DNA of 57,322 bases, taken from contig JARGFI010000010.1 of the NCBI GenBank assembly GCA_029210745.1, positions 8,717-66,038 on the forward strand. The letters are read 5' to 3'. This DNA comes from Desulfuromonadales bacterium. Lineage in GTDB: Bacteria; Desulfobacterota; Desulfuromonadia; Desulfuromonadales; JAHYIW01. Below, one piece after another: positions 1 to 57,322 of this stretch (its first letter is position 1; each line of letters starts with the position of its first letter). The notes under the pieces were generated by a model. It did not search any database. It was not told the origin of the DNA and saw nothing but the letters and a program-made list of their open reading frames with translations. Position numbers and translations under genes: made by a program.

Positions 1-71
1 TGACGCAGATGGAAGAACTTAAACATCCGTACGCTGCCGGGATCCCGGCACGGCGGGGAATCGATTATTGA
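1..71 (+). CDS. cobA: Corrinoid adenosyltransferase CobA/BtuR, C-terminal end only
   Basis: Only the last 22 codons lie in the window (frame from position 3, stop TGA 69-71). They end in KHPYAAGIPARRGIDY, which matches the characteristic C-terminus of the BtuR/CobA/CobO family (E. coli BtuR ends with a KHAFDAG...GIDY pattern). The family adenosylates cob(I)yrinic acid a,c-diamide from ATP. The stop codon nearly abuts the cobU start, consistent with a translationally coupled cobamide operon. The identification rests on a short tail plus context. Confidence 0.8.
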   Translation, partial: TQMEELKHPYAAGIPARRGIDY

Positions 72-73
72 AG

Positions 74-595
74 ATGGGTAAACTGATCCTGATCACCGGC
101 GGGACGCGTTCAGGGAAGAGCCACTTCGCACAGATGCAGGCGGAAAAGTGCGCGGGAAAGCTGCTCTACGTGGCGACCGCCGCGACTCACGACGACGAAA
201 TGCGTGAACGGGTGCGGCTGCACCAGAACGCGCGCGGGGCGCGCTGGGAAACGCTCGAAGAACCATATCGGTGGCCGGAGCAGCTCTTGCCGGTGGTCGA
301 CAAACAGGGCGCGGTGCTGGTCGATTGCATCACCCTGTGGCTGAGTAATCTCTTTTTTCGCTACGAAGAAGATGTTGACCGCGTGCGCCACGAAGTGACA
401 CAGGGGCTGACGTTGCTGAAGCCACTCGATGTCCCGGTTTTGCTGGTCACCAACGAAGTCGGTTCGGGGATCGTCCCGGACAATCGCCTGGCACGGATCT
501 TTCGTGATCTGGCCGGTGAGGTCAATCAACAACTCGGCATGCTGGCCGATGAAGCCTGGCTGGTGGTGGCGGGTTTGCCGCTGCGCCTGAAGTAA
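74..595 (+). CDS. cobU: Adenosylcobinamide kinase / adenosylcobinamide-phosphate guanylyltransferase CobU
   Basis: A 173-residue protein, close to the usual ~180 for CobU. It phosphorylates adenosylcobinamide and then transfers GMP to give AdoCbi-GDP in nucleotide loop assembly. The P-loop GGTRSGKS lies at the N-terminus, and VTNEVGSGIVP, a CobU-conserved block, lies near residues 125-135. I chose ATG 74 because homologues begin MGKLILITGG. A TTG at 68 is in frame, overlaps the upstream stop and is better spaced from the GGGGA at 56-60, so a two-residue longer product is possible. Followed by cobT after 42 bp. Confidence 0.95.
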   Translation: MGKLILITGGTRSGKSHFAQMQAEKCAGKLLYVATAATHDDEMRERVRLHQNARGARWETLEEPYRWPEQLLPVVDKQGAVLVDCITLWLSNLFFRYEEDVDRVRHEVTQGLTLLKPLDVPVLLVTNEVGSGIVPDNRLARIFRDLAGEVNQQLGMLADEAWLVVAGLPLRLK

Positions 596-637
596 TAAAC
601 TCACTGCGGGCAACCGCATTTTTGCACGAGGTGGTCT

Positions 638-1699
638 ATGCAACAAATGACTCTGCATACCGCGCTGGACAAGATCAAAGGCGTCTCGGCGGTAAAACTG
701 GCCGAAATTCAGGCACAAATCAATTGTCAATGTAAGCCAAAAGGGTCACTCGGACGGCTGGAAGAGTTCGCGCGCCGTTACGTTGCGATCACCGGCCAGG
801 ATACGGTTGAAAAAAAGGTCATTTTCACTTTCGCCGGGGATCACGGGGTGGTTGAAGAAGGGATCAGTGCCTTCCCTAAAGAAGTAACCCCGCAGATGGT
901 TTACACTTTTATTGACGGCGGGGCGGGGATCAATGCGTTGGCCCGCCAGGTCGGTGCCGAAGTCATTGCGGTCGACATGGGGGTTGACCACGAGTTCAAG
1001 CCCCTCAGCGGCTTGATGATCAAAAAAGTCGCCCCTGGCACCGCCAACTTTACCAGGGGCCCGGCGATGACCCGCCCGCAGGCGATCCAGTGCCTTGAAA
1101 CCGGGATTGAACTGGCGGTCTTCTGCAAGGAGGCCGGGGTGACGCTGGTCGGTACCGGGGATATGGGGATCGGCAACACCACCCCCTCGGCGGCGATTGT
1201 GGCCGCCATCACCGGACTGCCCGCAGGCAAGGTGACCCATCGCGGCACCGGAATCAACGACGAGATGCTGGAACACAAAATCGCGGTGATCGAGAAAGGG
1301 CTTGCGCTCAATCAGCCCGATGCAAATGATCCGGTCGATGTGCTGGCCAAGGTAGGTGGCTTCGAAATCGGCGGGATTGCCGGGCTGGTGATCGGCTGCG
1401 CCGCCGTCGGCATTCCGGTCGTCGTCGATGGTTTTATCTCCTCCGCCGGTGCCTTGATCGCTTCGGAACTGCATATCCATGTGCGCGATTACATCTTTGC
1501 GGCGCATAAATCGGTCGAAATCGGTCACAGCCATGCCCTCGAACGGATTAAACAGAAGCCGATGCTTGATCTGGAGATGCGTCTCGGTGAAGGGACTGGA
1601 GCCGCCCTGGCGATGGGGCTTATCGAGGCGTCGTTGAGCGCTTATCGTGGCATCAAAACGTTTGATCAAGCCGGCGTGACCAAGGGCGGCCACCAGTGA
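638..1699 (+). CDS. cobT: Nicotinate-nucleotide--dimethylbenzimidazole phosphoribosyltransferase CobT
   Basis: The 353-residue protein has the full family length. It activates the lower-ligand base by transferring ribose-phosphate from nicotinate mononucleotide, giving the alpha-ribazole phosphate of the cobamide. Visible blocks are [11 protein letters not shown] at the N-terminus, [17 protein letters not shown], and a C-terminal LGEGTGAA whose Glu near residue 318 corresponds to the catalytic base. GAGGTGG at 628-634 is the ribosome binding site for ATG 638. With bzaF nearby, its natural base is probably 5-hydroxybenzimidazole. The stop overlaps the cobS start. Confidence 0.96.
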
Positions 1700-2457
1700 G
1701 CAAGAGGGATTGGAACGATTTTCGTTTGGCCGGGGCGTTCCTGACCATCTTTCCGGTGTTGCGCAAGCGCGGCGATGCGGAGTTCAAGGCGGACGAACTG
1801 GCGCGCAGCATGGCGTTTTTCCCGGCAGTCGGTCTGGTCCTCGGTCTGATGCTGGTGGTGATCGATTGGGTCCTCGGCGGATTGATCCCGCGTCCGGTTC
1901 TCGACTGTCTGTTACTCCTTGGCCTGATTATCATCACCGGAGCGCTGCACCTCGACGGCATTGCCGATCTGATCGATGGCCTGGCGGGGGGACGCGATCG
2001 GGCCGGCATCCTGCGGATCATGAAGGACAGTCGGGTTGGCGCGATCGGCGCGGTTGGTCTGGTCATGGTCTTGCTGCTCAAGTACCTGTCCCTCTTTAAC
2101 CTGCCGCTGGAAATAAAAGCTGCGGCGCTGTTGCTGATGCCTGCCGCCGGGCGCTGGATGCAGGTGGTGATGGCGGTCAATTGCCCCTACATTCGCTCCG
2201 AGGGGGGCACCGGCGGGGCATTTGTCGACAACGTCGGCGAACGCGAGCTGCTCATTGCCAGCGGCACGCTGGTGCTTGCCGCGCTGATTCTGTGTGGTGC
2301 CAAAGGGGTGGTATTCTGTTTCCTGGTGGCCGGCTGCGCCTGGGTGCTGATGGCCTACTTTCAGCGCCGACTTGGCGGGGTCACCGGGGATGTGCTTGGC
2401 GCGGCAACCGAGATCACCGAAGTCTTTGCCCTGATCGCACTGTTGGCGCTGTACTGA
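1696..2457 (+). CDS. cobS: Adenosylcobinamide-GDP ribazoletransferase (cobalamin synthase) CobS
   Basis: A 253-residue integral membrane protein of usual length that joins AdoCbi-GDP to alpha-ribazole(-phosphate) in the inner membrane. The acidic motif [19 protein letters not shown], typical of CobS metal binding, lies near residues 83-101, and several hydrophobic helices follow. The start is GTG overlapping the cobT stop (GTGA), a coupled arrangement. Its own stop overlaps the cobC ATG. Confidence 0.95.
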
Positions 2458-3062
2458 TGACAGCAATTAGAACCCGCATCTATCTCGCCCGTCACGGTCA
2501 GGTCGAGGGACATCAGGAGAAACGCTATAACGGGCATAACGACGTCGCACTGACCGACCTCGGTCGTGAGCAGTCACAGCGACTTGCGGCGCGGCTGGCA
2601 GCTGAACATATCGTTGCCACCTACAGCAGCGATCTCAGTCGCTGCGTCTATGCCGCCCGGCAGATTGCCGCGCTTCACGGCCATGCGCCGGTCAGCGTTT
2701 TGCAACTGCGTGAATTACATATCGGCGAGTGGGAGGCGAAACCGTGGCAGCAGTTGATGACGGAATACCCCGCACAGTGGCAGGCACGGCTTGATGACAT
2801 CGTCCATTACCCCGCGCCCGGCGGTGAAAGTCTGCACACCATGGCACTGCGGGTGCGTGCGGCGCTGCGGCAAATTATCGAGCGGCACCAGGGCAAAGAG
2901 CTGGTCGTGGTCGCCCACGGTGGTGTCAACCGGGTGATTCTGCTCGATGCTCTCGGCGCGCCACTGGATAAGCTGTTTTCGCTGGGACAAGACTACGGGT
3001 GCCTTAATATCATCGATTACTATCCCGACGGGATCAGCGTGGTGAAGTTGCTCAATGGATAA
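2457..3062 (+). CDS. cobC: Alpha-ribazole phosphatase-like histidine phosphatase CobC
   Basis: A 201-residue histidine-phosphatase (phosphoglycerate mutase superfamily) protein. The catalytic RHG motif is YLARHGQVEG with His13, and the second His lies in VVVAHGGVNR. In the cobamide pathway this family removes the 5'-phosphate of alpha-ribazole phosphate or adenosylcobamide phosphate. I placed the start at ATG 2457, which overlaps the cobS stop (ATGA), rather than at upstream in-frame codons inside cobS. The substrate is assigned from context, because related phosphatases act on other substrates. Confidence 0.88.
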   Translation: MTAIRTRIYLARHGQVEGHQEKRYNGHNDVALTDLGREQSQRLAARLAAEHIVATYSSDLSRCVYAARQIAALHGHAPVSVLQLRELHIGEWEAKPWQQLMTEYPAQWQARLDDIVHYPAPGGESLHTMALRVRAALRQIIERHQGKELVVVAHGGVNRVILLDALGAPLDKLFSLGQDYGCLNIIDYYPDGISVVKLLNG

Positions 3063-4473
3063 TATCCCCGCCCTGGTGATCGCCGCGCCGGCCAGCGGCA
3101 GCGGCAAGACGACCGTGACCCTCGGTCTGCTGGCGGCGCTCAACCGGCGCGGGCTGACCGTGGCGCCGTTCAAGGTCGGCCCCGATTTCATCGATCCGGG
3201 GCATCATGCCCGCTTCTGCGGACGCCCGTCACGCAATCTCGATGGCTGGATGTGCGGCGAGCAGCAGGTGCGCGAGACCTTTCGGCGCGGGTGCGAAGGG
3301 GCCAATATCGCGGTCATTGAAGGGGTGATGGGGCTCTACGATGGAGCCAGCGGCGACAGCGACACCGGCAGCACGGCGGAGATCGCCAGGTGGCTGAATG
3401 CCCCGATCCTGCTGACCGTTGATGCCCGCTCCCAGGCCCGGAGCGCCGCCGCGCTGGTCAAGGGATTCGTTACCTTCGATGAGCGGCTGACATTTGCCGG
3501 AATCCTTTTCAATCGCGTCGGCAGCGCAAGACACGCGCAGCTGCTGCGTGAGGCGGTAGCGTCAACGGCGAACTTGCCGGCGGTTCTTGGCTGTCTGCCC
3601 CGCTGTGACGATGTTGCCATGGCGGAACGTCATCTGGGGTTGATCACGGCGGAGGACGGCGGGAACGGGGCAGATTTTTATGAACGCCTGGCGGATTGGG
3701 TGGAGGCGCACGTTGATGTGGATGCCTTGCACTTACCCCCCTTTAAAAAGGGGGGGCAGGGGGGATTCGCCGCAAACGGAGTAATCCCCCTCAATCCCCC
3801 TTTGGCAAAGGGGGAGGCGCAGGTTCGCATCGGCGTGCCCCGCGATGCCGCCTTCTGTTTTTACTATCCGGAAAATCTGGAATTGCTGGCGGCAGCGGGA
3901 GCCGAGCTGGTGGAATTTTCACCGCTCAGCGATGCGCACCTGCCAGAAAAGCTCGCGGGACTCTATCTCGGGGGAGGATACCCGGAACTGTATGCGGAAC
4001 AGTTGGCGAAGAACACTTCGTTGCTCAACGAGATCCGTCGTGCGGCAAACATCGGCCTGCCGATCTATGCCGAATGTGGCGGTTTCATCTACCTCGCCGC
4101 CGCCGTTGCTGAGCATAACTTGTGCGGCATCTTCCCTGGCCAGGCCAGATTGCTGCACCGGCGCAAGGCGCTCGGTTATCGGGAAGTTGTCTTCACCGCT
4201 GACACCCCGCTCGGCCCGACGGGAAGTGTGGCACGTGGGCATGAGTTCCACTACACCGAACTTAAGCTGCCGGATGAGGTCGCGCGCTGCTATCAGCTGC
4301 AACGCCGCGACAGCGAGACACTCGGCAGTGAAGGCTATCGCATCAACAACGTCCTCGGTTCGTACGTTCATCTGCATTTCGGCAGCAATCCGACCGTGGC
4401 GGCGAATTTTGTGGCGTTTTGCGAAAAATATCAACGTCTTGTTCACCACGAAGGCCACGAAGAAATTCTTTAG
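3055..4473 (+). CDS. cbiA: Cobyrinate a,c-diamide synthase CbiA (glutamine-hydrolysing)
   Basis: A 472-residue amidotransferase that amidates the a and c carboxylates of cob(II)yrinate with Gln and ATP. The N-terminal synthetase domain has the P-loop ASGSGKTT and VGPDFIDPGHH. The C-terminal class I glutaminase-like domain has the nucleophile Cys341 in YAECGGF and a late His in YVHLHFG. Residues about 227-255 are encoded by a repeat inserted in frame between the two domains. The last residues (VHHEGHEEIL) and the stop come from the left arm of an intergenic CACCACGAAG repeat, so the native tail may have been replaced. It overlaps cobC by 8 bp. Confidence 0.95.
   Translation: MDNIPALVIAAPASGSGKTTVTLGLLAALNRRGLTVAPFKVGPDFIDPGHHARFCGRPSRNLDGWMCGEQQVRETFRRGCEGANIAVIEGVMGLYDGASGDSDTGSTAEIARWLNAPILLTVDARSQARSAAALVKGFVTFDERLTFAGILFNRVGSARHAQLLREAVASTANLPAVLGCLPRCDDVAMAERHLGLITAEDGGNGADFYERLADWVEAHVDVDALHLPPFKKGGQGGFAANGVIPLNPPLAKGEAQVRIGVPRDAAFCFYYPENLELLAAAGAELVEFSPLSDAHLPEKLAGLYLGGGYPELYAEQLAKNTSLLNEIRRAANIGLPIYAECGGFIYLAAAVAEHNLCGIFPGQARLLHRRKALGYREVVFTADTPLGPTGSVARGHEFHYTELKLPDEVARCYQLQRRDSETLGSEGYRINNVLGSYVHLHFGSNPTVAANFVAFCEKYQRLVHHEGHEEIL
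3734..3817. repeat. Double G/C-run palindromic element inside cbiA
   Basis: The left unit is CCCCCCTTT-AAA-AAGGGGGGG followed by CAGGGGGGATT. A 15-base spacer and an inverted second unit (AATCCCCCTCAATCCCCC, then TTTGGCAAAGGGGGA) follow. The whole is a roughly symmetrical inverted repeat. It is in frame with cbiA and codes PPFKKGGQGGF...VIPLNPPLAKGEA, Gly/Pro/Lys-rich sequence not expected in CbiA. A related single unit lies in cbiD. It looks like a REP-type mobile palindrome tolerated at a domain boundary. Confidence 0.85.
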
Positions 4474-4548
4474 CCAGACGAAGCAAGAACGTCAATAACG
4501 CCTCTGGGGATCGGTCTTGCTTCGTGCCCTTCGTGTGCTTCGTGGTGC
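4442..4548. repeat. CACCACGAAG-type inverted repeat, copy A
   Basis: The left arm TTCACCACGAAGGCCACGAA at 4442-4461 is answered by the complementary right arm CTTCGTGCCCTTCGTG...CTTCGTGGTG ending near 4547. About 55 bases separate them. The left arm lies inside the 3' end of cbiA and supplies its last codons and stop. Similar elements occur at 5911-6000, 12213-12300, 16256-16287 (half), 17364-17463 and 31730-31760 (half). Confidence 0.85.
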
Positions 4549-4582
4549 AATAAAATTTAACTGAATTTCAGGAGGCAGTACA

Positions 4583-5890
4583 TTGGCAACACAGATTGAA
4601 CTGGCCCGGCAGGGCGTGACCACGACGCAGATGACGACGATCGCCGAGCGCGAGAATATCGAATCCGAATTTGTGCGGCAGATGGTCGCGGAAGGGAAGA
4701 TCGTCATTCCGTGGAACCACAACCGCAAGCCGCTGGCGGTTGGCATCGGCAAGGGGTTAAGCACCAAGATCAACGCGTCGATCGGCACCTCTTCCGACAT
4801 TGTCGATTATGACGCCGAAGTGCGCAAAGCCAAGGCCGCACAGGCTGCCGGGGCGGATACGCTGATGGAGCTCTCGGTCGGCGGCGACCTCGACCGGGTG
4901 CGGCGCGAAGTCATCGCCGCTGTCGATCTGCCGGTCGGCAACGTGCCGCTCTATCAGGCCTTCTGCGAGGCGGCGCGCAAGTACGGCGATCCGAACAAGC
5001 TTGACGAGGAGATGCTCTTCGACATCATCGAGCAGCAATGCGCCGACGGCATGGCGTTTATGGCGGTCCATTGCGGGATCAACCTCTATACCCTGGAGCG
5101 GCTGCGCAAGCAGGGCTACCGCTACGGCGGGCTGGTCTCCAAAGGGGGCGTGTCGATGGTCGCCTGGATGATCGCCAACAACCGGGAAAACCCACTTTAC
5201 GAAAAATTCGACCGGGTGGTCGACATCCTGAAAAAATACGATACTGTCCTGTCCCTCGGCAATGGTCTGCGCGCCGGGGCGATTCACGATTCGTCCGACC
5301 GGGCACAGATTCAGGAGTTGCTGATCAACTGCGAGCTGGCCGAACTCGGACGCGAGATGGGGTGTCAGATGCTGGTCGAAGGGCCGGGGCATGTGCCCCT
5401 CGATGAGATCGAAGGAAATATCCAGCTCCAAAAACGGATGAGCGGCGGCGCGCCGTACTACATGCTCGGGCCGATCCCCTGCGATGTCGCCCCCGGCTAC
5501 GATCATATCACCGCCGCCATCGGTTCGGCGCAGTCGAGTCGCTACGGCGCCGACCTGATCTGCTATATCACTCCGGCCGAGCATCTGGCGTTGCCGAACG
5601 AGCAGGATGTCATCGACGGCGTCAAGACCGCGAAGATCGCCGCCTACATCGGCGACATGAACAAATATCCGGAAAAAGGGCGCGAGCGCGACAAGGAGAT
5701 GAGCAAGGCGCGTCGCGATCTCAACTGGGAAAAACAGTTTGAACTGGCGCTCTTTCCCGACGATGCCAGGGCGATTCGCGCCAGCCGCACGCCGGAAGCT
5801 GAAGACACCTGCACCATGTGCGGCGAATTCTGCGCCTCGCGCGGCGCGGGGAAACTTTTTGCCGGTGATTTGAAAGGCGACAAAATATAA
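4583..5890 (+). CDS. bzaF: 5-hydroxybenzimidazole synthase BzaF (ThiC-like radical SAM)
   Basis: A 435-residue ThiC-superfamily protein. Within a cobamide operon this points to BzaF, which converts aminoimidazole ribotide to 5-hydroxybenzimidazole, the lower-ligand base, rather than to the thiamin enzyme. The barrel segments GTSSDIVDY, DTLMELSVGG, VEGPGHVPLDEI and MLGPIPCDVAPGYDH are present. The C-terminal cluster reads CTMCGEFC (Cys410, 413, 417), i.e. CX2CX3C, one residue tighter than the CX2CX4C of ThiC. The start is TTG 4583, supported by AGGAGG at 4570-4575. A plain ThiC is the alternative, but it is less likely here because no other thiamin gene is nearby. Confidence 0.88.
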   Translation: MATQIELARQGVTTTQMTTIAERENIESEFVRQMVAEGKIVIPWNHNRKPLAVGIGKGLSTKINASIGTSSDIVDYDAEVRKAKAAQAAGADTLMELSVGGDLDRVRREVIAAVDLPVGNVPLYQAFCEAARKYGDPNKLDEEMLFDIIEQQCADGMAFMAVHCGINLYTLERLRKQGYRYGGLVSKGGVSMVAWMIANNRENPLYEKFDRVVDILKKYDTVLSLGNGLRAGAIHDSSDRAQIQELLINCELAELGREMGCQMLVEGPGHVPLDEIEGNIQLQKRMSGGAPYYMLGPIPCDVAPGYDHITAAIGSAQSSRYGADLICYITPAEHLALPNEQDVIDGVKTAKIAAYIGDMNKYPEKGRERDKEMSKARRDLNWEKQFELALFPDDARAIRASRTPEAEDTCTMCGEFCASRGAGKLFAGDLKGDKI

Positions 5891-5910
5891 AACAGGATAA
5901 TCAGGAGCAT

Positions 5911-6000
5911 CCACCACGAAGAGCACGAAGGTCACGAAGACAAAGATTCTAATAAATACCTAAAGACCCTCTTCGTGTTCTCTGTGCCCTTCGCGGTGAA
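5911..6000. repeat. CACCACGAAG-type inverted repeat, copy B
   Basis: The left arm at 5911-5940 reads CCACCACGAAGAGCACGAAG and on. The right arm at 5971-6000 reads CTTCGTGTTCTCTGTGCCCT and ends CGCGGTGAA. The centre is about 30 bases and AT-rich. It lies directly upstream of the cobalamin riboswitch, so any transcript entering from bzaF would carry this hairpin. Confidence 0.85.
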
Positions 6001-6034
6001 ACTGATTTTGCCCGTTTTTCATAAAAATTGAACC

Positions 6035-6180
6035 GTTTCCAGGCGCAGGAAAGTGGAGTGCAAGGCTCCCGCGGACCCGCCGCTGTGACGGGGGACTGAC
6101 CTCTCATAAGGCCACTGCCGGTTTTCAAGCCGGGCGGGAAGGCGGGAGGAAGGGGCGATCCCGGAGTAGGGGCGAAAAAT
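6035..6180 (+). promoter_or_regulatory. Cobalamin (AdoCbl) riboswitch upstream of cbiX
   Basis: The order of elements fits the cobalamin aptamer: GGAAAGTGGAGTGCAAGGCTCC, CCCGCCGCTGTGACGGGGG (the CCGCNRCTGT-type loop), a GGCCACTG block at 6113-6120, the pair CCGGTTTTCAAGCCGG, GGGAAGGCGGGAGGAAGG, and a B12-box-like GATCCCGGAGTAGG at 6158-6171. In this family bound adenosylcobalamin turns expression off. It would control the cbiX-cbiC-cbiMNQO series. Its 3' edge merges with a perfect palindrome (6166-6193), so the expression platform is unusual. No promoter was identified with confidence. Confidence 0.87.
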
Positions 6181-6193
6181 TTTTCGCCCCTAC
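6166..6193. repeat. Perfect 28-base palindrome at riboswitch 3' edge
   Basis: Two 14-base arms, GTAGGGGCGAAAAA and its exact complement, meet with no spacer. The first bases overlap the B12-box-like GGAGTAGG. With A5/T5 in the stem centre and no U-run after it, it is not a classic terminator. It could act as the expression-platform hairpin or be a mobile palindrome that landed there. The cbiX ribosome binding site follows about 30 bases on. Confidence 0.85.
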
Positions 6194-6240
6194 AAAACGG
6201 CGACAGAATTAATCGCCACGACAAAAGGAGATCAACATTT

Positions 6241-6621
6241 ATGAAGACCGCCATACTGCTGATGGGACACGGTTCCCGCATTGCCGAGGCCAACCGTGCC
6301 CTTAACACTATCGCCGCGCTGGTCAAGGAACAGACCGGTTATGAAATTATCGAGGTATCGTTCCGGGAGATGCATCCCCCCTCGATTCAGGACGGTATCG
6401 ACCGCTGTGTCGCCCAGGGCGCCCGGCGCATCCTGCTCTATCCCTATTTTCTCTTTGCCGGAGCCCATGTACTGGAGGATCTGCCAGCGGAAATGGCAGC
6501 GGCGGTCAAGCGTCATCCCGGTCTGCAAATGAAACTCGGCAAGCCGCTCGGCGTTCACCCCAAGCTGGCCGAGATCGTGACCGAACGGGTGACTGAATCG
6601 CTGACCGAGGCGGGATGGTAA
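6241..6621 (+). CDS. cbiX: Sirohydrochlorin cobaltochelatase, short CbiX
   Basis: A 126-residue protein matching the half-size CbiX(S) chelatases of archaea and some bacteria, which act as homodimers. It inserts Co2+ into sirohydrochlorin, the entry step of the cobalt-early pathway. The N-terminal LLMGHGSR carries a metal-binding His, and the second is in FAGAHVLEDLP. The ribosome binding site AAAGGAGAT sits about 10 bases before ATG 6241. It is the first gene after the riboswitch. A ferrochelatase role for siroheme is possible but less likely in this context. Confidence 0.93.
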   Translation: MKTAILLMGHGSRIAEANRALNTIAALVKEQTGYEIIEVSFREMHPPSIQDGIDRCVAQGARRILLYPYFLFAGAHVLEDLPAEMAAAVKRHPGLQMKLGKPLGVHPKLAEIVTERVTESLTEAGW

Positions 6622-6649
6622 GGTACCGGCAGCACGGGAGAGACGACGT

Positions 6650-7285
6650 ATGAGCAATACCATTATGCTTGACCCGCAAGCGATTGAAAGCCGCAGTTTT
6701 GAACTTATCGATGCGGAAGCGGGCACACATCCCTTTTCGGCACAGGAATGGCCGGTGGTGCGACGCATCGTGCACACCACCGCCGATTTTGAATTTATCG
6801 CGAATACTGTCTTTGCCCCCGGCGTGCTTGATTCGGCTCTGACCGCGATCCGCGCCGGAGCCAAAGTCCTGTGCGACACCAACATGGTGGCGGCCGGGGT
6901 CAGCAAGCCGCGGTTGCAGGCGTTCGGTGGCAGCGTCGTCTGCCATGTCGCCGATGCCGATGTGGCCGGGGAGGCGAAAGAAGCCGGGATGACCCGCTCG
7001 ATCATCGCCCTGCGCAAGGGCGTTGCGGCAGGATGTACCATCTTCCTGATCGGCAATGCGCCGACCGCCCTTTATGAACTGCTCGCGCTGGCCCAGGCCG
7101 GCAAGGTGACTCCGGCGCTGGTGGTCGGCTGCCCGGTCGGTTTTGTCGGCGCGGCGGAATCGAAGGAGGCGCTCTTCGCCAGTAATCTGCCTTACATCGT
7201 CTGTCGCGGGCGCAAGGGTGGTTCGGCGATTGCCGCCGCAATCTTCAACGCCCTGACCATTCTCGCCCACGCGGAGTCCGCATGA
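6650..7285 (+). CDS. cbiC: Cobalt-precorrin-8 methylmutase CbiC
   Basis: A 211-residue protein, the normal CbiC/CobH length. It moves the C11 methyl to C12, turning cobalt-precorrin-8 into cobyrinate. The blocks VVRRIVHTTADFEF with the catalytic His, LCDTNMVAAGV, and GNAPTALYEL...VVGCPVGFVGAAESK are family hallmarks. The stop overlaps the cbiM ATG (ATGA-type), so the two are coupled. Confidence 0.96.
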   Translation: MSNTIMLDPQAIESRSFELIDAEAGTHPFSAQEWPVVRRIVHTTADFEFIANTVFAPGVLDSALTAIRAGAKVLCDTNMVAAGVSKPRLQAFGGSVVCHVADADVAGEAKEAGMTRSIIALRKGVAAGCTIFLIGNAPTALYELLALAQAGKVTPALVVGCPVGFVGAAESKEALFASNLPYIVCRGRKGGSAIAAAIFNALTILAHAESA

Positions 7286-8013
7286 AACCGCTCGTATTGC
7301 TCGCGTTGATGCTCGGGTTCTTCCCGCTACCGGTTGCCGCGATGCATATCAGTGAGGGAATTTTGCCAGGCGGGTGGGCGATTCTCTGGTTTGTGGTCGC
7401 GGCCCCTTTCGTCGCTTGGGGGGGGTGGCGAATCAACCAGCGCCGCGCTATCGATCCCGGCTACATTTCACTGGTGGGAATCTTCGGGGCGGCGGTTTTC
7501 GTCTTCAGTTGTTTTCCGCTGCCAGTACCGGTGGCGGGGAGTACCGCCCATCCAGCGGGAACCGGTCTGAGCGCGATTCTGCTCGGTGGTCCGGCGAGCG
7601 TGGTGGTGGCTTTTATCTCTCTCCTTCTCCAGGCGCTGTTTCTGGCGCACGGGGGGCTGACCACCCTTGGCGGGAATACTTTTTCGATGGGCGTTGTCGG
7701 TTCGTTCAGCGGCCTGGCCGCGTTCAAACTGGCCCGCCTGTGCCAGGGCAACCTTTTCTGGTCAGGGTTCGCCGCCGGGGTCGCCTCCGATCTGTTGACC
7801 TATCTGGGAACCGCGACCGAGATGGCACTGGCACTGCATGGCAACACCCCGCTCCTGACGGTGCTCGGGCAGATTTACCTCGCCTTCATGCCGACCCAAG
7901 TGCCGATTTCGATCCTCGAAGGAGTCATCATTGGCGGGATGCTGGTTTATGTCCGCAAACACCGCCCCGACATTCTGTGCAAGCTGAAGATTATCACTGC
8001 GGAGGAGAGATGA
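7282..8013 (+). CDS. cbiM: Cobalt ECF transporter S component CbiM
   Basis: A 243-residue polytopic membrane protein. A cleavable N-terminal segment ends in PVAA, followed by MHISEGILPGGWAI. In CbiM/NikM the processed N-terminus Met-His forms the metal site, so cleavage between Ala and Met is predicted. Several transmembrane helices and a GLGxGG-like LGGPASVVVAFISLLLQALFL region follow. It imports Co2+ with CbiN, CbiQ and CbiO, encoded next. It overlaps cbiC at the start and cbiN at the end. Confidence 0.95.
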   Translation: MKPLVLLALMLGFFPLPVAAMHISEGILPGGWAILWFVVAAPFVAWGGWRINQRRAIDPGYISLVGIFGAAVFVFSCFPLPVPVAGSTAHPAGTGLSAILLGGPASVVVAFISLLLQALFLAHGGLTTLGGNTFSMGVVGSFSGLAAFKLARLCQGNLFWSGFAAGVASDLLTYLGTATEMALALHGNTPLLTVLGQIYLAFMPTQVPISILEGVIIGGMLVYVRKHRPDILCKLKIITAEER

Positions 8014-8288
8014 AACGATTCCTGCTGGCAGTATTGTTCATGTTGTTGCCCCTGCCCGCCAGCGCCGCGGCAAGCAAGTGGCCGGGGGTTGATGAAGCGG
8101 TGGTGGAAAAATTCGCCGCACAGCTCGGACGCACCGCCCGCGAGCCGTATCTCAATACCGATCAGGGGGATCTGCTCCTCTTTGTCTTTGCTCTGGCGGG
8201 GGGGGGCGGCGGCTTTATTATGGGGTATTACTGGCATAAAGTCTTCATCGTTAAACAGGACCTCTGCCTTAAAGACGGAGAGGATTGA
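8010..8288 (+). CDS. cbiN: Cobalt transporter auxiliary subunit CbiN
   Basis: A 92-residue protein with two hydrophobic segments: an N-terminal helix or signal (FLLAVLFMLLPLPASA) and a C-terminal helix (LLLFVFALAGGGGGFIMGYY). An extracytoplasmic loop lies between. The placement of YLNTDQGDLLLFVFAL resembles the YEPPSGEIESLLFAL signature of CbiN. The start ATG 8010 overlaps the cbiM stop, with GGAGGAGA just upstream. CbiN partners CbiM in metal loading. The sequence is divergent, so the call rests on topology and on its place between cbiM and cbiQ. Confidence 0.88.
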   Translation: MKRFLLAVLFMLLPLPASAAASKWPGVDEAVVEKFAAQLGRTAREPYLNTDQGDLLLFVFALAGGGGGFIMGYYWHKVFIVKQDLCLKDGED

Positions 8289-8294
8289 CCTTCC

Positions 8295-9041
8295 ATGCAC
8301 CCTTTGATCGACTGCAGCTATCAGCAGCATTCCGCGCTCACCGCCCTTGACGGGCGGATCAAGGTGCTCCTGGTCGCCGGTGCGCTGACGGTCAACCTGG
8401 CCGCCGCGAGCTGGCGGGTTTCGTGCGGATTGGCACTGCTCGCCTGGCTGTTGACGCTGTTCGCCGGGGTTCGCCAAAAGCAATTCTGGCGGCGGCTGGC
8501 GATTCCGCTGCTGCTGGCCAGCGTGGCGTTCATCACCCAGCTGTTCTGGATCAAAAGTGGTGACCGGGTTGTCTTCTCCGGTATGGCGATCCACGCCGAT
8601 GCGCTGTGGAGTGGTTTGGCGCTGGCGTCCCGGATTCTCGCCGGCATGGCCATGATCCTCTTTTTTGTCCTGACCACCCCGCTGCCGGAACTGATGCGCG
8701 CGGCCCGTTCCTTTCGGTGTCCGCCGCTACTGGTCGAACTGACGCTGATCATATATCGTTATATTTTTCTGCTTCTTGAAGAAGCAGAGCGGATTCGCAC
8801 CGCCCAGCGCGCGCGCGCCGGGTACAGCACCTTTCGTTACGGGCTGCGGTCATCCTCGATGCTCGGCGGGATGCTGCTGTTACGTACCTACGACCGGGCC
8901 GAGCGCAGTTTTGAAGCGATGCGCTGTCGCGGTTACCGGGGTGCGCTGCTGGCCCCGACCGAAACGGGCATTTCACCTGGCAACTGGCGGGCACTGGGGG
9001 TCGGGGTGGCGATGCTCGGCGGCCTTTATCTGATCGGATGA
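8295..9041 (+). CDS. cbiQ: Cobalt ECF transporter T component CbiQ
   Basis: A 248-residue membrane protein with about five helices. It is the transmembrane coupling subunit of the cobalt importer. The cytoplasmic coupling motifs with Ala-Arg-Gly-like cores are visible as RAQRARAGYSTFRYG and FEAMRCRGYRG, which contact the CbiO ATPase. An N-terminal HPLIDCSYQQHSALTALDGRIKVL block is family-typical. The start is ATG 8295, six bases after the cbiN stop. Confidence 0.94.
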   Translation: MHPLIDCSYQQHSALTALDGRIKVLLVAGALTVNLAAASWRVSCGLALLAWLLTLFAGVRQKQFWRRLAIPLLLASVAFITQLFWIKSGDRVVFSGMAIHADALWSGLALASRILAGMAMILFFVLTTPLPELMRAARSFRCPPLLVELTLIIYRYIFLLLEEAERIRTAQRARAGYSTFRYGLRSSSMLGGMLLLRTYDRAERSFEAMRCRGYRGALLAPTETGISPGNWRALGVGVAMLGGLYLIG

Positions 9042-9050
9042 CACCACCTG

Positions 9051-9899
9051 ATGCTGAAGATCGAAGCTTTACAGCATACCTATGACGACGGCACGGTGGC
9101 GTTGAACGGGATCGATCTGGAGATCGAACAGGGAGAATTCCTCGCCATCCTCGGGTCAAACGGCAGTGGCAAGACGACCCTGATCAAGCATCTCAACGGT
9201 CTGTTGCAACCGACGGCGGGACGGGTTCTGTTTGGCGGAAAAGCGGTGACCCAGGTCGAGGATCGCGAAATCTTCAGTCGCATCGGGATCGTTTTTCAGG
9301 ATCCGAACGATCAACTCTTTGCCGCCACCGTCACCGAGGATGTCGCTTTTGGCCCGACCAATCTGGGGCTGACGGAAGCTGAAGTTGCCCGGCGGGTCAG
9401 CGCCGCCCTGGCCCAGGTCGGAATCACCAAGCTGGCCGGTAAATCGATCCACGCTCTGTCGCACGGGCAGAAAAAACGGGTCTGTATCGCCGGGCTGCTG
9501 GCGATGCAGCCGAGCGTCATGATTCTCGATGAACCGACCGCCGGACTCGATCCGATGGGGGTGCATGCGTTGATGCATCTGCTCGAAGAACTCAATCGCA
9601 GGGAGGGGATCACCATGATCATGGCAACCCATGTGGTCGATCTGGTGCCGCTCTTTATGAGCAAAATTGCTATCCTCAGCAAGGGGAAATTATTGCGTTG
9701 CGGTACTCCTCGCGATGTTTTCGGCGATGCCGAAGCGCTCAAGAAAGCGAAGCTGCATCTGCCGCTGGTCGCAGAGCTGATGAATATTCTCAAGACCCGC
9801 GATCAGGTTAATCTGCACCACATCCCCCTCACCGTCGGTGAAGCGCGGCGTGAAATTCTGCGCCTGCTGTCGGTTGAGGACGTGATTGCGCGGGTCTGA
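9051..9899 (+). CDS. cbiO: Cobalt ECF transporter ATPase CbiO
   Basis: A 282-residue ABC ATPase. Walker A is GSNGSGKTT, the Q-loop is in VFQDPNDQLF (characteristic of ECF/CbiO ATPases), the signature is LSHGQKKR, Walker B is VMILDEPTAGLDP, and the switch His is in MATHVVD. It powers cobalt uptake with CbiMNQ. Its stop overlaps the cbiD ATG (TGATG at 9897-9901), placing transport and ring-contraction genes in one unit. Confidence 0.96.
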   Translation: MLKIEALQHTYDDGTVALNGIDLEIEQGEFLAILGSNGSGKTTLIKHLNGLLQPTAGRVLFGGKAVTQVEDREIFSRIGIVFQDPNDQLFAATVTEDVAFGPTNLGLTEAEVARRVSAALAQVGITKLAGKSIHALSHGQKKRVCIAGLLAMQPSVMILDEPTAGLDPMGVHALMHLLEELNRREGITMIMATHVVDLVPLFMSKIAILSKGKLLRCGTPRDVFGDAEALKKAKLHLPLVAELMNILKTRDQVNLHHIPLTVGEARREILRLLSVEDVIARV

Positions 9900-10984
9900 T
9901 GGCGCGCCGTCTCCGTAGCGGCTATACCACCGGTGCCTGCGCTGCCGCCGCCGCGCTGGGTGCGGCGCGGATGCTCAGCGAGCAACGCTCGCTCGATGCG
10001 GTGACGCTCGAACTGCCTGCCGGGGAGAGTGCCACGTTCGCCTTGCTGGGGCAGACATTTGCTGACATAGCGGCGCATTGCTTCGTGATCAAGGACGCCG
10101 GGGACGACCCCGACATCACCAACGGCGTCGAGGTTCATGCCGAAGTGGTTTTAAATCCCCCCCGGCCCCCCTTTAACAAAGAGGGGGGCGGGGAGATTTC
10201 GATTGTCGGCGGGACCGGGATTGGCCGCGTCACCAAGCCGGGACTGGCGGTCCCGGTCGGTGACTGGGCGATTAATCCGGTGCCGCGCCAGATGATTACC
10301 GCCGCCATTCAATCGGTCTTTGCGAATCGCCCGATTCAGGTTACACTGTCGATTCCGGACGGTGAGGAGCGGGCAAAAAAGACGCTGAACGCGCGCCTCG
10401 GGATCGTCGGCGGGCTGTCGCTCCTTGGTACCACCGGGATCGTACGCCCGCTGTCGCATCAGGCCTGGACCGATACCTTGGAGGTGGCGCTCGATGTGGC
10501 CGCCGCCGTCGGCTGCGATTGTCCGGTCTTTGCCACCGGACGCAGCAGCGAAGCTGCCGCCCAAGGCTTCCTCAATTTCAGGGAAGAAGCCTACGTGATG
10601 ATGGGTGATCACGTGCGCTATGCGGTACAGGCGGCCCGGCGCAAAGGGTTCAAAAGAATCGTGCTGGCAGCGCAGTTCGCCAAGCTGGTCAAGATCGCCT
10701 GTGGTCATCCGCAGACCCATGTCGATTCCTCCCGGCTCGATCTGGCGGAGATGGCAGGCTGGGTCGGTGGCGAGGAACACGCTTTCATCCGCACGGCCAA
10801 TACCGCCCGCGAGGTCTTTCAGACGGTTGGTCCCGACCACCGGCTGGTGGCTGCGACCGCGCAGCGCGCGCTGGCGCAGCTGCGGGACTGGAGCAAGAAT
10901 CTGGCAACAGGAATCATTCTGGTTGATTACGATAAACAGGTGGCAGGAACCTTCGGGGACCTGCCCCCGCAACGAAACGGGTGA
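9899..10984 (+). CDS. cbiD: Cobalt-precorrin-5B (C1)-methyltransferase CbiD
   Basis: A 361-residue protein with the CbiD opening LRSGYTTGACAAAAA, the DDPDITNGVEV block, GTGIGRVTKPGL and GLSLLGTTGIVRPLS. It methylates C1 of the contracted ring in the anaerobic pathway. Residues about 85-101 (NPPRPPFNKEGGGEIS) are coded by a palindromic element inserted in frame, in a loop just before the conserved GGTGIGRVTKPG strand. It overlaps cbiO and is followed by cbiET after 4 bases. Confidence 0.95.
   Translation: MARRLRSGYTTGACAAAAALGAARMLSEQRSLDAVTLELPAGESATFALLGQTFADIAAHCFVIKDAGDDPDITNGVEVHAEVVLNPPRPPFNKEGGGEISIVGGTGIGRVTKPGLAVPVGDWAINPVPRQMITAAIQSVFANRPIQVTLSIPDGEERAKKTLNARLGIVGGLSLLGTTGIVRPLSHQAWTDTLEVALDVAAAVGCDCPVFATGRSSEAAAQGFLNFREEAYVMMGDHVRYAVQAARRKGFKRIVLAAQFAKLVKIACGHPQTHVDSSRLDLAEMAGWVGGEEHAFIRTANTAREVFQTVGPDHRLVAATAQRALAQLRDWSKNLATGIILVDYDKQVAGTFGDLPPQRNG
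10153..10199. repeat. G/C-run palindromic element inside cbiD
   Basis: AAATCCCCCCCGGCCCCCCTTT, then AAC, then AAAGAGGGGGGCGGGGAGATTT. The arms are near-complementary around a 3-base centre. It keeps the cbiD frame and adds about 16 residues. It is a single unit of the same kind found doubled in cbiA at 3734-3817. Confidence 0.85.
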
Positions 10985-10988
10985 GACG

Positions 10989-12203
10989 ATGGGACAGACA
11001 ATCCATGTAATCGGCGGCGGCGTCGAAGGGCAGGAAGGTTTCAGTCAACGGGCGTTGGACATCATCGCGCAAGCCGAATTGATGGTTGCCGGAGAACGGC
11101 AGCTGGCGCTGTTTCCCGATTTTAGCGGCGAAAAGCTGGAGGTCGGCAGCAATCTCGGTGAGGTTGCCGAGGTGCTGAAGAACACCGCCAAGGCCGCAGT
11201 GGTAATCGCCTCGGGCGATCCGCTCTTCTTCGGCATCGGTCGCTATCTACTGCGCAACCTGCCAGCGGAGCGACTCGAATTCATCTCCAATGTGTCGTCG
11301 ATTCAGTACGCTTTTGCCGCGATCAAGGAACCGTGGGACGACGCGGTTTTTATTTCGGCCCACGGGCGTGGCTTGAAAGAGGCGGTTGATCGCATCGTCG
11401 CCAACGACAAGGCAGCGGTGCTGACCGATGAAGTCCACACCCCGGCGGTGATTGCCGCCGAACTGATCGACCGGGGACGCGACGGGTACGCCGCCTGGCT
11501 GTGTGAAAATCTGGGGCGCGACGACGAACGGATTGTCGCCACCGATGTCAAGGGACTCCTCGATATCCAGGCCGCGCCGCTCAACGTGCTGATTCTGATC
11601 AAGGAGTATGACGCCGAGGGAGAGGAATCTCACACCGCGCTGGGGATCAGTGATGACGAGTTTGTGACCCATAAAAAGTTGATCACCAAAGAGGAAGTAC
11701 GGGCGATTACCCTGGCCAAATTACGCCTGCGCCACGACATGGTACTGTGGGATGTCGGTGCCGGTTCCGGCTCGGTCAGTATCGAGGCGGACAACCTGCT
11801 CGCCAACGGTACGGTGATGGCGATCGAGCGCAACACCGAGTATGTCGCCTTTCTCAAGGAGAACCTGAAAAAGTTCAACAGCCGTAACGTCACCCTCATC
11901 GAAGGGGAAGCACCCTACTGCTTTGATGACCTCCCCGATCCCGACCGGGTCTTTATCGGCGGTTCCGGCGGCAACCTGTGGGAAATTCTGGAAGCGGTCG
12001 ACGGACGCCTATCGTCCGACGGGCGGGTGGTCGTCAACGCGGTGACCCTCGACACCCTGACCGCCGCCAACGAGTATTTTGAGAATGCCGGTTACAACGT
12101 CGAAGTCACGGCAGTCAACATCGCCCGCACCAAGCCACTGACCGACTATAAACTGTTTGAGGCGTTCAATCCCGTTTACGTCATTGTGGCCGAGAAAATT
12201 TAA
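10989..12203 (+). CDS. cbiET: Cobalt-precorrin-7 (C5)-methyltransferase / cobalt-precorrin-6B (C15)-methyltransferase, CbiE-CbiT fusion
   Basis: A 404-residue fusion. The N-terminal ~200 residues are the CbiE tetrapyrrole methylase fold (VIGGGVEGQEGFSQRALDII, VIASGDPLFFGIGRYL, VSSIQYAFA). The C-terminal ~190 residues are CbiT, with a SAM-binding DVGAGSGSVSIEA motif and a C15 methylation/decarboxylation role. The arrangement equals CobL of the aerobic pathway. I set the start at ATG 10989, 4 bases after the cbiD stop. An upstream extension inside cbiD is not credible. Confidence 0.95.
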   Translation: MGQTIHVIGGGVEGQEGFSQRALDIIAQAELMVAGERQLALFPDFSGEKLEVGSNLGEVAEVLKNTAKAAVVIASGDPLFFGIGRYLLRNLPAERLEFISNVSSIQYAFAAIKEPWDDAVFISAHGRGLKEAVDRIVANDKAAVLTDEVHTPAVIAAELIDRGRDGYAAWLCENLGRDDERIVATDVKGLLDIQAAPLNVLILIKEYDAEGEESHTALGISDDEFVTHKKLITKEEVRAITLAKLRLRHDMVLWDVGAGSGSVSIEADNLLANGTVMAIERNTEYVAFLKENLKKFNSRNVTLIEGEAPYCFDDLPDPDRVFIGGSGGNLWEILEAVDGRLSSDGRVVVNAVTLDTLTAANEYFENAGYNVEVTAVNIARTKPLTDYKLFEAFNPVYVIVAEKI

Positions 12204-12212
12204 ACATTTTGT

Positions 12213-12300
12213 TCACCACGAAGAACACGAAGACGACCTTTGAAAAAAGAGCCTGTTTTTAAATCTTTTCCTTCGTGAGCTTCGTGTCCTCCGTGGTGAA
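12213..12300. repeat. CACCACGAAG-type inverted repeat, copy C
   Basis: The left arm TTCACCACGAAGAACACGAA starts at 12212. The right arm, CTTCGTGAGCTTCGTG...CCGTGGTGAA, ends at 12300. It fills nearly the whole gap between cbiET and cbiL, leaving only the ribosome-binding region AAAAGGAT before cbiL. Confidence 0.85.
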
Positions 12301-12311
12301 AAGGATTATAT

Positions 12312-13049
12312 ATGAGCTTAAACAGTAACCGGACAACAACCGGCCCGCGCGTCATCGCCGTCGGCGTTGGCCCCGGTGATCCGGAATTAGTCACCCTCAA
12401 AGGTGCCCGCCTTCTCGGCGAGGCCGATGTGGTGATCACCCCGGTCGGCGACAAGGGGGACGGCTCGATCGCGCGCGCGATTGTCGCCGGTCTGGTCGAT
12501 CCCGCCCGCCAGGAGATCGTCGAACAGGTCTTTCCGATGCGGCGTGATCGCGCCGGCTTGGCGGAAATCCGCCGCGCCTCGGCACGGATGATGGCCGCGC
12601 ATGTCGCCGCCGGACGCACCGTCGCTTTCGTGACCCTCGGCGACCCGTTCCTCTACAGCACCTTTCTTTATGTCTACCATTATCTGCGCGAAGAGTTTCC
12701 CGCCACCCCGGTCGAAGTCGTCTCCGGGGTGTCGTCGATCCATGCCGCCGCCGCCCGCGCCGATCTGCCTCTCGGTCTCGCCGATGAGCGCATCGCGATC
12801 CTCCCGGCGACCTTTGAAGATGAGCGTCTACGCCGCGCCCTGGCCGATTTCGACACCGTGGTATTGATGAAGGTCTTTCGGGTCTTCGCTCAGGTGCGTG
12901 AGCTGCTGCGAGAACTCGATCTGCTCGCCGGGGCGGTCTATCTGAAACGGGTTGGCTTGCCGGACGAAACGGTGGTGACCGATCTCGATCAGGTGCGTGA
13001 TGACGACCTCGACTATTTGTCACTGATTATTGTCAAAAAAATTCGATAA
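12312..13049 (+). CDS. cbiL: Cobalt-precorrin-2 C20-methyltransferase CbiL
   Basis: A 245-residue SAM-dependent tetrapyrrole methylase. The signature GVGPGDPELVTLKGARLL is near the N-terminus, followed by FVTLGDPFLYSTF and VSGVSSIHAAAARADLPL, all typical of CbiL/CobI. It adds the C20 methyl to cobalt-factor II/precorrin-2. The start is ATG 12312 after an inverted repeat. It is the last cobamide gene before the AAA/TOPRIM insertion. No cbiJ follows. Confidence 0.93.
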   Translation: MSLNSNRTTTGPRVIAVGVGPGDPELVTLKGARLLGEADVVITPVGDKGDGSIARAIVAGLVDPARQEIVEQVFPMRRDRAGLAEIRRASARMMAAHVAAGRTVAFVTLGDPFLYSTFLYVYHYLREEFPATPVEVVSGVSSIHAAAARADLPLGLADERIAILPATFEDERLRRALADFDTVVLMKVFRVFAQVRELLRELDLLAGAVYLKRVGLPDETVVTDLDQVRDDDLDYLSLIIVKKIR

Positions 13050-13057
13050 GGATAAAG

Positions 13058-13165
13058 ATGCCACGTATTTTTGACAACATTGAGAAAAAACTTTTACCGG
13101 TCATGCAAGAAACCCTGCTTTTAAGCGATTGCCGGTTTCCACAAGGGGGCCTATCGCGACGTTGA
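13058..13165 (+). pseudogene. Possible 5' remnant of a PLD-domain helicase-like gene
   Basis: A 35-codon frame beginning MPRIFDNIEKKLLPVMQETL resembles the usual first ~20 residues (MPRIFDNIE..LLP..) of large phospholipase-D-like/helicase proteins found in defence islands. It then departs and stops. An overlapping frame at 13130-13182 ends FHKGAYRDVERGLVK and could be the 3' end of something else. It looks like a deletion scar marking the left edge of the inserted module. The identification is from memory of the family's N-terminus and needs a search. Confidence 0.45.
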
Positions 13166-13230
13166 GAGAGGGTTGGTCAAATGACAAATTTCAGACTTTG
13201 TATGATGTCGACGAAAATTGAGGAGGAACC

Positions 13231-14466
13231 ATGGCTCTGATCGAAGGTCTCAGGATACAAAATTATCGTGCGTTACACGATGTTGCCATGGGCCGCATCG
13301 GCACGGATCAGGCCCTTCGGGATGCTGAGCCCCTGACTCCCATGACAGCAGTCATTGGAAAAAACGGGGTGGGAAAAAGCTCGATTTTCGACGCCTTTGG
13401 TTTCCTTTCCGATTGCATGCAGACCGATCTTGAGACCGCCTGCAATGCGCAGAACAGGGGCGGTTTTGACAAGTTGGCATCATCCGGCTTGAACCAGCCG
13501 ATTACATTGACGATTTACTATCGGGAATCAAAAAACGACCGCCCGATTACGTACGAAGTTTCCATCGGTAAGGATGAAAAAAGCGGGTTGCCGATTGTCC
13601 TCAATGAACGATTGAGACAAAGGGCCAAAAATCAGTCGAAAGGGCAACCCCGCTCCTTCCTGCGGCTGGAGAGGGGCAAAGGGAGTGTGTGGACCGGAGA
13701 TGATAGTGTTGAAGGCGACGATGCGTTCATGCGCGAAGTTCAATTTGATCCCCACAAACTGGCGATTGTTTCCCTGGCGGAGCAATTTAAGGAAAATCCT
13801 CGCATAGCGCAATTCAAACAGTTTATCCAAAGCTGGTATCTCAGTTATTTTACCCCTGATTCCGCGCGTAAAATTCCGCAATCCGGGGTGCAAAAGCATC
13901 TGAATCTGCATGGCGACAATGTCGGTAACGTCGTTCAATATCTCGAACGAAATCATCCGATCGTATTCAAGCGGATTCTTATCGATATCTCAAAAAAAAT
14001 CCCGGGCATCGGCACGATTGAGCCGTATCGGGATAAAATCACCAACAACCTGTATCTGCTGTTTAAAGACAAGGGATTTGCGGCTCCATTTACACAACAG
14101 CAAATGTCCGACGGAACATTGAAAATGTTTTGCTACCTGCTGCTCCTCGAAGACCCTTCTCCGCCACCATTCATCTGTATCGAGGAGCCGGAAAACGGTC
14201 TTTATCACAAGTTGCTGGAGACCCTCGCCAGTGAGTTTCGTCAGCATGCAACGGGCAAAAAAGGCGCGTCGCAGATATTTATCACCACCCATCAACCCTA
14301 TTTTGTCGATGCCCTGGAGCCGAACGAGGTCTGGGTTCTGGAAAAAGAGGAGGATGGTTTTTCAACCATCAGACGTGCGAGTGATGACCCAGTTGTCAAG
14401 AATCTGGTCGCAGAAGGGCTTCCGCTCGGCGGGTTGTGGTATAGCGATTATCTGGACGCGAGGTAA
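13231..14466 (+). CDS. AAA family (OLD/SMC-like, AAA_21) ATPase, defence-type
   Basis: A 411-residue ATPase. It opens with LIEGLRIQNYRAL, the classic beta-strand start of RecF/OLD-like ATPases. Walker A GKNGVGKS is at 43-50, an ABC-like signature QMSDGTLKMF is followed by Walker B FICIEEPENGL, and the H-loop region is IFITTHQPYFVDAL. There is no TOPRIM domain of its own, but the next gene, 3 bases later, looks TOPRIM-like. GAGGAGGAACC precedes ATG 13231. The pair interrupts the cobamide series and appears richer in A/T than its neighbours. By analogy with OLD, PARIS and AbiL pairs, an abortive-infection role is inferred, not shown. Confidence 0.8.
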   Translation: MALIEGLRIQNYRALHDVAMGRIGTDQALRDAEPLTPMTAVIGKNGVGKSSIFDAFGFLSDCMQTDLETACNAQNRGGFDKLASSGLNQPITLTIYYRESKNDRPITYEVSIGKDEKSGLPIVLNERLRQRAKNQSKGQPRSFLRLERGKGSVWTGDDSVEGDDAFMREVQFDPHKLAIVSLAEQFKENPRIAQFKQFIQSWYLSYFTPDSARKIPQSGVQKHLNLHGDNVGNVVQYLERNHPIVFKRILIDISKKIPGIGTIEPYRDKITNNLYLLFKDKGFAAPFTQQQMSDGTLKMFCYLLLLEDPSPPPFICIEEPENGLYHKLLETLASEFRQHATGKKGASQIFITTHQPYFVDALEPNEVWVLEKEEDGFSTIRRASDDPVVKNLVAEGLPLGGLWYSDYLDAR

Positions 14467-14469
14467 ACG

Positions 14470-15132
14470 ATGCATTTTGTCATCCTCGTCGAAGATCAAT
14501 CTGGCAAGAAAGCCCTCGACATCCTAATCCCGAAAATTATTGGTGAACAACATACGTTCGAAGTGAAACCATATCGGGGAATTGGGCGCATTCCGTCCAA
14601 TTTGCGCGGGAAATCCGATCCGAGCAAAAGAATTCTGCTGGACCAGCTTCCAAGACTTCTCAGGGGATACGGAACAACTTTCGCTCATTATCCCAAAGAT
14701 TATCAGGCGGCGGTTTTCGTCGTTTGCGACCTTGACGACAAATGCCTTAAACAATTCCGCAGTGAATTGCTTACCCTTCTGAACAACTGTACACCAAAAC
14801 CGGAAACGCGTTTCTGCATCGCCATCGAAGAGGGAGAGGCATGGTTTCTCGGTGATATTCAGGCGATTAAGGCCGCCTATCCAAAGGCCCGGGATGCGCA
14901 CCTCAACTCATATGCCAACGATTCAATCTGCGGGACCTGGGAGACTCTGGCGGATGCCGTCTATCCAGGAGGAGCTCAAGCCCTGTCTGCGCTTGGTTGG
15001 CAAATGATCGGCGCTGAAAAGTCAAAATGGGCTGAGCACATTACGCCGTGCATGAATGTAGACGAGAATAATTCTCCCAGTTTCTGCTATTTCCGAGGCA
15101 AACTTCGGCAATTGGCGAGCATGACGGCTTGA
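14470..15132 (+). CDS. TOPRIM-like / DUF4276-like protein, probable effector partner of the ATPase
   Basis: A 220-residue protein. It begins FVILVEDQSGKKALDILIPKI, with an acidic residue after a beta strand as in TOPRIM folds. AAVFVVCDLDDKC follows (the DxD-like second motif), then CIAIEEGEAWFLGD, similar to the E..E.W block of DUF4276-type proteins. No known catalytic assignment. Three bases separate it from the ATPase, so both are probably made together. TOPRIM partners of AAA ATPases in anti-phage systems are usually nucleases acting on DNA or tRNA; that role is inferred. The exact family name is uncertain. Confidence 0.62.
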   Translation: MHFVILVEDQSGKKALDILIPKIIGEQHTFEVKPYRGIGRIPSNLRGKSDPSKRILLDQLPRLLRGYGTTFAHYPKDYQAAVFVVCDLDDKCLKQFRSELLTLLNNCTPKPETRFCIAIEEGEAWFLGDIQAIKAAYPKARDAHLNSYANDSICGTWETLADAVYPGGAQALSALGWQMIGAEKSKWAEHITPCMNVDENNSPSFCYFRGKLRQLASMTA

Positions 15133-15455
15133 GAGCTGACGAACTATATGCATGACCCGCGAGGAGTTACCACAACTGGTAGCGGATAAATAGCGGTGGC
15201 AGTGCGCGTTGGACACGTCGAGGTGAAAGCGGCGAGGGGCCTCGCGCAAGGAAGATTATTAACGGTCTATTAACAATCTATCAACAATCTTCGTCAATAG
15301 GCTTATCAATTGAGTGGCCATCAACGACAGGGACTGATTAACGGGGCGAACTTGTGAGTAAAAATCCGGCTGCAGAGTGTTCGGATTCGCAACTTCAGGG
15401 CCATCTTTGAGGGCTTGCCGTTGTATTGTCGAGTATTTTGATAAAAGGATGAGTT
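15133..15455. other. Non-coding gap between the ATPase/TOPRIM module and cbiF
   Basis: 323 bases without a credible gene. It contains short tandem A/T-rich units around 15255-15300 (TCTATTAACAA, TCTATCAACAA, TCTTCGTCAA). A 13-codon frame from 15153 (MTREELPQLVADK) might be the beginning of a lost gene. The stretch 15330-15440 has no clear element, although the cbiF leader (AAAAGGATGAG) closes it. Probably the right edge of the inserted segment. Confidence 0.5.
15255..15300. repeat. Short tandem A/T-rich units
   Basis: Successive units TTAACGG, TCTATTAACAA, TCTATCAACAA and TCTTCGTCAA are spaced 10-11 bases, about one helical turn, within a gene-free stretch. This is compatible with a protein-binding array or decayed iterons. 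The role is unknown. Confidence 0.4.
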
Positions 15456-16247
15456 TTGAATCAAAGCGCGAATAGCCCAGAAATCATTTTCGTCGGTGCC
15501 GGTCCCGGCGATCCCGAACTTATCACTGTTAAGGGGCTGAAAGCCCTCCAGTCCGCCGATGTCGTCGTTTACGCCGGTTCGCTGGTCAGCACCGCGCATC
15601 TGGCTGAACTGAAACCCGGCGCGCAGACCTACGACAGCGCGCCGCTGACCCTCGACGAGGTGCTCGCCATCATGATCCCGGCGGTTCGCGCGGGGCAGAG
15701 CGTGGTGCGCCTGCATACCGGCGACCCGGCGATCTACGGCGCGATTCAGGAGCAGATCGAGGTACTGGAACAGGAAGGAATTCCGTACCGGGTGATTCCC
15801 GGCGTGACCGCTGCGTTTGCCGCTGCGGCCAGCCTGCGTCAGGAGCTGACCCTGCCAGAGGTGTCGCAGACGGTGATCCTTTCGCGCCGCGAAGGGCGCA
15901 CCCCGGTCCCGGAGAATGAAAAGCTGGAAAAACTCGCAGCGATCGGTGGCACCCTCTGTCTCTACCTTTCGATCGGGATGATGGCCGAGGTGGTCAGCGA
16001 GCTGCTGGCTGGCGGCGTCTATACCGGGCAGACGCCGGTTGCGGTGGTCAGCAAGGCAAGCTGGGCGGATGAACAGATGGTCGAGGGAACGCTGGCCGAT
16101 ATTGCGGAAAAAGTGACCATGGCCGGAATCTCCCGCCAGGCACTGATCATCGTTGGGGAAGTGTTGAGCGCGCGCCAAAACGGCGTGCCGGTCAAATCGA
16201 AACTGTACGATGCTGGCTTTACCCACGGCTATCGAGAGAAGAAGTAG
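15456..16247 (+). CDS. cbiF: Cobalt-precorrin-4 C11-methyltransferase CbiF
   Basis: A 263-residue tetrapyrrole methylase of the expected size. Motifs are IIFVGAGPGDPELITVKG, VVYAGSLV, VVRLHTGDPAIYGAIQEQ and VIPGVTAAFAAAA, which together mark CbiF/CobM. It methylates C11 of cobalt-precorrin-4. The start is TTG 15456. The ATG at 15449 is out of frame and closes after eight codons. AAAAGGA is spaced about 7 bases from the TTG. It resumes the cobamide series after the inserted ATPase pair. Confidence 0.95.
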   Translation: MNQSANSPEIIFVGAGPGDPELITVKGLKALQSADVVVYAGSLVSTAHLAELKPGAQTYDSAPLTLDEVLAIMIPAVRAGQSVVRLHTGDPAIYGAIQEQIEVLEQEGIPYRVIPGVTAAFAAAASLRQELTLPEVSQTVILSRREGRTPVPENEKLEKLAAIGGTLCLYLSIGMMAEVVSELLAGGVYTGQTPVAVVSKASWADEQMVEGTLADIAEKVTMAGISRQALIIVGEVLSARQNGVPVKSKLYDAGFTHGYREKK

Positions 16248-16255
16248 ATGATTTT

Positions 16256-16287
16256 CTCCGTGATCTTCGTGCCCTCCGTGGTGAGAT
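16256..16287. repeat. CACCACGAAG-type repeat, right-half copy D
   Basis: CTCCGTGATCTTCGTGCCCT and then CCGTGGTGAGA match the right arm of the complete copies. No left arm precedes it, because cbiF coding sequence occupies that place. A truncated copy. Confidence 0.75.
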
Positions 16288-16304
16288 TTCTTTAAAAGGA
16301 AAAA

Positions 16305-17354
16305 ATGAAACTCGCGATCATCGCCATCACCGACGGCGGGGCCCGTCTGGCCCGTCGCCTCTCTTCCGGGTTAACTGACGCGGACATCTACCTCCCCGAA
16401 CGTTTCCGGGAAAATGACAGCAGCCGATATTTTGCCGAACCCGTGGCACACCTGCTGCCACGACTGTTTACCGAATATGCCGGGCTGATCTGCATCATGG
16501 CGACCGGGATCGTGGTGCGGGTGCTGGCGCCGCAGCTGCGCGGCAAGGCGCTCGATCCGGCGGTGGTGGTGTGCGATGAAAAGGGGCAGTTTGCGATCAG
16601 TCTTCTTTCCGGCCATCTGGGGGGTGCTAATGCGCTGGCGGAGGAGATCGCCGGGCTGCTGGACGGACAGGCGGTGATCACCACCGCGACCGACGTCAAC
16701 AACCTTCCCGCCTGGGACGAGATCGCCCGTCAGGCCGGGATGGTTGTCGAACCGTTGGATCAGATCCGGGAACTCAACGGGAGGTTGCTGCGCGGGGAAC
16801 CGATCGTCCTGGTCGATCCCCGGCGACGAATTGCCGAGCACTACCTTGATCTGCCGGAAATTACCTGGTGTGACACCTTTATGGCCGCCGATGCGTTTCC
16901 CGGCGTCGCCAGGGTTGTGGTTACTCACCGGCTGCTGCCACCCAAGGGACAGGAAAATATTCTGCTGCTGCGGCCGCGCGATCTGATCGTCGGCATCGGC
17001 TGCAATCGTCATACGACGAGCGAAGAGATCGCGGCGGTGGTCGACGAGGAGTTGCAGCGGGCGCAGTTATCGTTTGCCAGTGTCGCCGCTCTCGCCACTA
17101 TCGATGCCAAAGCCGATGAGACCGGGCTCCTCGACTTCGCCCGGCAGCGGCAATTGCGACTGGAATTTCATTCCGCCGCTGCCCTCAATGCGGTTGACGT
17201 ACCAACGGTCCCCTCTGACTATGTGCTTGCGGCGGTCGGTGCCAAAGGGGTGTGCGAACCTGCGGTGCTGCTGTCCGCCGGAACGGGGGGCCGGATCATT
17301 CTGCGTAAACGGAAGAATGGCAATGTGACGGTGGCGGTTGCCGAGAAACCCTGA
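16305..17354 (+). CDS. cbiG: Cobalt-precorrin-5A hydrolase CbiG
   Basis: A 349-residue protein. It has an N-terminal domain with ICIMATGIVVRVLAP and ISLLSGHLGGANALAE, a middle variable segment, and a C-terminal domain with VGIGCNRHTTSEEIAAVV and YVLAAVGAKGVCEPAVLL. All are CbiG landmarks. It opens the delta-lactone and releases C20 as acetaldehyde, the ring-contraction partner of CbiH. AAAAGGAAAAA precedes ATG 16305. Confidence 0.95.
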   Translation: MKLAIIAITDGGARLARRLSSGLTDADIYLPERFRENDSSRYFAEPVAHLLPRLFTEYAGLICIMATGIVVRVLAPQLRGKALDPAVVVCDEKGQFAISLLSGHLGGANALAEEIAGLLDGQAVITTATDVNNLPAWDEIARQAGMVVEPLDQIRELNGRLLRGEPIVLVDPRRRIAEHYLDLPEITWCDTFMAADAFPGVARVVVTHRLLPPKGQENILLLRPRDLIVGIGCNRHTTSEEIAAVVDEELQRAQLSFASVAALATIDAKADETGLLDFARQRQLRLEFHSAAALNAVDVPTVPSDYVLAAVGAKGVCEPAVLLSAGTGGRIILRKRKNGNVTVAVAEKP

Positions 17355-17363
17355 ATTCGATTG

Positions 17364-17463
17364 CACCACGAAGGCCACGGAGAGCACGAAGAAAACCACA
17401 TAACCATGCGTGCTTGTCTCCGTGCCCTTCGTGTTCTCCAGTGAACGAAGTGAACGGGTGGTG
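17364..17463. repeat. CACCACGAAG-type inverted repeat, copy E
   Basis: The left arm CACCACGAAGGCCACGGAGA starts at 17364. The right arm reads CTCCGTGCCCTTCGTGTTCT, then a degenerate stretch containing a small GTGAACGAAGTGAACG duplication, and closes with GGTGGTGA at 17463. It occupies most of the gap before the cbiH-cobQ gene. Confidence 0.8.
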
Positions 17464-17509
17464 AGAGATTTTAGAACCGCGCGTAGCAAAAGAAAGTCTT
17501 GCTATAAAT

Positions 17510-19822
17510 ATGAACGGAAAACTCTACGTCGTCGGGCTCGGTCCCGGCGATTTGCAACATATGACCCCGGTCTGCAACGCGGCGCTGGAAGAGGCTGCGG
17601 TGATCGTCGGCTACCAGACCTACCTTGACCTGATCGCGCCACTGCTGATCGGGAAAGAGGTCATCTCCTCGGGGATGATGAAGGAGGTTGACCGTTGTCG
17701 GCAGGCGCTGGCGATTGCCGCGTGCGGGAAGATTGTGGCGCTGGTGTCATCGGGGGATGCCGGGATTTACGGTATGGCCGGACTGGTGCTGGAATTGGTC
17801 AATGAACCCGGTGCCGCAGTAGATCACGTCGAGATTGAAATCATCCCTGGCGTTTCGGCGGTGCAGGCGGCGGCGTCCCGCTTGGGTGCACCGCTGATGC
17901 ACGATTTTGCGGTGATCTCCCTCTCCGACCTGCTCACCCCCTGGGCGTTGATCCGCCAACGGCTTGACGCCGTCGGCCGCGCCGATTTTGTCATTGCCCT
18001 CTACAATCCGCGCAGCAAATCCCGCGTCACCCAAATCGAAGAGGGGCGCGACATTCTGTTGCGGCATCGCTCCCCGGATACTCCGGTCGGGATCGTGCGC
18101 AATGCCTGTCGGGTTGGCGAGAGTGTCACCCTCAGCACCCTGGCGACCTTCACGGACGAAGAGATCGACATGTTTTCGCTGGTGATGATCGGGAACAGTG
18201 CGACTTTTGTCGATGCTGCCGGGCGGATGATTACCCCGCGCGGCTATGCGGCACGCTATCTGCGCACCGATATGGCCTCCGCCCCCCCCCTAAAATCGAC
18301 CCGGTCCCTTTTTGTTGGCGGCACCGGCAGCGATGTTGGCAAGAGCCTGGTGGTGGCGGGACTCTGCCGGTTGTTAAAGCGTCAAGGGAAGTCGGTCGCA
18401 CCGTTCAAGGCGCAGAACATGGCGCTCAACTCGGCGGTGACCCCGGAAGGGGGAGAGATCGGCCGGGCGCAGGCGTTGCAGGCGGCGGCCTGTGGACTCG
18501 CGCCGCATACCGACATGAACCCGGTGCTGCTGAAGCCAAACTCGGCGACCGGCTCGCAGGTCATCGTCCACGGCAAGCCGGTCGGCAACATGAGTGTCAC
18601 TGAGTATCATGCCTATAAGGATCAGGCCTTCGTCAAAGTGCGGGAGTCGTTCAAACGGTTGGCGACGCAGTACGACCTGGTAATCATGGAAGGGGCCGGG
18701 AGTATTGCCGAAATCAATCTCAAGGCGACCGACATCACCAATCTGCGCGCGGCGGCGATGGCCGATGCGCCGGTGCTGCTGGTTGCGGATATCGATCGCG
18801 GCGGGGTGTTCGCCGCCATTGTCGGCACGCTGGAACTCTTGAGTGTGGAGGAGCGAGCATCTGTTGCTGGAGTGATCATTAACAAGTTTCGCGGCGATCC
18901 CGCCCTGCTTGAATCGGGTCTACGGGAGATTGAAGATCGCACCGGCGTGCCGGTCCTCGGTGTCATTCAGTGGCTGAAGTTGCAGCTGCCGGAAGAGGAT
19001 TCTGTTGCGCTAACGCGCAAAGCAACGAGCTCCCCGGCGGCGCTGGTGCGGATCGGCGTGGTGCGGTTGCCGCACCTGTCCAACTACACCGATTTCGATC
19101 CCCTTGAGCAATCACCCGGCGTCGGCCTGAGTTATTTTGACGAGCCGCGCGCAATCGCGGCCCTCGATCTGATTATCCTCCCCGGCAGCAAAAGCACTCT
19201 GGCCGATTTGATCTGGTTGCAGGAGACCGGGCTGGCAACGGCCATCAGCGCCTATCACGCCGCCGGTGGGCGGGTCATCGGGATCTGCGCTGGCTATCAG
19301 ATGCTCGGCCGCAGCGTCGCCGATCCCGACGGCATGGAATCCACCCTCGGCAGCGTGGCAGGACTGGGGCTGCTTGACGTGACGACGACCCTCTTTCCCG
19401 ACAAACAGACCCACCTGGTGCGCGGCGAGTTGTTGCCCGGCGCCCGGCGCGCCGGACTGACCATGCGCGGCGAGGTCACCGGCTATGAAATCCACATGGG
19501 GGAAACCCTCCTGGCAGCGAGTGTCGCGCCGCTGCTGAAAATCAGCGAGCGGTCGCAGCAGCGCGTGGCCCTCGACGACGGCGCGGTCAGCGCTGACGGG
19601 CGGGTCTGGGGGAGTTATCTGCATGGACTCTTCGATAACGCCGAGCTGACCCGTGACCTGTTAACCCAGATCGCTGCCGACCTGAGCGTGATCCTCCCGG
19701 CGGGAGATGATGCCAACGGCACTTCGATTGATCGTGAGCTTGACCGCTGGGCCGACCATCTCGCGACACATCTCGATCTGCAAAAAATCTTTTCCCTGCT
19801 CGATTTGGAGCCAGAGAGATGA
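17510..19822 (+). CDS. Cobalt-precorrin-3 C17-methyltransferase / cobyric acid synthase fusion (CbiH-CobQ)
   Basis: A 770-residue two-enzyme protein. Residues 1-~245 are CbiH (VVGLGPGDLQHMTPVCNAAL, LVSSGDAGIYGMAG, IIPGVSAVQAAASRLGAP, FVIALYNPRSKSR), which methylates C17 and contracts the ring. Residues ~262-770 are CobQ/CbiP: the P-loop-like GTGSDVGKS, APFKAQNMALNS, then a glutaminase domain with Cys593 in GICAGYQMLG and His in SYLHGLFDN. It amidates the b, d, e and g side chains. The linker MASAPPL is coded across a run of nine C (18282-18290). With eight C the frame would meet TAA at once and give a free CbiH. The join could be real or a run-length artefact. Confidence 0.85.
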   Translation: MNGKLYVVGLGPGDLQHMTPVCNAALEEAAVIVGYQTYLDLIAPLLIGKEVISSGMMKEVDRCRQALAIAACGKIVALVSSGDAGIYGMAGLVLELVNEPGAAVDHVEIEIIPGVSAVQAAASRLGAPLMHDFAVISLSDLLTPWALIRQRLDAVGRADFVIALYNPRSKSRVTQIEEGRDILLRHRSPDTPVGIVRNACRVGESVTLSTLATFTDEEIDMFSLVMIGNSATFVDAAGRMITPRGYAARYLRTDMASAPPLKSTRSLFVGGTGSDVGKSLVVAGLCRLLKRQGKSVAPFKAQNMALNSAVTPEGGEIGRAQALQAAACGLAPHTDMNPVLLKPNSATGSQVIVHGKPVGNMSVTEYHAYKDQAFVKVRESFKRLATQYDLVIMEGAGSIAEINLKATDITNLRAAAMADAPVLLVADIDRGGVFAAIVGTLELLSVEERASVAGVIINKFRGDPALLESGLREIEDRTGVPVLGVIQWLKLQLPEEDSVALTRKATSSPAALVRIGVVRLPHLSNYTDFDPLEQSPGVGLSYFDEPRAIAALDLIILPGSKSTLADLIWLQETGLATAISAYHAAGGRVIGICAGYQMLGRSVADPDGMESTLGSVAGLGLLDVTTTLFPDKQTHLVRGELLPGARRAGLTMRGEVTGYEIHMGETLLAASVAPLLKISERSQQRVALDDGAVSADGRVWGSYLHGLFDNAELTRDLLTQIAADLSVILPAGDDANGTSIDRELDRWADHLATHLDLQKIFSLLDLEPER

Positions 19823-20751
19823 GCTGGTTGATCGCCACCGCCTTCGGGCTCGATCTGCTTTGTGGCGACCCGCGCAAAATGCCGCACCCGGTGGTCGGCA
19901 TCGGCAAATTGATCGCTTTCTTCGATAATAAGCTGAATACCGGTTCGGCTCCCGCTTTGGGCGGTGTCCAGCTGGTGACCGGAACATTGATCATCACCGG
20001 TCTGCTCGCCTGGCTTGGTTTGACCCTCCTTGGCTTGCTCTCAACCCTGCTCGGCTGGATAGCAGCGGCGTGGTTGGCGTATACGACGTTGGCATTGCGT
20101 GAACTGCATCGCCAGAGTCGCAAGGTGGTGGACTGTGTTGAGCGCGGTGATCTCGCGGCAGCGCGTACGGCTCTTTCTCACATCGTCGGGCGTGACACCG
20201 CGCAACTGAATGAGGAACAAATTCTCACGGCCTGTCTCGAAACCGTGGCGGAAAATGCCTCGGACGGCGTCATCGCCCCGCTCTTCTATCTCTTTCTCGG
20301 TGGCCCGGTGCTGGCGCTCCTTTATAAAGCGGTCAACACGATGGATTCGATGGTCGGTTACAAGAACGAAAAATATCTCGAATTCGGACGCTGTGCGGCG
20401 CGGCTCGACGATCTGGCCAACTGGCTTCCCGCGCGACTGACGGGAATGCTGATCGTCGTGGCAGCAGCGACTGCCGGTCTGAATGGCGGGGCAAGTTTCC
20501 GCTGTATGCTGCGTGATGCCGGCAAACACGCCAGTCCCAATGCCGGGTGGCCCGAAGCAGCGGCAGCGGGTGCCCTCGGGATTCAACTCGGGGGCGCAGC
20601 GAACTATTTTGGCAAGAAGGTCGACAAAGCCACCCTTGGCGACCCGGACCAACCGGTGACAGTGGCATCATATCGGGACATGGTCAAGCTGCTTTACCTG
20701 GCCGCGAGCTACGCGTTGGCAGGAGGAATGGTGGTGCAATGGCTGATCTGA
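19819..20751 (+). CDS. cbiB: Adenosylcobinamide-phosphate synthase CbiB
   Basis: A 310-residue membrane protein with about five hydrophobic segments. It starts LIATAFGLDLLCGDPRKMPHPVVGIGKLI, the CbiB hallmark, with ENASDGVIAPLFY and YKAVNTMDSMVGYKNEKY further on. It attaches aminopropanol (phosphate) to adenosylcobyric acid. ATG 19819 overlaps the end of the CbiH-CobQ gene. The stop lies beyond the cobD start, so the two overlap by 13 bases. Confidence 0.95.
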   Translation: MSWLIATAFGLDLLCGDPRKMPHPVVGIGKLIAFFDNKLNTGSAPALGGVQLVTGTLIITGLLAWLGLTLLGLLSTLLGWIAAAWLAYTTLALRELHRQSRKVVDCVERGDLAAARTALSHIVGRDTAQLNEEQILTACLETVAENASDGVIAPLFYLFLGGPVLALLYKAVNTMDSMVGYKNEKYLEFGRCAARLDDLANWLPARLTGMLIVVAAATAGLNGGASFRCMLRDAGKHASPNAGWPEAAAAGALGIQLGGAANYFGKKVDKATLGDPDQPVTVASYRDMVKLLYLAASYALAGGMVVQWLI

Positions 20752-21854
20752 TTATCCCCACCCACGGTGGCGAGGCGTTGCGGGTGGCGCGTGAATCGGG
20801 AATTCCGCTCGCGGACGTTCTCGATTTCTCCGCCAGCATCAATCCTCTCGGAATGCCTGAGGGCGTGCGACCAGCGGTGCTGGCCGCGCTCGACGAATGC
20901 ATTCATTATCCCGAGGCGCACGGGGCCTCGCTGATTGAGGCGCTGGCTGATTTTCATGCGATTGCGGCGCAGCGGCTGCTGGTCGGCAACGGCTCGACGG
21001 AGCTGATCTATCTGCTGCCGCGTGTCCTGCGCCCGCGCCGGGCGGCGCTCGTCACCCCGGCATTCAGTGAATATGCCAAAGCCTTGGCGCAGATCGACTG
21101 TCCGGTCGATCTGATCCCGCTCGCGGCTGACGATGACTTCCAGTTCGATCCGGAACGGATCGTGGCGGCGTTGGCGGAAAATGTTGACCTCGTGTGGCTG
21201 GCGAATCCCGGCAACCCGAGCGGAGCCTTGATCGCCGTCGATGCGATTTGCCACTTGCTGGAACTGCTACCGGAGGGCGTCCGGGTGGTGCTCGATGAAG
21301 CATTCATCGACTTTGCCCCGGATACCTCGTTTGTCGCTCAGGCCACCGAATATCCGCAACTGATGATGCTGCGTTCGATGACCAAATTTTATGCCATCCC
21401 CGGCTTGCGAGTCGGCTATCTCCTCGCCGCGCCAGAGCTGATCGCGACCCTGCATGACGCCCAGCCCCCCTGGAGTCTGTCGACTCCGGCGCTGGCGGCG
21501 GCGAAGGCCTGTTTGCGGGACGCTGATTATCGACAACGCACGCTGGCGATGATGCCGCAGTGGCGGGAGGCCCTGGCAAAAGAGCTGACGGCACTGGGCG
21601 CGACGGTCTATCCGGCCGCAGCCAACTATCTGCTGGTGCGGCTACCCACCGCAGCACCAGCCGCGTCCATCGTTGCCGCCCGCCTGCGCGACCAGGGGAT
21701 CCTGATCCGCAACTGCGGAAATTTTTATCCCCTCGATGAACGGATGGTGCGCGTGGCGGTGAAAACGCCGGAGGACAATGGACGACTGGTTAAGGCGTTG
21801 CGGAATCAGCTGGAGCGCAAGGCGGGGGAGCATAATGCAGCATTCGTGGATTGA
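20739..21854 (+). CDS. cobD: Threonine-phosphate decarboxylase CobD
   Basis: A 371-residue PLP-dependent aminotransferase-fold protein. It decarboxylates L-threonine O-3-phosphate to the (R)-1-amino-2-propanol phosphate used by CbiB. Visible marks are HGGEALRVA and DFSASINPLG at the N-terminus, ANPGNPSGALI, VVLDEAFIDF and the PLP lysine in SMTKFYAIPGLRVGY. The start is ATG 20739; AGGAGG at 20721-20726 is 12 bases away, and upstream frames would run through cbiB. It is homologous to HisC, but the neighbours favour CobD. Confidence 0.92.
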   Translation: MADLIIPTHGGEALRVARESGIPLADVLDFSASINPLGMPEGVRPAVLAALDECIHYPEAHGASLIEALADFHAIAAQRLLVGNGSTELIYLLPRVLRPRRAALVTPAFSEYAKALAQIDCPVDLIPLAADDDFQFDPERIVAALAENVDLVWLANPGNPSGALIAVDAICHLLELLPEGVRVVLDEAFIDFAPDTSFVAQATEYPQLMMLRSMTKFYAIPGLRVGYLLAAPELIATLHDAQPPWSLSTPALAAAKACLRDADYRQRTLAMMPQWREALAKELTALGATVYPAAANYLLVRLPTAAPAASIVAARLRDQGILIRNCGNFYPLDERMVRVAVKTPEDNGRLVKALRNQLERKAGEHNAAFVD

Positions 21855-21925
21855 CAACAGTTCGTTTCATCCGCCATCATGGCGAAGCAATATTCAACCA
21901 TCCGTACTGACCTGAATCGTGAGAA

Positions 21926-22876
21926 ATGCCTGTTGCAATGACATCTGCCCGTGACCCACATCCAACAACAGTTGGTCGCTTCGCACCCAGCCCCACCGGA
22001 CCCCTGCACTGGGGTTCGCTGGTGGCGGCGGTGGGGAGTTATTGTCTGGCGCGCAGCGGCGGCGGGCGCTGGCTGGTGCGGATCGACGACCTCGATACGC
22101 CGCGGGTGGTAGCGGGGGCGGCGGACGAGATTTTGCGGACGCTGGAACGACTCGGCATGGAGTGGGACGGAGAGATCGTCTGGCAAAGTCGGCGGACGGG
22201 GACGTATGCGGCGGCGGTGGAAGAGCTGCGTGCGCAGGGGATGGTGTTTGCTTGCGGCTGTTCACGCAAGGAAATCCTTGCCAGTGCGCCGCAAGCGAGT
22301 GAAGAAGGGCCGGTCTACCCAGGGACATGCCGCGCCGGGCTGCCGCCGGGGCATGTGGAGCGGGCGTTGCGTCTGCGGGTTACGAGCAGCCCGGTGGTCT
22401 TTGTCGACGGGGTGTTCGGGCGTTGCGTTCAGAATCTGGCTGCGGAAGTGGGTGATTTTGTGATGCGTCGCGCAGACGGAATTTTTTCCTATCAGCTCGC
22501 CTGCGTGGTCGACGATGCCGCCGCCGGGATCAATCAAGTGGTGCGTGGCGCTGATCTGCTCGGTTCAACGCCCCGCCAGATTTATCTGTACAGCTGTCTC
22601 GGCCTGACTGTCCCCGCCTATCTTCATCTGCCGCTGGCACTGGCAGTTAACGGTGAAAAACTCAGCAAACGACATGGAGATGTCGCCGATCTGGCGCTGC
22701 ACTCGGGAGGGGCGTTGATTCGCGATACCCTTCTTTTCCTTGGACAGGAACCGCCGCCGGAGCTAACCGGAGCGTCCGCTGCCGAAGTGCTGGCGTGGGG
22801 CTGCGCCAACTTTCAAATTTCTGCGATCCCTGCGCTGGCACGGGTGTGGGGAGTGCCGACGGAATCGGCATCATAA
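21926..22876 (+). CDS. gluQ: Glutamyl-Q tRNA(Asp) synthetase
   Basis: A 316-residue truncated glutamyl-tRNA synthetase paralogue that lacks an anticodon domain. It attaches glutamate to queuosine at position 34 of tRNA(Asp). The HIGH-type motif is PSPTGPLHWGSL, the KMSKS-type motif is KLSKRHGD, and a zinc site is seen in CGCSRKEI...YPGTCR. The start may be ATG 21926 or ATG 21938; residues before VGRFAPSPTG are not conserved. It stands 71 bases after cobD with no functional link to it. Confidence 0.93.
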   Translation: MPVAMTSARDPHPTTVGRFAPSPTGPLHWGSLVAAVGSYCLARSGGGRWLVRIDDLDTPRVVAGAADEILRTLERLGMEWDGEIVWQSRRTGTYAAAVEELRAQGMVFACGCSRKEILASAPQASEEGPVYPGTCRAGLPPGHVERALRLRVTSSPVVFVDGVFGRCVQNLAAEVGDFVMRRADGIFSYQLACVVDDAAAGINQVVRGADLLGSTPRQIYLYSCLGLTVPAYLHLPLALAVNGEKLSKRHGDVADLALHSGGALIRDTLLFLGQEPPPELTGASAAEVLAWGCANFQISAIPALARVWGVPTESAS

Positions 22877-22942
22877 CAGTTCCCCTTGGGCGGCTTTTCC
22901 GCTAGACTACAAGGAACCCGATTGAATAACAGGAGGATTGCC

Positions 22943-23749
22943 ATGCGTTGGATGTTGATTGCGCTGCTGAGTTCCGCTTTGCTGCTGAGCGGGTGTGCGG
23001 AAAAATTTTACAAAGTATCCAAGGATGAATACCGGGTGCGCGTCCAGACCCTCGGGGTGCTGCCGTTATTGATCGACACCGACTCGCTGAAGATTTATCC
23101 CGAAGCCGGGGAACTGGCGAAGGTGCTGATCAAAAACAATCTTGGCAAGGAAGCACGACTGGTCGAGATGTTGCGCGAGGTTAAAGGCTATTTTGATATC
23201 CGTGAAGTTGCCGGTGATCCGGCGGCGTTGTATCAGCGGCTGGTGACCGGAGGTGCGATGAACGACCGGGAGCCGTTCTTCCGCAGCTACCGGTTTGATC
23301 CGCTGGTGGTTCGCGAGCTGGCTGATCGCAACGGCGTCGATGGGCTGCTGGTCATCATTGTCAACGGGGTGACGCGCGGTGAAAAACGTTGGGATCGTAC
23401 CAACCTCAGCTATTTGCATGCCGATTTTGACATGCTGCTGGCGACTGCGGCGGTGGCGACGGTCAACGGTGACGTGCTCTGGGAGTTTCCCGGTTATGCC
23501 ACGGAGCCGTTTTTGCCATTGCAGTATCCCAACTTTGACAAAGCCTATTATAATCTGGCAACGCGGGTTGATATCGAGGATATCTCTGTCGACGGGATCG
23601 ATCGCCTGTTGACCGAACCGGATCGGGTCATTTTTGGTGGCACCAATTATTCACGGCGTTACCGGGAGCTGTTCGACCAATTAACCAGTGCATTAAAGCC
23701 GGGCGGTCAGTTGCAGAGTCTTCCGGTGGCCCCTGCTACGGCCCAATAG
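22943..23749 (+). CDS. Putative lipoprotein of unknown function
   Basis: A 268-residue exported protein. An N-terminal signal with the lipobox LLLSGC places the lipidated Cys at residue 16, so it should be anchored in the envelope. The rest is soluble, with repeated short hydrophobic strands (LGVLPLLID, GVDGLLVIIVNGVT) and a C-terminal Pro/Ala tail. No enzyme motif is recognised. AGGAGG at 22931-22936 fixes ATG 22943. It stands alone, closed by a clear terminator. Confidence 0.75.
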   Translation: MRWMLIALLSSALLLSGCAEKFYKVSKDEYRVRVQTLGVLPLLIDTDSLKIYPEAGELAKVLIKNNLGKEARLVEMLREVKGYFDIREVAGDPAALYQRLVTGGAMNDREPFFRSYRFDPLVVRELADRNGVDGLLVIIVNGVTRGEKRWDRTNLSYLHADFDMLLATAAVATVNGDVLWEFPGYATEPFLPLQYPNFDKAYYNLATRVDIEDISVDGIDRLLTEPDRVIFGGTNYSRRYRELFDQLTSALKPGGQLQSLPVAPATAQ

Positions 23750-23758
23750 ACGTTTTTC

Positions 23759-23801
23759 AAAAGCGGCATTCACACGCCCCCCCGGTGGATGCCGCTTTTT
23801 C
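23759..23801 (+). terminator. Rho-independent terminator after the lipoprotein gene
   Basis: Stem AAAAGCGGCAT...ATGCCGCTTTTT with a C-rich loop and a terminal T-run. The A-tract on the 5' side would also let it work on the opposite strand. Confidence 0.9.
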
Positions 23802-24142
23802 TGGTAAAAAGAAGAAAAAACGACAATAGCAGTTGACACAGCCTGTTAAAGCAGGTAGATAAAAGCTGGAGCTACAACATTTAAAGCCTACGTACGAGAC
23901 CCTTTCACCAAACCTGACAATCAATATCCGGAAGAGCGAGTGACAAATAGCAACGCGCGAACGTGCGTTAACCCCATAGTGAACGTCTAAACACCCGAAA
24001 TCAAATCACGCAGGAAAACTACCAAAGTTTGACAAATACATAAGTGAATTAGCGATGTTCGGCGGTGCCGGGCATATTGTCATGTCATTTTCGTGATGCC
24101 GTTTTGCGGTGCGCAAGATGCTGTGATGACCAAGGAGCAGGA
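23802..24142. other. Leader region upstream of rho
   Basis: 341 bases without a gene. A promoter candidate lies near its left end (23833-23861). A second TTGACA at 24029-24034 lacks a good -10. The long untranslated leader fits the known autoregulation of rho by attenuation, but I could not make out the termination sites. Confidence 0.5.
23833..23861 (+). promoter_or_regulatory. Candidate sigma-70 promoter for rho
   Basis: TTGACA at 23833-23838, a 17-base spacer, and TAGATA at 23856-23861. The -35 is perfect and the -10 is fair. It would give a leader of about 275 bases ahead of rho. Confidence 0.55.
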
Positions 24143-25387
24143 ATGAACCTGAAAGAACTGAAAGAGAAAAAAGCGACGGAACTGGCGGAACTGGCCATCA
24201 GCCTCAAGGTTGAGGGAACCTCGGGGATGCGCAAGCAGGATCTGATTTTTTCGATCCTCAACGCTTCTGCCAAGAACGGCGAAATTTCGGGGGAAGGAGT
24301 GCTGGAAATCCTCCCTGACGGTTTCGGCTTTTTACGCGCTCCCGATGCCAACTATCTCCCCGGTCCTGACGATATCTACGTCTCTCCGTCGCAGATTCGG
24401 CGTTTCAACCTGCGCACCGGCGATACGGTGTCCGGGCAAATTCGTCCGCCCAAAGAAGGAGAGCGTTACTTTGCCCTGCTCAAGGTGTCGGAGGTTAACT
24501 ACGAGGATCCGGCGGTGGCGCGACGCAAGACCCTGTTTGACAATCTGACGCCCCTTTATCCCGAAGAACGGATTATCCTCGAAACGACAGCCGACAATCT
24601 ATCCGCCCGGGTCATCGACCTGGCGACGCCGGTCGGCAAAGGGCAACGCGCGCTGATCGTTGCGCCACCACGCACCGGCAAGACGATGCTGATGCAGAAC
24701 ATGGCCAACTCGATTACCGCCAATCACCCGGAAATTTATCTGATCGTCCTGCTGATTGACGAACGCCCGGAAGAAGTCACCGACATGCAGCGTAACGTCA
24801 ACGGCGAAGTGATCTCCTCGACCTTTGACGAACCGGCTTCACGCCACGTCCAGGTGGCCGAGATGGTGATCGAAAAAGCGCGGCGACTGGTCGAGCACAA
24901 GCGCGATGTGGTGATTCTTCTCGATTCCATTACGCGTCTGGCGCGGGCGTATAATACGGTCGTCCCCCCCTCCGGCAAGATTCTTTCCGGCGGGGTCGAT
25001 TCCAATGCCTTGCACAAGCCCAAGCGCTTTTTCGGTGCCGCGCGTAATATCGAAGAGGGGGGCAGCCTGACGATTATCGCGACGGCACTGATCGATACCG
25101 GCAGCAAAATGGATGAAGTTATTTTTGAGGAATTCAAGGGCACCGGCAATATGGAATTGCAACTTGATCGGCGGCTGGTCGACAAGCGAACCTTCCCCGC
25201 GATCGACATCAATAAATCGGGCACCCGCCGTGAGGAACTCCTCCTCGACCAGACCTCCCTGCAACGGATCTGGTTGTTGCGTAAAATTCTTTCGTCGATG
25301 AACGCCGTTGACGGCATGGAGTTTCTGCTCGACAAACTCTCGGAAACCAAAAGCAATCAGGAGTTTTTTGACTCGATGAATCAATAG
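24143..25387 (+). CDS. rho: Transcription termination factor Rho
   Basis: A 414-residue hexameric RNA helicase. It has an N-terminal SAP-like segment ([18 protein letters not shown]), the RNA-binding cold-shock-like domain ([21 protein letters not shown]), Walker A APPRTGKT, and the Rho segments [21 protein letters not shown] and [11 protein letters not shown]. The start is ATG 24143 with AAGGAG at 24132-24137. An upstream frame extension exists but has no ribosome site. Close to the E. coli length of 419. Confidence 0.97.
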
Positions 25388-25415
25388 CGTCGGAACAAGA
25401 AAAATCTTGCATAAA

Positions 25416-25440
25416 GCGGACATAAATGCTATTTGTCCGC
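25416..25440 (+). terminator. Hairpin between rho and rpmE
   Basis: GCGGACA at 25416-25422 pairs with TGTCCGC at 25434-25440. No T-run follows, so it may be a leader structure for L31 expression or a weak terminator for rho. Confidence 0.4.
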
Positions 25441-25497
25441 ACTTGACGATACCAACTGAAAGGTCTGTACCAAGCTAGACCGCAAGGAGCAATAATC

Positions 25498-25701
25498 ATG
25501 AAACCGGAAATTCATCCGAAATATGAGGAAATCACTGTCAAGTGTCACTGCGGTGAAACATTTGCCACGCGTTCGACCAAGAAGGACGGGATTACGACTG
25601 AAGTTTGTTCCGCCTGCCACCCGTTTTACACCGGCAAGCAAAAGTTGCTCGACACCGCTGGCCGGATCGAACGCTTCCGCAAGAAGTACGCAAAAAACTA
25701 G
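25498..25701 (+). CDS. rpmE: 50S ribosomal protein L31
   Basis: A 67-residue protein of the C+ (zinc-binding) type: CHCGETF and [13 protein letters not shown] supply the cysteines, followed by [13 protein letters not shown]. Its place directly after rho is common in Proteobacteria. AAGGAG precedes ATG 25498, and a strong terminator follows at 25711. Confidence 0.97.
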
Positions 25702-25710
25702 GTACGCGCG

Positions 25711-25741
25711 AGAAACGGCCGCAATGGCCGTTTCTTTTTTT
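25711..25741 (+). terminator. Rho-independent terminator after rpmE
   Basis: AGAAACGGCC-GCAAT-GGCCGTTTCTTTTTTT: a 10-bp GC-rich stem with a 7-T tail. Confidence 0.93.
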
Positions 25742-25797
25742 CAGCACTCTCTCCCGGTCCGGGCTCAGGCCGGATCGGTCGCAAGCGACGGAATCCG

Positions 25798-26484
25798 ATG
25801 CGTGTTCAGCTGCTGACCCATACCCCCGATCCGGAACAGGTGGTTGCCGCCGCCGCACGGCTGTGTTATTCTGCCTCCTCCATCGATCAATTGCTCGCCA
25901 AAAGTCGCAACGACCGCGAAGTTCTGTTGCGCAAGATTCTTGAGCTCGGGCATCTTTCGGTTCTTGAACACGCGACGTTTTCCTTCGGGGCCGAAGGGAT
26001 CAGTCGTGCCTGCTCCCACCAGCTGGTTCGCCACCGAATTGCCTCATATTCCCAGCAGAGTCAGCGTTACGTTGCCCACCAGGAGCGCTTTGAGGCCGTC
26101 ACCCCGGAGACCATCACTGCCCGTCCAGAACTGGCGGAGCGTTATCACCGGTTGCTCGACGAGATACACACGGTTTACACGGAACTGCTGGCGGCCGATA
26201 TCCCGGCGGAGGATGCCCGTTTTGTGTTGCCAAACGCCGCTGCGACCAAGATCGTGATCAGCATGAATGGTCGCGAACTGCTGCATTTTTTCTCGCTGCG
26301 TTGTTGTCGCCGGGCACAATGGGAGATTCGTGCACTGGCGATTGAGATGTTGCGAGCGGTCCGTCCGGTCGCGCCGTTGCTTTTCGGCCAGGCGGGACCA
26401 GGTTGCTTGCGTGGTGCCTGTCCCGAAGGGACGATGACTTGCGGTGAAATCGGTGCCGTACGCCAGGAATTTTCGAAACTCTAA
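25798..26484 (+). CDS. thyX: Flavin-dependent thymidylate synthase ThyX
   Basis: A 228-residue protein that makes dTMP from dUMP with FAD, NADPH and methylene-THF. The defining ThyX motif RHRxxSxxxxSxR appears as [14 protein letters not shown] near residues 80-93. [12 protein letters not shown] upstream and [21 protein letters not shown] downstream are also typical. The ribosome site is weak. It stands between rpmE and prfA. Confidence 0.96.
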
Positions 26485-26516
26485 CATTTGCGCCATGCTG
26501 GTGCCCCTGTCTACCT

Positions 26517-27587
26517 ATGTTTACCAAACTGGAAGAAGTCGTTGATCGGTTCCGTGAAGTGGAGGGGCTGTTGTCTGATCCGACGGCGGTCGCCAATCAA
26601 CAGAAATTTCGCGAACTGACCAGGGAACACGCCAGTTTGGCGGAAATGGTCGAGGTCTACTCCCGTTACCGCAAGGTTTGTGCTGATATCGATGGCAACC
26701 GTGAACTGCTCAAAGAGAGCGACGCCGAGATGCGCGAGCTGGCGCAACTGGAGCTGCCGGGGCTGGAGGCACGCAAGGCGGAGCTTGAAGAACACCTCAA
26801 ATTGCTCCTTTTGCCGACCGACCCCAACGACGAAAAGAATATTATCCTCGAAATCCGGGCGGGCACCGGCGGTGAGGAAGCGGCCCTTTTTGCGGCGGAT
26901 CTGTTTCGCATGTATTCGCGTTACGCTGAGACCCGGCGCTGGAAAGTCGAAATCTTAAGTTCCTCCGAGGCCGACGCCGGTGGATACAAGGAAATGATCG
27001 CGATGATCAGCGGCGTGCGGGTCTACTCACGCCTGAAATACGAAAGTGGAACCCATCGGGTGCAGCGGGTTCCCGAGACCGAAACCCAGGGGCGCATTCA
27101 CACCTCTGCCTGTACCGTGGCGGTCTTGCCGGAAGTCGAAGATGTTGATATCGACATTGAAATGGCCGACTTGCGGATTGATGTTTTCCGCTCTTCCGGG
27201 TCGGGGGGACAGCACGTCAACAAGACCGAGTCGGCAATTCGGATTACCCATCTGCCGTCCGGGCTGGTGGTTAGTTGTCAGGATGGGAAGTCACAGCACA
27301 AAAACAAGGCGCAGGCGCTTAAAGTGCTGAAATCACGGCTCTTCGAGCAGATGCAGGCGGAGCAGGATGCTGCGACTGCGGCAGATCGCAAAAGTCAGGT
27401 CGGCAGTGGCGACCGCAGTGAACGCATCCGGACCTACAATTTCCCGCAGGGGCGATGTACCGATCATCGCATCGGTTTGACGCTCTACAAGCTTGACCAG
27501 ATCATGCAGGGCAGCCTTGATGAAGTACTCGATGCACTGGCGACACATTATCAGGCCGAAGCATTGAGTCGTCAGCAGGGGGAGTAG
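26517..27587 (+). CDS. prfA: Peptide chain release factor 1
   Basis: A 356-residue class I release factor. The catalytic GGQ lies in [21 protein letters not shown], and [13 protein letters not shown] precedes it. The C-terminus has [19 protein letters not shown]1 reads UAA/UAG. RF1 rather than RF2 is chosen because prmC follows immediately and no programmed frameshift is present. The stop is 2 bases before the prmC start. Confidence 0.97.
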
Positions 27588-27589
27588 GT

Positions 27590-28459
27590 TTGGTCGAGAC
27601 CTGGACACTGTTGAATCTGCTCAAATCGACCGCGAGCTATCTGGACGGGCGCGGCATTGTCGGGGGACGTCGCGACGCCGAACTTTTATTGGGACAGGTG
27701 CTGAAGCTTGATCGGGTTGGCCTCTATCTCAATTTTGAACGACCGGTAACGGTGGCGGAACTTGATACTTACCGGGAACTGGTGCGCCGCCGCGCGGCGC
27801 GCGAGCCACTACAGTATATCCTTGGTGAAACGGAGTTCTGGTCGTTACCGTTGCGGGTGTCCCCGGCGGTGCTGGTTCCGCGTAGCGACACCGAGGTGTT
27901 AGTGGAAGAAGCGCTGCAACGTTTGCCGGCCAGCGGGAACTGCCTTGATATCGGCACCGGCAGCGGCGCCATTGTGATTGCGCTTGCCCATGAATGTCCC
28001 GCAGCGGCCTTCACCGCAATCGATATTGATCCGGCGGCACTCGCAGTGGCGCGGGACAATGCGGAACGTCATGCGCTTGGCGGGCGAATTACCTTTGCCG
28101 AAGGGGATTTGTTTCAACTCGCAGCGGGATGCTTCGATCTGATCGTTTCCAATCCGCCCTATATCCGCTGTGGTGATCTGGCCGGTTTAATGCCGGAGGT
28201 ACGTGATTTTGAGCCCCGCCGGGCTCTCGACGGGGGCGAGGATGGTCTGGATGCGTATCGGGCACTGACCCGTCAGGCCCCTGCCCGGCTCAACTTTGGC
28301 GGCTGGCTGCTGGTCGAGATCGGGATTGATCAGGCCGCAGCAGTACGGGAACTGTTCACCGTCGCCGGTTTTACCGATATTTTTATGCGTGCTGATTATG
28401 CCGGGATTGACCGGGTCATAGGTGGCCGGGTGGGCAGTGATCGCGGTGCTGAAATTTGA
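27590..28459 (+). CDS. prmC: Peptide chain release factor N5-glutamine methyltransferase PrmC
   Basis: A 289-residue SAM methyltransferase. SAM motif I is CLDIGTGSGAIVIAL and the catalytic signature is VSNPPYI. It methylates the Gln of GGQ in the release factor made by the adjacent gene. The start is TTG 27590, with GGAG at 27581-27584 inside the prfA end. Length and gene order fit the family. Confidence 0.95.
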   Translation: MVETWTLLNLLKSTASYLDGRGIVGGRRDAELLLGQVLKLDRVGLYLNFERPVTVAELDTYRELVRRRAAREPLQYILGETEFWSLPLRVSPAVLVPRSDTEVLVEEALQRLPASGNCLDIGTGSGAIVIALAHECPAAAFTAIDIDPAALAVARDNAERHALGGRITFAEGDLFQLAAGCFDLIVSNPPYIRCGDLAGLMPEVRDFEPRRALDGGEDGLDAYRALTRQAPARLNFGGWLLVEIGIDQAAAVRELFTVAGFTDIFMRADYAGIDRVIGGRVGSDRGAEI

Positions 28460-28476
28460 GGATGTTGTCTTGACTA

Positions 28477-29733
28477 ATGGATAAAATAGTTATTCACGGC
28501 GGGCGGCCATTGACCGGAGAGGTGGCCATCAGCGGTGCAAAAAATTCTGCCTTGCCCCTGCTTTTCGCGACGTTGCTGGCCTCCGGCATCCATCGTCTGC
28601 GCAATGTGCCGCGGCTGCGCGATATCGATACCGTGGAGAAATTGCTGACCGGTTTCGGTGCCCGGATTGTCGCTGACCGGAACGGTCTGGAGATCGATGC
28701 CGGGGCGATTGAGAGCCTCGAAGCGCCGTACGAACTGGTACGGACGATGCGCGCCTCGGTGCTGGCGTTGGGCCCGTTGCTGGCCCGTTTCGGTCGCGCC
28801 CGGGTCAGTCTGCCGGGGGGGTGCGCCATCGGTGCCCGACCGATTAACCTGCATCTGAAGGGGCTGGAAATCCTCGGCGCGGAAATCACCCTTGATCATG
28901 GCTATGTCGAGGCCAAGGCGACGCAATTGCGCGGCGCACCGATCTATCTTGACATGCCGTCGGTGGGCGCGACAGAAAATCTGATGATGACGGCGACCCT
29001 CGCGCAGGGGGAAACGATCCTCGAAAATGCCGCGTGTGAGCCGGAGATTGTTGACCTGGCCAACGCACTGCGCGATATGGGCGCGGTGATCGAAGGGGAT
29101 GGCAGCGATAAAATTCACATTCAGGGGGTCGATGCCCTGGCACCCCTCGATTATCAGGTGATGCCCGACCGGATTGAGGCGGGAACATTTATGATTGCCG
29201 CAGCGATCACCGGGGGCAATATCCTGCTGCGCGGCTGTACCCTGGAGCATCAGGATGCGCTGGTCAGCAAGCTGCACCAGGCGGGGGTCGATGTCGAGCT
29301 GGTGGCAGAGGGCGTAAGGGTGCGCGGCCCGCAGCAGCTGCAGCCGGTCAATATCAAAACCTTGCCCCATCCCGGTTTTCCGACCGACATGCAGGCGCAA
29401 TTTATGGCACTGATGAGCCTGGCCGGGGGGACGAGCACGATTACCGAGACGGTGTTTGAAAATCGCTTCATGCACGTCTGCGAGCTGCAACGGATGGGGG
29501 CGAATATTTCCATCGATGGCCGCTGTGCGACGGTGCGCGGGGTGCGCGAACTGCTCGGTGCGCCGGTCATGGCGACCGATCTGCGCGCCAGCGCCAGTCT
29601 GATTCTGGCCGGGCTGGCGGCGGATAATACGACTGAAATTTCACGTGTCTATCACCTGGATCGTGGCTACGAACGGATTGAAGAAAAGTTGCAGGGGCTC
29701 GGTGCCGACATTCGCCGGGTCGCTGCGCAATAA
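28477..29733 (+). CDS. murA: UDP-N-acetylglucosamine 1-carboxyvinyltransferase MurA
   Basis: A 418-residue cytoplasmic enzyme of usual length for the first committed step of peptidoglycan synthesis. It starts [28 protein letters not shown]. The active-site cysteine lies in [33 protein letters not shown] and the C-terminal [13 protein letters not shown] complete the family pattern. It lies 17 bases after prmC and 11 before hisG. Confidence 0.97.
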
Positions 29734-29744
29734 AAGGTTGAAAA

Positions 29745-30407
29745 ATGAGTGATTACATTACGTTTGCTCTGCCGAAGGGGCGGATCATGCGCGACACGAT
29801 GGAGATGCTGGCAAAGATCGGCGTCACCTGTCCCGAGTTCAATGAGGAAAGTCGCAAGCTGGTCTTTGAAAACAGCGTCGACAAATATCGTTTCATCGCG
29901 GTGCGCGCGACCGACGTGCCGACCTATGTAGAATATGGCTGCGCCGATGTCGGCGTGGTTGGCAAAGACACCCTGCTGGAGCAGGGGAAAGATCTCTACG
30001 AGCCGCTCGATCTTAAATTCGGTTACTGCCGGTTGGTCGTTGCCGAACCGGCGGAACTGCGCAAGGGGGACGACCCGGCCAACTGGTCGAATATTCGTGT
30101 CGCGACCAAATATCCGCATATTACCGAACGCTACTTTGCCGCCAAAGGGGTGCAGGTTGAGCTGATCAAACTCTACGGCTCAATTGAACTGGCGCCGCTG
30201 GTCGGTCTGGCGGAACGGATTGTCGATCTGGTCTCGACCGGGGTGACGTTGCGCGAAAACGGCATGGTCGAGGTTGAGACGATTGCCGAGATCACCACCC
30301 GCCTGATCGTCAACCGTGCCAGTCTCAAAACCAAACATCGCCGGGTGCTCGGAATTATCGAAGGGCTTGAAAGAGTCGTTGGCAACGAAACCCGCATTTC
30401 CGTTTAA
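29745..30407 (+). CDS. hisG: ATP phosphoribosyltransferase, short form HisG
   Basis: A 220-residue protein that makes phosphoribosyl-ATP, the first step of histidine synthesis. ITFALPKGRIMRDTMEML, ADVGVVGKDTLLE and DLVSTGVTLRENGM are HisG marks. The length matches the short HisG(S) form, which needs the HisZ regulatory subunit; hisZ is not in this window. The murA-hisG-hisD order is the arrangement I recall for Geobacter-type genomes. Confidence 0.95.
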   Translation: MSDYITFALPKGRIMRDTMEMLAKIGVTCPEFNEESRKLVFENSVDKYRFIAVRATDVPTYVEYGCADVGVVGKDTLLEQGKDLYEPLDLKFGYCRLVVAEPAELRKGDDPANWSNIRVATKYPHITERYFAAKGVQVELIKLYGSIELAPLVGLAERIVDLVSTGVTLRENGMVEVETIAEITTRLIVNRASLKTKHRRVLGIIEGLERVVGNETRISV

Positions 30408-30431
30408 TCCCTTGGCGAGGAGGCGAAAAAG

Positions 30432-31724
30432 ATGATGCGCATTCTCAATTTCAGTGATGATGATTTCGCGCCCACCTTTGCAATCATTGAGGCGCGAGGC
30501 GCAACTGCGCCGACGGGTGTCGAAGAAACGGTCAAGGCGATCATCGCCGATGTGCGGCAGCGTGGCGACGCAGCGGTGTTTGAGCTGACCACCAGGTTTG
30601 ATCGGTTAACAGTAACCGCCGCCACCGTCGAAGTGACCGCCGCCGAGATCGAACACGCTTGTGCACGGCTTGAGCCGCAGGCCTATGCCGATCTGGAACT
30701 GGCCGCCGCGCGGATCGGTGCCTACCATCGCAAACAGAAGCAGGAAACCTGGCTCTCGACTGACGAAGAGGATGTGTTGGTCGGTCAACTGGTGCGCCCC
30801 CTCGACCGGGTCGGCATCTACGTCCCCGGCGGGAAAGCCACCTATCCCTCCTCGGTGTTGATGAATGCCGTTCCGGCCAAGGTCGCCGGGGTGGGCGAAG
30901 TGATCATGGTGGTCCCGATGCCGGACGGCAAAGTTGATCCCCATGTGCTGGCGGCAGCGCGGATTGCTGGCGTCGATCGCATCTTCAAGATCGGTGGAGC
31001 GCAGGCCATCGCGGCGCTGGCCTACGGCACGGCGACAATCCCCCGGGTCGATAAGATCACCGGGCCGGGGAATATTTATGTCGCCACCGCCAAACAACTG
31101 GTTTTCGGGCAGGTCGATATCGACATGATCGCCGGCCCGAGCGAAATTCTGGTGATTAACGACGGCAGCGGCAATCCGGCGCATATTGCCGCCGATCTGT
31201 TGTCACAGGCGGAGCATGATGAGCTCGCTTCTTCGATTCTGATCACCACCGATACCGCGCTGGCAAGTGCGGTACAACAGGAGGTCGACGTTCAACTCCG
31301 CGAATTGTCCCGCGAGGCGATCGCCCGCCAGTCGATCGACAATTACGGGGCGATCATCATCGCGCGGGATCTGGCCGAGGCGGTTGATTTTTCCAATCGG
31401 CTGGCACCGGAACATCTTGAACTGGCGGTCGCCGATCCCTTTGGGCTGCTCCCCCGGATCCGTCATGCCGGGGCGATTTTTATGGGCCACTATACCCCAG
31501 AAGCCGCTGGTGATTATCTCGCCGGACCGAATCACACCTTGCCGACCGGTGGCACCGCGCGCTTCTTTTCGCCGCTGTCCCTCGATGATTTCGTCAAGAA
31601 GTCGAGTATCGTTTCGTTCAGTCAGGCCGGGTTGCAGCGGCTCGGCGAATCGATCGTCCGCATCGCCGCGCTTGAAGGGCTGGAAGCGCACGGCAAGTCG
31701 GTGTCGATCCGGTTGAAACAGTAA
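30432..31724 (+). CDS. hisD: Histidinol dehydrogenase HisD
   Basis: A 430-residue NAD-dependent zinc enzyme performing the last two oxidations to histidine. DRVGIYVPGGKATYPSSVLM, VDKITGPGNIYVATAKQLVFG and MIAGPSEILVI...LLSQAEHD are conserved. GGCGAGGAGGCG lies before paired ATGs at 30432 and 30435. It is followed by a half repeat where hisC would often stand. Confidence 0.97.
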   Translation: MMRILNFSDDDFAPTFAIIEARGATAPTGVEETVKAIIADVRQRGDAAVFELTTRFDRLTVTAATVEVTAAEIEHACARLEPQAYADLELAAARIGAYHRKQKQETWLSTDEEDVLVGQLVRPLDRVGIYVPGGKATYPSSVLMNAVPAKVAGVGEVIMVVPMPDGKVDPHVLAAARIAGVDRIFKIGGAQAIAALAYGTATIPRVDKITGPGNIYVATAKQLVFGQVDIDMIAGPSEILVINDGSGNPAHIAADLLSQAEHDELASSILITTDTALASAVQQEVDVQLRELSREAIARQSIDNYGAIIIARDLAEAVDFSNRLAPEHLELAVADPFGLLPRIRHAGAIFMGHYTPEAAGDYLAGPNHTLPTGGTARFFSPLSLDDFVKKSSIVSFSQAGLQRLGESIVRIAALEGLEAHGKSVSIRLKQ

Positions 31725-31729
31725 TGTTC

Positions 31730-31760
31730 CCACCACGAAGGACACGGAGGGCACGCAGAG
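31730..31760. repeat. CACCACGAAG-type repeat, left-half copy F
   Basis: CCACCACGAAGGACACGGAG and on matches the left arm of the complete elements. No right arm is recognisable before hisB. It sits in the hisD-hisB gap of 116 bases. Confidence 0.7.
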
Positions 31761-31840
31761 ATGAATACCTGTGGTGTTCATCGTACGCTCTGGTGGCGAA
31801 GCACTTTGTCTGATCTTGAGGACGTTATGCGGAGGTTCTG

Positions 31841-32431
31841 ATGGCACGCAGCGCTGAAGTTACTCGCGAAACGAAAGAAACCAATATCAGTATCGGGTTG
31901 AAACTGGACGGTTCCGGTTTGCATCATATCGAGACCCCGGTGCATTTTTTCAATCACATGCTTGCGGCGCTGGCACGGCATGGCTTCTTTGATCTGTCGG
32001 TCAAGGCGAGCGGGGATGTCGAAATCGATGCCCATCACACCGTCGAAGATCTCGGCATCGTCCTCGGCGAGGCGTTCAAACAGGCGCTCGGCGACAAAAC
32101 CGGGGTGAAGCGTTTCGGTCGGGCAACGCTGCCGATGCATGAGGCGCTGGCCTCCGTCATTATCGATTTTTCGGGGCGTCCGTTTCTGGTCTTTAACGTT
32201 GATCTTCCCAAGGCCAAGGTTGGCGAGTTTGACACCGAACTGGTCGAGGAATTTTTTGTTGCGTTCTGCAATCACTCCGGGGCGAACATTCACGTCAATC
32301 TGGCTTACGGTGACAACCTGCACCACATCATCGAGGGGATTTTCAAGGCGTTTGGCCGGGCTCTCGACGAGGCGACCAGCATCGACCCGCGAATTAGCGG
32401 AGTATTGTCAACCAAGGGTAAGCTGGAATAG
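31841..32431 (+). CDS. hisB: Imidazoleglycerol-phosphate dehydratase HisB
   Basis: A 196-residue monofunctional dehydratase (no phosphatase domain). It has the manganese-binding His motifs [11 protein letters not shown] and [16 protein letters not shown] and the opening [21 protein letters not shown] 31841 follows GCGGAGG. It catalyses the step from IGP to imidazole-acetol phosphate, the substrate of the missing HisC. Confidence 0.97.
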
Positions 32432-32446
32432 GCTTCAGGACGGATC

Positions 32447-33070
32447 ATGATCACGATTATTGATTACGAAATGGGGAACCTGCGCAGCGTCGCCAAGGCG
32501 TTCGAGAAACTGGGCTGCGCCGTACGCGTCAGTGCTGATCCCGCCGCTATCGCGACCGCCGACAAGGTGGTGCTCCCCGGCGTCGGGGCGTTTCGCGACT
32601 GCATTCATAATCTGCGCGCCGGTGGGTTCGTCGCTCCGCTGCTGACACATGTTGCCGCGGGGAAGCCGTTGCTCGGTATCTGTGTCGGCATGCAGATGCT
32701 TTTTGATGCAAGCGAGGAATTCGGCTGCCATCAGGGACTGGGCCTGATCCCCGGCAAGGTGGTGCGTTTCCCGGCGCGGATGGTGGAAAACGGCGAACGG
32801 CTCAAAGTGCCACAGATGGGATGGAATAATATTCAGCTCCGCCGCCCGTCCCCCCTGTTCCATGGGGTTGACGATGGCAGTTTCGTCTATTTTGTGCATT
32901 CCTATTATTGCGCGGCGGAAAACCCCGAGGATGTCGCCGCCAGTTGTCGTTACGGCGCCATCGATTTCTGCGCCTCGCTGTGGCGCGATAATATCATGGC
33001 GACCCAGTTTCATCCTGAAAAGAGCCAGACGGTTGGACTGAAAATTTTTCAGAATTTCGGAGAATTATAA
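32447..33070 (+). CDS. hisH: Imidazole glycerol phosphate synthase glutaminase subunit HisH
   Basis: A 207-residue class I glutaminase. The nucleophile Cys is in LLGICVGMQMLF, the catalytic His/Glu pair is in ATQFHPEKSQ, and the start is ITIIDYEMGNLRSV. It supplies ammonia to HisF, which is encoded three genes on. The stop directly abuts the hisA GTG. Confidence 0.97.
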   Translation: MITIIDYEMGNLRSVAKAFEKLGCAVRVSADPAAIATADKVVLPGVGAFRDCIHNLRAGGFVAPLLTHVAAGKPLLGICVGMQMLFDASEEFGCHQGLGLIPGKVVRFPARMVENGERLKVPQMGWNNIQLRRPSPLFHGVDDGSFVYFVHSYYCAAENPEDVAASCRYGAIDFCASLWRDNIMATQFHPEKSQTVGLKIFQNFGEL

Positions 33071-33805
33071 GTGATTATTTTACCCGCGATCGATCTCAAG
33101 GGAGGGCGCTGCGTCCGCCTGGAGCAGGGGCTGATGGATAAAGATACCGTCTACCACGATGACCCGGCGGCTCAGGCGCGTATCTGGCAGGAGCAAGGGG
33201 GGGAGCTGCTCCATATCGTCGATCTCGACGGGGCGTTCGCCGGGGTGCCGAAGAACAAGGCGGCGATCGAAGCGATTGTCAAAGCGATCGATATTCCGGC
33301 TGAACTCGGCGGCGGAATTCGCGACATGGCGACGATTGAGGCGTACCTCGAACTCGGCATCGAGCGGGTCATTCTCGGCACCATCGCCAAGGAAAACCCG
33401 GCACTGGTCGCAGCGGCCTGCCGCGAGTTTCCCGGTCGGATCGTGATCGGCATCGATGCCAGAGACGGTCTGGTGGCGGTGCGCGGCTGGGCCGACGTCA
33501 CTACCAAACGGGCGCCCGACATGGCCAGGGAGATGGAAGGGTTCGGCGTTGAGGCAATCATCTACACCGACATTGCCCGTGACGGCATGATGCAGGGACC
33601 GAATATCGCGGCGACCCAGGCATTGGCCGAAGCGATCAACATCCCGGTCATCGCCTCCGGCGGGCTGTCGAGCCTTGACGATATACGCCGCCTGATGGCG
33701 ATCGAATCGTCCGGCGTCAGCGGGGTGATTGCCGGCAAGGCGATTTATTCCGGGGCGATCGATCTGCGCGAAGCCGTGGCGTTAACCAAAGGCGACGCTG
33801 GGTAG
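33071..33805 (+). CDS. hisA: ProFAR isomerase HisA
   Basis: A 244-residue (beta-alpha)8 barrel. [20 protein letters not shown] carries the first catalytic Asp, and [21 protein letters not shown] carries the second. [11 protein letters not shown] and [12 protein letters not shown] are phosphate-binding loops. The start is GTG 33071, immediately after the hisH stop, so translation is coupled. Confidence 0.97.
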
Positions 33806-33853
33806 ATATTGCCTGGGTGCGTGACTGTTTTATTCTGGCTCAACAACACTGTT

Positions 33854-33882
33854 AGTGATACAATAGTGATACTTTTATTGTA
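33854..33882. promoter_or_regulatory. Candidate operator/promoter of the toxin-antitoxin pair
   Basis: The direct repeat AGTGATAC at 33854-33861 and 33865-33872 overlaps an inverted repeat, TACAATA (33859-33865) with TATTGTA (33876-33882). TACAAT could serve as the -10. Self-repression through such a site is usual for PHD/YefM-type antitoxins. Confidence 0.55.
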
Positions 33883-33895
33883 AAGGGAGCCGCAG

Positions 33896-34153
33896 ATGAA
33901 AGTTGAATTGGTCACCAACCTGAAACGACAGGCAACCAGGATTCTCGCCGACCTGCATGACACCAAGGAGCCGGTGCTGATCACCGAACATGGGCGGCCC
34001 TCGGCCTATCTGGTCGATGTGGCTGATTTTGAGCTGATGCAGCGGCGCATGCAGATTCTGGAGGGGATCGCCAAAGGGGAACGCGCGATTCTCGACGGGC
34101 GTGTCGTCAGTGAAGGCGATGCTCTTGAGAAAATGTATAAATGGCTCGATTAG
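33896..34153 (+). CDS. PHD/YefM-type antitoxin
   Basis: An 85-residue protein beginning VELVTNLKRQATRILADLHDTKEPVLITEHGRPSAYLVDVADFE, the Phd/YefM fold that binds DNA and whose C-terminal tail neutralises the toxin. AAAGGGAG precedes ATG 33896. It overlaps the toxin gene by 13 bases. It is inserted between hisA and hisF and is probably self-regulated by the upstream repeats. Confidence 0.87.
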   Translation: MKVELVTNLKRQATRILADLHDTKEPVLITEHGRPSAYLVDVADFELMQRRMQILEGIAKGERAILDGRVVSEGDALEKMYKWLD

Positions 34154-34461
34154 TTTGGACCGAACCGGCGCTGGCCGACCTGGAAGAGATCGCCGAATAC
34201 ATCGCGCTGAGCAACCTGCCGGCGGCGAAAAAACTGGTTCGATCTGTTTTTGCGAAAGGCTCCCGGCTGAAAGAACATCCCGCGTCCGGGCGTATTCCCG
34301 AAGAACTGGCGGGAATGAATTATCGCGAGGTTGTGGTGCCGCCCTGTCGCATCTATTACCGGATCGATGATGGGCAGGTATTTATTCTCCATGTCATGCG
34401 CCAGGAACAGGATCTGCGGAAATTCCTCCTTAAGAGCGAGCCTGACGACAACGAGTTGTAG
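34141..34461 (+). CDS. ParE/RelE-superfamily toxin
   Basis: A 106-residue protein. It begins RLVWTEPALADLEEIAEYIA, the ParE opening helix pair, and has SGRIPEELAGMNYREVVVPPCRIYYRIDDGQVFILHVMRQEQDL in the core, including the RIYYRI strand. Members poison gyrase (ParE) or cut mRNA on the ribosome (RelE). The opening favours ParE, but the target cannot be told from sequence. It is translated by overlap with the antitoxin. Confidence 0.86.
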   Translation: MARLVWTEPALADLEEIAEYIALSNLPAAKKLVRSVFAKGSRLKEHPASGRIPEELAGMNYREVVVPPCRIYYRIDDGQVFILHVMRQEQDLRKFLLKSEPDDNEL

Positions 34462-34581
34462 CTGGGGATTTATGTCCGCGCCTGCTTGGATTGATTGCTT
34501 CTTTAAAACGGTCTCGCCCCGGATGTTAGACAGATAAAACTTCCTATATGACTCTGTGGTGAACCAAAAGGGTTGATAGTT

Positions 34582-35367
34582 ATGCTGACCAAACGAATTA
34601 TCCCCTGCCTTGACGTCAAGGACGGCCGCGTCGTCAAGGGGGTCAATTTTGTCGGCCTGCGCGACGCCGGTGACCCGGTCGAGGCCGCTGAGGCGTATTG
34701 CGCCCAGGGGGCTGACGAGCTGACCTTTCTGGACATCACCGCCTCCAGTGACAAGCGCAGCATCATCCTCGACGTGGTGGCCCGGACGGCTGAGCGCGTT
34801 TTCATGCCGTTGACCGTCGGCGGCGGGGTACGCGAGATCGCCGATATCCGCAACCTGCTCAACGCCGGAGCGGACAAGGTGTCGATCAATACGGCGGCAG
34901 TGCAGCGTCCCGAATTCGTCCGCGAGGCCGCCGAACGCTTTGGCTCCCAATGTATCGTGGTGGCCATCGATGCGCGCCGGGTGGAAAACTCCGCGCCGCA
35001 AGCCTGGGAGGTGTATACCCATGGCGGTCGTAACGCCACCGGGATCGATGTGCTTGAGTGGGCAACGCGGATGGAGCGCTACGGCTGTGGCGAGATTCTG
35101 CTGACGTCGATGGATTGCGATGGAACCAGGGATGGTTATGATATCCTGCTGACCCGCGCGGTCAGCGATGCGGTTGAAATCCCGGTAATCGCTTCGGGGG
35201 GAGTTGGCAATCTGGAGCATATTCGTGAAGGGTTGGTCGAGGGGGGCGCGAGTGCCGCCCTGGCGGCGAGCATCTTTCATTTTCGTGAATATACGATCGG
35301 TGAATGTAAGGAATATCTGCTCCAGCACGGTGTCGCGGCCCGCCCGGTTGTGAGTGAAACGAAATGA
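34582..35367 (+). CDS. hisF: Imidazole glycerol phosphate synthase cyclase subunit HisF
   Basis: A 261-residue barrel with the canonical start [20 protein letters not shown] (ATG 34582; an in-frame TTG at 34573 is not needed). It has the catalytic Asp in IPCLD and in [15 protein letters not shown], and [11 protein letters not shown]. It works with HisH, from which the toxin-antitoxin insertion now separates it along with hisA. AAAAGGG is spaced about 9 bases. Confidence 0.97.
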
Positions 35368-35380
35368 ACGGAAGCATGTC

Positions 35381-35716
35381 ATGAGTGATGAACAGAGTCG
35401 AGAAGATATCCTCGCCGCGCTATACGCGGTGATTCAGCAGCGCAAGGCGGCGGCAAGCGATGATTCCTACGTCGCCTCGTTGTATGCCCGGGGACTCGAT
35501 AAAATTCTCAGTAAAATTGGTGAAGAAGCCACCGAGGTTGCGATTGCCGGGAAGGGCGGCGAACGCGGCGAAGTGGTTTACGAAATGGCGGACCTGTTTT
35601 TTCATTGCCTGGTGCTGCTGGGCTACTACGATCTGCCGCCGGAAACGGTGTGTGATGAGTTACGCCGCCGCTTTGGTCTCTCCGGAATCGCCGAAAAGGG
35701 TGCGCGAAAAAAATAG
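35381..35716 (+). CDS. hisE: Phosphoribosyl-ATP pyrophosphatase HisE
   Basis: A 111-residue stand-alone HisE. SYVASLYARGLDKILSKIGEEATEVAIAGK contains the Glu-rich metal site, and YEMADLFFHCLVLL is the second helix. It removes pyrophosphate from PR-ATP. The cyclohydrolase half (HisI) is not fused and is not in the window. ATG 35381 is chosen over an in-frame upstream start. Confidence 0.96.
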   Translation: MSDEQSREDILAALYAVIQQRKAAASDDSYVASLYARGLDKILSKIGEEATEVAIAGKGGERGEVVYEMADLFFHCLVLLGYYDLPPETVCDELRRRFGLSGIAEKGARKK

Positions 35717-35762
35717 TTTGTGTTCATTTGGCACTCTCTTTATAATTTTCTGTTCAGTTGAA

Positions 35763-35790
35763 AAGGGCGCCGGTCATCGGTCGCCCTCTT
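35763..35790 (+). terminator. Possible terminator hairpin after hisE
   Basis: AAAGGGCG and CGCCCTCTT bracket CCGGTCATCGG, giving a GC-rich imperfect stem. The T-run is weak, so termination may be partial. Confidence 0.4.
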
Positions 35791-35847
35791 CGTGTTGATG
35801 GTATTGAAAAGAGCGATCTCATGTTCACATGATTGAAGGAGGAAGAC

Positions 35848-36297
35848 GTGGCAACGATACCGGAACGACTCGTCACCGAGATGAAGTTGGCGATGAAGGC
35901 GAAAGCCCAGCTGCGACTCGACACCATTCGGATGATGCGAACTGCGATCAAGAACAAGGAAATCGAGGCAGGTGGAGAGCTGAGTGACAGCGATGTTATC
36001 AGCGTTCTTTCTACCATGATGAAACAACGACGCGAGTCAGCGCAGGTTTTCCGTGACAACGACCGGGTTGAAATGGCGGAAAAGGAAGAAGCCGAGTTGC
36101 TCGTAATCCAGGAGTTTTTGCCGGCGCAACTCGACGCGAATGCGTTGCGGGAGCTGGTTATTCAGGCGATTGCCGCCAGCGGTGCAACATCGTTGCGTGA
36201 CATGGGGGCGGTGATGAAGCTGGTCGCACCCCAGACTGTCGGGCGCGCCGATGGCCGAGTGGTCAGCGAGATGGTCAAGGCACAACTGACATCCTGA
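35848..36297 (+). CDS. yqeY: GatB/YqeY family protein
   Basis: A 149-residue protein homologous to the C-terminal tail domain of the amidotransferase subunit GatB. MKAKAQLRLDTIRMMRTAIKNKEIE and AELLVIQEFLPAQL are family marks. It may bind tRNA; the exact job is unknown. The start is GTG 35848 after AGGAGG. An in-frame TTG at 35833 is less likely. Its place before dnaG and rpoD is seen in many genomes. Confidence 0.92.
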   Translation: MATIPERLVTEMKLAMKAKAQLRLDTIRMMRTAIKNKEIEAGGELSDSDVISVLSTMMKQRRESAQVFRDNDRVEMAEKEEAELLVIQEFLPAQLDANALRELVIQAIAASGATSLRDMGAVMKLVAPQTVGRADGRVVSEMVKAQLTS

Positions 36298-36324
36298 CCA
36301 ACCGAGACAGGAGCATAGCCGGGC

Positions 36325-36831
36325 GTGAATCTTCTCGATAGTGGCATTCTTGTGATCCTCGCGGCCTTTCTGGCCAAGGGGTTGTTACGTGGCGTGCTCA
36401 AGGAAATATGTTCTCTGCTTGGGCTGGTGGGAGGGGCACTGCTGGCTTATCATTACCATCCGCCACTGGCAGAACTGGTCGGTGAGCTACTCGCACTGTC
36501 ACCCCAGATGGCCACTGCCGTGGCCTTTGTGACGATTTTCAGCGCGGCCATGCTGCTCTTTTCGGTTTTTGGTTTTGTTCTTTCAAAATTGATCAGACTG
36601 TTTTTTCTGGGGGGCGCCAATCGGGTTTTGGGCGGTTTTTTCGGGTTGACTCAAGGGGTGGTGCTGCTCGCGATGGTGCTCTATGCCCTGACCCTCAAAC
36701 CGGCACCGCAACCGGTGCCAGAGATGCTGAAAGCGTCGCAACTGGCGCCACCCTTTATCGAGCTTGGGGGCAAGATGTTTGCCCATGGCCGAAGCGCGGT
36801 TAGAAATAACGCATTGATTAAAGCCACATGA
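36325..36831 (+). CDS. cvpA: CvpA family membrane protein
   Basis: A 168-residue protein with four hydrophobic helices, starting LLDSGILVILAAFLAKGLLRGVLKEICSLLGLVGG, the CvpA pattern. It is named for colicin V production and otherwise linked to envelope processes. The start is GTG 36325. The stop overlaps the mutS2 ATG; cvpA-mutS2 linkage is common. Confidence 0.88.
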   Translation: MNLLDSGILVILAAFLAKGLLRGVLKEICSLLGLVGGALLAYHYHPPLAELVGELLALSPQMATAVAFVTIFSAAMLLFSVFGFVLSKLIRLFFLGGANRVLGGFFGLTQGVVLLAMVLYALTLKPAPQPVPEMLKASQLAPPFIELGGKMFAHGRSAVRNNALIKAT

Positions 36832-39191
36832 GTATGACGAGCTTTGAAGTTCTGGAGTTTTCCAAGCTGCGGACAATTCTGGCTGGTTTCTGTTTGACCT
36901 CCCTCGGGCAGGGACGGGTAGCGCAACTGGCACCGCTGCCCGATCAAGCGGCGATTGCAGAGGCGCTGGCGGAGTGCGCGGAGATGGTCGCGGTACTGGC
37001 ACGCTACGGTCGCCCTCCTCTTGGTGGCTACGGTGATTTACAGCCGGCGTTGGTGCGTGCCCGGGCCGAGGGCAGTTGTCTGCGCCCGGACGATCTGCTC
37101 GGCGTACGCGCCAGTTTGCGAACGGCGGTGGCACTGCGGCGCTTTTTTAACGACGGCGATAAAAGTCCGCGCTTGACGGCGTTAGCCACTCAACTTGAGG
37201 GGCTCAAACCGTTGCGGGAAGACCTCGACGCGTGTTTTGCCGAGGGGGGGGAGATTAAAGACAGTGCCTCTTTTGAACTGGACAAAATCCGGCGCCAGAT
37301 GATTACGCTGCGGGGCCGGATCCGCCAGACCCTTGACCAGTTGCTGAGCTCGGACAAGCTGGCACCAATCTTTCAGGAACGCCTGATTACCGAGCGTAAC
37401 GGGCGTTATGTGGTCCCGGTCAAAGCGGATTTTCGAGGGCGCCTGAAAGGTTTTGTCCATGACGAGTCAGCGAGTGGTCAGACGCTGTTTATCGAACCGG
37501 CCGGAACGCTGGCGCTGAATAACGAATTACACCATCTGCAACGTGCCGAACAGCGCGAAATTGAACGGATTCTGTTACGTTTGACCGCCGCTGTACACGC
37601 TGCGGAAGCAGCGCTGCGGCGTAACCAGAAGTTGCTGGCGCACCTTGATCTGCGTAGCGCCTGCGGCGAATTTTCACGTCGGGCCGGGTGCATGACACCA
37701 CAGCTGGCAACGCAACCGCTGCTTGAATTGAAGCAAGCGCGTCATCCCCTGCTGATTTTCAACCCCGACTGTTCGCTGCGGAGCACACCGGTTATTCCGG
37801 TCGATCTGCTGTTGACCGCTGCCGGGGCGGCGTTGATTATCAGCGGACCGAATACCGGCGGGAAAACCATCGCACTGAAAACGGCGGGGCTGCTGACTCT
37901 GATGGTGCGGGCCGGACTACCGATCCCCTGTGCGGCAGAGAGTCGCATCTACCCGTTTCGGCGTGTTTTTGCCGATATCGGCGATGAACAGAGTATTGAC
38001 GAGCACTTGTCGACCTTTTCCGGGCACCTGGTGCGCTTGCGGGAAATTCTCGCCACCGCTGATGCCGAGACGTTGGTGCTGCTCGATGAGGTCGGCACCG
38101 GCACCGATCCGGCTGAAGGGGGGGCGCTGGCGCTGGCAACCCTCGATCGTCTGCGTGAATTGGGAGCGCGCACCATTGCCACCACGCACTTGCAGATGGT
38201 CAAGAGTTACGCCCTGTTGCATGACACCGTCGAAAACGCCGCCGTCGATTTCGATGCCAAGACGCTGGCCCCAACCTATCGACTCAATTACGGTGTTCCG
38301 GGTGCGAGCAGTGCTTTTGTAATTGCGGCGCGGCTGGGACTGCCAGCGGCACTGCTCGATCAGGCGGCAACCTATCTCCATCGCGATGAGCGCGACAGTC
38401 AGCACTTGCTTGAGCGGTTACATGCCCTGCAAAAGACGCTGACCGAGGATGTCGAGGAAACCCGCAAGTTGCGCGCGGCGGCGCAACGGGAACGGGACAA
38501 ACGGCACCAGTTGCTGACCGAACTCGAAGCGCAGCGCCGAGAAATCCTGGCGCAAGCGCGCAAGGAGGGGCAGGACGCGGTCCACAAAGCGGAAAAGGAT
38601 TTACGCTCCCTGTTGCGCAACGCCGCTACGCAGACGGTCGCTGCGGCGCAGCGGACTGAATTAACAAACACCTTACGCAAGATCGAAGACACTCTGCCGC
38701 AACCAGCGAACCGTGTGCCACGGGGACGTAAGCCGCGCGCCGTGGTCACCGGTGAACGCCTGCTGGTTTCGGCGTTGAACGCCGAAGGGGTGGTGGTCAG
38801 TATCCGTGGAGAAATGGTCGAACTCTCGATTGGGGGTAAAAAGATACGGCAACCGTTAGCCGCATTGCGTCAGTTTGAACCGCGACGTTTTACCGGCACC
38901 ACCGCGCCACCGCGCGTGCAAAGCCGGATCAAACGCGATATTCACGCGACCCGGCTGCTGCTGGTCGGGCTGCGTGTCGATGAGGCGCTGCCGCGCCTGG
39001 AACGGTTTTTGGACGATGCGTTGCTAAGTGGCAACAGCGTTGTGGAGATCGTTCACGGGGCGGGCGAAGGGGTTCTGCGCAAGGTGGTGCGTGAGCAACT
39101 TTCCGCACATCGGAGTGTGACCTCGTTCTACGCGGCACCGGTCGAAGCGGGCGGCGATAATATCACAATTGCGGAGCTAAGTAACGGATGA
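36828..39191 (+). CDS. mutS2: Endonuclease MutS2
   Basis: A 787-residue protein. The N-terminal core has LFIEPAGTLALNNEL. The ATPase has Walker A SGPNTGGKT, Walker B LVLLDEVGTGTDPAEG and ATTHLQMVKSYA. A long coiled coil (about 520-620) is followed by a C-terminal Smr nuclease domain (RDIHATRLLLVGLRVDEAL...VEIVHGAGEGVLRKVVREQL). MutS2 acts in recombination suppression or ribosome rescue rather than in mismatch repair. It overlaps cvpA and dnaG by 4 bases each. Confidence 0.97.
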   Translation: MSMTSFEVLEFSKLRTILAGFCLTSLGQGRVAQLAPLPDQAAIAEALAECAEMVAVLARYGRPPLGGYGDLQPALVRARAEGSCLRPDDLLGVRASLRTAVALRRFFNDGDKSPRLTALATQLEGLKPLREDLDACFAEGGEIKDSASFELDKIRRQMITLRGRIRQTLDQLLSSDKLAPIFQERLITERNGRYVVPVKADFRGRLKGFVHDESASGQTLFIEPAGTLALNNELHHLQRAEQREIERILLRLTAAVHAAEAALRRNQKLLAHLDLRSACGEFSRRAGCMTPQLATQPLLELKQARHPLLIFNPDCSLRSTPVIPVDLLLTAAGAALIISGPNTGGKTIALKTAGLLTLMVRAGLPIPCAAESRIYPFRRVFADIGDEQSIDEHLSTFSGHLVRLREILATADAETLVLLDEVGTGTDPAEGGALALATLDRLRELGARTIATTHLQMVKSYALLHDTVENAAVDFDAKTLAPTYRLNYGVPGASSAFVIAARLGLPAALLDQAATYLHRDERDSQHLLERLHALQKTLTEDVEETRKLRAAAQRERDKRHQLLTELEAQRREILAQARKEGQDAVHKAEKDLRSLLRNAATQTVAAAQRTELTNTLRKIEDTLPQPANRVPRGRKPRAVVTGERLLVSALNAEGVVVSIRGEMVELSIGGKKIRQPLAALRQFEPRRFTGTTAPPRVQSRIKRDIHATRLLLVGLRVDEALPRLERFLDDALLSGNSVVEIVHGAGEGVLRKVVREQLSAHRSVTSFYAAPVEAGGDNITIAELSNG

Positions 39192-41020
39192 GCGGACGGA
39201 TCGCTGAAAGCAAAATTCAGGAAATCCGTGAACGGGTTGATATTGTCGAGGTGATTTCCTCCTATCTGCCCCTCAAACGCTCGGGAGCAAATCACCAGGG
39301 GCTGTGTCCGTTTCATGGTGAAAAAACGCCGTCGTTCAATGTCAATAGCCCGCGCCAGATCTTTCATTGTTTTGGTTGTGGTGTGGGGGGCAACGTCTTT
39401 ACGTTCCTGATGCGGATGGAGGGGTTAACTTTTCCGGAAGCGATTCGCCGCCTCGGTGAGCAAGTCGGTATAGAGGTTGAACAGGAAGAGGCGACCCCGG
39501 CTGAAATCGCACGGCGCAAGGAGCGCGAACAGTTTGATCTGGTCAATGAAGAGGCGTGCAACTTTTATCAGCACCTGCTTCTTGATGCTCCCGAGGGGGA
39601 ACCGGCGCGTCGTTATCTCAAGGCGCGCGGGTACGACCGGGCCGCCGCCGAGAGCTATCGTCTCGGCTATGCTCCGGAGCAATGGGAAATGCTCGCCCGG
39701 CATCTGGCCACGCGCAAGTTTGATCCCCGGATTTCCCGGCAGCTCGGATTGATCCGTCCCGGCAAAGAAGGACGGGGCGATTACGATCTGTTTCGGGGGC
39801 GGTTACTCTTCCCGATTCTGGACGTGACGGGCAAAGTGGTCGCCTTTGGTGGTCGGGTGCTTGATGATAGCTTGCCCAAATATATCAATTCGCCCGAGTC
39901 CCCGGTCTATTCCAAGGGGCGCGTGCTGTTCGGACTGTTCCAGGCAAAAGAGGCGATGCGCCGCGCCGGCGAGGTCATTATTGTCGAAGGCTATTTCGAT
40001 CAGCTGGCTCTCAATCGCTCCGAACTTGGCCATGCCCTGGCCACCTGCGGAACCGCGTTGACTCCAGATCATGCGCGCCTGCTGAAACGTTATACGGAGC
40101 GGGTGGTGCTGCTTTTCGATCAAGACAAAGCGGGACAACAGGCAACCTTTCGGGCCATGGATGCGCTCTTTCCGGGGGGGCTTCCGGTGCTGGTGGCAAC
40201 CTTGCCGGACAATGCTGACCCGGACTCATTTTTACAGGAACAAGGAGCGGATGCGCTACGTGCGCAGCTGGCTCAAGCCGTTCCGGCGCTCGACTACTTT
40301 ATTGCCACGCAGTTAGGTGCCTGTGGCGACGACGTGGAAGCAAAGGCGCGAGCAGTGGAAGCGGTCATTGCCAAAATCAAGCTGCTGACGAGTGACGTTG
40401 AACAACAACTTTATCTGCATCAGTTGGCAGACCGGAGCGGGCTTGACGAGCGGTTTCTGCACAGCAAACTCGGTCGCCGCAGTAGCGCAACACGTTCAGC
40501 GGCGGCGCCCTCCCGAAACGTTTCGCCTCCGCTCAAGGCATATCCGGTGGTGGCACCCCCGCGCGACGCAACGGCACGGGCGCAGGAGTGGCTGCTGTGT
40601 CTGCTGCTGACCGATGTCGATATGCGACGCAAATTATTTGCCGTGGGGGTGGAAAATTTGTTTTTCATGGAGCCATATCGCTCTCTGGCCCTGGTTGCCG
40701 CCGCATCTGCAGATGCCGATAACTTTGATGAGCAGCGCCTGCAAGATCGCTTGACTCCTGAGCAAACAGAGTTATTATCGGGTATTCTAATACTTGAAGA
40801 AAGTGTCGCTGATTGTGATCGCGATGCACTCATTGCCGACTGTCGTCAGGCGGCAGAAAAATACCGCTTGCGGCAACGGTTGAATGACGTGAAGGAGCAG
40901 TTGAAGAATCTCAATACGGGGGATGCGGAGCGGCTGATGGAATTGCAGCGTGAACAGCAAGAAATCAGTCGTTGCTTGAAAAACGATAAGTTGAAACGGC
41001 AGACTGAGCCGTTTGCATAA
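39188..41020 (+). CDS. dnaG: DNA primase DnaG
   Basis: A 610-residue primase. The CHC2 zinc finger is [26 protein letters not shown]. The TOPRIM catalytic segments are [13 protein letters not shown] and [15 protein letters not shown]-terminal DnaB-binding region follows. It makes RNA primers for replication. The start ATG overlaps the mutS2 stop. It is followed by rpoD, as in the macromolecular-synthesis operon, but without rpsU here. Confidence 0.98.
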
Positions 41021-41069
41021 TTTATTATATCGGTTTCCGGACGCGGAAATCACGAGGAGAAGACGCGGC

Positions 41070-42830
41070 ATGTCGAAAAAAACCAGCACGGAAGAAGTCC
41101 AGCAATTGATCGATCTCGGCAAGGAAAAGGGCTACCTCACTTATGATGAGGTGAATGACGTCCTGCCTGCCGATATGGTTTCATCGGAACAACTTGATGA
41201 CGTTATGACCATGTTCGGCGAGATGGATATTGAAATCGTTGATTCGGAGCAGAAGGGTATTTTGCTCAAGGAGCGGTCGCTCGAAGATAGTCTGGACAAG
41301 GACGACGATAACGACGAAGACGAAGAACACGACGCCGGGACACTCGGTCGGACCAGTGACCCGGTACGGATGTACTTGCGTGAAATGGGGCAGGTGGCCC
41401 TGCTGACGCGCGAGGGAGAAGTTGAAATTGCCAAGCGGATCGAAGAAGGCGAAGTACTGGTGACCAGCGTTATGATTCGCACGCCGATTGCGTTCAAAGA
41501 AATCATCCAGCTCGGCGAACGGCTGGCACGCGATCAAATCCGCGTCGCCGAAATTACCAAGGATTATGAAGACGAAGAAGGTAGCGAGCAGGAAGAAAAA
41601 CAGCGTCAGCGTATCACTGCGTTGATCGATCAGATAAAAACCCTTGACGAACGATTTACCGCGTTGCGCGGGGAACTTGCCAATGAAGGTGATGTCCAGC
41701 GCAAGGGCGCACTGCTCGAAGAAAGCAAGGGGCTCAAGGCACAGATTTCCGAATTGATGCGACAAATCCGGCTCAAGGATTTTCAGGTAGCCAAAATTGT
41801 CGATCGGCTTAAGGAGTTGTCTGAGCAGGTCAAGCGCGCCATGGCGGAAAACCGGGCGTGTGAAAATGAACTTAACCTGCCGCACAAGGAGATCCGCCGC
41901 TTGTTACGGCGCATGCGAAAAAATGAAGACGAAGCAGGACAGGTTGCCGCAGAACATAAAACAACGGTCGATGCATTGCTGGTCATCGAAAAACGTTTAA
42001 AGAGTGCGCAACGCAAGTTCAAGCGGATTGAGGAAGAGTCCGGGTTTGCACCGGAAGAGTTGCTCGAATCACTCAAGGAAGTGCACAAAGGGGAGTGGAA
42101 AGCGAAACAGGCGAAATCGGAGCTGGTTGAAGCAAATTTGCGGTTGGTGGTGTCAATTGCCAAAAAATACACCAATCGCGGCCTCCAGTTTCTCGATCTG
42201 ATTCAGGAGGGGAATATCGGTCTGATGAAGGCCGTTGACAAGTTCGAGTATCAGCGCGGGTACAAATTTTCGACCTATGCCACATGGTGGATCCGGCAGG
42301 CGATAACCCGCGCGATCGCCGACCAGGCGCGGACTATTCGCATTCCGGTACACATGATTGAAACGATCAATAAACTGATTCGTACCAGTCGCCAGCTGGT
42401 GCAGGAGATTGGTCACGAGCCGACCCCGGAAGAAATTGCCGAACGGATGGAGTTGCCACTGGAAAAAGTGCGGCGGGTGTTGAAGATTGCCAAAGAGCCG
42501 ATCAGCCTTGAAACCCCGATCGGGGAGGAGGAAGATTCCTCACTGGGGGACTTTATTGAAGATAAGGGCGTCATCTCACCAGTCGAAGCAGTGATTAAAG
42601 GGAACCTTTCGGAACAGACGGCCAGCGTGCTGTCAACGCTGACCCCCCGTGAGGAAAAAGTGCTGCGGATGCGTTTCGGCATCGGTGAGAAATCGGATCA
42701 TACCCTTGAGGAGGTCGGCCAGGATTTCGCGGTGACCCGGGAGCGCATCCGCCAGATAGAAGCCAAGGCGCTGCGTAAACTGCGCCATCCCAGTCGCGCC
42801 AAACGATTGAAAAGCTTTGTTGAATTTTAG
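41070..42830 (+). CDS. rpoD: RNA polymerase sigma factor RpoD (sigma-70)
   Basis: A 586-residue primary sigma factor. It has region 1.1 with a Glu/Asp-rich linker (about 70-90), region 1.2 ([20 protein letters not shown]), a non-conserved region, 2.x ([21 protein letters not shown] and [17 protein letters not shown]), 3, and 4.2 ([20 protein letters not shown]). The start is ATG 41070 after GAGGAGA; an in-frame upstream start overlapping dnaG is not favoured. Confidence 0.98.
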
Positions 42831-42871
42831 CCTTGCGGTCATCCGCAAAGGGAACGGAAGCGGGCAGTTTG

Positions 42872-44152
42872 ATGGTTGATAACACCGCCGGAATCGCCAC
42901 TCCCCCGGTGATTGTGCCGCGCTCCGAGCACAACATTTCCCGGCAGCAGATCGACGACGATACCCTCAAGGTGCTTTATCGCCTGAACCGTCACGGCTAC
43001 CGGGCGCTGCTGGTCGGCGGCTGTGTGCGCGACCTGCTCCTTGGTCGCCAGCCGAAGGACTTCGATGTCGCCACCAATGCCACGCCGAATCAGGTAAAAA
43101 AACTGTTCCGTAACTGTTTCCTGGTCGGGCGCCGTTTTCGGCTGGCGCACATCCGTTTTGCCGGGGGGAATCTGATTGAGGTGGCGACCTTTCGCCGCGA
43201 AGCGACCGCCGCCGACCTTCCCGACGATGAGAGTGAACATCGTCACGCCGCCGAAAATGTCTTCGGGACCCCCGCTGAAGACGCATTCCGTCGCGATTTC
43301 ACCATCAACTCCCTCTTCTATGATATTGCTGACTTCAGTCTGATCGATTACACTGGCGGGTTACAAGACCTGGTTGACCGGAAATTGCGGGTAATCGGTG
43401 ACCCCTGGGTACGTTTTGCAGAGGACCCGGTGCGGATGCTGCGCGCCCTGGAGTTTGCCGCCCGCCTCGACTTTACCCTTGGGCCGCGTGCCCAGGCGGC
43501 CTTGCGTGAACAGGCAACATTGATCGAAACCGCCGCGCCCGCACGGATCAGGGATGAGTTTCTGGAACTGATTCGGCACCGGGTCGCGGGTAAAGTGCTG
43601 CGGTCCGCTGCCGGATGCGGACTCCTTGGGCCGTTGCTGAACGGTTATGACGGGGATGAAACAACCTATGCCCTCTTCGAGCAGCTTGATCGACGCCCCG
43701 CGACCGATCCGGTTACTGAAGGGGCCGCTCTGGCGCTCCTCTTTCTGACCCGTTTCCGCGCCCGATGTGACGCGCTGGAGACCCATTCCGTTGCCGCTGC
43801 GGCGAAGCTCGCCGGACAGCTGTTAACCCCGCACTGTGCTTATTTTCATATCGCCAACGGCATCCGCCATCAGGCGCGTGAATTGCTGGTGGGGTGTTAT
43901 CGCCTGGCACAGGGGCGTGGTCAGCGTGGCGAAAACCGTTTTTTACGTAACCCCTGCACCGCCGAAGCCCTCCGTCTCTATACGCTTTTCAGCATGACCA
44001 CCGGGGTCGAAACAGAAATCGTCAGCGCCTGGCAGCAAGCCGCCGTTGCAACACGCACGCCCGCGGCAATTCCCACAGAGCCCGGCGCGGCGCGACCTCC
44101 CCGACGGCGACGCAGAAGGCGCAAAGCCACCGCCCCCAGAGCGCAAGATTAA
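42872..44152 (+). CDS. pcnB: Poly(A) polymerase I PcnB
   Basis: A 426-residue nucleotidyltransferase. LVGGCVRDLLLGRQPKDFDVATNA has the GG and DxD catalytic motifs. LVGRRFRLAHI is the segment that separates bacterial poly(A) polymerases from CCA-adding enzymes. The C-terminus ends in an Arg-rich tail (RPPRRRRRRRK), as in E. coli PcnB. It adds 3' A tails that speed RNA decay. I chose ATG 42872; an in-frame start near 42833 lies in the rpoD trailer. Confidence 0.92.
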   Translation: MVDNTAGIATPPVIVPRSEHNISRQQIDDDTLKVLYRLNRHGYRALLVGGCVRDLLLGRQPKDFDVATNATPNQVKKLFRNCFLVGRRFRLAHIRFAGGNLIEVATFRREATAADLPDDESEHRHAAENVFGTPAEDAFRRDFTINSLFYDIADFSLIDYTGGLQDLVDRKLRVIGDPWVRFAEDPVRMLRALEFAARLDFTLGPRAQAALREQATLIETAAPARIRDEFLELIRHRVAGKVLRSAAGCGLLGPLLNGYDGDETTYALFEQLDRRPATDPVTEGAALALLFLTRFRARCDALETHSVAAAAKLAGQLLTPHCAYFHIANGIRHQARELLVGCYRLAQGRGQRGENRFLRNPCTAEALRLYTLFSMTTGVETEIVSAWQQAAVATRTPAAIPTEPGAARPPRRRRRRRKATAPRAQD

Positions 44153-44181
44153 AATTCCGGCGTAAAGAGCTGCGTTCCATT

Positions 44182-45501
44182 TCAGTCGTCACCTCTTTTG
44201 CCGTTCGTGGCAAGCAAAGCATAGCCAGTAACGCCAGCCAGCAACGATGCGGCGAAGATCCCGACCTTGGCGCTGAGGATCGTCTCCGGGCTGAGAAATG
44301 CCAGGTTTGAGATGAACATCGACATGGTGAAGCCGATCCCGCCGAGAATGCCGATGCCAAAAATTCCCTTCCAGGTGCTACCCTGCGGCAAGTCACAGAG
44401 TTTCAGCCGGACCGCCAGCCACGCAAAGGACAAAATTCCCAGTGGTTTACCGATCATCAGCCCGCAGAGGATACCGAGGGTTACCGGGTCAATAAAGAAT
44501 TTACTCAATCCCGACAGATCGAGCGTAATACCGGCATTGGCAAGGGCGAACACCGGCATCACGCCAAAAATAACCCAGGGGTTCATGGCATGTTCCATCC
44601 GTTGCAACGGACTCATGGCGTCATGGCAGCTGTGCTCCAACGCCAGCAAGGTTCCCAACCGCTCGTCATCATAAAACGGACCCGTCCCCGCGTCGTACGT
44701 TTTGTAACGTTCCATTAACTGTTCCGCGCGGATAACGAATTCTTTGTGTTCATGCCGGGGTTTGACCGGGATTGTTGCACCGATCAAGATTCCGGCGATT
44801 GAAGCGTGAACTCCCGACTTCAGTAGCGCTACCCAGAGGCAAAAACCGACCAGGGAATAAAAGTTGGGGTGCTGAATGCCGAGACGATTGCCACTGCACA
44901 AAACGACAAAAAGGGCAGCGACGATACCCAGCATCAACCAGGAAAGTTCGCTGGTATAAAAAAGCGCAATCACCAGAACCGCGCCGAGGTCGTCAACGAT
45001 GGCCAGGGCGGTCAGAAAAATCGCCAGTGAACGGGGGATACGCTTACCGAGCAAGGCAATGACGCCGAGGGCAAAGGCGATATCTGTTGCCATCGGCACC
45101 CCCCAACCATGCATCGATGGTTGCTGCCAATTGAATATCACATAGATAGCCGCAGGAACCAGCATTCCCCCGACTGCGGCAGCGATCGGAAGTGCGGCCT
45201 TGCGCGCGCTGGCCAATTCTCCAGCGAGAAATTCCCGTTTGATTTCCAGTCCGACAACGAAAAAAAAGACGGCCATCAGACCGTCATTGATCCAGTGATG
45301 AAGTGACTTGGTCAGACCGAACGATTTGCCGCCGACGGTAAGACTGGTTTCCCAGAAGTGGTGGAACGTTGCCGACCAGGGAGAATTGGCAAGCAAGAGA
45401 GCCAGCAGGGTTGCGACAATCAAGACGATTCCGCCTGACACCTGACGTTTAAAAAAATCTTCAAAGGGCCGCATTAACAAGGCCAGTTTAATTGAGGGCA
45501 T
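44182..45501 (-). CDS. nhaA: Na+/H+ antiporter NhaA
   Basis: A 439-residue inner-membrane antiporter with about 12 helices. Family marks are INDGLMAVFFFVVGLEIKREFLAGEL, MATDIAFALGVIALLG and LAIVDDLGAVLVIALFYT, whose paired Asp form the ion site, plus GIGFTMSMFISNLAF. It exports Na+ for pH and salt balance. Residue 10 is a second Met (MRPFEDFFKRQVSGG) closer to the E. coli start, so the first nine residues may not be made. It is convergent with pcnB. Confidence 0.95.
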   Translation of the reverse strand: MPSIKLALLMRPFEDFFKRQVSGGIVLIVATLLALLLANSPWSATFHHFWETSLTVGGKSFGLTKSLHHWINDGLMAVFFFVVGLEIKREFLAGELASARKAALPIAAAVGGMLVPAAIYVIFNWQQPSMHGWGVPMATDIAFALGVIALLGKRIPRSLAIFLTALAIVDDLGAVLVIALFYTSELSWLMLGIVAALFVVLCSGNRLGIQHPNFYSLVGFCLWVALLKSGVHASIAGILIGATIPVKPRHEHKEFVIRAEQLMERYKTYDAGTGPFYDDERLGTLLALEHSCHDAMSPLQRMEHAMNPWVIFGVMPVFALANAGITLDLSGLSKFFIDPVTLGILCGLMIGKPLGILSFAWLAVRLKLCDLPQGSTWKGIFGIGILGGIGFTMSMFISNLAFLSPETILSAKVGIFAASLLAGVTGYALLATNGKRGDD

Positions 45502-45723
45502 ATGCTTACACTTCAGGTATGTGGATTCAAGCCGCAGTTGCTGGTGAGTCTTTTAAGAGACTACATTATCAGGGCCATCAGGTCAATTTGTAAGGGAGAC
45601 AGATTTTCAGGCAAGAATATCCCCGTTGAGAGTTTCATTTCAATGACGTATGATGTTAAATTATCGTCATATTCCAATTCTATTCATGAGTCTAATGTCT
45701 GGTGCGGCAAGGGAGGTTACGGC

Positions 45724-46470
45724 ATGGTACAGAAAATTCTGGTGGTTGATGACGAGGAGAACATTCGCTTTACATTCGATGCTTTTTTGAGCGATGCGGG
45801 ATATCAGGTTGCCACTGCGGCATCGTTAACCGAATGCATGAAAATGCTTGAAAATGAGCGTTTTGATTTACTTTTTCTCGATATCCTCCTTGGCCGCGAC
45901 AACGGGCTGGAAGTTCTGCGCCGCGTCAAGGAAATAGATCCCAACTGTCCGGTGGTGATGATTACCGGCGCCCCCCAGGTAGAAACGGCAGCGGAGGCCG
46001 TGCGTTGCGGCGCATTTGATTATATTCCGAAACCGGTCAGACAGCAAGAGCTGCTGCGGGTTGCGGTGACGGCGCTTGAACACAAGTTGGTGATCGATCA
46101 GAAAGAGACGTTCCGTTTGCGGATGGAAGCCGTTTTTCGTTGTGTCAACGATGGCATCGTCATCTTTAACCAGGAGCTGCAGGTGGTCGAAATCAATGCG
46201 GCGGCGCAGCGCATCTTTGGTAGTAACGCAGCGGTACTTGGTAAATCCCTGACGGAGTTGACCGAGGCTGACTGTGGCTACCTGAAACGTTTCGAACAGT
46301 TGATCGCGGCCCGTGGCGAAACTGAAATCTATCGCTATGAGCTGAACGCCGCCGCCGATCACAGGATTCTGAGTTTATCGGTGACGGCACTGACGACCCT
46401 GTCCGGGAAAGAACAGGGGCTGGTGATGATTGTCCGCGACGAAACGACGGTAGCGGATTCCCGAGTGTAG
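45724..46470 (+). CDS. Response regulator with REC and PAS domains
   Basis: A 248-residue protein. The receiver domain (1-~120) has the DDE pocket (VVDDEE), phospho-acceptor Asp53 in LLFLDILLG, and Lys in DYIPKPV. A PAS domain (~135-245) starts FRCVNDGIVIFNQELQVVEIN. There is no output DNA-binding or enzymatic domain, so it probably signals by protein contact. ATG 45724 is fixed by AGGGAGG at 45710-45716; upstream in-frame codons lie in the nhaA divergent region. It stands 38 bases before the MinD-like gene. Confidence 0.9.
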   Translation: MVQKILVVDDEENIRFTFDAFLSDAGYQVATAASLTECMKMLENERFDLLFLDILLGRDNGLEVLRRVKEIDPNCPVVMITGAPQVETAAEAVRCGAFDYIPKPVRQQELLRVAVTALEHKLVIDQKETFRLRMEAVFRCVNDGIVIFNQELQVVEINAAAQRIFGSNAAVLGKSLTELTEADCGYLKRFEQLIAARGETEIYRYELNAAADHRILSLSVTALTTLSGKEQGLVMIVRDETTVADSRV

Positions 46471-46508
46471 CGGTTGTTTGCAATGAAAAAGAATAGAGTC
46501 GGCAACCC

Positions 46509-47444
46509 ATGAACGATCCAATATCAGCAAAGCGCGCGGAGATCATGGCAATCGCCAGCGGCAAAGGCGGGGTGGGCAAGTCGGTGATTCTGACCAACCT
46601 TGCGGTATTACTGGCGCGGCATGGCAAGCGGGTGTTGCTGCTTGATGCAGACCTGGGGGGCGCAAACCTGCACACGCTGCTCGGGGTTGATCGACCAACT
46701 CCGACGCTGACTGATTTTCTGACCAGAAATGTGGCTGAGCTTTCAGACACCATTGTTTCAACCCCCTTTGCCGGACTGTCCCTGATCAGCGGTGCCAACG
46801 CTTTGATGGATATGGCCAATCCCTACGCGGCCCAGAAAGCCAAATTGTTGCGCCACCTCAGCATGGTTGATTTTGACTATGTACTGATCGATCTGGGGGC
46901 GGGAAGCACCTTTACGACCCTCGATTTTCTTGCCGCAGCCGATCAGACTTTGTTGGTGATGATGCCAACTCCGACCTCCATTGAGAATGCTTACCACTTG
47001 CTTAAAGCTGTTCTGTACCGCAAAATCACGCGCACGCTGAAGCGGCTGAATGTCGACCACCTGCTCCCCCGGGGGCTTGACGAGGATGTTCGACGCGGGC
47101 GGCGCTCCGCGTGGGATCTGCTCAACGAGCTGGCACATATTGACACTGCATTGACCGTCGAGGCAGCGCGGCTGACGCGGCGGCTCCAGCCACGGATCAT
47201 CGTCAACCACGCCAACAGTGCCGAGGATCTGCGTCTCGGGCGACAGATCACGCTGGCATGTCAGCGCCATTTGGGACTCACCGCGGATTTTCTGGGAGAT
47301 ATCCGTACCGACGAACGGGTACTGAGTGCGGTGCAACAGCGTCGCCCCGTGTGTGATGTCCACCCCGGTTGCCCTTTTGCGACCGCTCTTGAAGGGATTG
47401 TGTTACGGCTACTTAAAGATCGTCATGGGGAGAGTGAAAAATGA
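46509..47444 (+). CDS. MinD/ParA-family ATPase (FlhG-like), unknown cargo
   Basis: A 311-residue P-loop ATPase with the deviant Walker A GKGGVGKS at 18-25, VLLLDADLGGANLHTLLG (switch I/II-like) and FDYVLIDLGAGSTFTTLDFL. The DLGAG replaces the usual DTPAG/DTGAG. A long basic insertion (residues ~175-205, KRLNVDHLLPRGLDEDVRRGRR) is unusual for MinD. There is no obvious C-terminal amphipathic helix. Its stop overlaps the next gene, a J-like/HTH protein, suggesting a functional pair. It could position chemosensory or flagellar machinery; this is inferred. Confidence 0.83.
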   Translation: MNDPISAKRAEIMAIASGKGGVGKSVILTNLAVLLARHGKRVLLLDADLGGANLHTLLGVDRPTPTLTDFLTRNVAELSDTIVSTPFAGLSLISGANALMDMANPYAAQKAKLLRHLSMVDFDYVLIDLGAGSTFTTLDFLAAADQTLLVMMPTPTSIENAYHLLKAVLYRKITRTLKRLNVDHLLPRGLDEDVRRGRRSAWDLLNELAHIDTALTVEAARLTRRLQPRIIVNHANSAEDLRLGRQITLACQRHLGLTADFLGDIRTDERVLSAVQQRRPVCDVHPGCPFATALEGIVLRLLKDRHGESEK

Positions 47445-47968
47445 CAGTTAAATCCCGGATCGACGAGGCCTTTCGTTATTTCAACTTGCCACCAAAGGCC
47501 GGTTTCGCCGCTGTCGCCCAAGCCTATCGTGAGCTTAAGTTACTCTACAGCACCGACGGTTTGGCGACTTACTCGCTATTGAATAAAGAGGGGCGGCTGC
47601 GCGAGCTGGCAGAAATAGAAGAGTTCTATCTGGTGCTGACAGAACATTTGACCGACAAGAATCAGGCTGAACCAGCTGTCCCACGGGGTGACGCGCGACA
47701 CTGGGATTGTGGCTCCGGGGTCTCCCCCGCCGCCTTTTTGCGTGAATGTCGCGAAATTGACGGAGTATCTTTGCAGAGTATTGCAGTGAAATCAAAAATT
47801 GGCACCGATCATCTGACAAATATCGAAATGCAACGCGACGAACGGTTGCCCGCACCCGTCTACCTGCGCGGATTTATCATTGAGTTCGCTCGCCAGTTGC
47901 GAATATCCAACCCGGAGGAGTTGGCAAGCGCTTATTTACATCTGCTCGCCGACCGGAAGGGTGGTTAA
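47441..47968 (+). CDS. J-domain-like / RodZ-type HTH protein
   Basis: A 175-residue protein. The N-terminal part (about 5-70) resembles a degenerate DnaJ helix pair (RIDEAFRYFNLPPKAGFAAVAQAYRELKLLY...), lacking a recognisable HPD. The C-terminal part (about 95-165) is a helix-turn-helix of the RodZ type (FLRECREIDGVSLQSIAVKSKIGTDHL...LPAPVYLRGFIIEFARQL). No transmembrane helix follows, unlike RodZ. Overlapping the ParA-like gene by 4 bases suggests it regulates or adapts that ATPase. Confidence 0.65.
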   Translation: MTVKSRIDEAFRYFNLPPKAGFAAVAQAYRELKLLYSTDGLATYSLLNKEGRLRELAEIEEFYLVLTEHLTDKNQAEPAVPRGDARHWDCGSGVSPAAFLRECREIDGVSLQSIAVKSKIGTDHLTNIEMQRDERLPAPVYLRGFIIEFARQLRISNPEELASAYLHLLADRKGG

Positions 47969-48119
47969 TCGCATCGATATGATCCCTGCTTAAGGACTCA
48001 GTCCTGCCCTGCACTGTAGAAATTTCCCCGTTCATTAACATGCCGTTTACCTGCCGCAACGCAAATATGATGATCCCCGGTCTGCTATCTGACCTCGGTT
48101 AAAGCGACCTCTGCGCGTG

Positions 48120-48154
48120 AAAGTGTGCCATTGTCCGATGGTGGCACACTTTTG
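48120..48154 (+). terminator. Hairpin terminator after the J-like/HTH gene
   Basis: AAAGTGTGCCA at 48120-48130 pairs with TGGCACACTTTT at 48142-48153, followed by TGTATT. A strong 11-bp stem that could work in both directions. Confidence 0.75.
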
Positions 48155-48301
48155 TATTGGTGAAGCGTGTCAACGCCAGGGGAAGATTGTCAGGGGCTGT
48201 GTTTCCATGGCATTTAACCTACTGTTATATATAGTTAATTTAAGATGAATTACATTGGTACAGATATTGTAGAATGGAATATTCTCAGGGGGCATGTCGC
48301 T

Positions 48302-48736
48302 TTGAAAAAGGGGAAAAATGTCAAAAGGGAAAAAATTCTGGTTGTGGATGATGACGCGCCGACACGAAAACTGATCAGCTTGACGCTGGCGGCGACGTCG
48401 ACCAACGATGACATACTCGAGGCATCGTCAGCTGCCGAGGCGCTGAAAATACTCGATCAACATCGCGTCGACGGGATTCTCACCGATTACAGCATGCCGG
48501 TTATGAATGGTGTGGAGCTGGTTCGTTTATTACGCAAAGATCAGCGTTGGAGGCAAGTGCCGATCACGCTGGTTAGCTGTTGTTTCACCAAGGAAAGTCT
48601 TGTCGAGGCAAAGACGCTCGGGATCACTTGCTGCCTGGCAAAACCTTTTCGTCGTCAACAACTTCAGAATGTTGTGCGTGGAATGATTGCCAAAAACAAA
48701 CAGAAAAAGGAGATTATATGTCAAAGCGTGTTATGA
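48302..48736 (+). CDS. Single-domain response regulator (CheY-like)
   Basis: A receiver-only protein: KILVVDDDAPTRKLISLTL, acceptor Asp in GILTDYSMPVMNG, and Lys in CCLAKPF. The start is unclear. In-frame options are TTG 48302 (144 residues) and ATG 48245 (163 residues), neither with a good ribosome site. AAAAGGGGAAAAATG at 48307-48320 is an excellent start but is one base out of frame across an A6 run (48330-48335). With seven A it would give MSKGKKILVVDD. The next regulator overlaps its end. Confidence 0.75.
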   Translation: MKKGKNVKREKILVVDDDAPTRKLISLTLAATSTNDDILEASSAAEALKILDQHRVDGILTDYSMPVMNGVELVRLLRKDQRWRQVPITLVSCCFTKESLVEAKTLGITCCLAKPFRRQQLQNVVRGMIAKNKQKKEIICQSVL

Positions 48737-49083
48737 CCGTTGATGATTCATCGGTTGTTCGCCAGATTTTGCGCAAGACATTGAGCGCCGCAGGGTATGA
48801 CGTTGTTGAAGCGATTGACGGGATTGATGCTCTGGAAAAAATGGCCATCAATCCCGTTGACATGGTGGTAACAGATCTCAATATGCCGAATATGGACGGG
48901 GTCAGCCTGATCAGGAAGGTTCGCAGCCAACCGGGCAACCGCTTTATGCCCATTGTGATGCTGACAACCGAATCTCAACAGCACATCAAGGATGAGGGCA
49001 AACGCGCCGGTGCGTCGGGTTGGATCGTCAAACCATTTCGCCCGGAACAGCTATTAGCCGTCGTCCGCACCGTATTGAATTGA
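48718..49083 (+). CDS. CheY-like response regulator
   Basis: A 121-residue receiver domain only: VMTVDDSSVVRQILRKTL, acceptor Asp53 in MVVTDLNMPNMDG, and Lys in GWIVKPFRPEQL. It closely resembles the CheY proteins attached to chemosensory arrays. AAAAAGGAG precedes ATG 48718 at good spacing. It overlaps the previous regulator and is 4 bases from the next, giving three receiver genes in a row. Confidence 0.92.
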   Translation: MSKRVMTVDDSSVVRQILRKTLSAAGYDVVEAIDGIDALEKMAINPVDMVVTDLNMPNMDGVSLIRKVRSQPGNRFMPIVMLTTESQQHIKDEGKRAGASGWIVKPFRPEQLLAVVRTVLN

Positions 49084-49087
49084 GGGA

Positions 49088-49528
49088 ATGATGCCGAATC
49101 GAACGCTGATCATCGATGACGAACAGAGCATCCGCGCGACTTTGTCGATCGCTCTTCATGAGCGCGGGCATGAGACTTCCGTTGCTGCGAGTACCGATAG
49201 CTGCCCGGTTCTCTGCCATGGAGAATGCTACTGCGTTGGCAATGAACTCTGCGCCAACTTTCTGGTCATCGATCAAAATCTGCCAGGGTGTAAAGGCCTC
49301 GATTTTATCGAACACCTTGTGCGCATCAAATGCAAAATTCCTCCAGAAAATTGTGCGGTCATGTCGGCCCACCTTGATCTTTCCGAGTTGGAACAGGCCG
49401 ATCGCCTCGGCTGCAAGATCCTGCACAAACCGGTAACATTTACCAAATTGAATCTCTGGCTTGACGAACGCGAGCCTCTGGTCAATCATTCATCCCGATT
49501 GCTTCCGCTTTCCGCGTCGCAAGGGTAG
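49088..49528 (+). CDS. Response regulator with a cysteine-rich insertion
   Basis: A 146-residue receiver-like protein. TLIIDDEQSIRATLSIAL carries the acidic pocket, Asp62 in FLVIDQNLPG is the expected acceptor, and Lys is in ILHKPV. Where alpha-2 normally lies there is a cysteine cluster, SCPVLCHGECYCVGNELC (Cys39, 43, 47, 49, 55), with more at 68 and beyond. That spacing could hold a metal or a disulfide, so redox or metal control is conceivable. AGGGA (49083-49087) directly precedes paired ATGs at 49088 and 49091. A strong terminator follows. Confidence 0.82.
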   Translation: MMPNRTLIIDDEQSIRATLSIALHERGHETSVAASTDSCPVLCHGECYCVGNELCANFLVIDQNLPGCKGLDFIEHLVRIKCKIPPENCAVMSAHLDLSELEQADRLGCKILHKPVTFTKLNLWLDEREPLVNHSSRLLPLSASQG

Positions 49529-49560
49529 GCTGCTTGTAGACACTCACCGCCAGTTTCAAC

Positions 49561-49606
49561 AAAGTGAAGGCCCTGCTGTTCGATGCGACAGCAGGGCCTT
49601 CACTTT
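49561..49606. terminator. Bidirectional terminator
   Basis: A perfect 19-bp stem (AAAGTGAAGGCCCTGCTGT, 49561-49579, with its complement at 49588-49606) and an 8-base loop. It lies between the convergent cysteine-rich regulator (+) and the NapC/NirT cytochrome (-). Confidence 0.92.
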
Positions 49607-49630
49607 GTCTACCGGAATTATTTTATCTTT

Positions 49631-51088
49631 TTACTCGCCCAGCAAGGTGTGGAGAATTTCCGGATTTTCCTCATCCTCGGCAAGAATGGTGTGACAGGTG
49701 TCGCAATCCATCGAGATCACCTCACCACTTGGCGCTTCGTGCTCTTCATTGTGGCAACGGAAGCACCCGAGACCATTGGCATGCCCGATATTACTTGAAT
49801 ATGTTTCCCACTGCACGCCCATCTCCGGGAAGACATTCTGCTGATAAGCCGTCTGCACCCCGGCAATCGCCTGGTCAACTTTGGCCCGATCATTGGCGTA
49901 GATAGCGGCATAATTTTTCTTATAGAACTCGGTCAGCCCGTTAGCAATCGCTGTGCGCGCCTCATCCTGGGTCGCAAATTCCTTGCCCGTGACAATCTCC
50001 ATCGCCTGTTGTTTGATAAAGGGCAGATCGTTCGGGATGTCCCTGGTCAGGAGCATCCCGTCAATGGCTTTGTCTGCCGGTAAAAAGACGTGACTCGGAC
50101 GATTGTGGCAATCCATACAATCCATGGCCCGTTCCTGCAGATGGGTGGCTGCGGCCAGTTGTTCGTCCGCTTCGGGAGAACGATAAGTTACCAGCTTACC
50201 CATTTCGGTGCGCTGAGAAACTTCAGGAATGATCGTTCGCTGCCAGTCAGCGGCTTTGTAGATGATTTCGTTTTCCGGGGCGACGTGCCAGTGGATACCG
50301 TGCGATTTAGCGGCCTGATCGCCGGCACTGCCGATCTTCATGAGGAGAACAGTTTTAACATGCGTGTTCTTCTCATCGGGAAGAAACTTGTCTTTGATCA
50401 CCAGCTTGTCGCCAAGAAACTTTTCCGGGCGATGACACTGCTCACAGGTGTCTCGCGCCGGGCGCAAACCGTGAACCGGGGTTTCGATCGGACGGTCAAA
50501 AGTATCTGCGACCACGGCATAGAGTTGCCGAACGCCAGAAATCTTGGATTTTACAAACCAGGAAGCGCCGGACCCGATATGACACTCAACGCAGTGCACA
50601 CGCGAATGAGACGAATTTTGGTAAGCGGTGTACTCCGGGGTCATCGGTACGTGACAGACCTCACCGCAAAAGGCATTCGATTCCATGTAGTGGTAGCCGC
50701 TGTAAGCCAAAAGACTGACGATGAACAGGTTGACCCCGGTCAGGAAGACCCCCAGAAAGACCAGCTTGCGAATCTTTTCGTAACCAGTTTCGTCGGCAAG
50801 TTTATCGCGAAAGTAAGCCAGGGTGAAAAGCTTGACGTCTTCCTGCCCTTTGGAGAAAAACAGTCCCAGCAGAATAAGAACCAGGCCGCCGATAAAACCA
50901 GGGCCGAGAATCATGTAAATTGCCCCGGCAACATACGGGTTTTCAATGTGTAGAATCAGATCATAAAGAATTGCACCAATCAGAAATGGAGCAATAAACG
51001 TTACGATCATCGCTCCCAGTAAGGCAATTCGGCTGTGGGCAATGCCCTTGATAAAGGCCTTAGGAATATCGCTGAGTGTTGTCGCCAT
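49631..51088 (-). CDS. NapC/NirT-family multihaem cytochrome c, ImcH-like
   Basis: A 485-residue inner-membrane quinol-oxidising cytochrome. Three hydrophobic helices (about 20-45, 52-78, 108-130) precede the haem region. Haem motifs are one CX3CH (CGEVCH, from 141) and five CXXCH: CVECH, CEQCH, CMDCH, CFRCH, CDTCH. NapC/NirT-type residues surround the first two. It likely passes electrons from menaquinone to periplasmic carriers, as ImcH does in Geobacter; the exact name is inferred. AGAGGAG precedes the start. It is last in a - strand cluster with the CbcL-like gene. Confidence 0.82.
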   Translation of the reverse strand: MATTLSDIPKAFIKGIAHSRIALLGAMIVTFIAPFLIGAILYDLILHIENPYVAGAIYMILGPGFIGGLVLILLGLFFSKGQEDVKLFTLAYFRDKLADETGYEKIRKLVFLGVFLTGVNLFIVSLLAYSGYHYMESNAFCGEVCHVPMTPEYTAYQNSSHSRVHCVECHIGSGASWFVKSKISGVRQLYAVVADTFDRPIETPVHGLRPARDTCEQCHRPEKFLGDKLVIKDKFLPDEKNTHVKTVLLMKIGSAGDQAAKSHGIHWHVAPENEIIYKAADWQRTIIPEVSQRTEMGKLVTYRSPEADEQLAAATHLQERAMDCMDCHNRPSHVFLPADKAIDGMLLTRDIPNDLPFIKQQAMEIVTGKEFATQDEARTAIANGLTEFYKKNYAAIYANDRAKVDQAIAGVQTAYQQNVFPEMGVQWETYSSNIGHANGLGCFRCHNEEHEAPSGEVISMDCDTCHTILAEDEENPEILHTLLGE

Positions 51089-51334
51089 CTTGATTTTCTC
51101 CTCTTTTAAATTATTTTGTTGTAGCGGGATTTTGGGAGGTAAATGTAAAATTATAATTATCTAATTTATAAGGGTTTTTCTTGAAACGAACGAATGCTAG
51201 CACTGCGCAAGGTGGGCTGTCAATAAACTTCTCGATCGTCAAAGAGTCAAGAGGAATGCGGCGCATGCGCCGCTCAAAGGCTGATGGCTTGTTGAATTGG
51301 TTGTTGCACGGGGAGGAATCGCAATCAACGGAGG
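51089..51334. other. Gap with a 16-base perfect palindrome
   Basis: 246 bases between the ImcH-like gene and the small membrane protein. GCGGCGCA/TGCGCCGC at 51258-51273 is a perfect palindrome that could be a regulator site or an RNA hairpin. AT-rich sequence follows toward the cytochrome gene, and a separate promoter there is possible. Confidence 0.5.
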
Positions 51335-51556
51335 TTAAACTCTGTTGCGTAATATGCGCATGATTAAAACCCCTAAAATTGTCAGACAGAGCCCGACACA
51401 AACCAGCAAATAACCAATGGTATCTCCTTCACCCCACCCCCACAGATCTTTGCCTTTCATCAACAGGATCAGGGCGACCCCGCAAAACGTTCCAACTCCG
51501 CCGACAATATACACGACAATTGCGGCGACTGAAAAGAGCAGTTCCTTGTCTTTCAT
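51335..51556 (-). CDS. Small two-helix membrane protein
   Basis: A 73-residue protein with two predicted helices (LFSVAAIVVYIVGGVGTFCGVALILLM and IGYLLVCVGLCLTILGVLIMRIL) and a short polar loop, KGKDLWGWGEGD. No family is recognised. GAGGTG precedes the ATG. Lying between two respiratory cytochromes on the same strand, it may be a small accessory subunit; that is inferred from position only. Confidence 0.72.
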   Translation of the reverse strand: MKDKELLFSVAAIVVYIVGGVGTFCGVALILLMKGKDLWGWGEGDTIGYLLVCVGLCLTILGVLIMRILRNRV

Positions 51557-51580
51557 GGCACCTCAACAATGACGATTGCG

Positions 51581-51612
51581 AAAAAGAGGGGGGCTACCGT
51601 TCGGTAGCCCCC
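51581..51612 (-). terminator. Terminator after the CbcL-like gene
   Basis: On the - strand GGGGGCTACCG-AA-CGGTAGCCCCC is followed by CTCTTTTT. An 11-bp GC-rich stem. It separates the CbcL-like gene from the two downstream genes, so these may depend on read-through or their own promoter. Confidence 0.8.
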
Positions 51613-51639
51613 GAGAGTCATAACAGCATTTGCCGCGGG

Positions 51640-53493
51640 CTAGAAATGATGTCCGCCGGCCGTAAAAGCATAAATCATCAAGATCAGCAGGGCCAGTCCG
51701 GTGAACAACGCCGCAAAACCGAAGCCCTTCAAGACAAAGTCGTAAACGACACCGCTCGGTTTTTTCTTGGCGTACTGTTCAAGAATGCCCTGCTCCTCAT
51801 AACGTTTCCACTGATCGCCACGTTCTTCAACGAACTCTTCCTTCGGCAGTTCGCCGTTAAAGATAACAAAGTCCATCGGGAACTTTTCGGGGCGCCCGTG
51901 AGTATTAAAGAAGTGGACGGTGAAGATGAAGCCGGTCGCCAGCAGGGCTTCGTCCGAGTGGATGATGGTGGCCACGTTGAAAACCCAGCCGGGCAGGAAC
52001 ATCCCGAAAAATTCCGGAAACCAGAGCATCAACCCCGACCCGCCGATAGCAAACATCCCCCAGAAGACGGCGAGGAAGTCGAATTTTTCCCAGTAGGTCC
52101 AGCGATCGAAGGTCGGTTTCGGCCCGATGAATATGAACCAGCGAATCATGGCCGTGACGTCACGGACGTCACGCAAATTGGGGCAAAGCGATTCAGGCCC
52201 GAACAGGCGTCTGAAGAAGTCCGCTACCGATTCGAGTCGGTAAAAAAGGAACTTGATGCTCATCGCTATCGCGGCAAAAAAGTAAGCGAAGGTGATCACC
52301 GCACCGACGCGATGCAAAAAGGCCGCAACCGGGGCTCCGCCGTAAAAATTCATCATGACCGTCGCCCATTCCTGCTCGGCGAATTTGAGCGGAATCCCGG
52401 TCAGTGACAACAGCAGGAAGCTGGTGATGACCAGCAGATGGAGGAAAATGTGTAATTTGGTGAAACGGCAATAGATTTTGTGGCCGTCAGGCATGGAGTG
52501 ACAGTGCCCGGCAATGAGGGCCGCTTTCTTTTCACGGTTCTCGACAAAACCACGGAACATCCACAGCAAGGTGTGAATCCAGAAAACAGCAAAAGTCCCC
52601 ACCAACAAGCCGGTCATTGAAACATAGGTATAATAGAGAATCGGATAATTGGCCTTGTCTGTCATTTCTCCGTGCGGGTAGAACTTGACAAATTGAGCAG
52701 AAGAATTTTCGTGGCAAGTGCCACAAATAGCAACCAGATTTTCGTGATTGAGGCTTGATTTTGGATTGGTATCCGGAAGAATTGAGTGCGAGGTGTGACA
52801 GTCGGCACAACCCGCCACCAGATCAGGATAGCCAAGTTCAAAGTTTTTGCCATGGTAACTTTTTAGATAAGTTTCAAACGCGATGCTGTAAACGCCATTC
52901 TTTTTCATCAACTCTTCATCAGCATGACATCTCTGGCAAACCTCCGTGTGAAAAGCACGGACGCGATGGTCCTGGGTATTGCCAATCTCTTTGATGTCGT
53001 GAAGGTTATGGCAATCAAGGCAGGCTGCCGAATCAAAATTTCCCTTGCTGACAGCTTTCCCGTGAATGGATTGCTGATACTCCTCGGACACCTCATCATG
53101 ACATTCGGCGCATTTTGCGCTGGCGATTCGTTTGTCGCCTTTCCATGGCTGCTGGGAATGAATCGTTGCGTGGCAGGTGGTGCAACCGATTTCGTTCAGC
53201 ATGTGTACGCTTGAGTAGTGCTCCGCCGTCTCTTTCTTGTGGCAACGCACGCACTTCACCGGGCCGGGCATCAATTCACCTTCCTGATGCAGCTCGATAT
53301 TTGTCAGTTCAACGTGACAGGCAACACAGCCATTGAAGCCGTGGACAGAAGCCGAGAACTCATCAGCAGAAACCACATCACCATGACATTCAAGGCAGGT
53401 CTCGGCCCCGGCGGCAAGATGCTGACCGGCCAGTGCCTGAGAACTCAACAAAAACGGAATACATAGCGCAATAAGCAACCGGGTCATCCTCAT
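51640..53493 (-). CDS. cbcL: Nine-haem c-type / b-type cytochrome, CbcL-like quinol oxidase
   Basis: A 617-residue protein. The signal peptide ends in QALAG. The periplasmic part (about 30-270) has exactly nine CXXCH motifs: CLECH, CVACH, CVRCH, CTTCH, CAECH, CLDCH, CQRCH, CADCH, CGTCH. The C-terminal half is a four-to-five-helix b-type cytochrome (formate dehydrogenase gamma/HydC type) with paired His. This layout is that of Geobacter CbcL, used for reducing low-potential acceptors such as Fe(III) oxides. AAAGGAG precedes ATG 53493; a TTG one codon earlier is not needed. Confidence 0.9.
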   Translation of the reverse strand: MRMTRLLIALCIPFLLSSQALAGQHLAAGAETCLECHGDVVSADEFSASVHGFNGCVACHVELTNIELHQEGELMPGPVKCVRCHKKETAEHYSSVHMLNEIGCTTCHATIHSQQPWKGDKRIASAKCAECHDEVSEEYQQSIHGKAVSKGNFDSAACLDCHNLHDIKEIGNTQDHRVRAFHTEVCQRCHADEELMKKNGVYSIAFETYLKSYHGKNFELGYPDLVAGCADCHTSHSILPDTNPKSSLNHENLVAICGTCHENSSAQFVKFYPHGEMTDKANYPILYYTYVSMTGLLVGTFAVFWIHTLLWMFRGFVENREKKAALIAGHCHSMPDGHKIYCRFTKLHIFLHLLVITSFLLLSLTGIPLKFAEQEWATVMMNFYGGAPVAAFLHRVGAVITFAYFFAAIAMSIKFLFYRLESVADFFRRLFGPESLCPNLRDVRDVTAMIRWFIFIGPKPTFDRWTYWEKFDFLAVFWGMFAIGGSGLMLWFPEFFGMFLPGWVFNVATIIHSDEALLATGFIFTVHFFNTHGRPEKFPMDFVIFNGELPKEEFVEERGDQWKRYEEQGILEQYAKKKPSGVVYDFVLKGFGFAALFTGLALLILMIYAFTAGGHHF

Positions 53494-54073
53494 CAAACGA
53501 TCTCCTTTAGTTAGAAATTATATTCAATATGAATAACAGTCGCGGGAATTAGCGGGAACTAGCAGAAATGCCCGAAATTCCAGGAACAGATTCTTGTCAG
53601 CTCGTCAAATAAAAAATGTACGCGAAACTGAACTGACCATGCCAGCATTGACATAATAAATTAGTGTGAATATATCATATTTAGCACATTAATCCTAGCT
53701 AAAATTACGAAAAATAATACCATCATAAAATCATAGCGCAACAAAAAACTGACACGCAAAAACCATGTGTAATCAGTTAGTTGTTCACCTAAAGAGGTGC
53801 CAACCCAGCAAGTAATACAGTTAAGGACAGAACTGCAAACGTCCGAGAATATTCGCGGTTTCAACGAGTTTTAGGTAAGCAGGCACTCATTTTCGGCCTG
53901 ATTAGCTTTGTCTGCTTAAATATTTTTAGTGGTGGTGGCTTAAAAACTGCTCTCTGGTTTTACATGCATTGTGGTATATTCGCGAAGATGCGCATTTCCA
54001 TAACCGTGCTGTTCAAACCATTTCATGCATTTTTGCACAAGCGTCGCCTTGCCTGGAGAATATTATTGGTGTC
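53494..54073. other. AT-rich control region between cbcL and a response regulator
   Basis: About 580 bases with no credible gene. The part beside cbcL has a palindrome and 10-base direct repeats (see 53521-53561). The middle (53600-53860) is strongly AT-rich with only a doubtful 67-codon reverse frame. From 53870 a long imperfect inverted repeat, AAGCAG...CTGCTT, leads toward the regulator. It probably holds divergent promoters. Confidence 0.55.
53521..53561. promoter_or_regulatory. Palindrome and direct repeats upstream of cbcL
   Basis: TATTCAATATGAATA (53521-53535) is palindromic and lies about 28 bases before the start codon. It is followed by two 10-base units, GCGGGAATTA and GCGGGAACTA (53542-53561), and a decayed third. 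Such spacing suits a regulator binding on one helix face. No particular regulator can be named. Confidence 0.45.
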
Positions 54074-54433
54074 ATGATGAAAATTCTTGTTGTTGATGAT
54101 TCACTCTTTTCTCGTTTACACACCTGCAAGCCTCTGCGCGAGGCCGGGTATGACCTGGTTGAGGCCGCAGATGGCATTGAGGGCCTGGCCGCAGTCGATG
54201 AACACCGGCCGGATTTCATTATTACCGACCTGTTGATGCCGAACCTTGATGGTATCGATTTTCTGGCCGCACTTAAAGAACGCTGCAATACGACACCAAC
54301 GCTGGTATTGACCGCTGACATTCAGGACAGCAAACGTCAACAGTGTCTGGAGCTGGGAGCCAGAGGGTTTCTCTACAAACCAGTCATGAAAGAAAAACTT
54401 TTAGAGGAAATTGTTAAACTGTCTGATTTGTAG
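54074..54433 (+). CDS. CheY-like response regulator
   Basis: A 119-residue receiver domain: KILVVDDSLFSRLHTCKPL, acceptor Asp in FIITDLLMPNLDG, Thr/Ala in LVLTADIQ, and Lys in GFLYKPVMKEKLL. ATG 54074 or 54077 may be the start; GGAGA lies upstream at long spacing, and an in-frame extension to 53969 is not supported. It is 14 bases before a CheC-type phosphatase, which probably dephosphorylates it. Confidence 0.88.
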   Translation: MMKILVVDDSLFSRLHTCKPLREAGYDLVEAADGIEGLAAVDEHRPDFIITDLLMPNLDGIDFLAALKERCNTTPTLVLTADIQDSKRQQCLELGARGFLYKPVMKEKLLEEIVKLSDL

Positions 54434-54447
54434 AAAGGGCTTGACCG

Positions 54448-55056
54448 ATGCGAATACCGAACGACGCACAACTTGATGCGCTGAAAGAAGTTGTCAATGT
54501 CGGTGTCGGCCGGGCGGCGGCATCACTGAACGAACTTCTTGAAGCCCACATCGAGCTCGATGTTCCTGCGGTGTTGATTCTTCATCCGGAACACATTGAT
54601 CTTCAGTCAACATCGCTTGGCAGCGAACAGGTTGCCTGTGTCCGATTGAACTTTGAAGGGTCGTTCGCCGGGACTGCCGCCCTACTCTTCCCACCACAGA
54701 GTGCCATTAATCTGGTTAGCGCCTTAACGGGTAGTGACGAAGATGCGCTGCAGATGAATGCCGTGATGGCTGGAACGCTCAGCGAAGTCGGTAATATCGT
54801 GATTAACGCCGTCATCGGTTCAATCGGCAACCTGCTGGAGCAAGCGTTTGAATACTCGCTGACGAATTATCTCGAAGGGTACATTAAAGACCTGTTGCGT
54901 GCCCCGGACACGACCACCGAATATTCGATTATGTTGATTCAAACTCACTTTCTGGTCAGCAACAAACAGATTGACGGGAACATTTTTATTTTTTTCGAGG
55001 TGGGCTCTTTCGACGCATTGCTTGACTCTATCGACAACATCCTTGGAGCTTCCTGA
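54448..55056 (+). CDS. CheC-family CheY-P phosphatase
   Basis: A 202-residue protein with two CheC active-site helices, each with the E-x2-N pattern: LKEVVNVGVGRAA (Glu14, Asn17) and LSEVGNIVINAVIG (Glu113, Asn116). Two intact sites suggest an active CheC rather than CheX (which has one). It should dephosphorylate receiver proteins, most simply the regulator encoded just upstream. ATG 54448 follows AGAAAGGGC. The next gene, a diguanylate cyclase, is 6 bases on. Confidence 0.88.
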   Translation: MRIPNDAQLDALKEVVNVGVGRAAASLNELLEAHIELDVPAVLILHPEHIDLQSTSLGSEQVACVRLNFEGSFAGTAALLFPPQSAINLVSALTGSDEDALQMNAVMAGTLSEVGNIVINAVIGSIGNLLEQAFEYSLTNYLEGYIKDLLRAPDTTTEYSIMLIQTHFLVSNKQIDGNIFIFFEVGSFDALLDSIDNILGAS

Positions 55057-55062
55057 CTCGGT

Positions 55063-56079
55063 ATGGCTGGCGATCACTTCCGTGACACACATTTCTCAAT
55101 GCTCGATCATGTACCCATCGGCCAATTAGTTCTCGACCGTAACTACACAGTCCTCTTCTGGAATCGCTGTCTGGAAATCTGGACTGATATTTCCCGCGAC
55201 ACCATCGTCGGCACCAGCCTCTTCGATCATTTCCCCCACTTACTCGCCAACAAATACCATGCACGCATTACGTCGGTTTTGACCAACGGACTCCCGGAAA
55301 CGTTCTCGGCGCAATTACACCCTCATTTTTTTGCGGCACCGCTACCCGGTAACAAATTGCGCGTATTTCAGACGACGATTGCCGCTCTTTCGGCTGGTGA
55401 TGGCAATTACGCCCTCTTCTCCATTCAGGATATCACCAGTTTGATGGAAGCAATCAGCACCCATCAACTGGCTTTGCGCCAGACTCGTGCCGAGGTGGAA
55501 ATGCGCCGTGCCGCCGAAAAAAGGCTTCTTGGTCAAACGGATGAGTTACAGCAGCTCAACCAGGCATTGAAAGAAAAAGCCACCCGCGACGGCCTGACCG
55601 GACTCTACAATCACCGCCACTTTCACCTGATGCTGCAACGCAACTTTCTGCTCGCTCGACGCGATGGCACAGATCTCGGCTGCATGATTATTGATCTCGA
55701 TTTTTTCAAAAAGGTCAATGACACCCACGGTCACCCGTGCGGTGACAGTATTTTGCGGGAATTTGGTGAGTTGTTGCTGCATCGCACCCGTAGCAGTGAC
55801 TTCGTTGCACGCTACGGTGGGGAGGAATTTGCGATTCTGCTGACCAATACTTCTCTGGATGGAACGGTAGTCTTTGCAGAAATGTTACGCAATGTCATTG
55901 CCGAGCACGTTTTCAGATATGGTGCGACCAGAATCCAGTTGACTTGCAGTATCGGCGTTGCCACACGACTCGCGCACCTGCCCAGCTATCCCAAAGAGTT
56001 ACTTTCTTTCGCTGACCGGGCGCTTTACCAGGCTAAAGCGCTGGGACGCAATCGCACCGAGAGCTTCGTCCTGCCGTAA
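55063..56079 (+). CDS. PAS-GGDEF diguanylate cyclase
   Basis: A 338-residue soluble protein. A PAS domain (about 10-125) is followed by a coiled linker (130-170) and a GGDEF domain with catalytic GGEEF at 252-256. An RxxD inhibitory site (RSSD, 243-246) sits at the correct distance, so product inhibition is expected. It makes c-di-GMP from GTP. No EAL or HD-GYP domain follows. Grouped with the regulator and CheC, it probably forms a small signalling unit that tunes surface behaviour. Confidence 0.93.
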   Translation: MAGDHFRDTHFSMLDHVPIGQLVLDRNYTVLFWNRCLEIWTDISRDTIVGTSLFDHFPHLLANKYHARITSVLTNGLPETFSAQLHPHFFAAPLPGNKLRVFQTTIAALSAGDGNYALFSIQDITSLMEAISTHQLALRQTRAEVEMRRAAEKRLLGQTDELQQLNQALKEKATRDGLTGLYNHRHFHLMLQRNFLLARRDGTDLGCMIIDLDFFKKVNDTHGHPCGDSILREFGELLLHRTRSSDFVARYGGEEFAILLTNTSLDGTVVFAEMLRNVIAEHVFRYGATRIQLTCSIGVATRLAHLPSYPKELLSFADRALYQAKALGRNRTESFVLP

Positions 56080-56199
56080 AACAAGGGGGCTCTCTTTCAT
56101 ATCGTGTGGGTAAAAGTAGTTCATAAGAATGCTCCAAGTATCTTCCTCAACCACAATATCTTGTGATGAAGGGTGGTGTCTCGCGTCAACGATCTTGTC

Positions 56200-56350
56200 C
56201 GGTTTGACGACAATCAAGATGGCCGGTTGAGTTTCGTTATTTCTCAGGTGTTGTTTTTTCCGATAGATCCCTCCTTCGATTTCAATAATGCTGGAATGAT
56301 GAATAATCCGGTCGATCGCGGCCACGGTCATCAACACATCGGGAAAGATT
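56200..56350 (-). pseudogene. istB (IS21-family helper ATPase) 3' remnant
   Basis: On the - strand FPDVLMTVAAIDRIIHHSSIIEIEG...YRKKQHL corresponds to the C-terminal end of IstB-like ATPases, where a DRL.HH..I.E..G.SYR pattern is usual. No upstream IstB sequence exists: at about 56350 it abuts a different transposase on the + strand. A fragment left by deletion. Confidence 0.75.
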
Positions 56351-56822
56351 TGATCCTGTGGAGCAGTTTCCGGGCGACCTGCGGACTTGCCCCCACACCG
56401 GAATGGTTGAGCGTTGATTGGGTCCTCAGCAAGTTCAGCGAAAATATCGATGAGGCGCGGGATCGTTACCGGGAGTTCGTCGGCGAGAGGATAACGGACT
56501 TTAGCCCGTGGGATGCGTTGATCGGTCGCGTTTTCTGGGCAAGGAAGGATTCACCGAAAAGCTTGGATCACGACTCGCCGACCAGGAACAACAGGTGAAA
56601 ATTCCGAAAGAAGAACGCTTCGCCGCGAGGCCATCCCTGAGCAATCTCATGACAATGTCCCCATCGGTGAGCAGATCGGAACGGGAGGCAAAAGCCTACC
56701 GGGCCTACCGTGATTTTGGTTATACCCTGAAGGAGATTGCAGATTTTCTGGGAGTGCATTACGCGACGGTGAGCCGGGCGATAAAGAGAGTTGAAAAAAA
56801 TTTGCTCGATTGCAAGACTTGA
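56350..56822 (+). pseudogene. REP-associated tyrosine transposase (RAYT), frameshifted 3' part
   Basis: The first frame reads WSSFRATCGLAPTPEWLSVDWVLSKF and then RDRYREFVGE...SPWDALIGRVF. After a T run at 56531-56534 the match continues one frame over, as LGKEGFTEKLGSRLADQEQQVKIP, and ends in an HTH, GYTLKEIADFLGVHYATVSRAI. This is the C-terminal half of IS200-like RAYTs. The catalytic HUH/Tyr part is missing. A single T deletion explains the shift. RAYTs mobilise REP palindromes, which abound in this window. Confidence 0.8.
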
Positions 56823-56824
56823 CC

Positions 56825-57322
56825 CCGAGGGTGTAAAAAAGATTGTGTAAATGGCCATTCAGGGGTACACCGGGACCCCACTCTTTCAAGGAGCTTACAT
56901 GGCCATCGATAAAGAACTACTGGACCGCCTGCTTGCCGACTTCAAATATACCAACCCCGAAGATCTGATCGGAGAGTCCGGGCTGCTCAAACAGCTCACC
57001 AAGGGTCTTCTGGAACGTGCGCTGCAAGGCGAGTTGACCGATCATTTGGGGCACGAAAAACACGCGGCTGTCACGACCAAGGGCGGCAACGCCCGCAATG
57101 GCAGCTCGAAAAAAACGATCAAGGGCGAATTCGGCAAGATGCCGATTGATATCCCGCGTGACCGGGACAGCAGCTTTGAGCCGCTCATCATCGCAAAGGG
57201 ACAGACCCGCTTTGCCGGGTTTGATGGCAAGATCATTTCCCTCTATGTGAGAGTAAACACGATAACTGAGGGAGGTGTGAACGCTATAAATGAGGGTATT
57301 CGATCAAGTTAAACGCTGGACA
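56825..57322. mobile_element. IS256-family element, left end and broken 5' part
   Basis: GGGTGTAAAAAAGATTGTGT near 56828-56847 resembles an IS256-family terminal repeat, and the transposase start lies 52 bases further on. Recognisable IS256 sequence stops at about 57252. The remaining bases are unrelated, so either another element has inserted there or a deletion has occurred. The rest lies outside the window. Confidence 0.65.
56899..57312 (+). pseudogene. IS256-family (mutator-type) transposase, truncated
   Basis: A 137-codon frame. Residues 1-118 match the N-terminus of IS256-type transposases (LLKQLTKGLLERALQGELTDHLG, KTIKGEFGKMPIDIPRDRDSSFEP, FAGFDGKIISLYVR). After that the sequence turns to unrelated codons and stops. 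The full family length is about 400, and the DDE catalytic residues lie beyond the break, so it is inactive. AAGGAGCTTAC precedes ATG 56899. Confidence 0.85.

Follow-up and report, generated by a model that had tools for sequence, protein, structure and literature searches.

The cbiH-cobQ gene and its operon

The window, by which we mean the whole 57,322-nucleotide stretch of Desulfuromonadales DNA analysed here, carries a cluster of cobalamin (B12) biosynthesis genes, one of which encodes two enzymes of this pathway in a single open reading frame. The riboswitch, the fused gene with its two domains and the operon neighbours that bear on its history are as follows.

6016..6191, + strand: cobalamin riboswitch preceding the cbi genes (RF00174, 50.3 bits)
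15456..16247, + strand: cbiF, upstream operon neighbour, at its position in the conserved gene order (TP_methylase)
16305..17354, + strand: cbiG, immediate upstream neighbour (CbiG_N/mid/C)
17510..19822, + strand: fused cbiH-cobQ gene, 770 codons plus TGA (770 aa, predicted 81.7 kDa)
17510..18247, + strand: CbiH domain (TIGR01466 at residues 5-247), with invariant T242 P243 R244 G245 Y246
18302..19822, + strand: CobQ (adenosylcobyric acid synthase) domain, residues 265-770 (NF001989 at 266-764)
19819..20751, + strand: cbiB, whose start codon overlaps the stop of cobQ in ATGA (CobD_Cbib)
20736..21854, + strand: gene resembling that for threonine-phosphate decarboxylase (CobC/CobD), unfused, start approximate (Aminotran_1_2)

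An earlier note, prepared from the letters of the sequence, had placed CbiH and CobQ in one frame, and this reading holds: the frame is uninterrupted from end to end, and both domains score above curated NCBIfam cut-offs. The CbiH half matches TIGR01466 (cobJ_cbiH) over the entire model (positions 1-239 of 239) with 314.8 bits against a cut-off of 246.35, and it is placed in the tetrapyrrole methylase family by a Pfam TP_methylase match and by phmmer matches to 2zvb and 3nut. The CobQ half matches two cobyric acid synthase models, NF001989 with 639.1 bits (cut-off 273) and TIGR00313 with 520.1 bits (cut-off 309.9). No second cbiH or cobQ was found in a search of the organism's own genome, in which the other matches were weak and at the level of paralogues. 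Between cbiL and cbiF, at 13231-15132, the cobalamin cluster also holds a gene pair of the AAA ATPase / DUF4276-like type, the members of which match PADLOC HEC-01A (E 7e-174) and HEC-01B (E 3e-98).

The linker, its run of nine C and the fusion in relatives

The two domains are joined by a short linker, which contains two elements that might in principle alter what the gene produces.

18248..18301, + strand: linker, residues 247-264, fast-evolving and predicted disordered
18272..18274, + strand: ATG in frame (Met255), where internal initiation is possible, though the codon is not conserved
18282..18290, + strand: run of nine C (C9) inside the linker

The count of nine C given in the earlier note is exact for the assembly sequence, and its expectation that a run of eight would free CbiH and leave CobQ without a start is borne out in silico. 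With 8 or 11 C the CbiH frame stops after 260 or 261 codons, respectively, with 7 or 10 C it stops after 363 or 364 codons, and a run of 8 leaves no ATG, GTG or TTG in the CobQ frame back to its upstream stop. From this the note had drawn three possibilities: a real fusion, a run that varies in length between cells, and a sequencing error. The first of these is strongly supported by the fusions of related genomes, while the other two are rejected.

The sister species, which is 92% identical and is the only other genome of the genus in the comparison set, has the same single-frame fusion with a linker containing six C and differing codons; the C9 run sets the inter-domain frame in the window's species only. 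Since the open-frame lengths given by the search tool run through stops, as at L135 and L136, the fusion was scored only from translated frames or from full-length matches without stops; it was present, by hand count, in about 40 genomes of the order and in about 130 of the 277 genomes of the class, which is the one containing Geobacter; Geobacter, Geomonas and Geotalea are among the named relatives in the set. We read 58 distinct linkers directly, some of them from closed chromosomes (for example G105, G135, G043, G155, G175, G191, G252, G253, G257 and G260). All are open in frame, with lengths of 22-104 aa (median 34), and a homopolymer of 8 or more occurs in only 3 of them. The support that the earlier note had asked for, namely relatives that carry the fusion on linkers without a homopolymer, was thus found many times over. 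The opposite finding that it had named, separate genes with a conserved cobQ start, was encountered only outside the fused clade; inside the clade no conserved internal start was found.

These data bear directly on the two readings in which the C9 run is decisive. Errors are frequent in long C runs, and in a draft assembly of 118 contigs the true run might have eight or ten C, with cbiH and cobQ as separate genes. However, the fusion recurs with different linkers in the sister species and in some 130 further genomes, a pattern for which a run-length error does not account. A run of eight would, moreover, leave CobQ startless in a genome with no other cobQ, and both halves evolve under purifying selection in the present frame (dN/dS relative to the sister species of 0.22 for the CbiH half and 0.26 for the CobQ half). 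A frameshift error is therefore very improbable, and annotation should keep a single gene. A phase-variable switch between the fused enzyme and CbiH alone is suggested by the capacity of a coding C9 run to slip and by the clean stop just past CbiH that 8 or 11 C would bring into frame, but the six C of the sister species show that the run is not conserved, and runs of at least 8 occur in just two other linkers among the 58, one of them built from a dispersed repeat. C runs are also about as common as expected by chance (0.70 expected per shuffled window, 2 present; 48 overlapping matches to the C-run pattern in the 2.7-Mb genome, or about 33 tracts by hand count). The run accordingly shows neither of the features by which we would recognize a phase-variable homopolymer, conservation in relatives and enrichment over chance. 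In addition, the off state would abolish CobQ entirely, and we regard such a switch as highly improbable. The nine C are an incidental feature of the linker in a single species, and the weight that had been placed on them was not warranted. That slippage on the run during transcription or translation also yields some free CbiH in this species, and with it an uneven ratio of the early to the late enzyme, is very unlikely; if true, it would be a regulatory peculiarity of this lineage, added to a fusion that is itself old.

A detail missing from the earlier note is the ATG at 18272, shortly before the nine-C run, from which free CobQ might be made alongside the fusion. This codon is in frame and just upstream of the CobQ domain, but it has no Shine-Dalgarno match and is AAG in the sister species. 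Across the linkers of the fused clade, a conserved internal cobQ start was sought and not found: methionine is absent from 30 of the 58, and in a further 18 the sole methionine lies three residues before the P-loop, inside a core strand of CobQ. Initiation at 18272 might contribute some free CobQ, although we consider the production of both forms improbable.

Phylogeny, gene order and other B12 enzyme fusions

In a CobQ tree of 101 rows, the 49 fused rows form one clade (SH-aLRT 99) together with L047, a locus truncated on its CbiH side by the end of the contig. The gene in the window belongs to this fusion lineage, as it has a single open frame, CbiH followed by CobQ, and a CobQ half that falls within the fused clade. 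The CbiH tree is less resolved; the fused rows are not one clade on the best tree, on which 3 changes are needed, and a single fused clade is not rejected (AU p = 0.114). Most fused loci keep the order cbiF-cbiG-cbiH·cobQ-cbiB-threonine-phosphate decarboxylase. In families f31, f58 and f111, which belong to the phylum but not to the class, cbiH and cobQ lie side by side as separate genes. Six outgroup loci (L128, L130, L135, L136, L175 and L176) have the same domains as the fusion and, where the locus is long enough, the order cbiF-cbiG-cbiH-cobQ, but in these a stop, in some cases with a short spacer, divides cbiH from cobQ, whereas the fused gene has none. In three of them (L128, L135 and L136), the two genes share a frame with a single stop between.

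The earlier note was correct in saying that CbiH and CobQ are not neighbours in the pathway; they are neighbours in the operon, and this adjacency would explain why they were joined. The adjacent genes of a cbiF-cbiG-cbiH-cobQ operon probably lost the intervening stop, a route which the same-frame outgroup pairs with one stop suggest to be the simplest. The fusion most likely arose once, before the diversification of the class containing Geobacter, and appears to have been passed on mainly vertically since then.

Fusions between B12 enzymes are familiar. The published CobD/CbiP fusion (threonine-phosphate decarboxylase–cobyric acid synthase) of Geobacter lovleyi and Pelobacter carbinolicus (PMC3403914) resembles the present one in that cobyric acid synthase is the C-terminal half, fused to an enzyme of the B12 pathway, and the class is common to both. 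It differs in its partner, a late-pathway PLP enzyme instead of CbiH; its CobQ halves sit in a separate clade, and cbiH remains its own gene in such genomes. Within the order and class, the CobC/CobD–CobQ fusion also occurs at L120-L124, L141, L144, L146, L147, L173 and L227, and the two types of fusion coexist in one genus (G125, G126). The distinct clade of these CobQ halves marks the fusion as independent, so that CobQ was fused at least twice in the class. Chlorobium has the bifunctional fusions CbiHC, CbiFG and CbiET (PMC8620254), of which CbiHC is likewise a fused cbi product containing CbiH, although its partner is CbiC (precorrin-8 methylmutase) and not CobQ. No description of the CbiH–CobQ pairing was found in the literature searched, the scope of which did not extend to most subscription papers or to domain-architecture databases. 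The CbiH–CobQ fusion is old and ordinary in kind. A separate arrangement was seen on one contig of 77,113 bases (G261:C2), which carries a standalone CbiH and, within a long open frame, a second CobQ.

Predicted activities and the role of the fusion

In an alignment of 45 fused proteins, the CbiH motifs GxGPG and TPRGY are invariant and GDAG is nearly so, while on the CobQ side the P-loop (G271-S279), D408, C593 and H705 are invariant. The last three align with D146, C332 and H440 of Salmonella CbiP, and we take the P-loop, the Cys and His of the glutamine amidotransferase and the Asp equivalent to CbiP D146 to be functional residues of cobyric acid synthase. By homology, both halves are predicted to be active enzymes, the CbiH half probably carrying out the C17 methylation and ring contraction of cobalt-precorrin-3. 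From the alignment of 45 rows, AlphaFold predicts two folded domains at a mean pLDDT of 82.6 and scores residues 244-261, in the linker region, below 50. The dN/dS of the linker relative to the sister species is about 1.2, a value from a small sample of only 17 codons.

Since the fusion has long been conserved and other B12 enzymes are fused too, it might be thought to serve substrate channelling or a defined B12 metabolon, with the two domains packing together. In the B12 pathway, however, the CbiH step is early and the CobQ step late, far apart from each other, which makes direct channelling unlikely. The variable linker also argues against it, as lengths range from 22 to 104 aa, the linker in the window is predicted to be disordered, and some linkers are built of dispersed repeats. 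A further point against it comes from one draft genome, G139, in which CbiH is reduced to its first 12 residues, followed in frame by CobQ (L214/L258, G139:C284). At this locus neither cbiG nor cbiB lies next to cobQ, and neither cbiH nor cbiG was found in the 99%-complete genome at the thresholds used. CobQ can thus apparently stand without its CbiH partner. This CobQ could be a natural CbiH-less derivative, but as the G139 draft is in about 370 contigs, its junction with the CbiH remnant might also have been misassembled. On balance channelling seems unlikely and there is no sign of it; the fusion is best read as a bifunctional enzyme of an ordinary sort, its two domains flexibly tethered.

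Dispersed repeats are present in frame in the linkers of four genomes from two genera (L132 in G068, L149 in G066, L030 in G130 and L131 in G131). A search with the G068 linker DNA gave 16 additional matches elsewhere in that genome, and the G130 linker DNA gave 29 in the related G131, including the G131 linker itself. The uptake of repeats in frame speaks for a flexible tether and against a packed interface. A repeat may also be the cause of the assembly break at the linker in G140 (L215, L216). The repeat family that fills the linker in G130 and G131 has copies in the window as well, at 3736-3815 and at 10153-10188; the latter lies inside cbiD and reads in frame as NPPRPPFNKEGGG.

We conclude that the window very probably contains a real and old CbiH–CobQ fusion, most likely of single origin and probably by stop loss, inherited mainly vertically and likely to couple the synthesis of its two halves, in which the C9 run plays no special part. 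Because cobQ lacks a start of its own within the riboswitch-led operon, the likely effect of the fusion would be coupled synthesis at a 1:1 dosage. It represents a lineage-wide bifunctional B12 enzyme with non-consecutive activities, and for this reason would offer a clean test of whether dosage and co-expression, and not channelling, are what maintains fusions of pathway enzymes.
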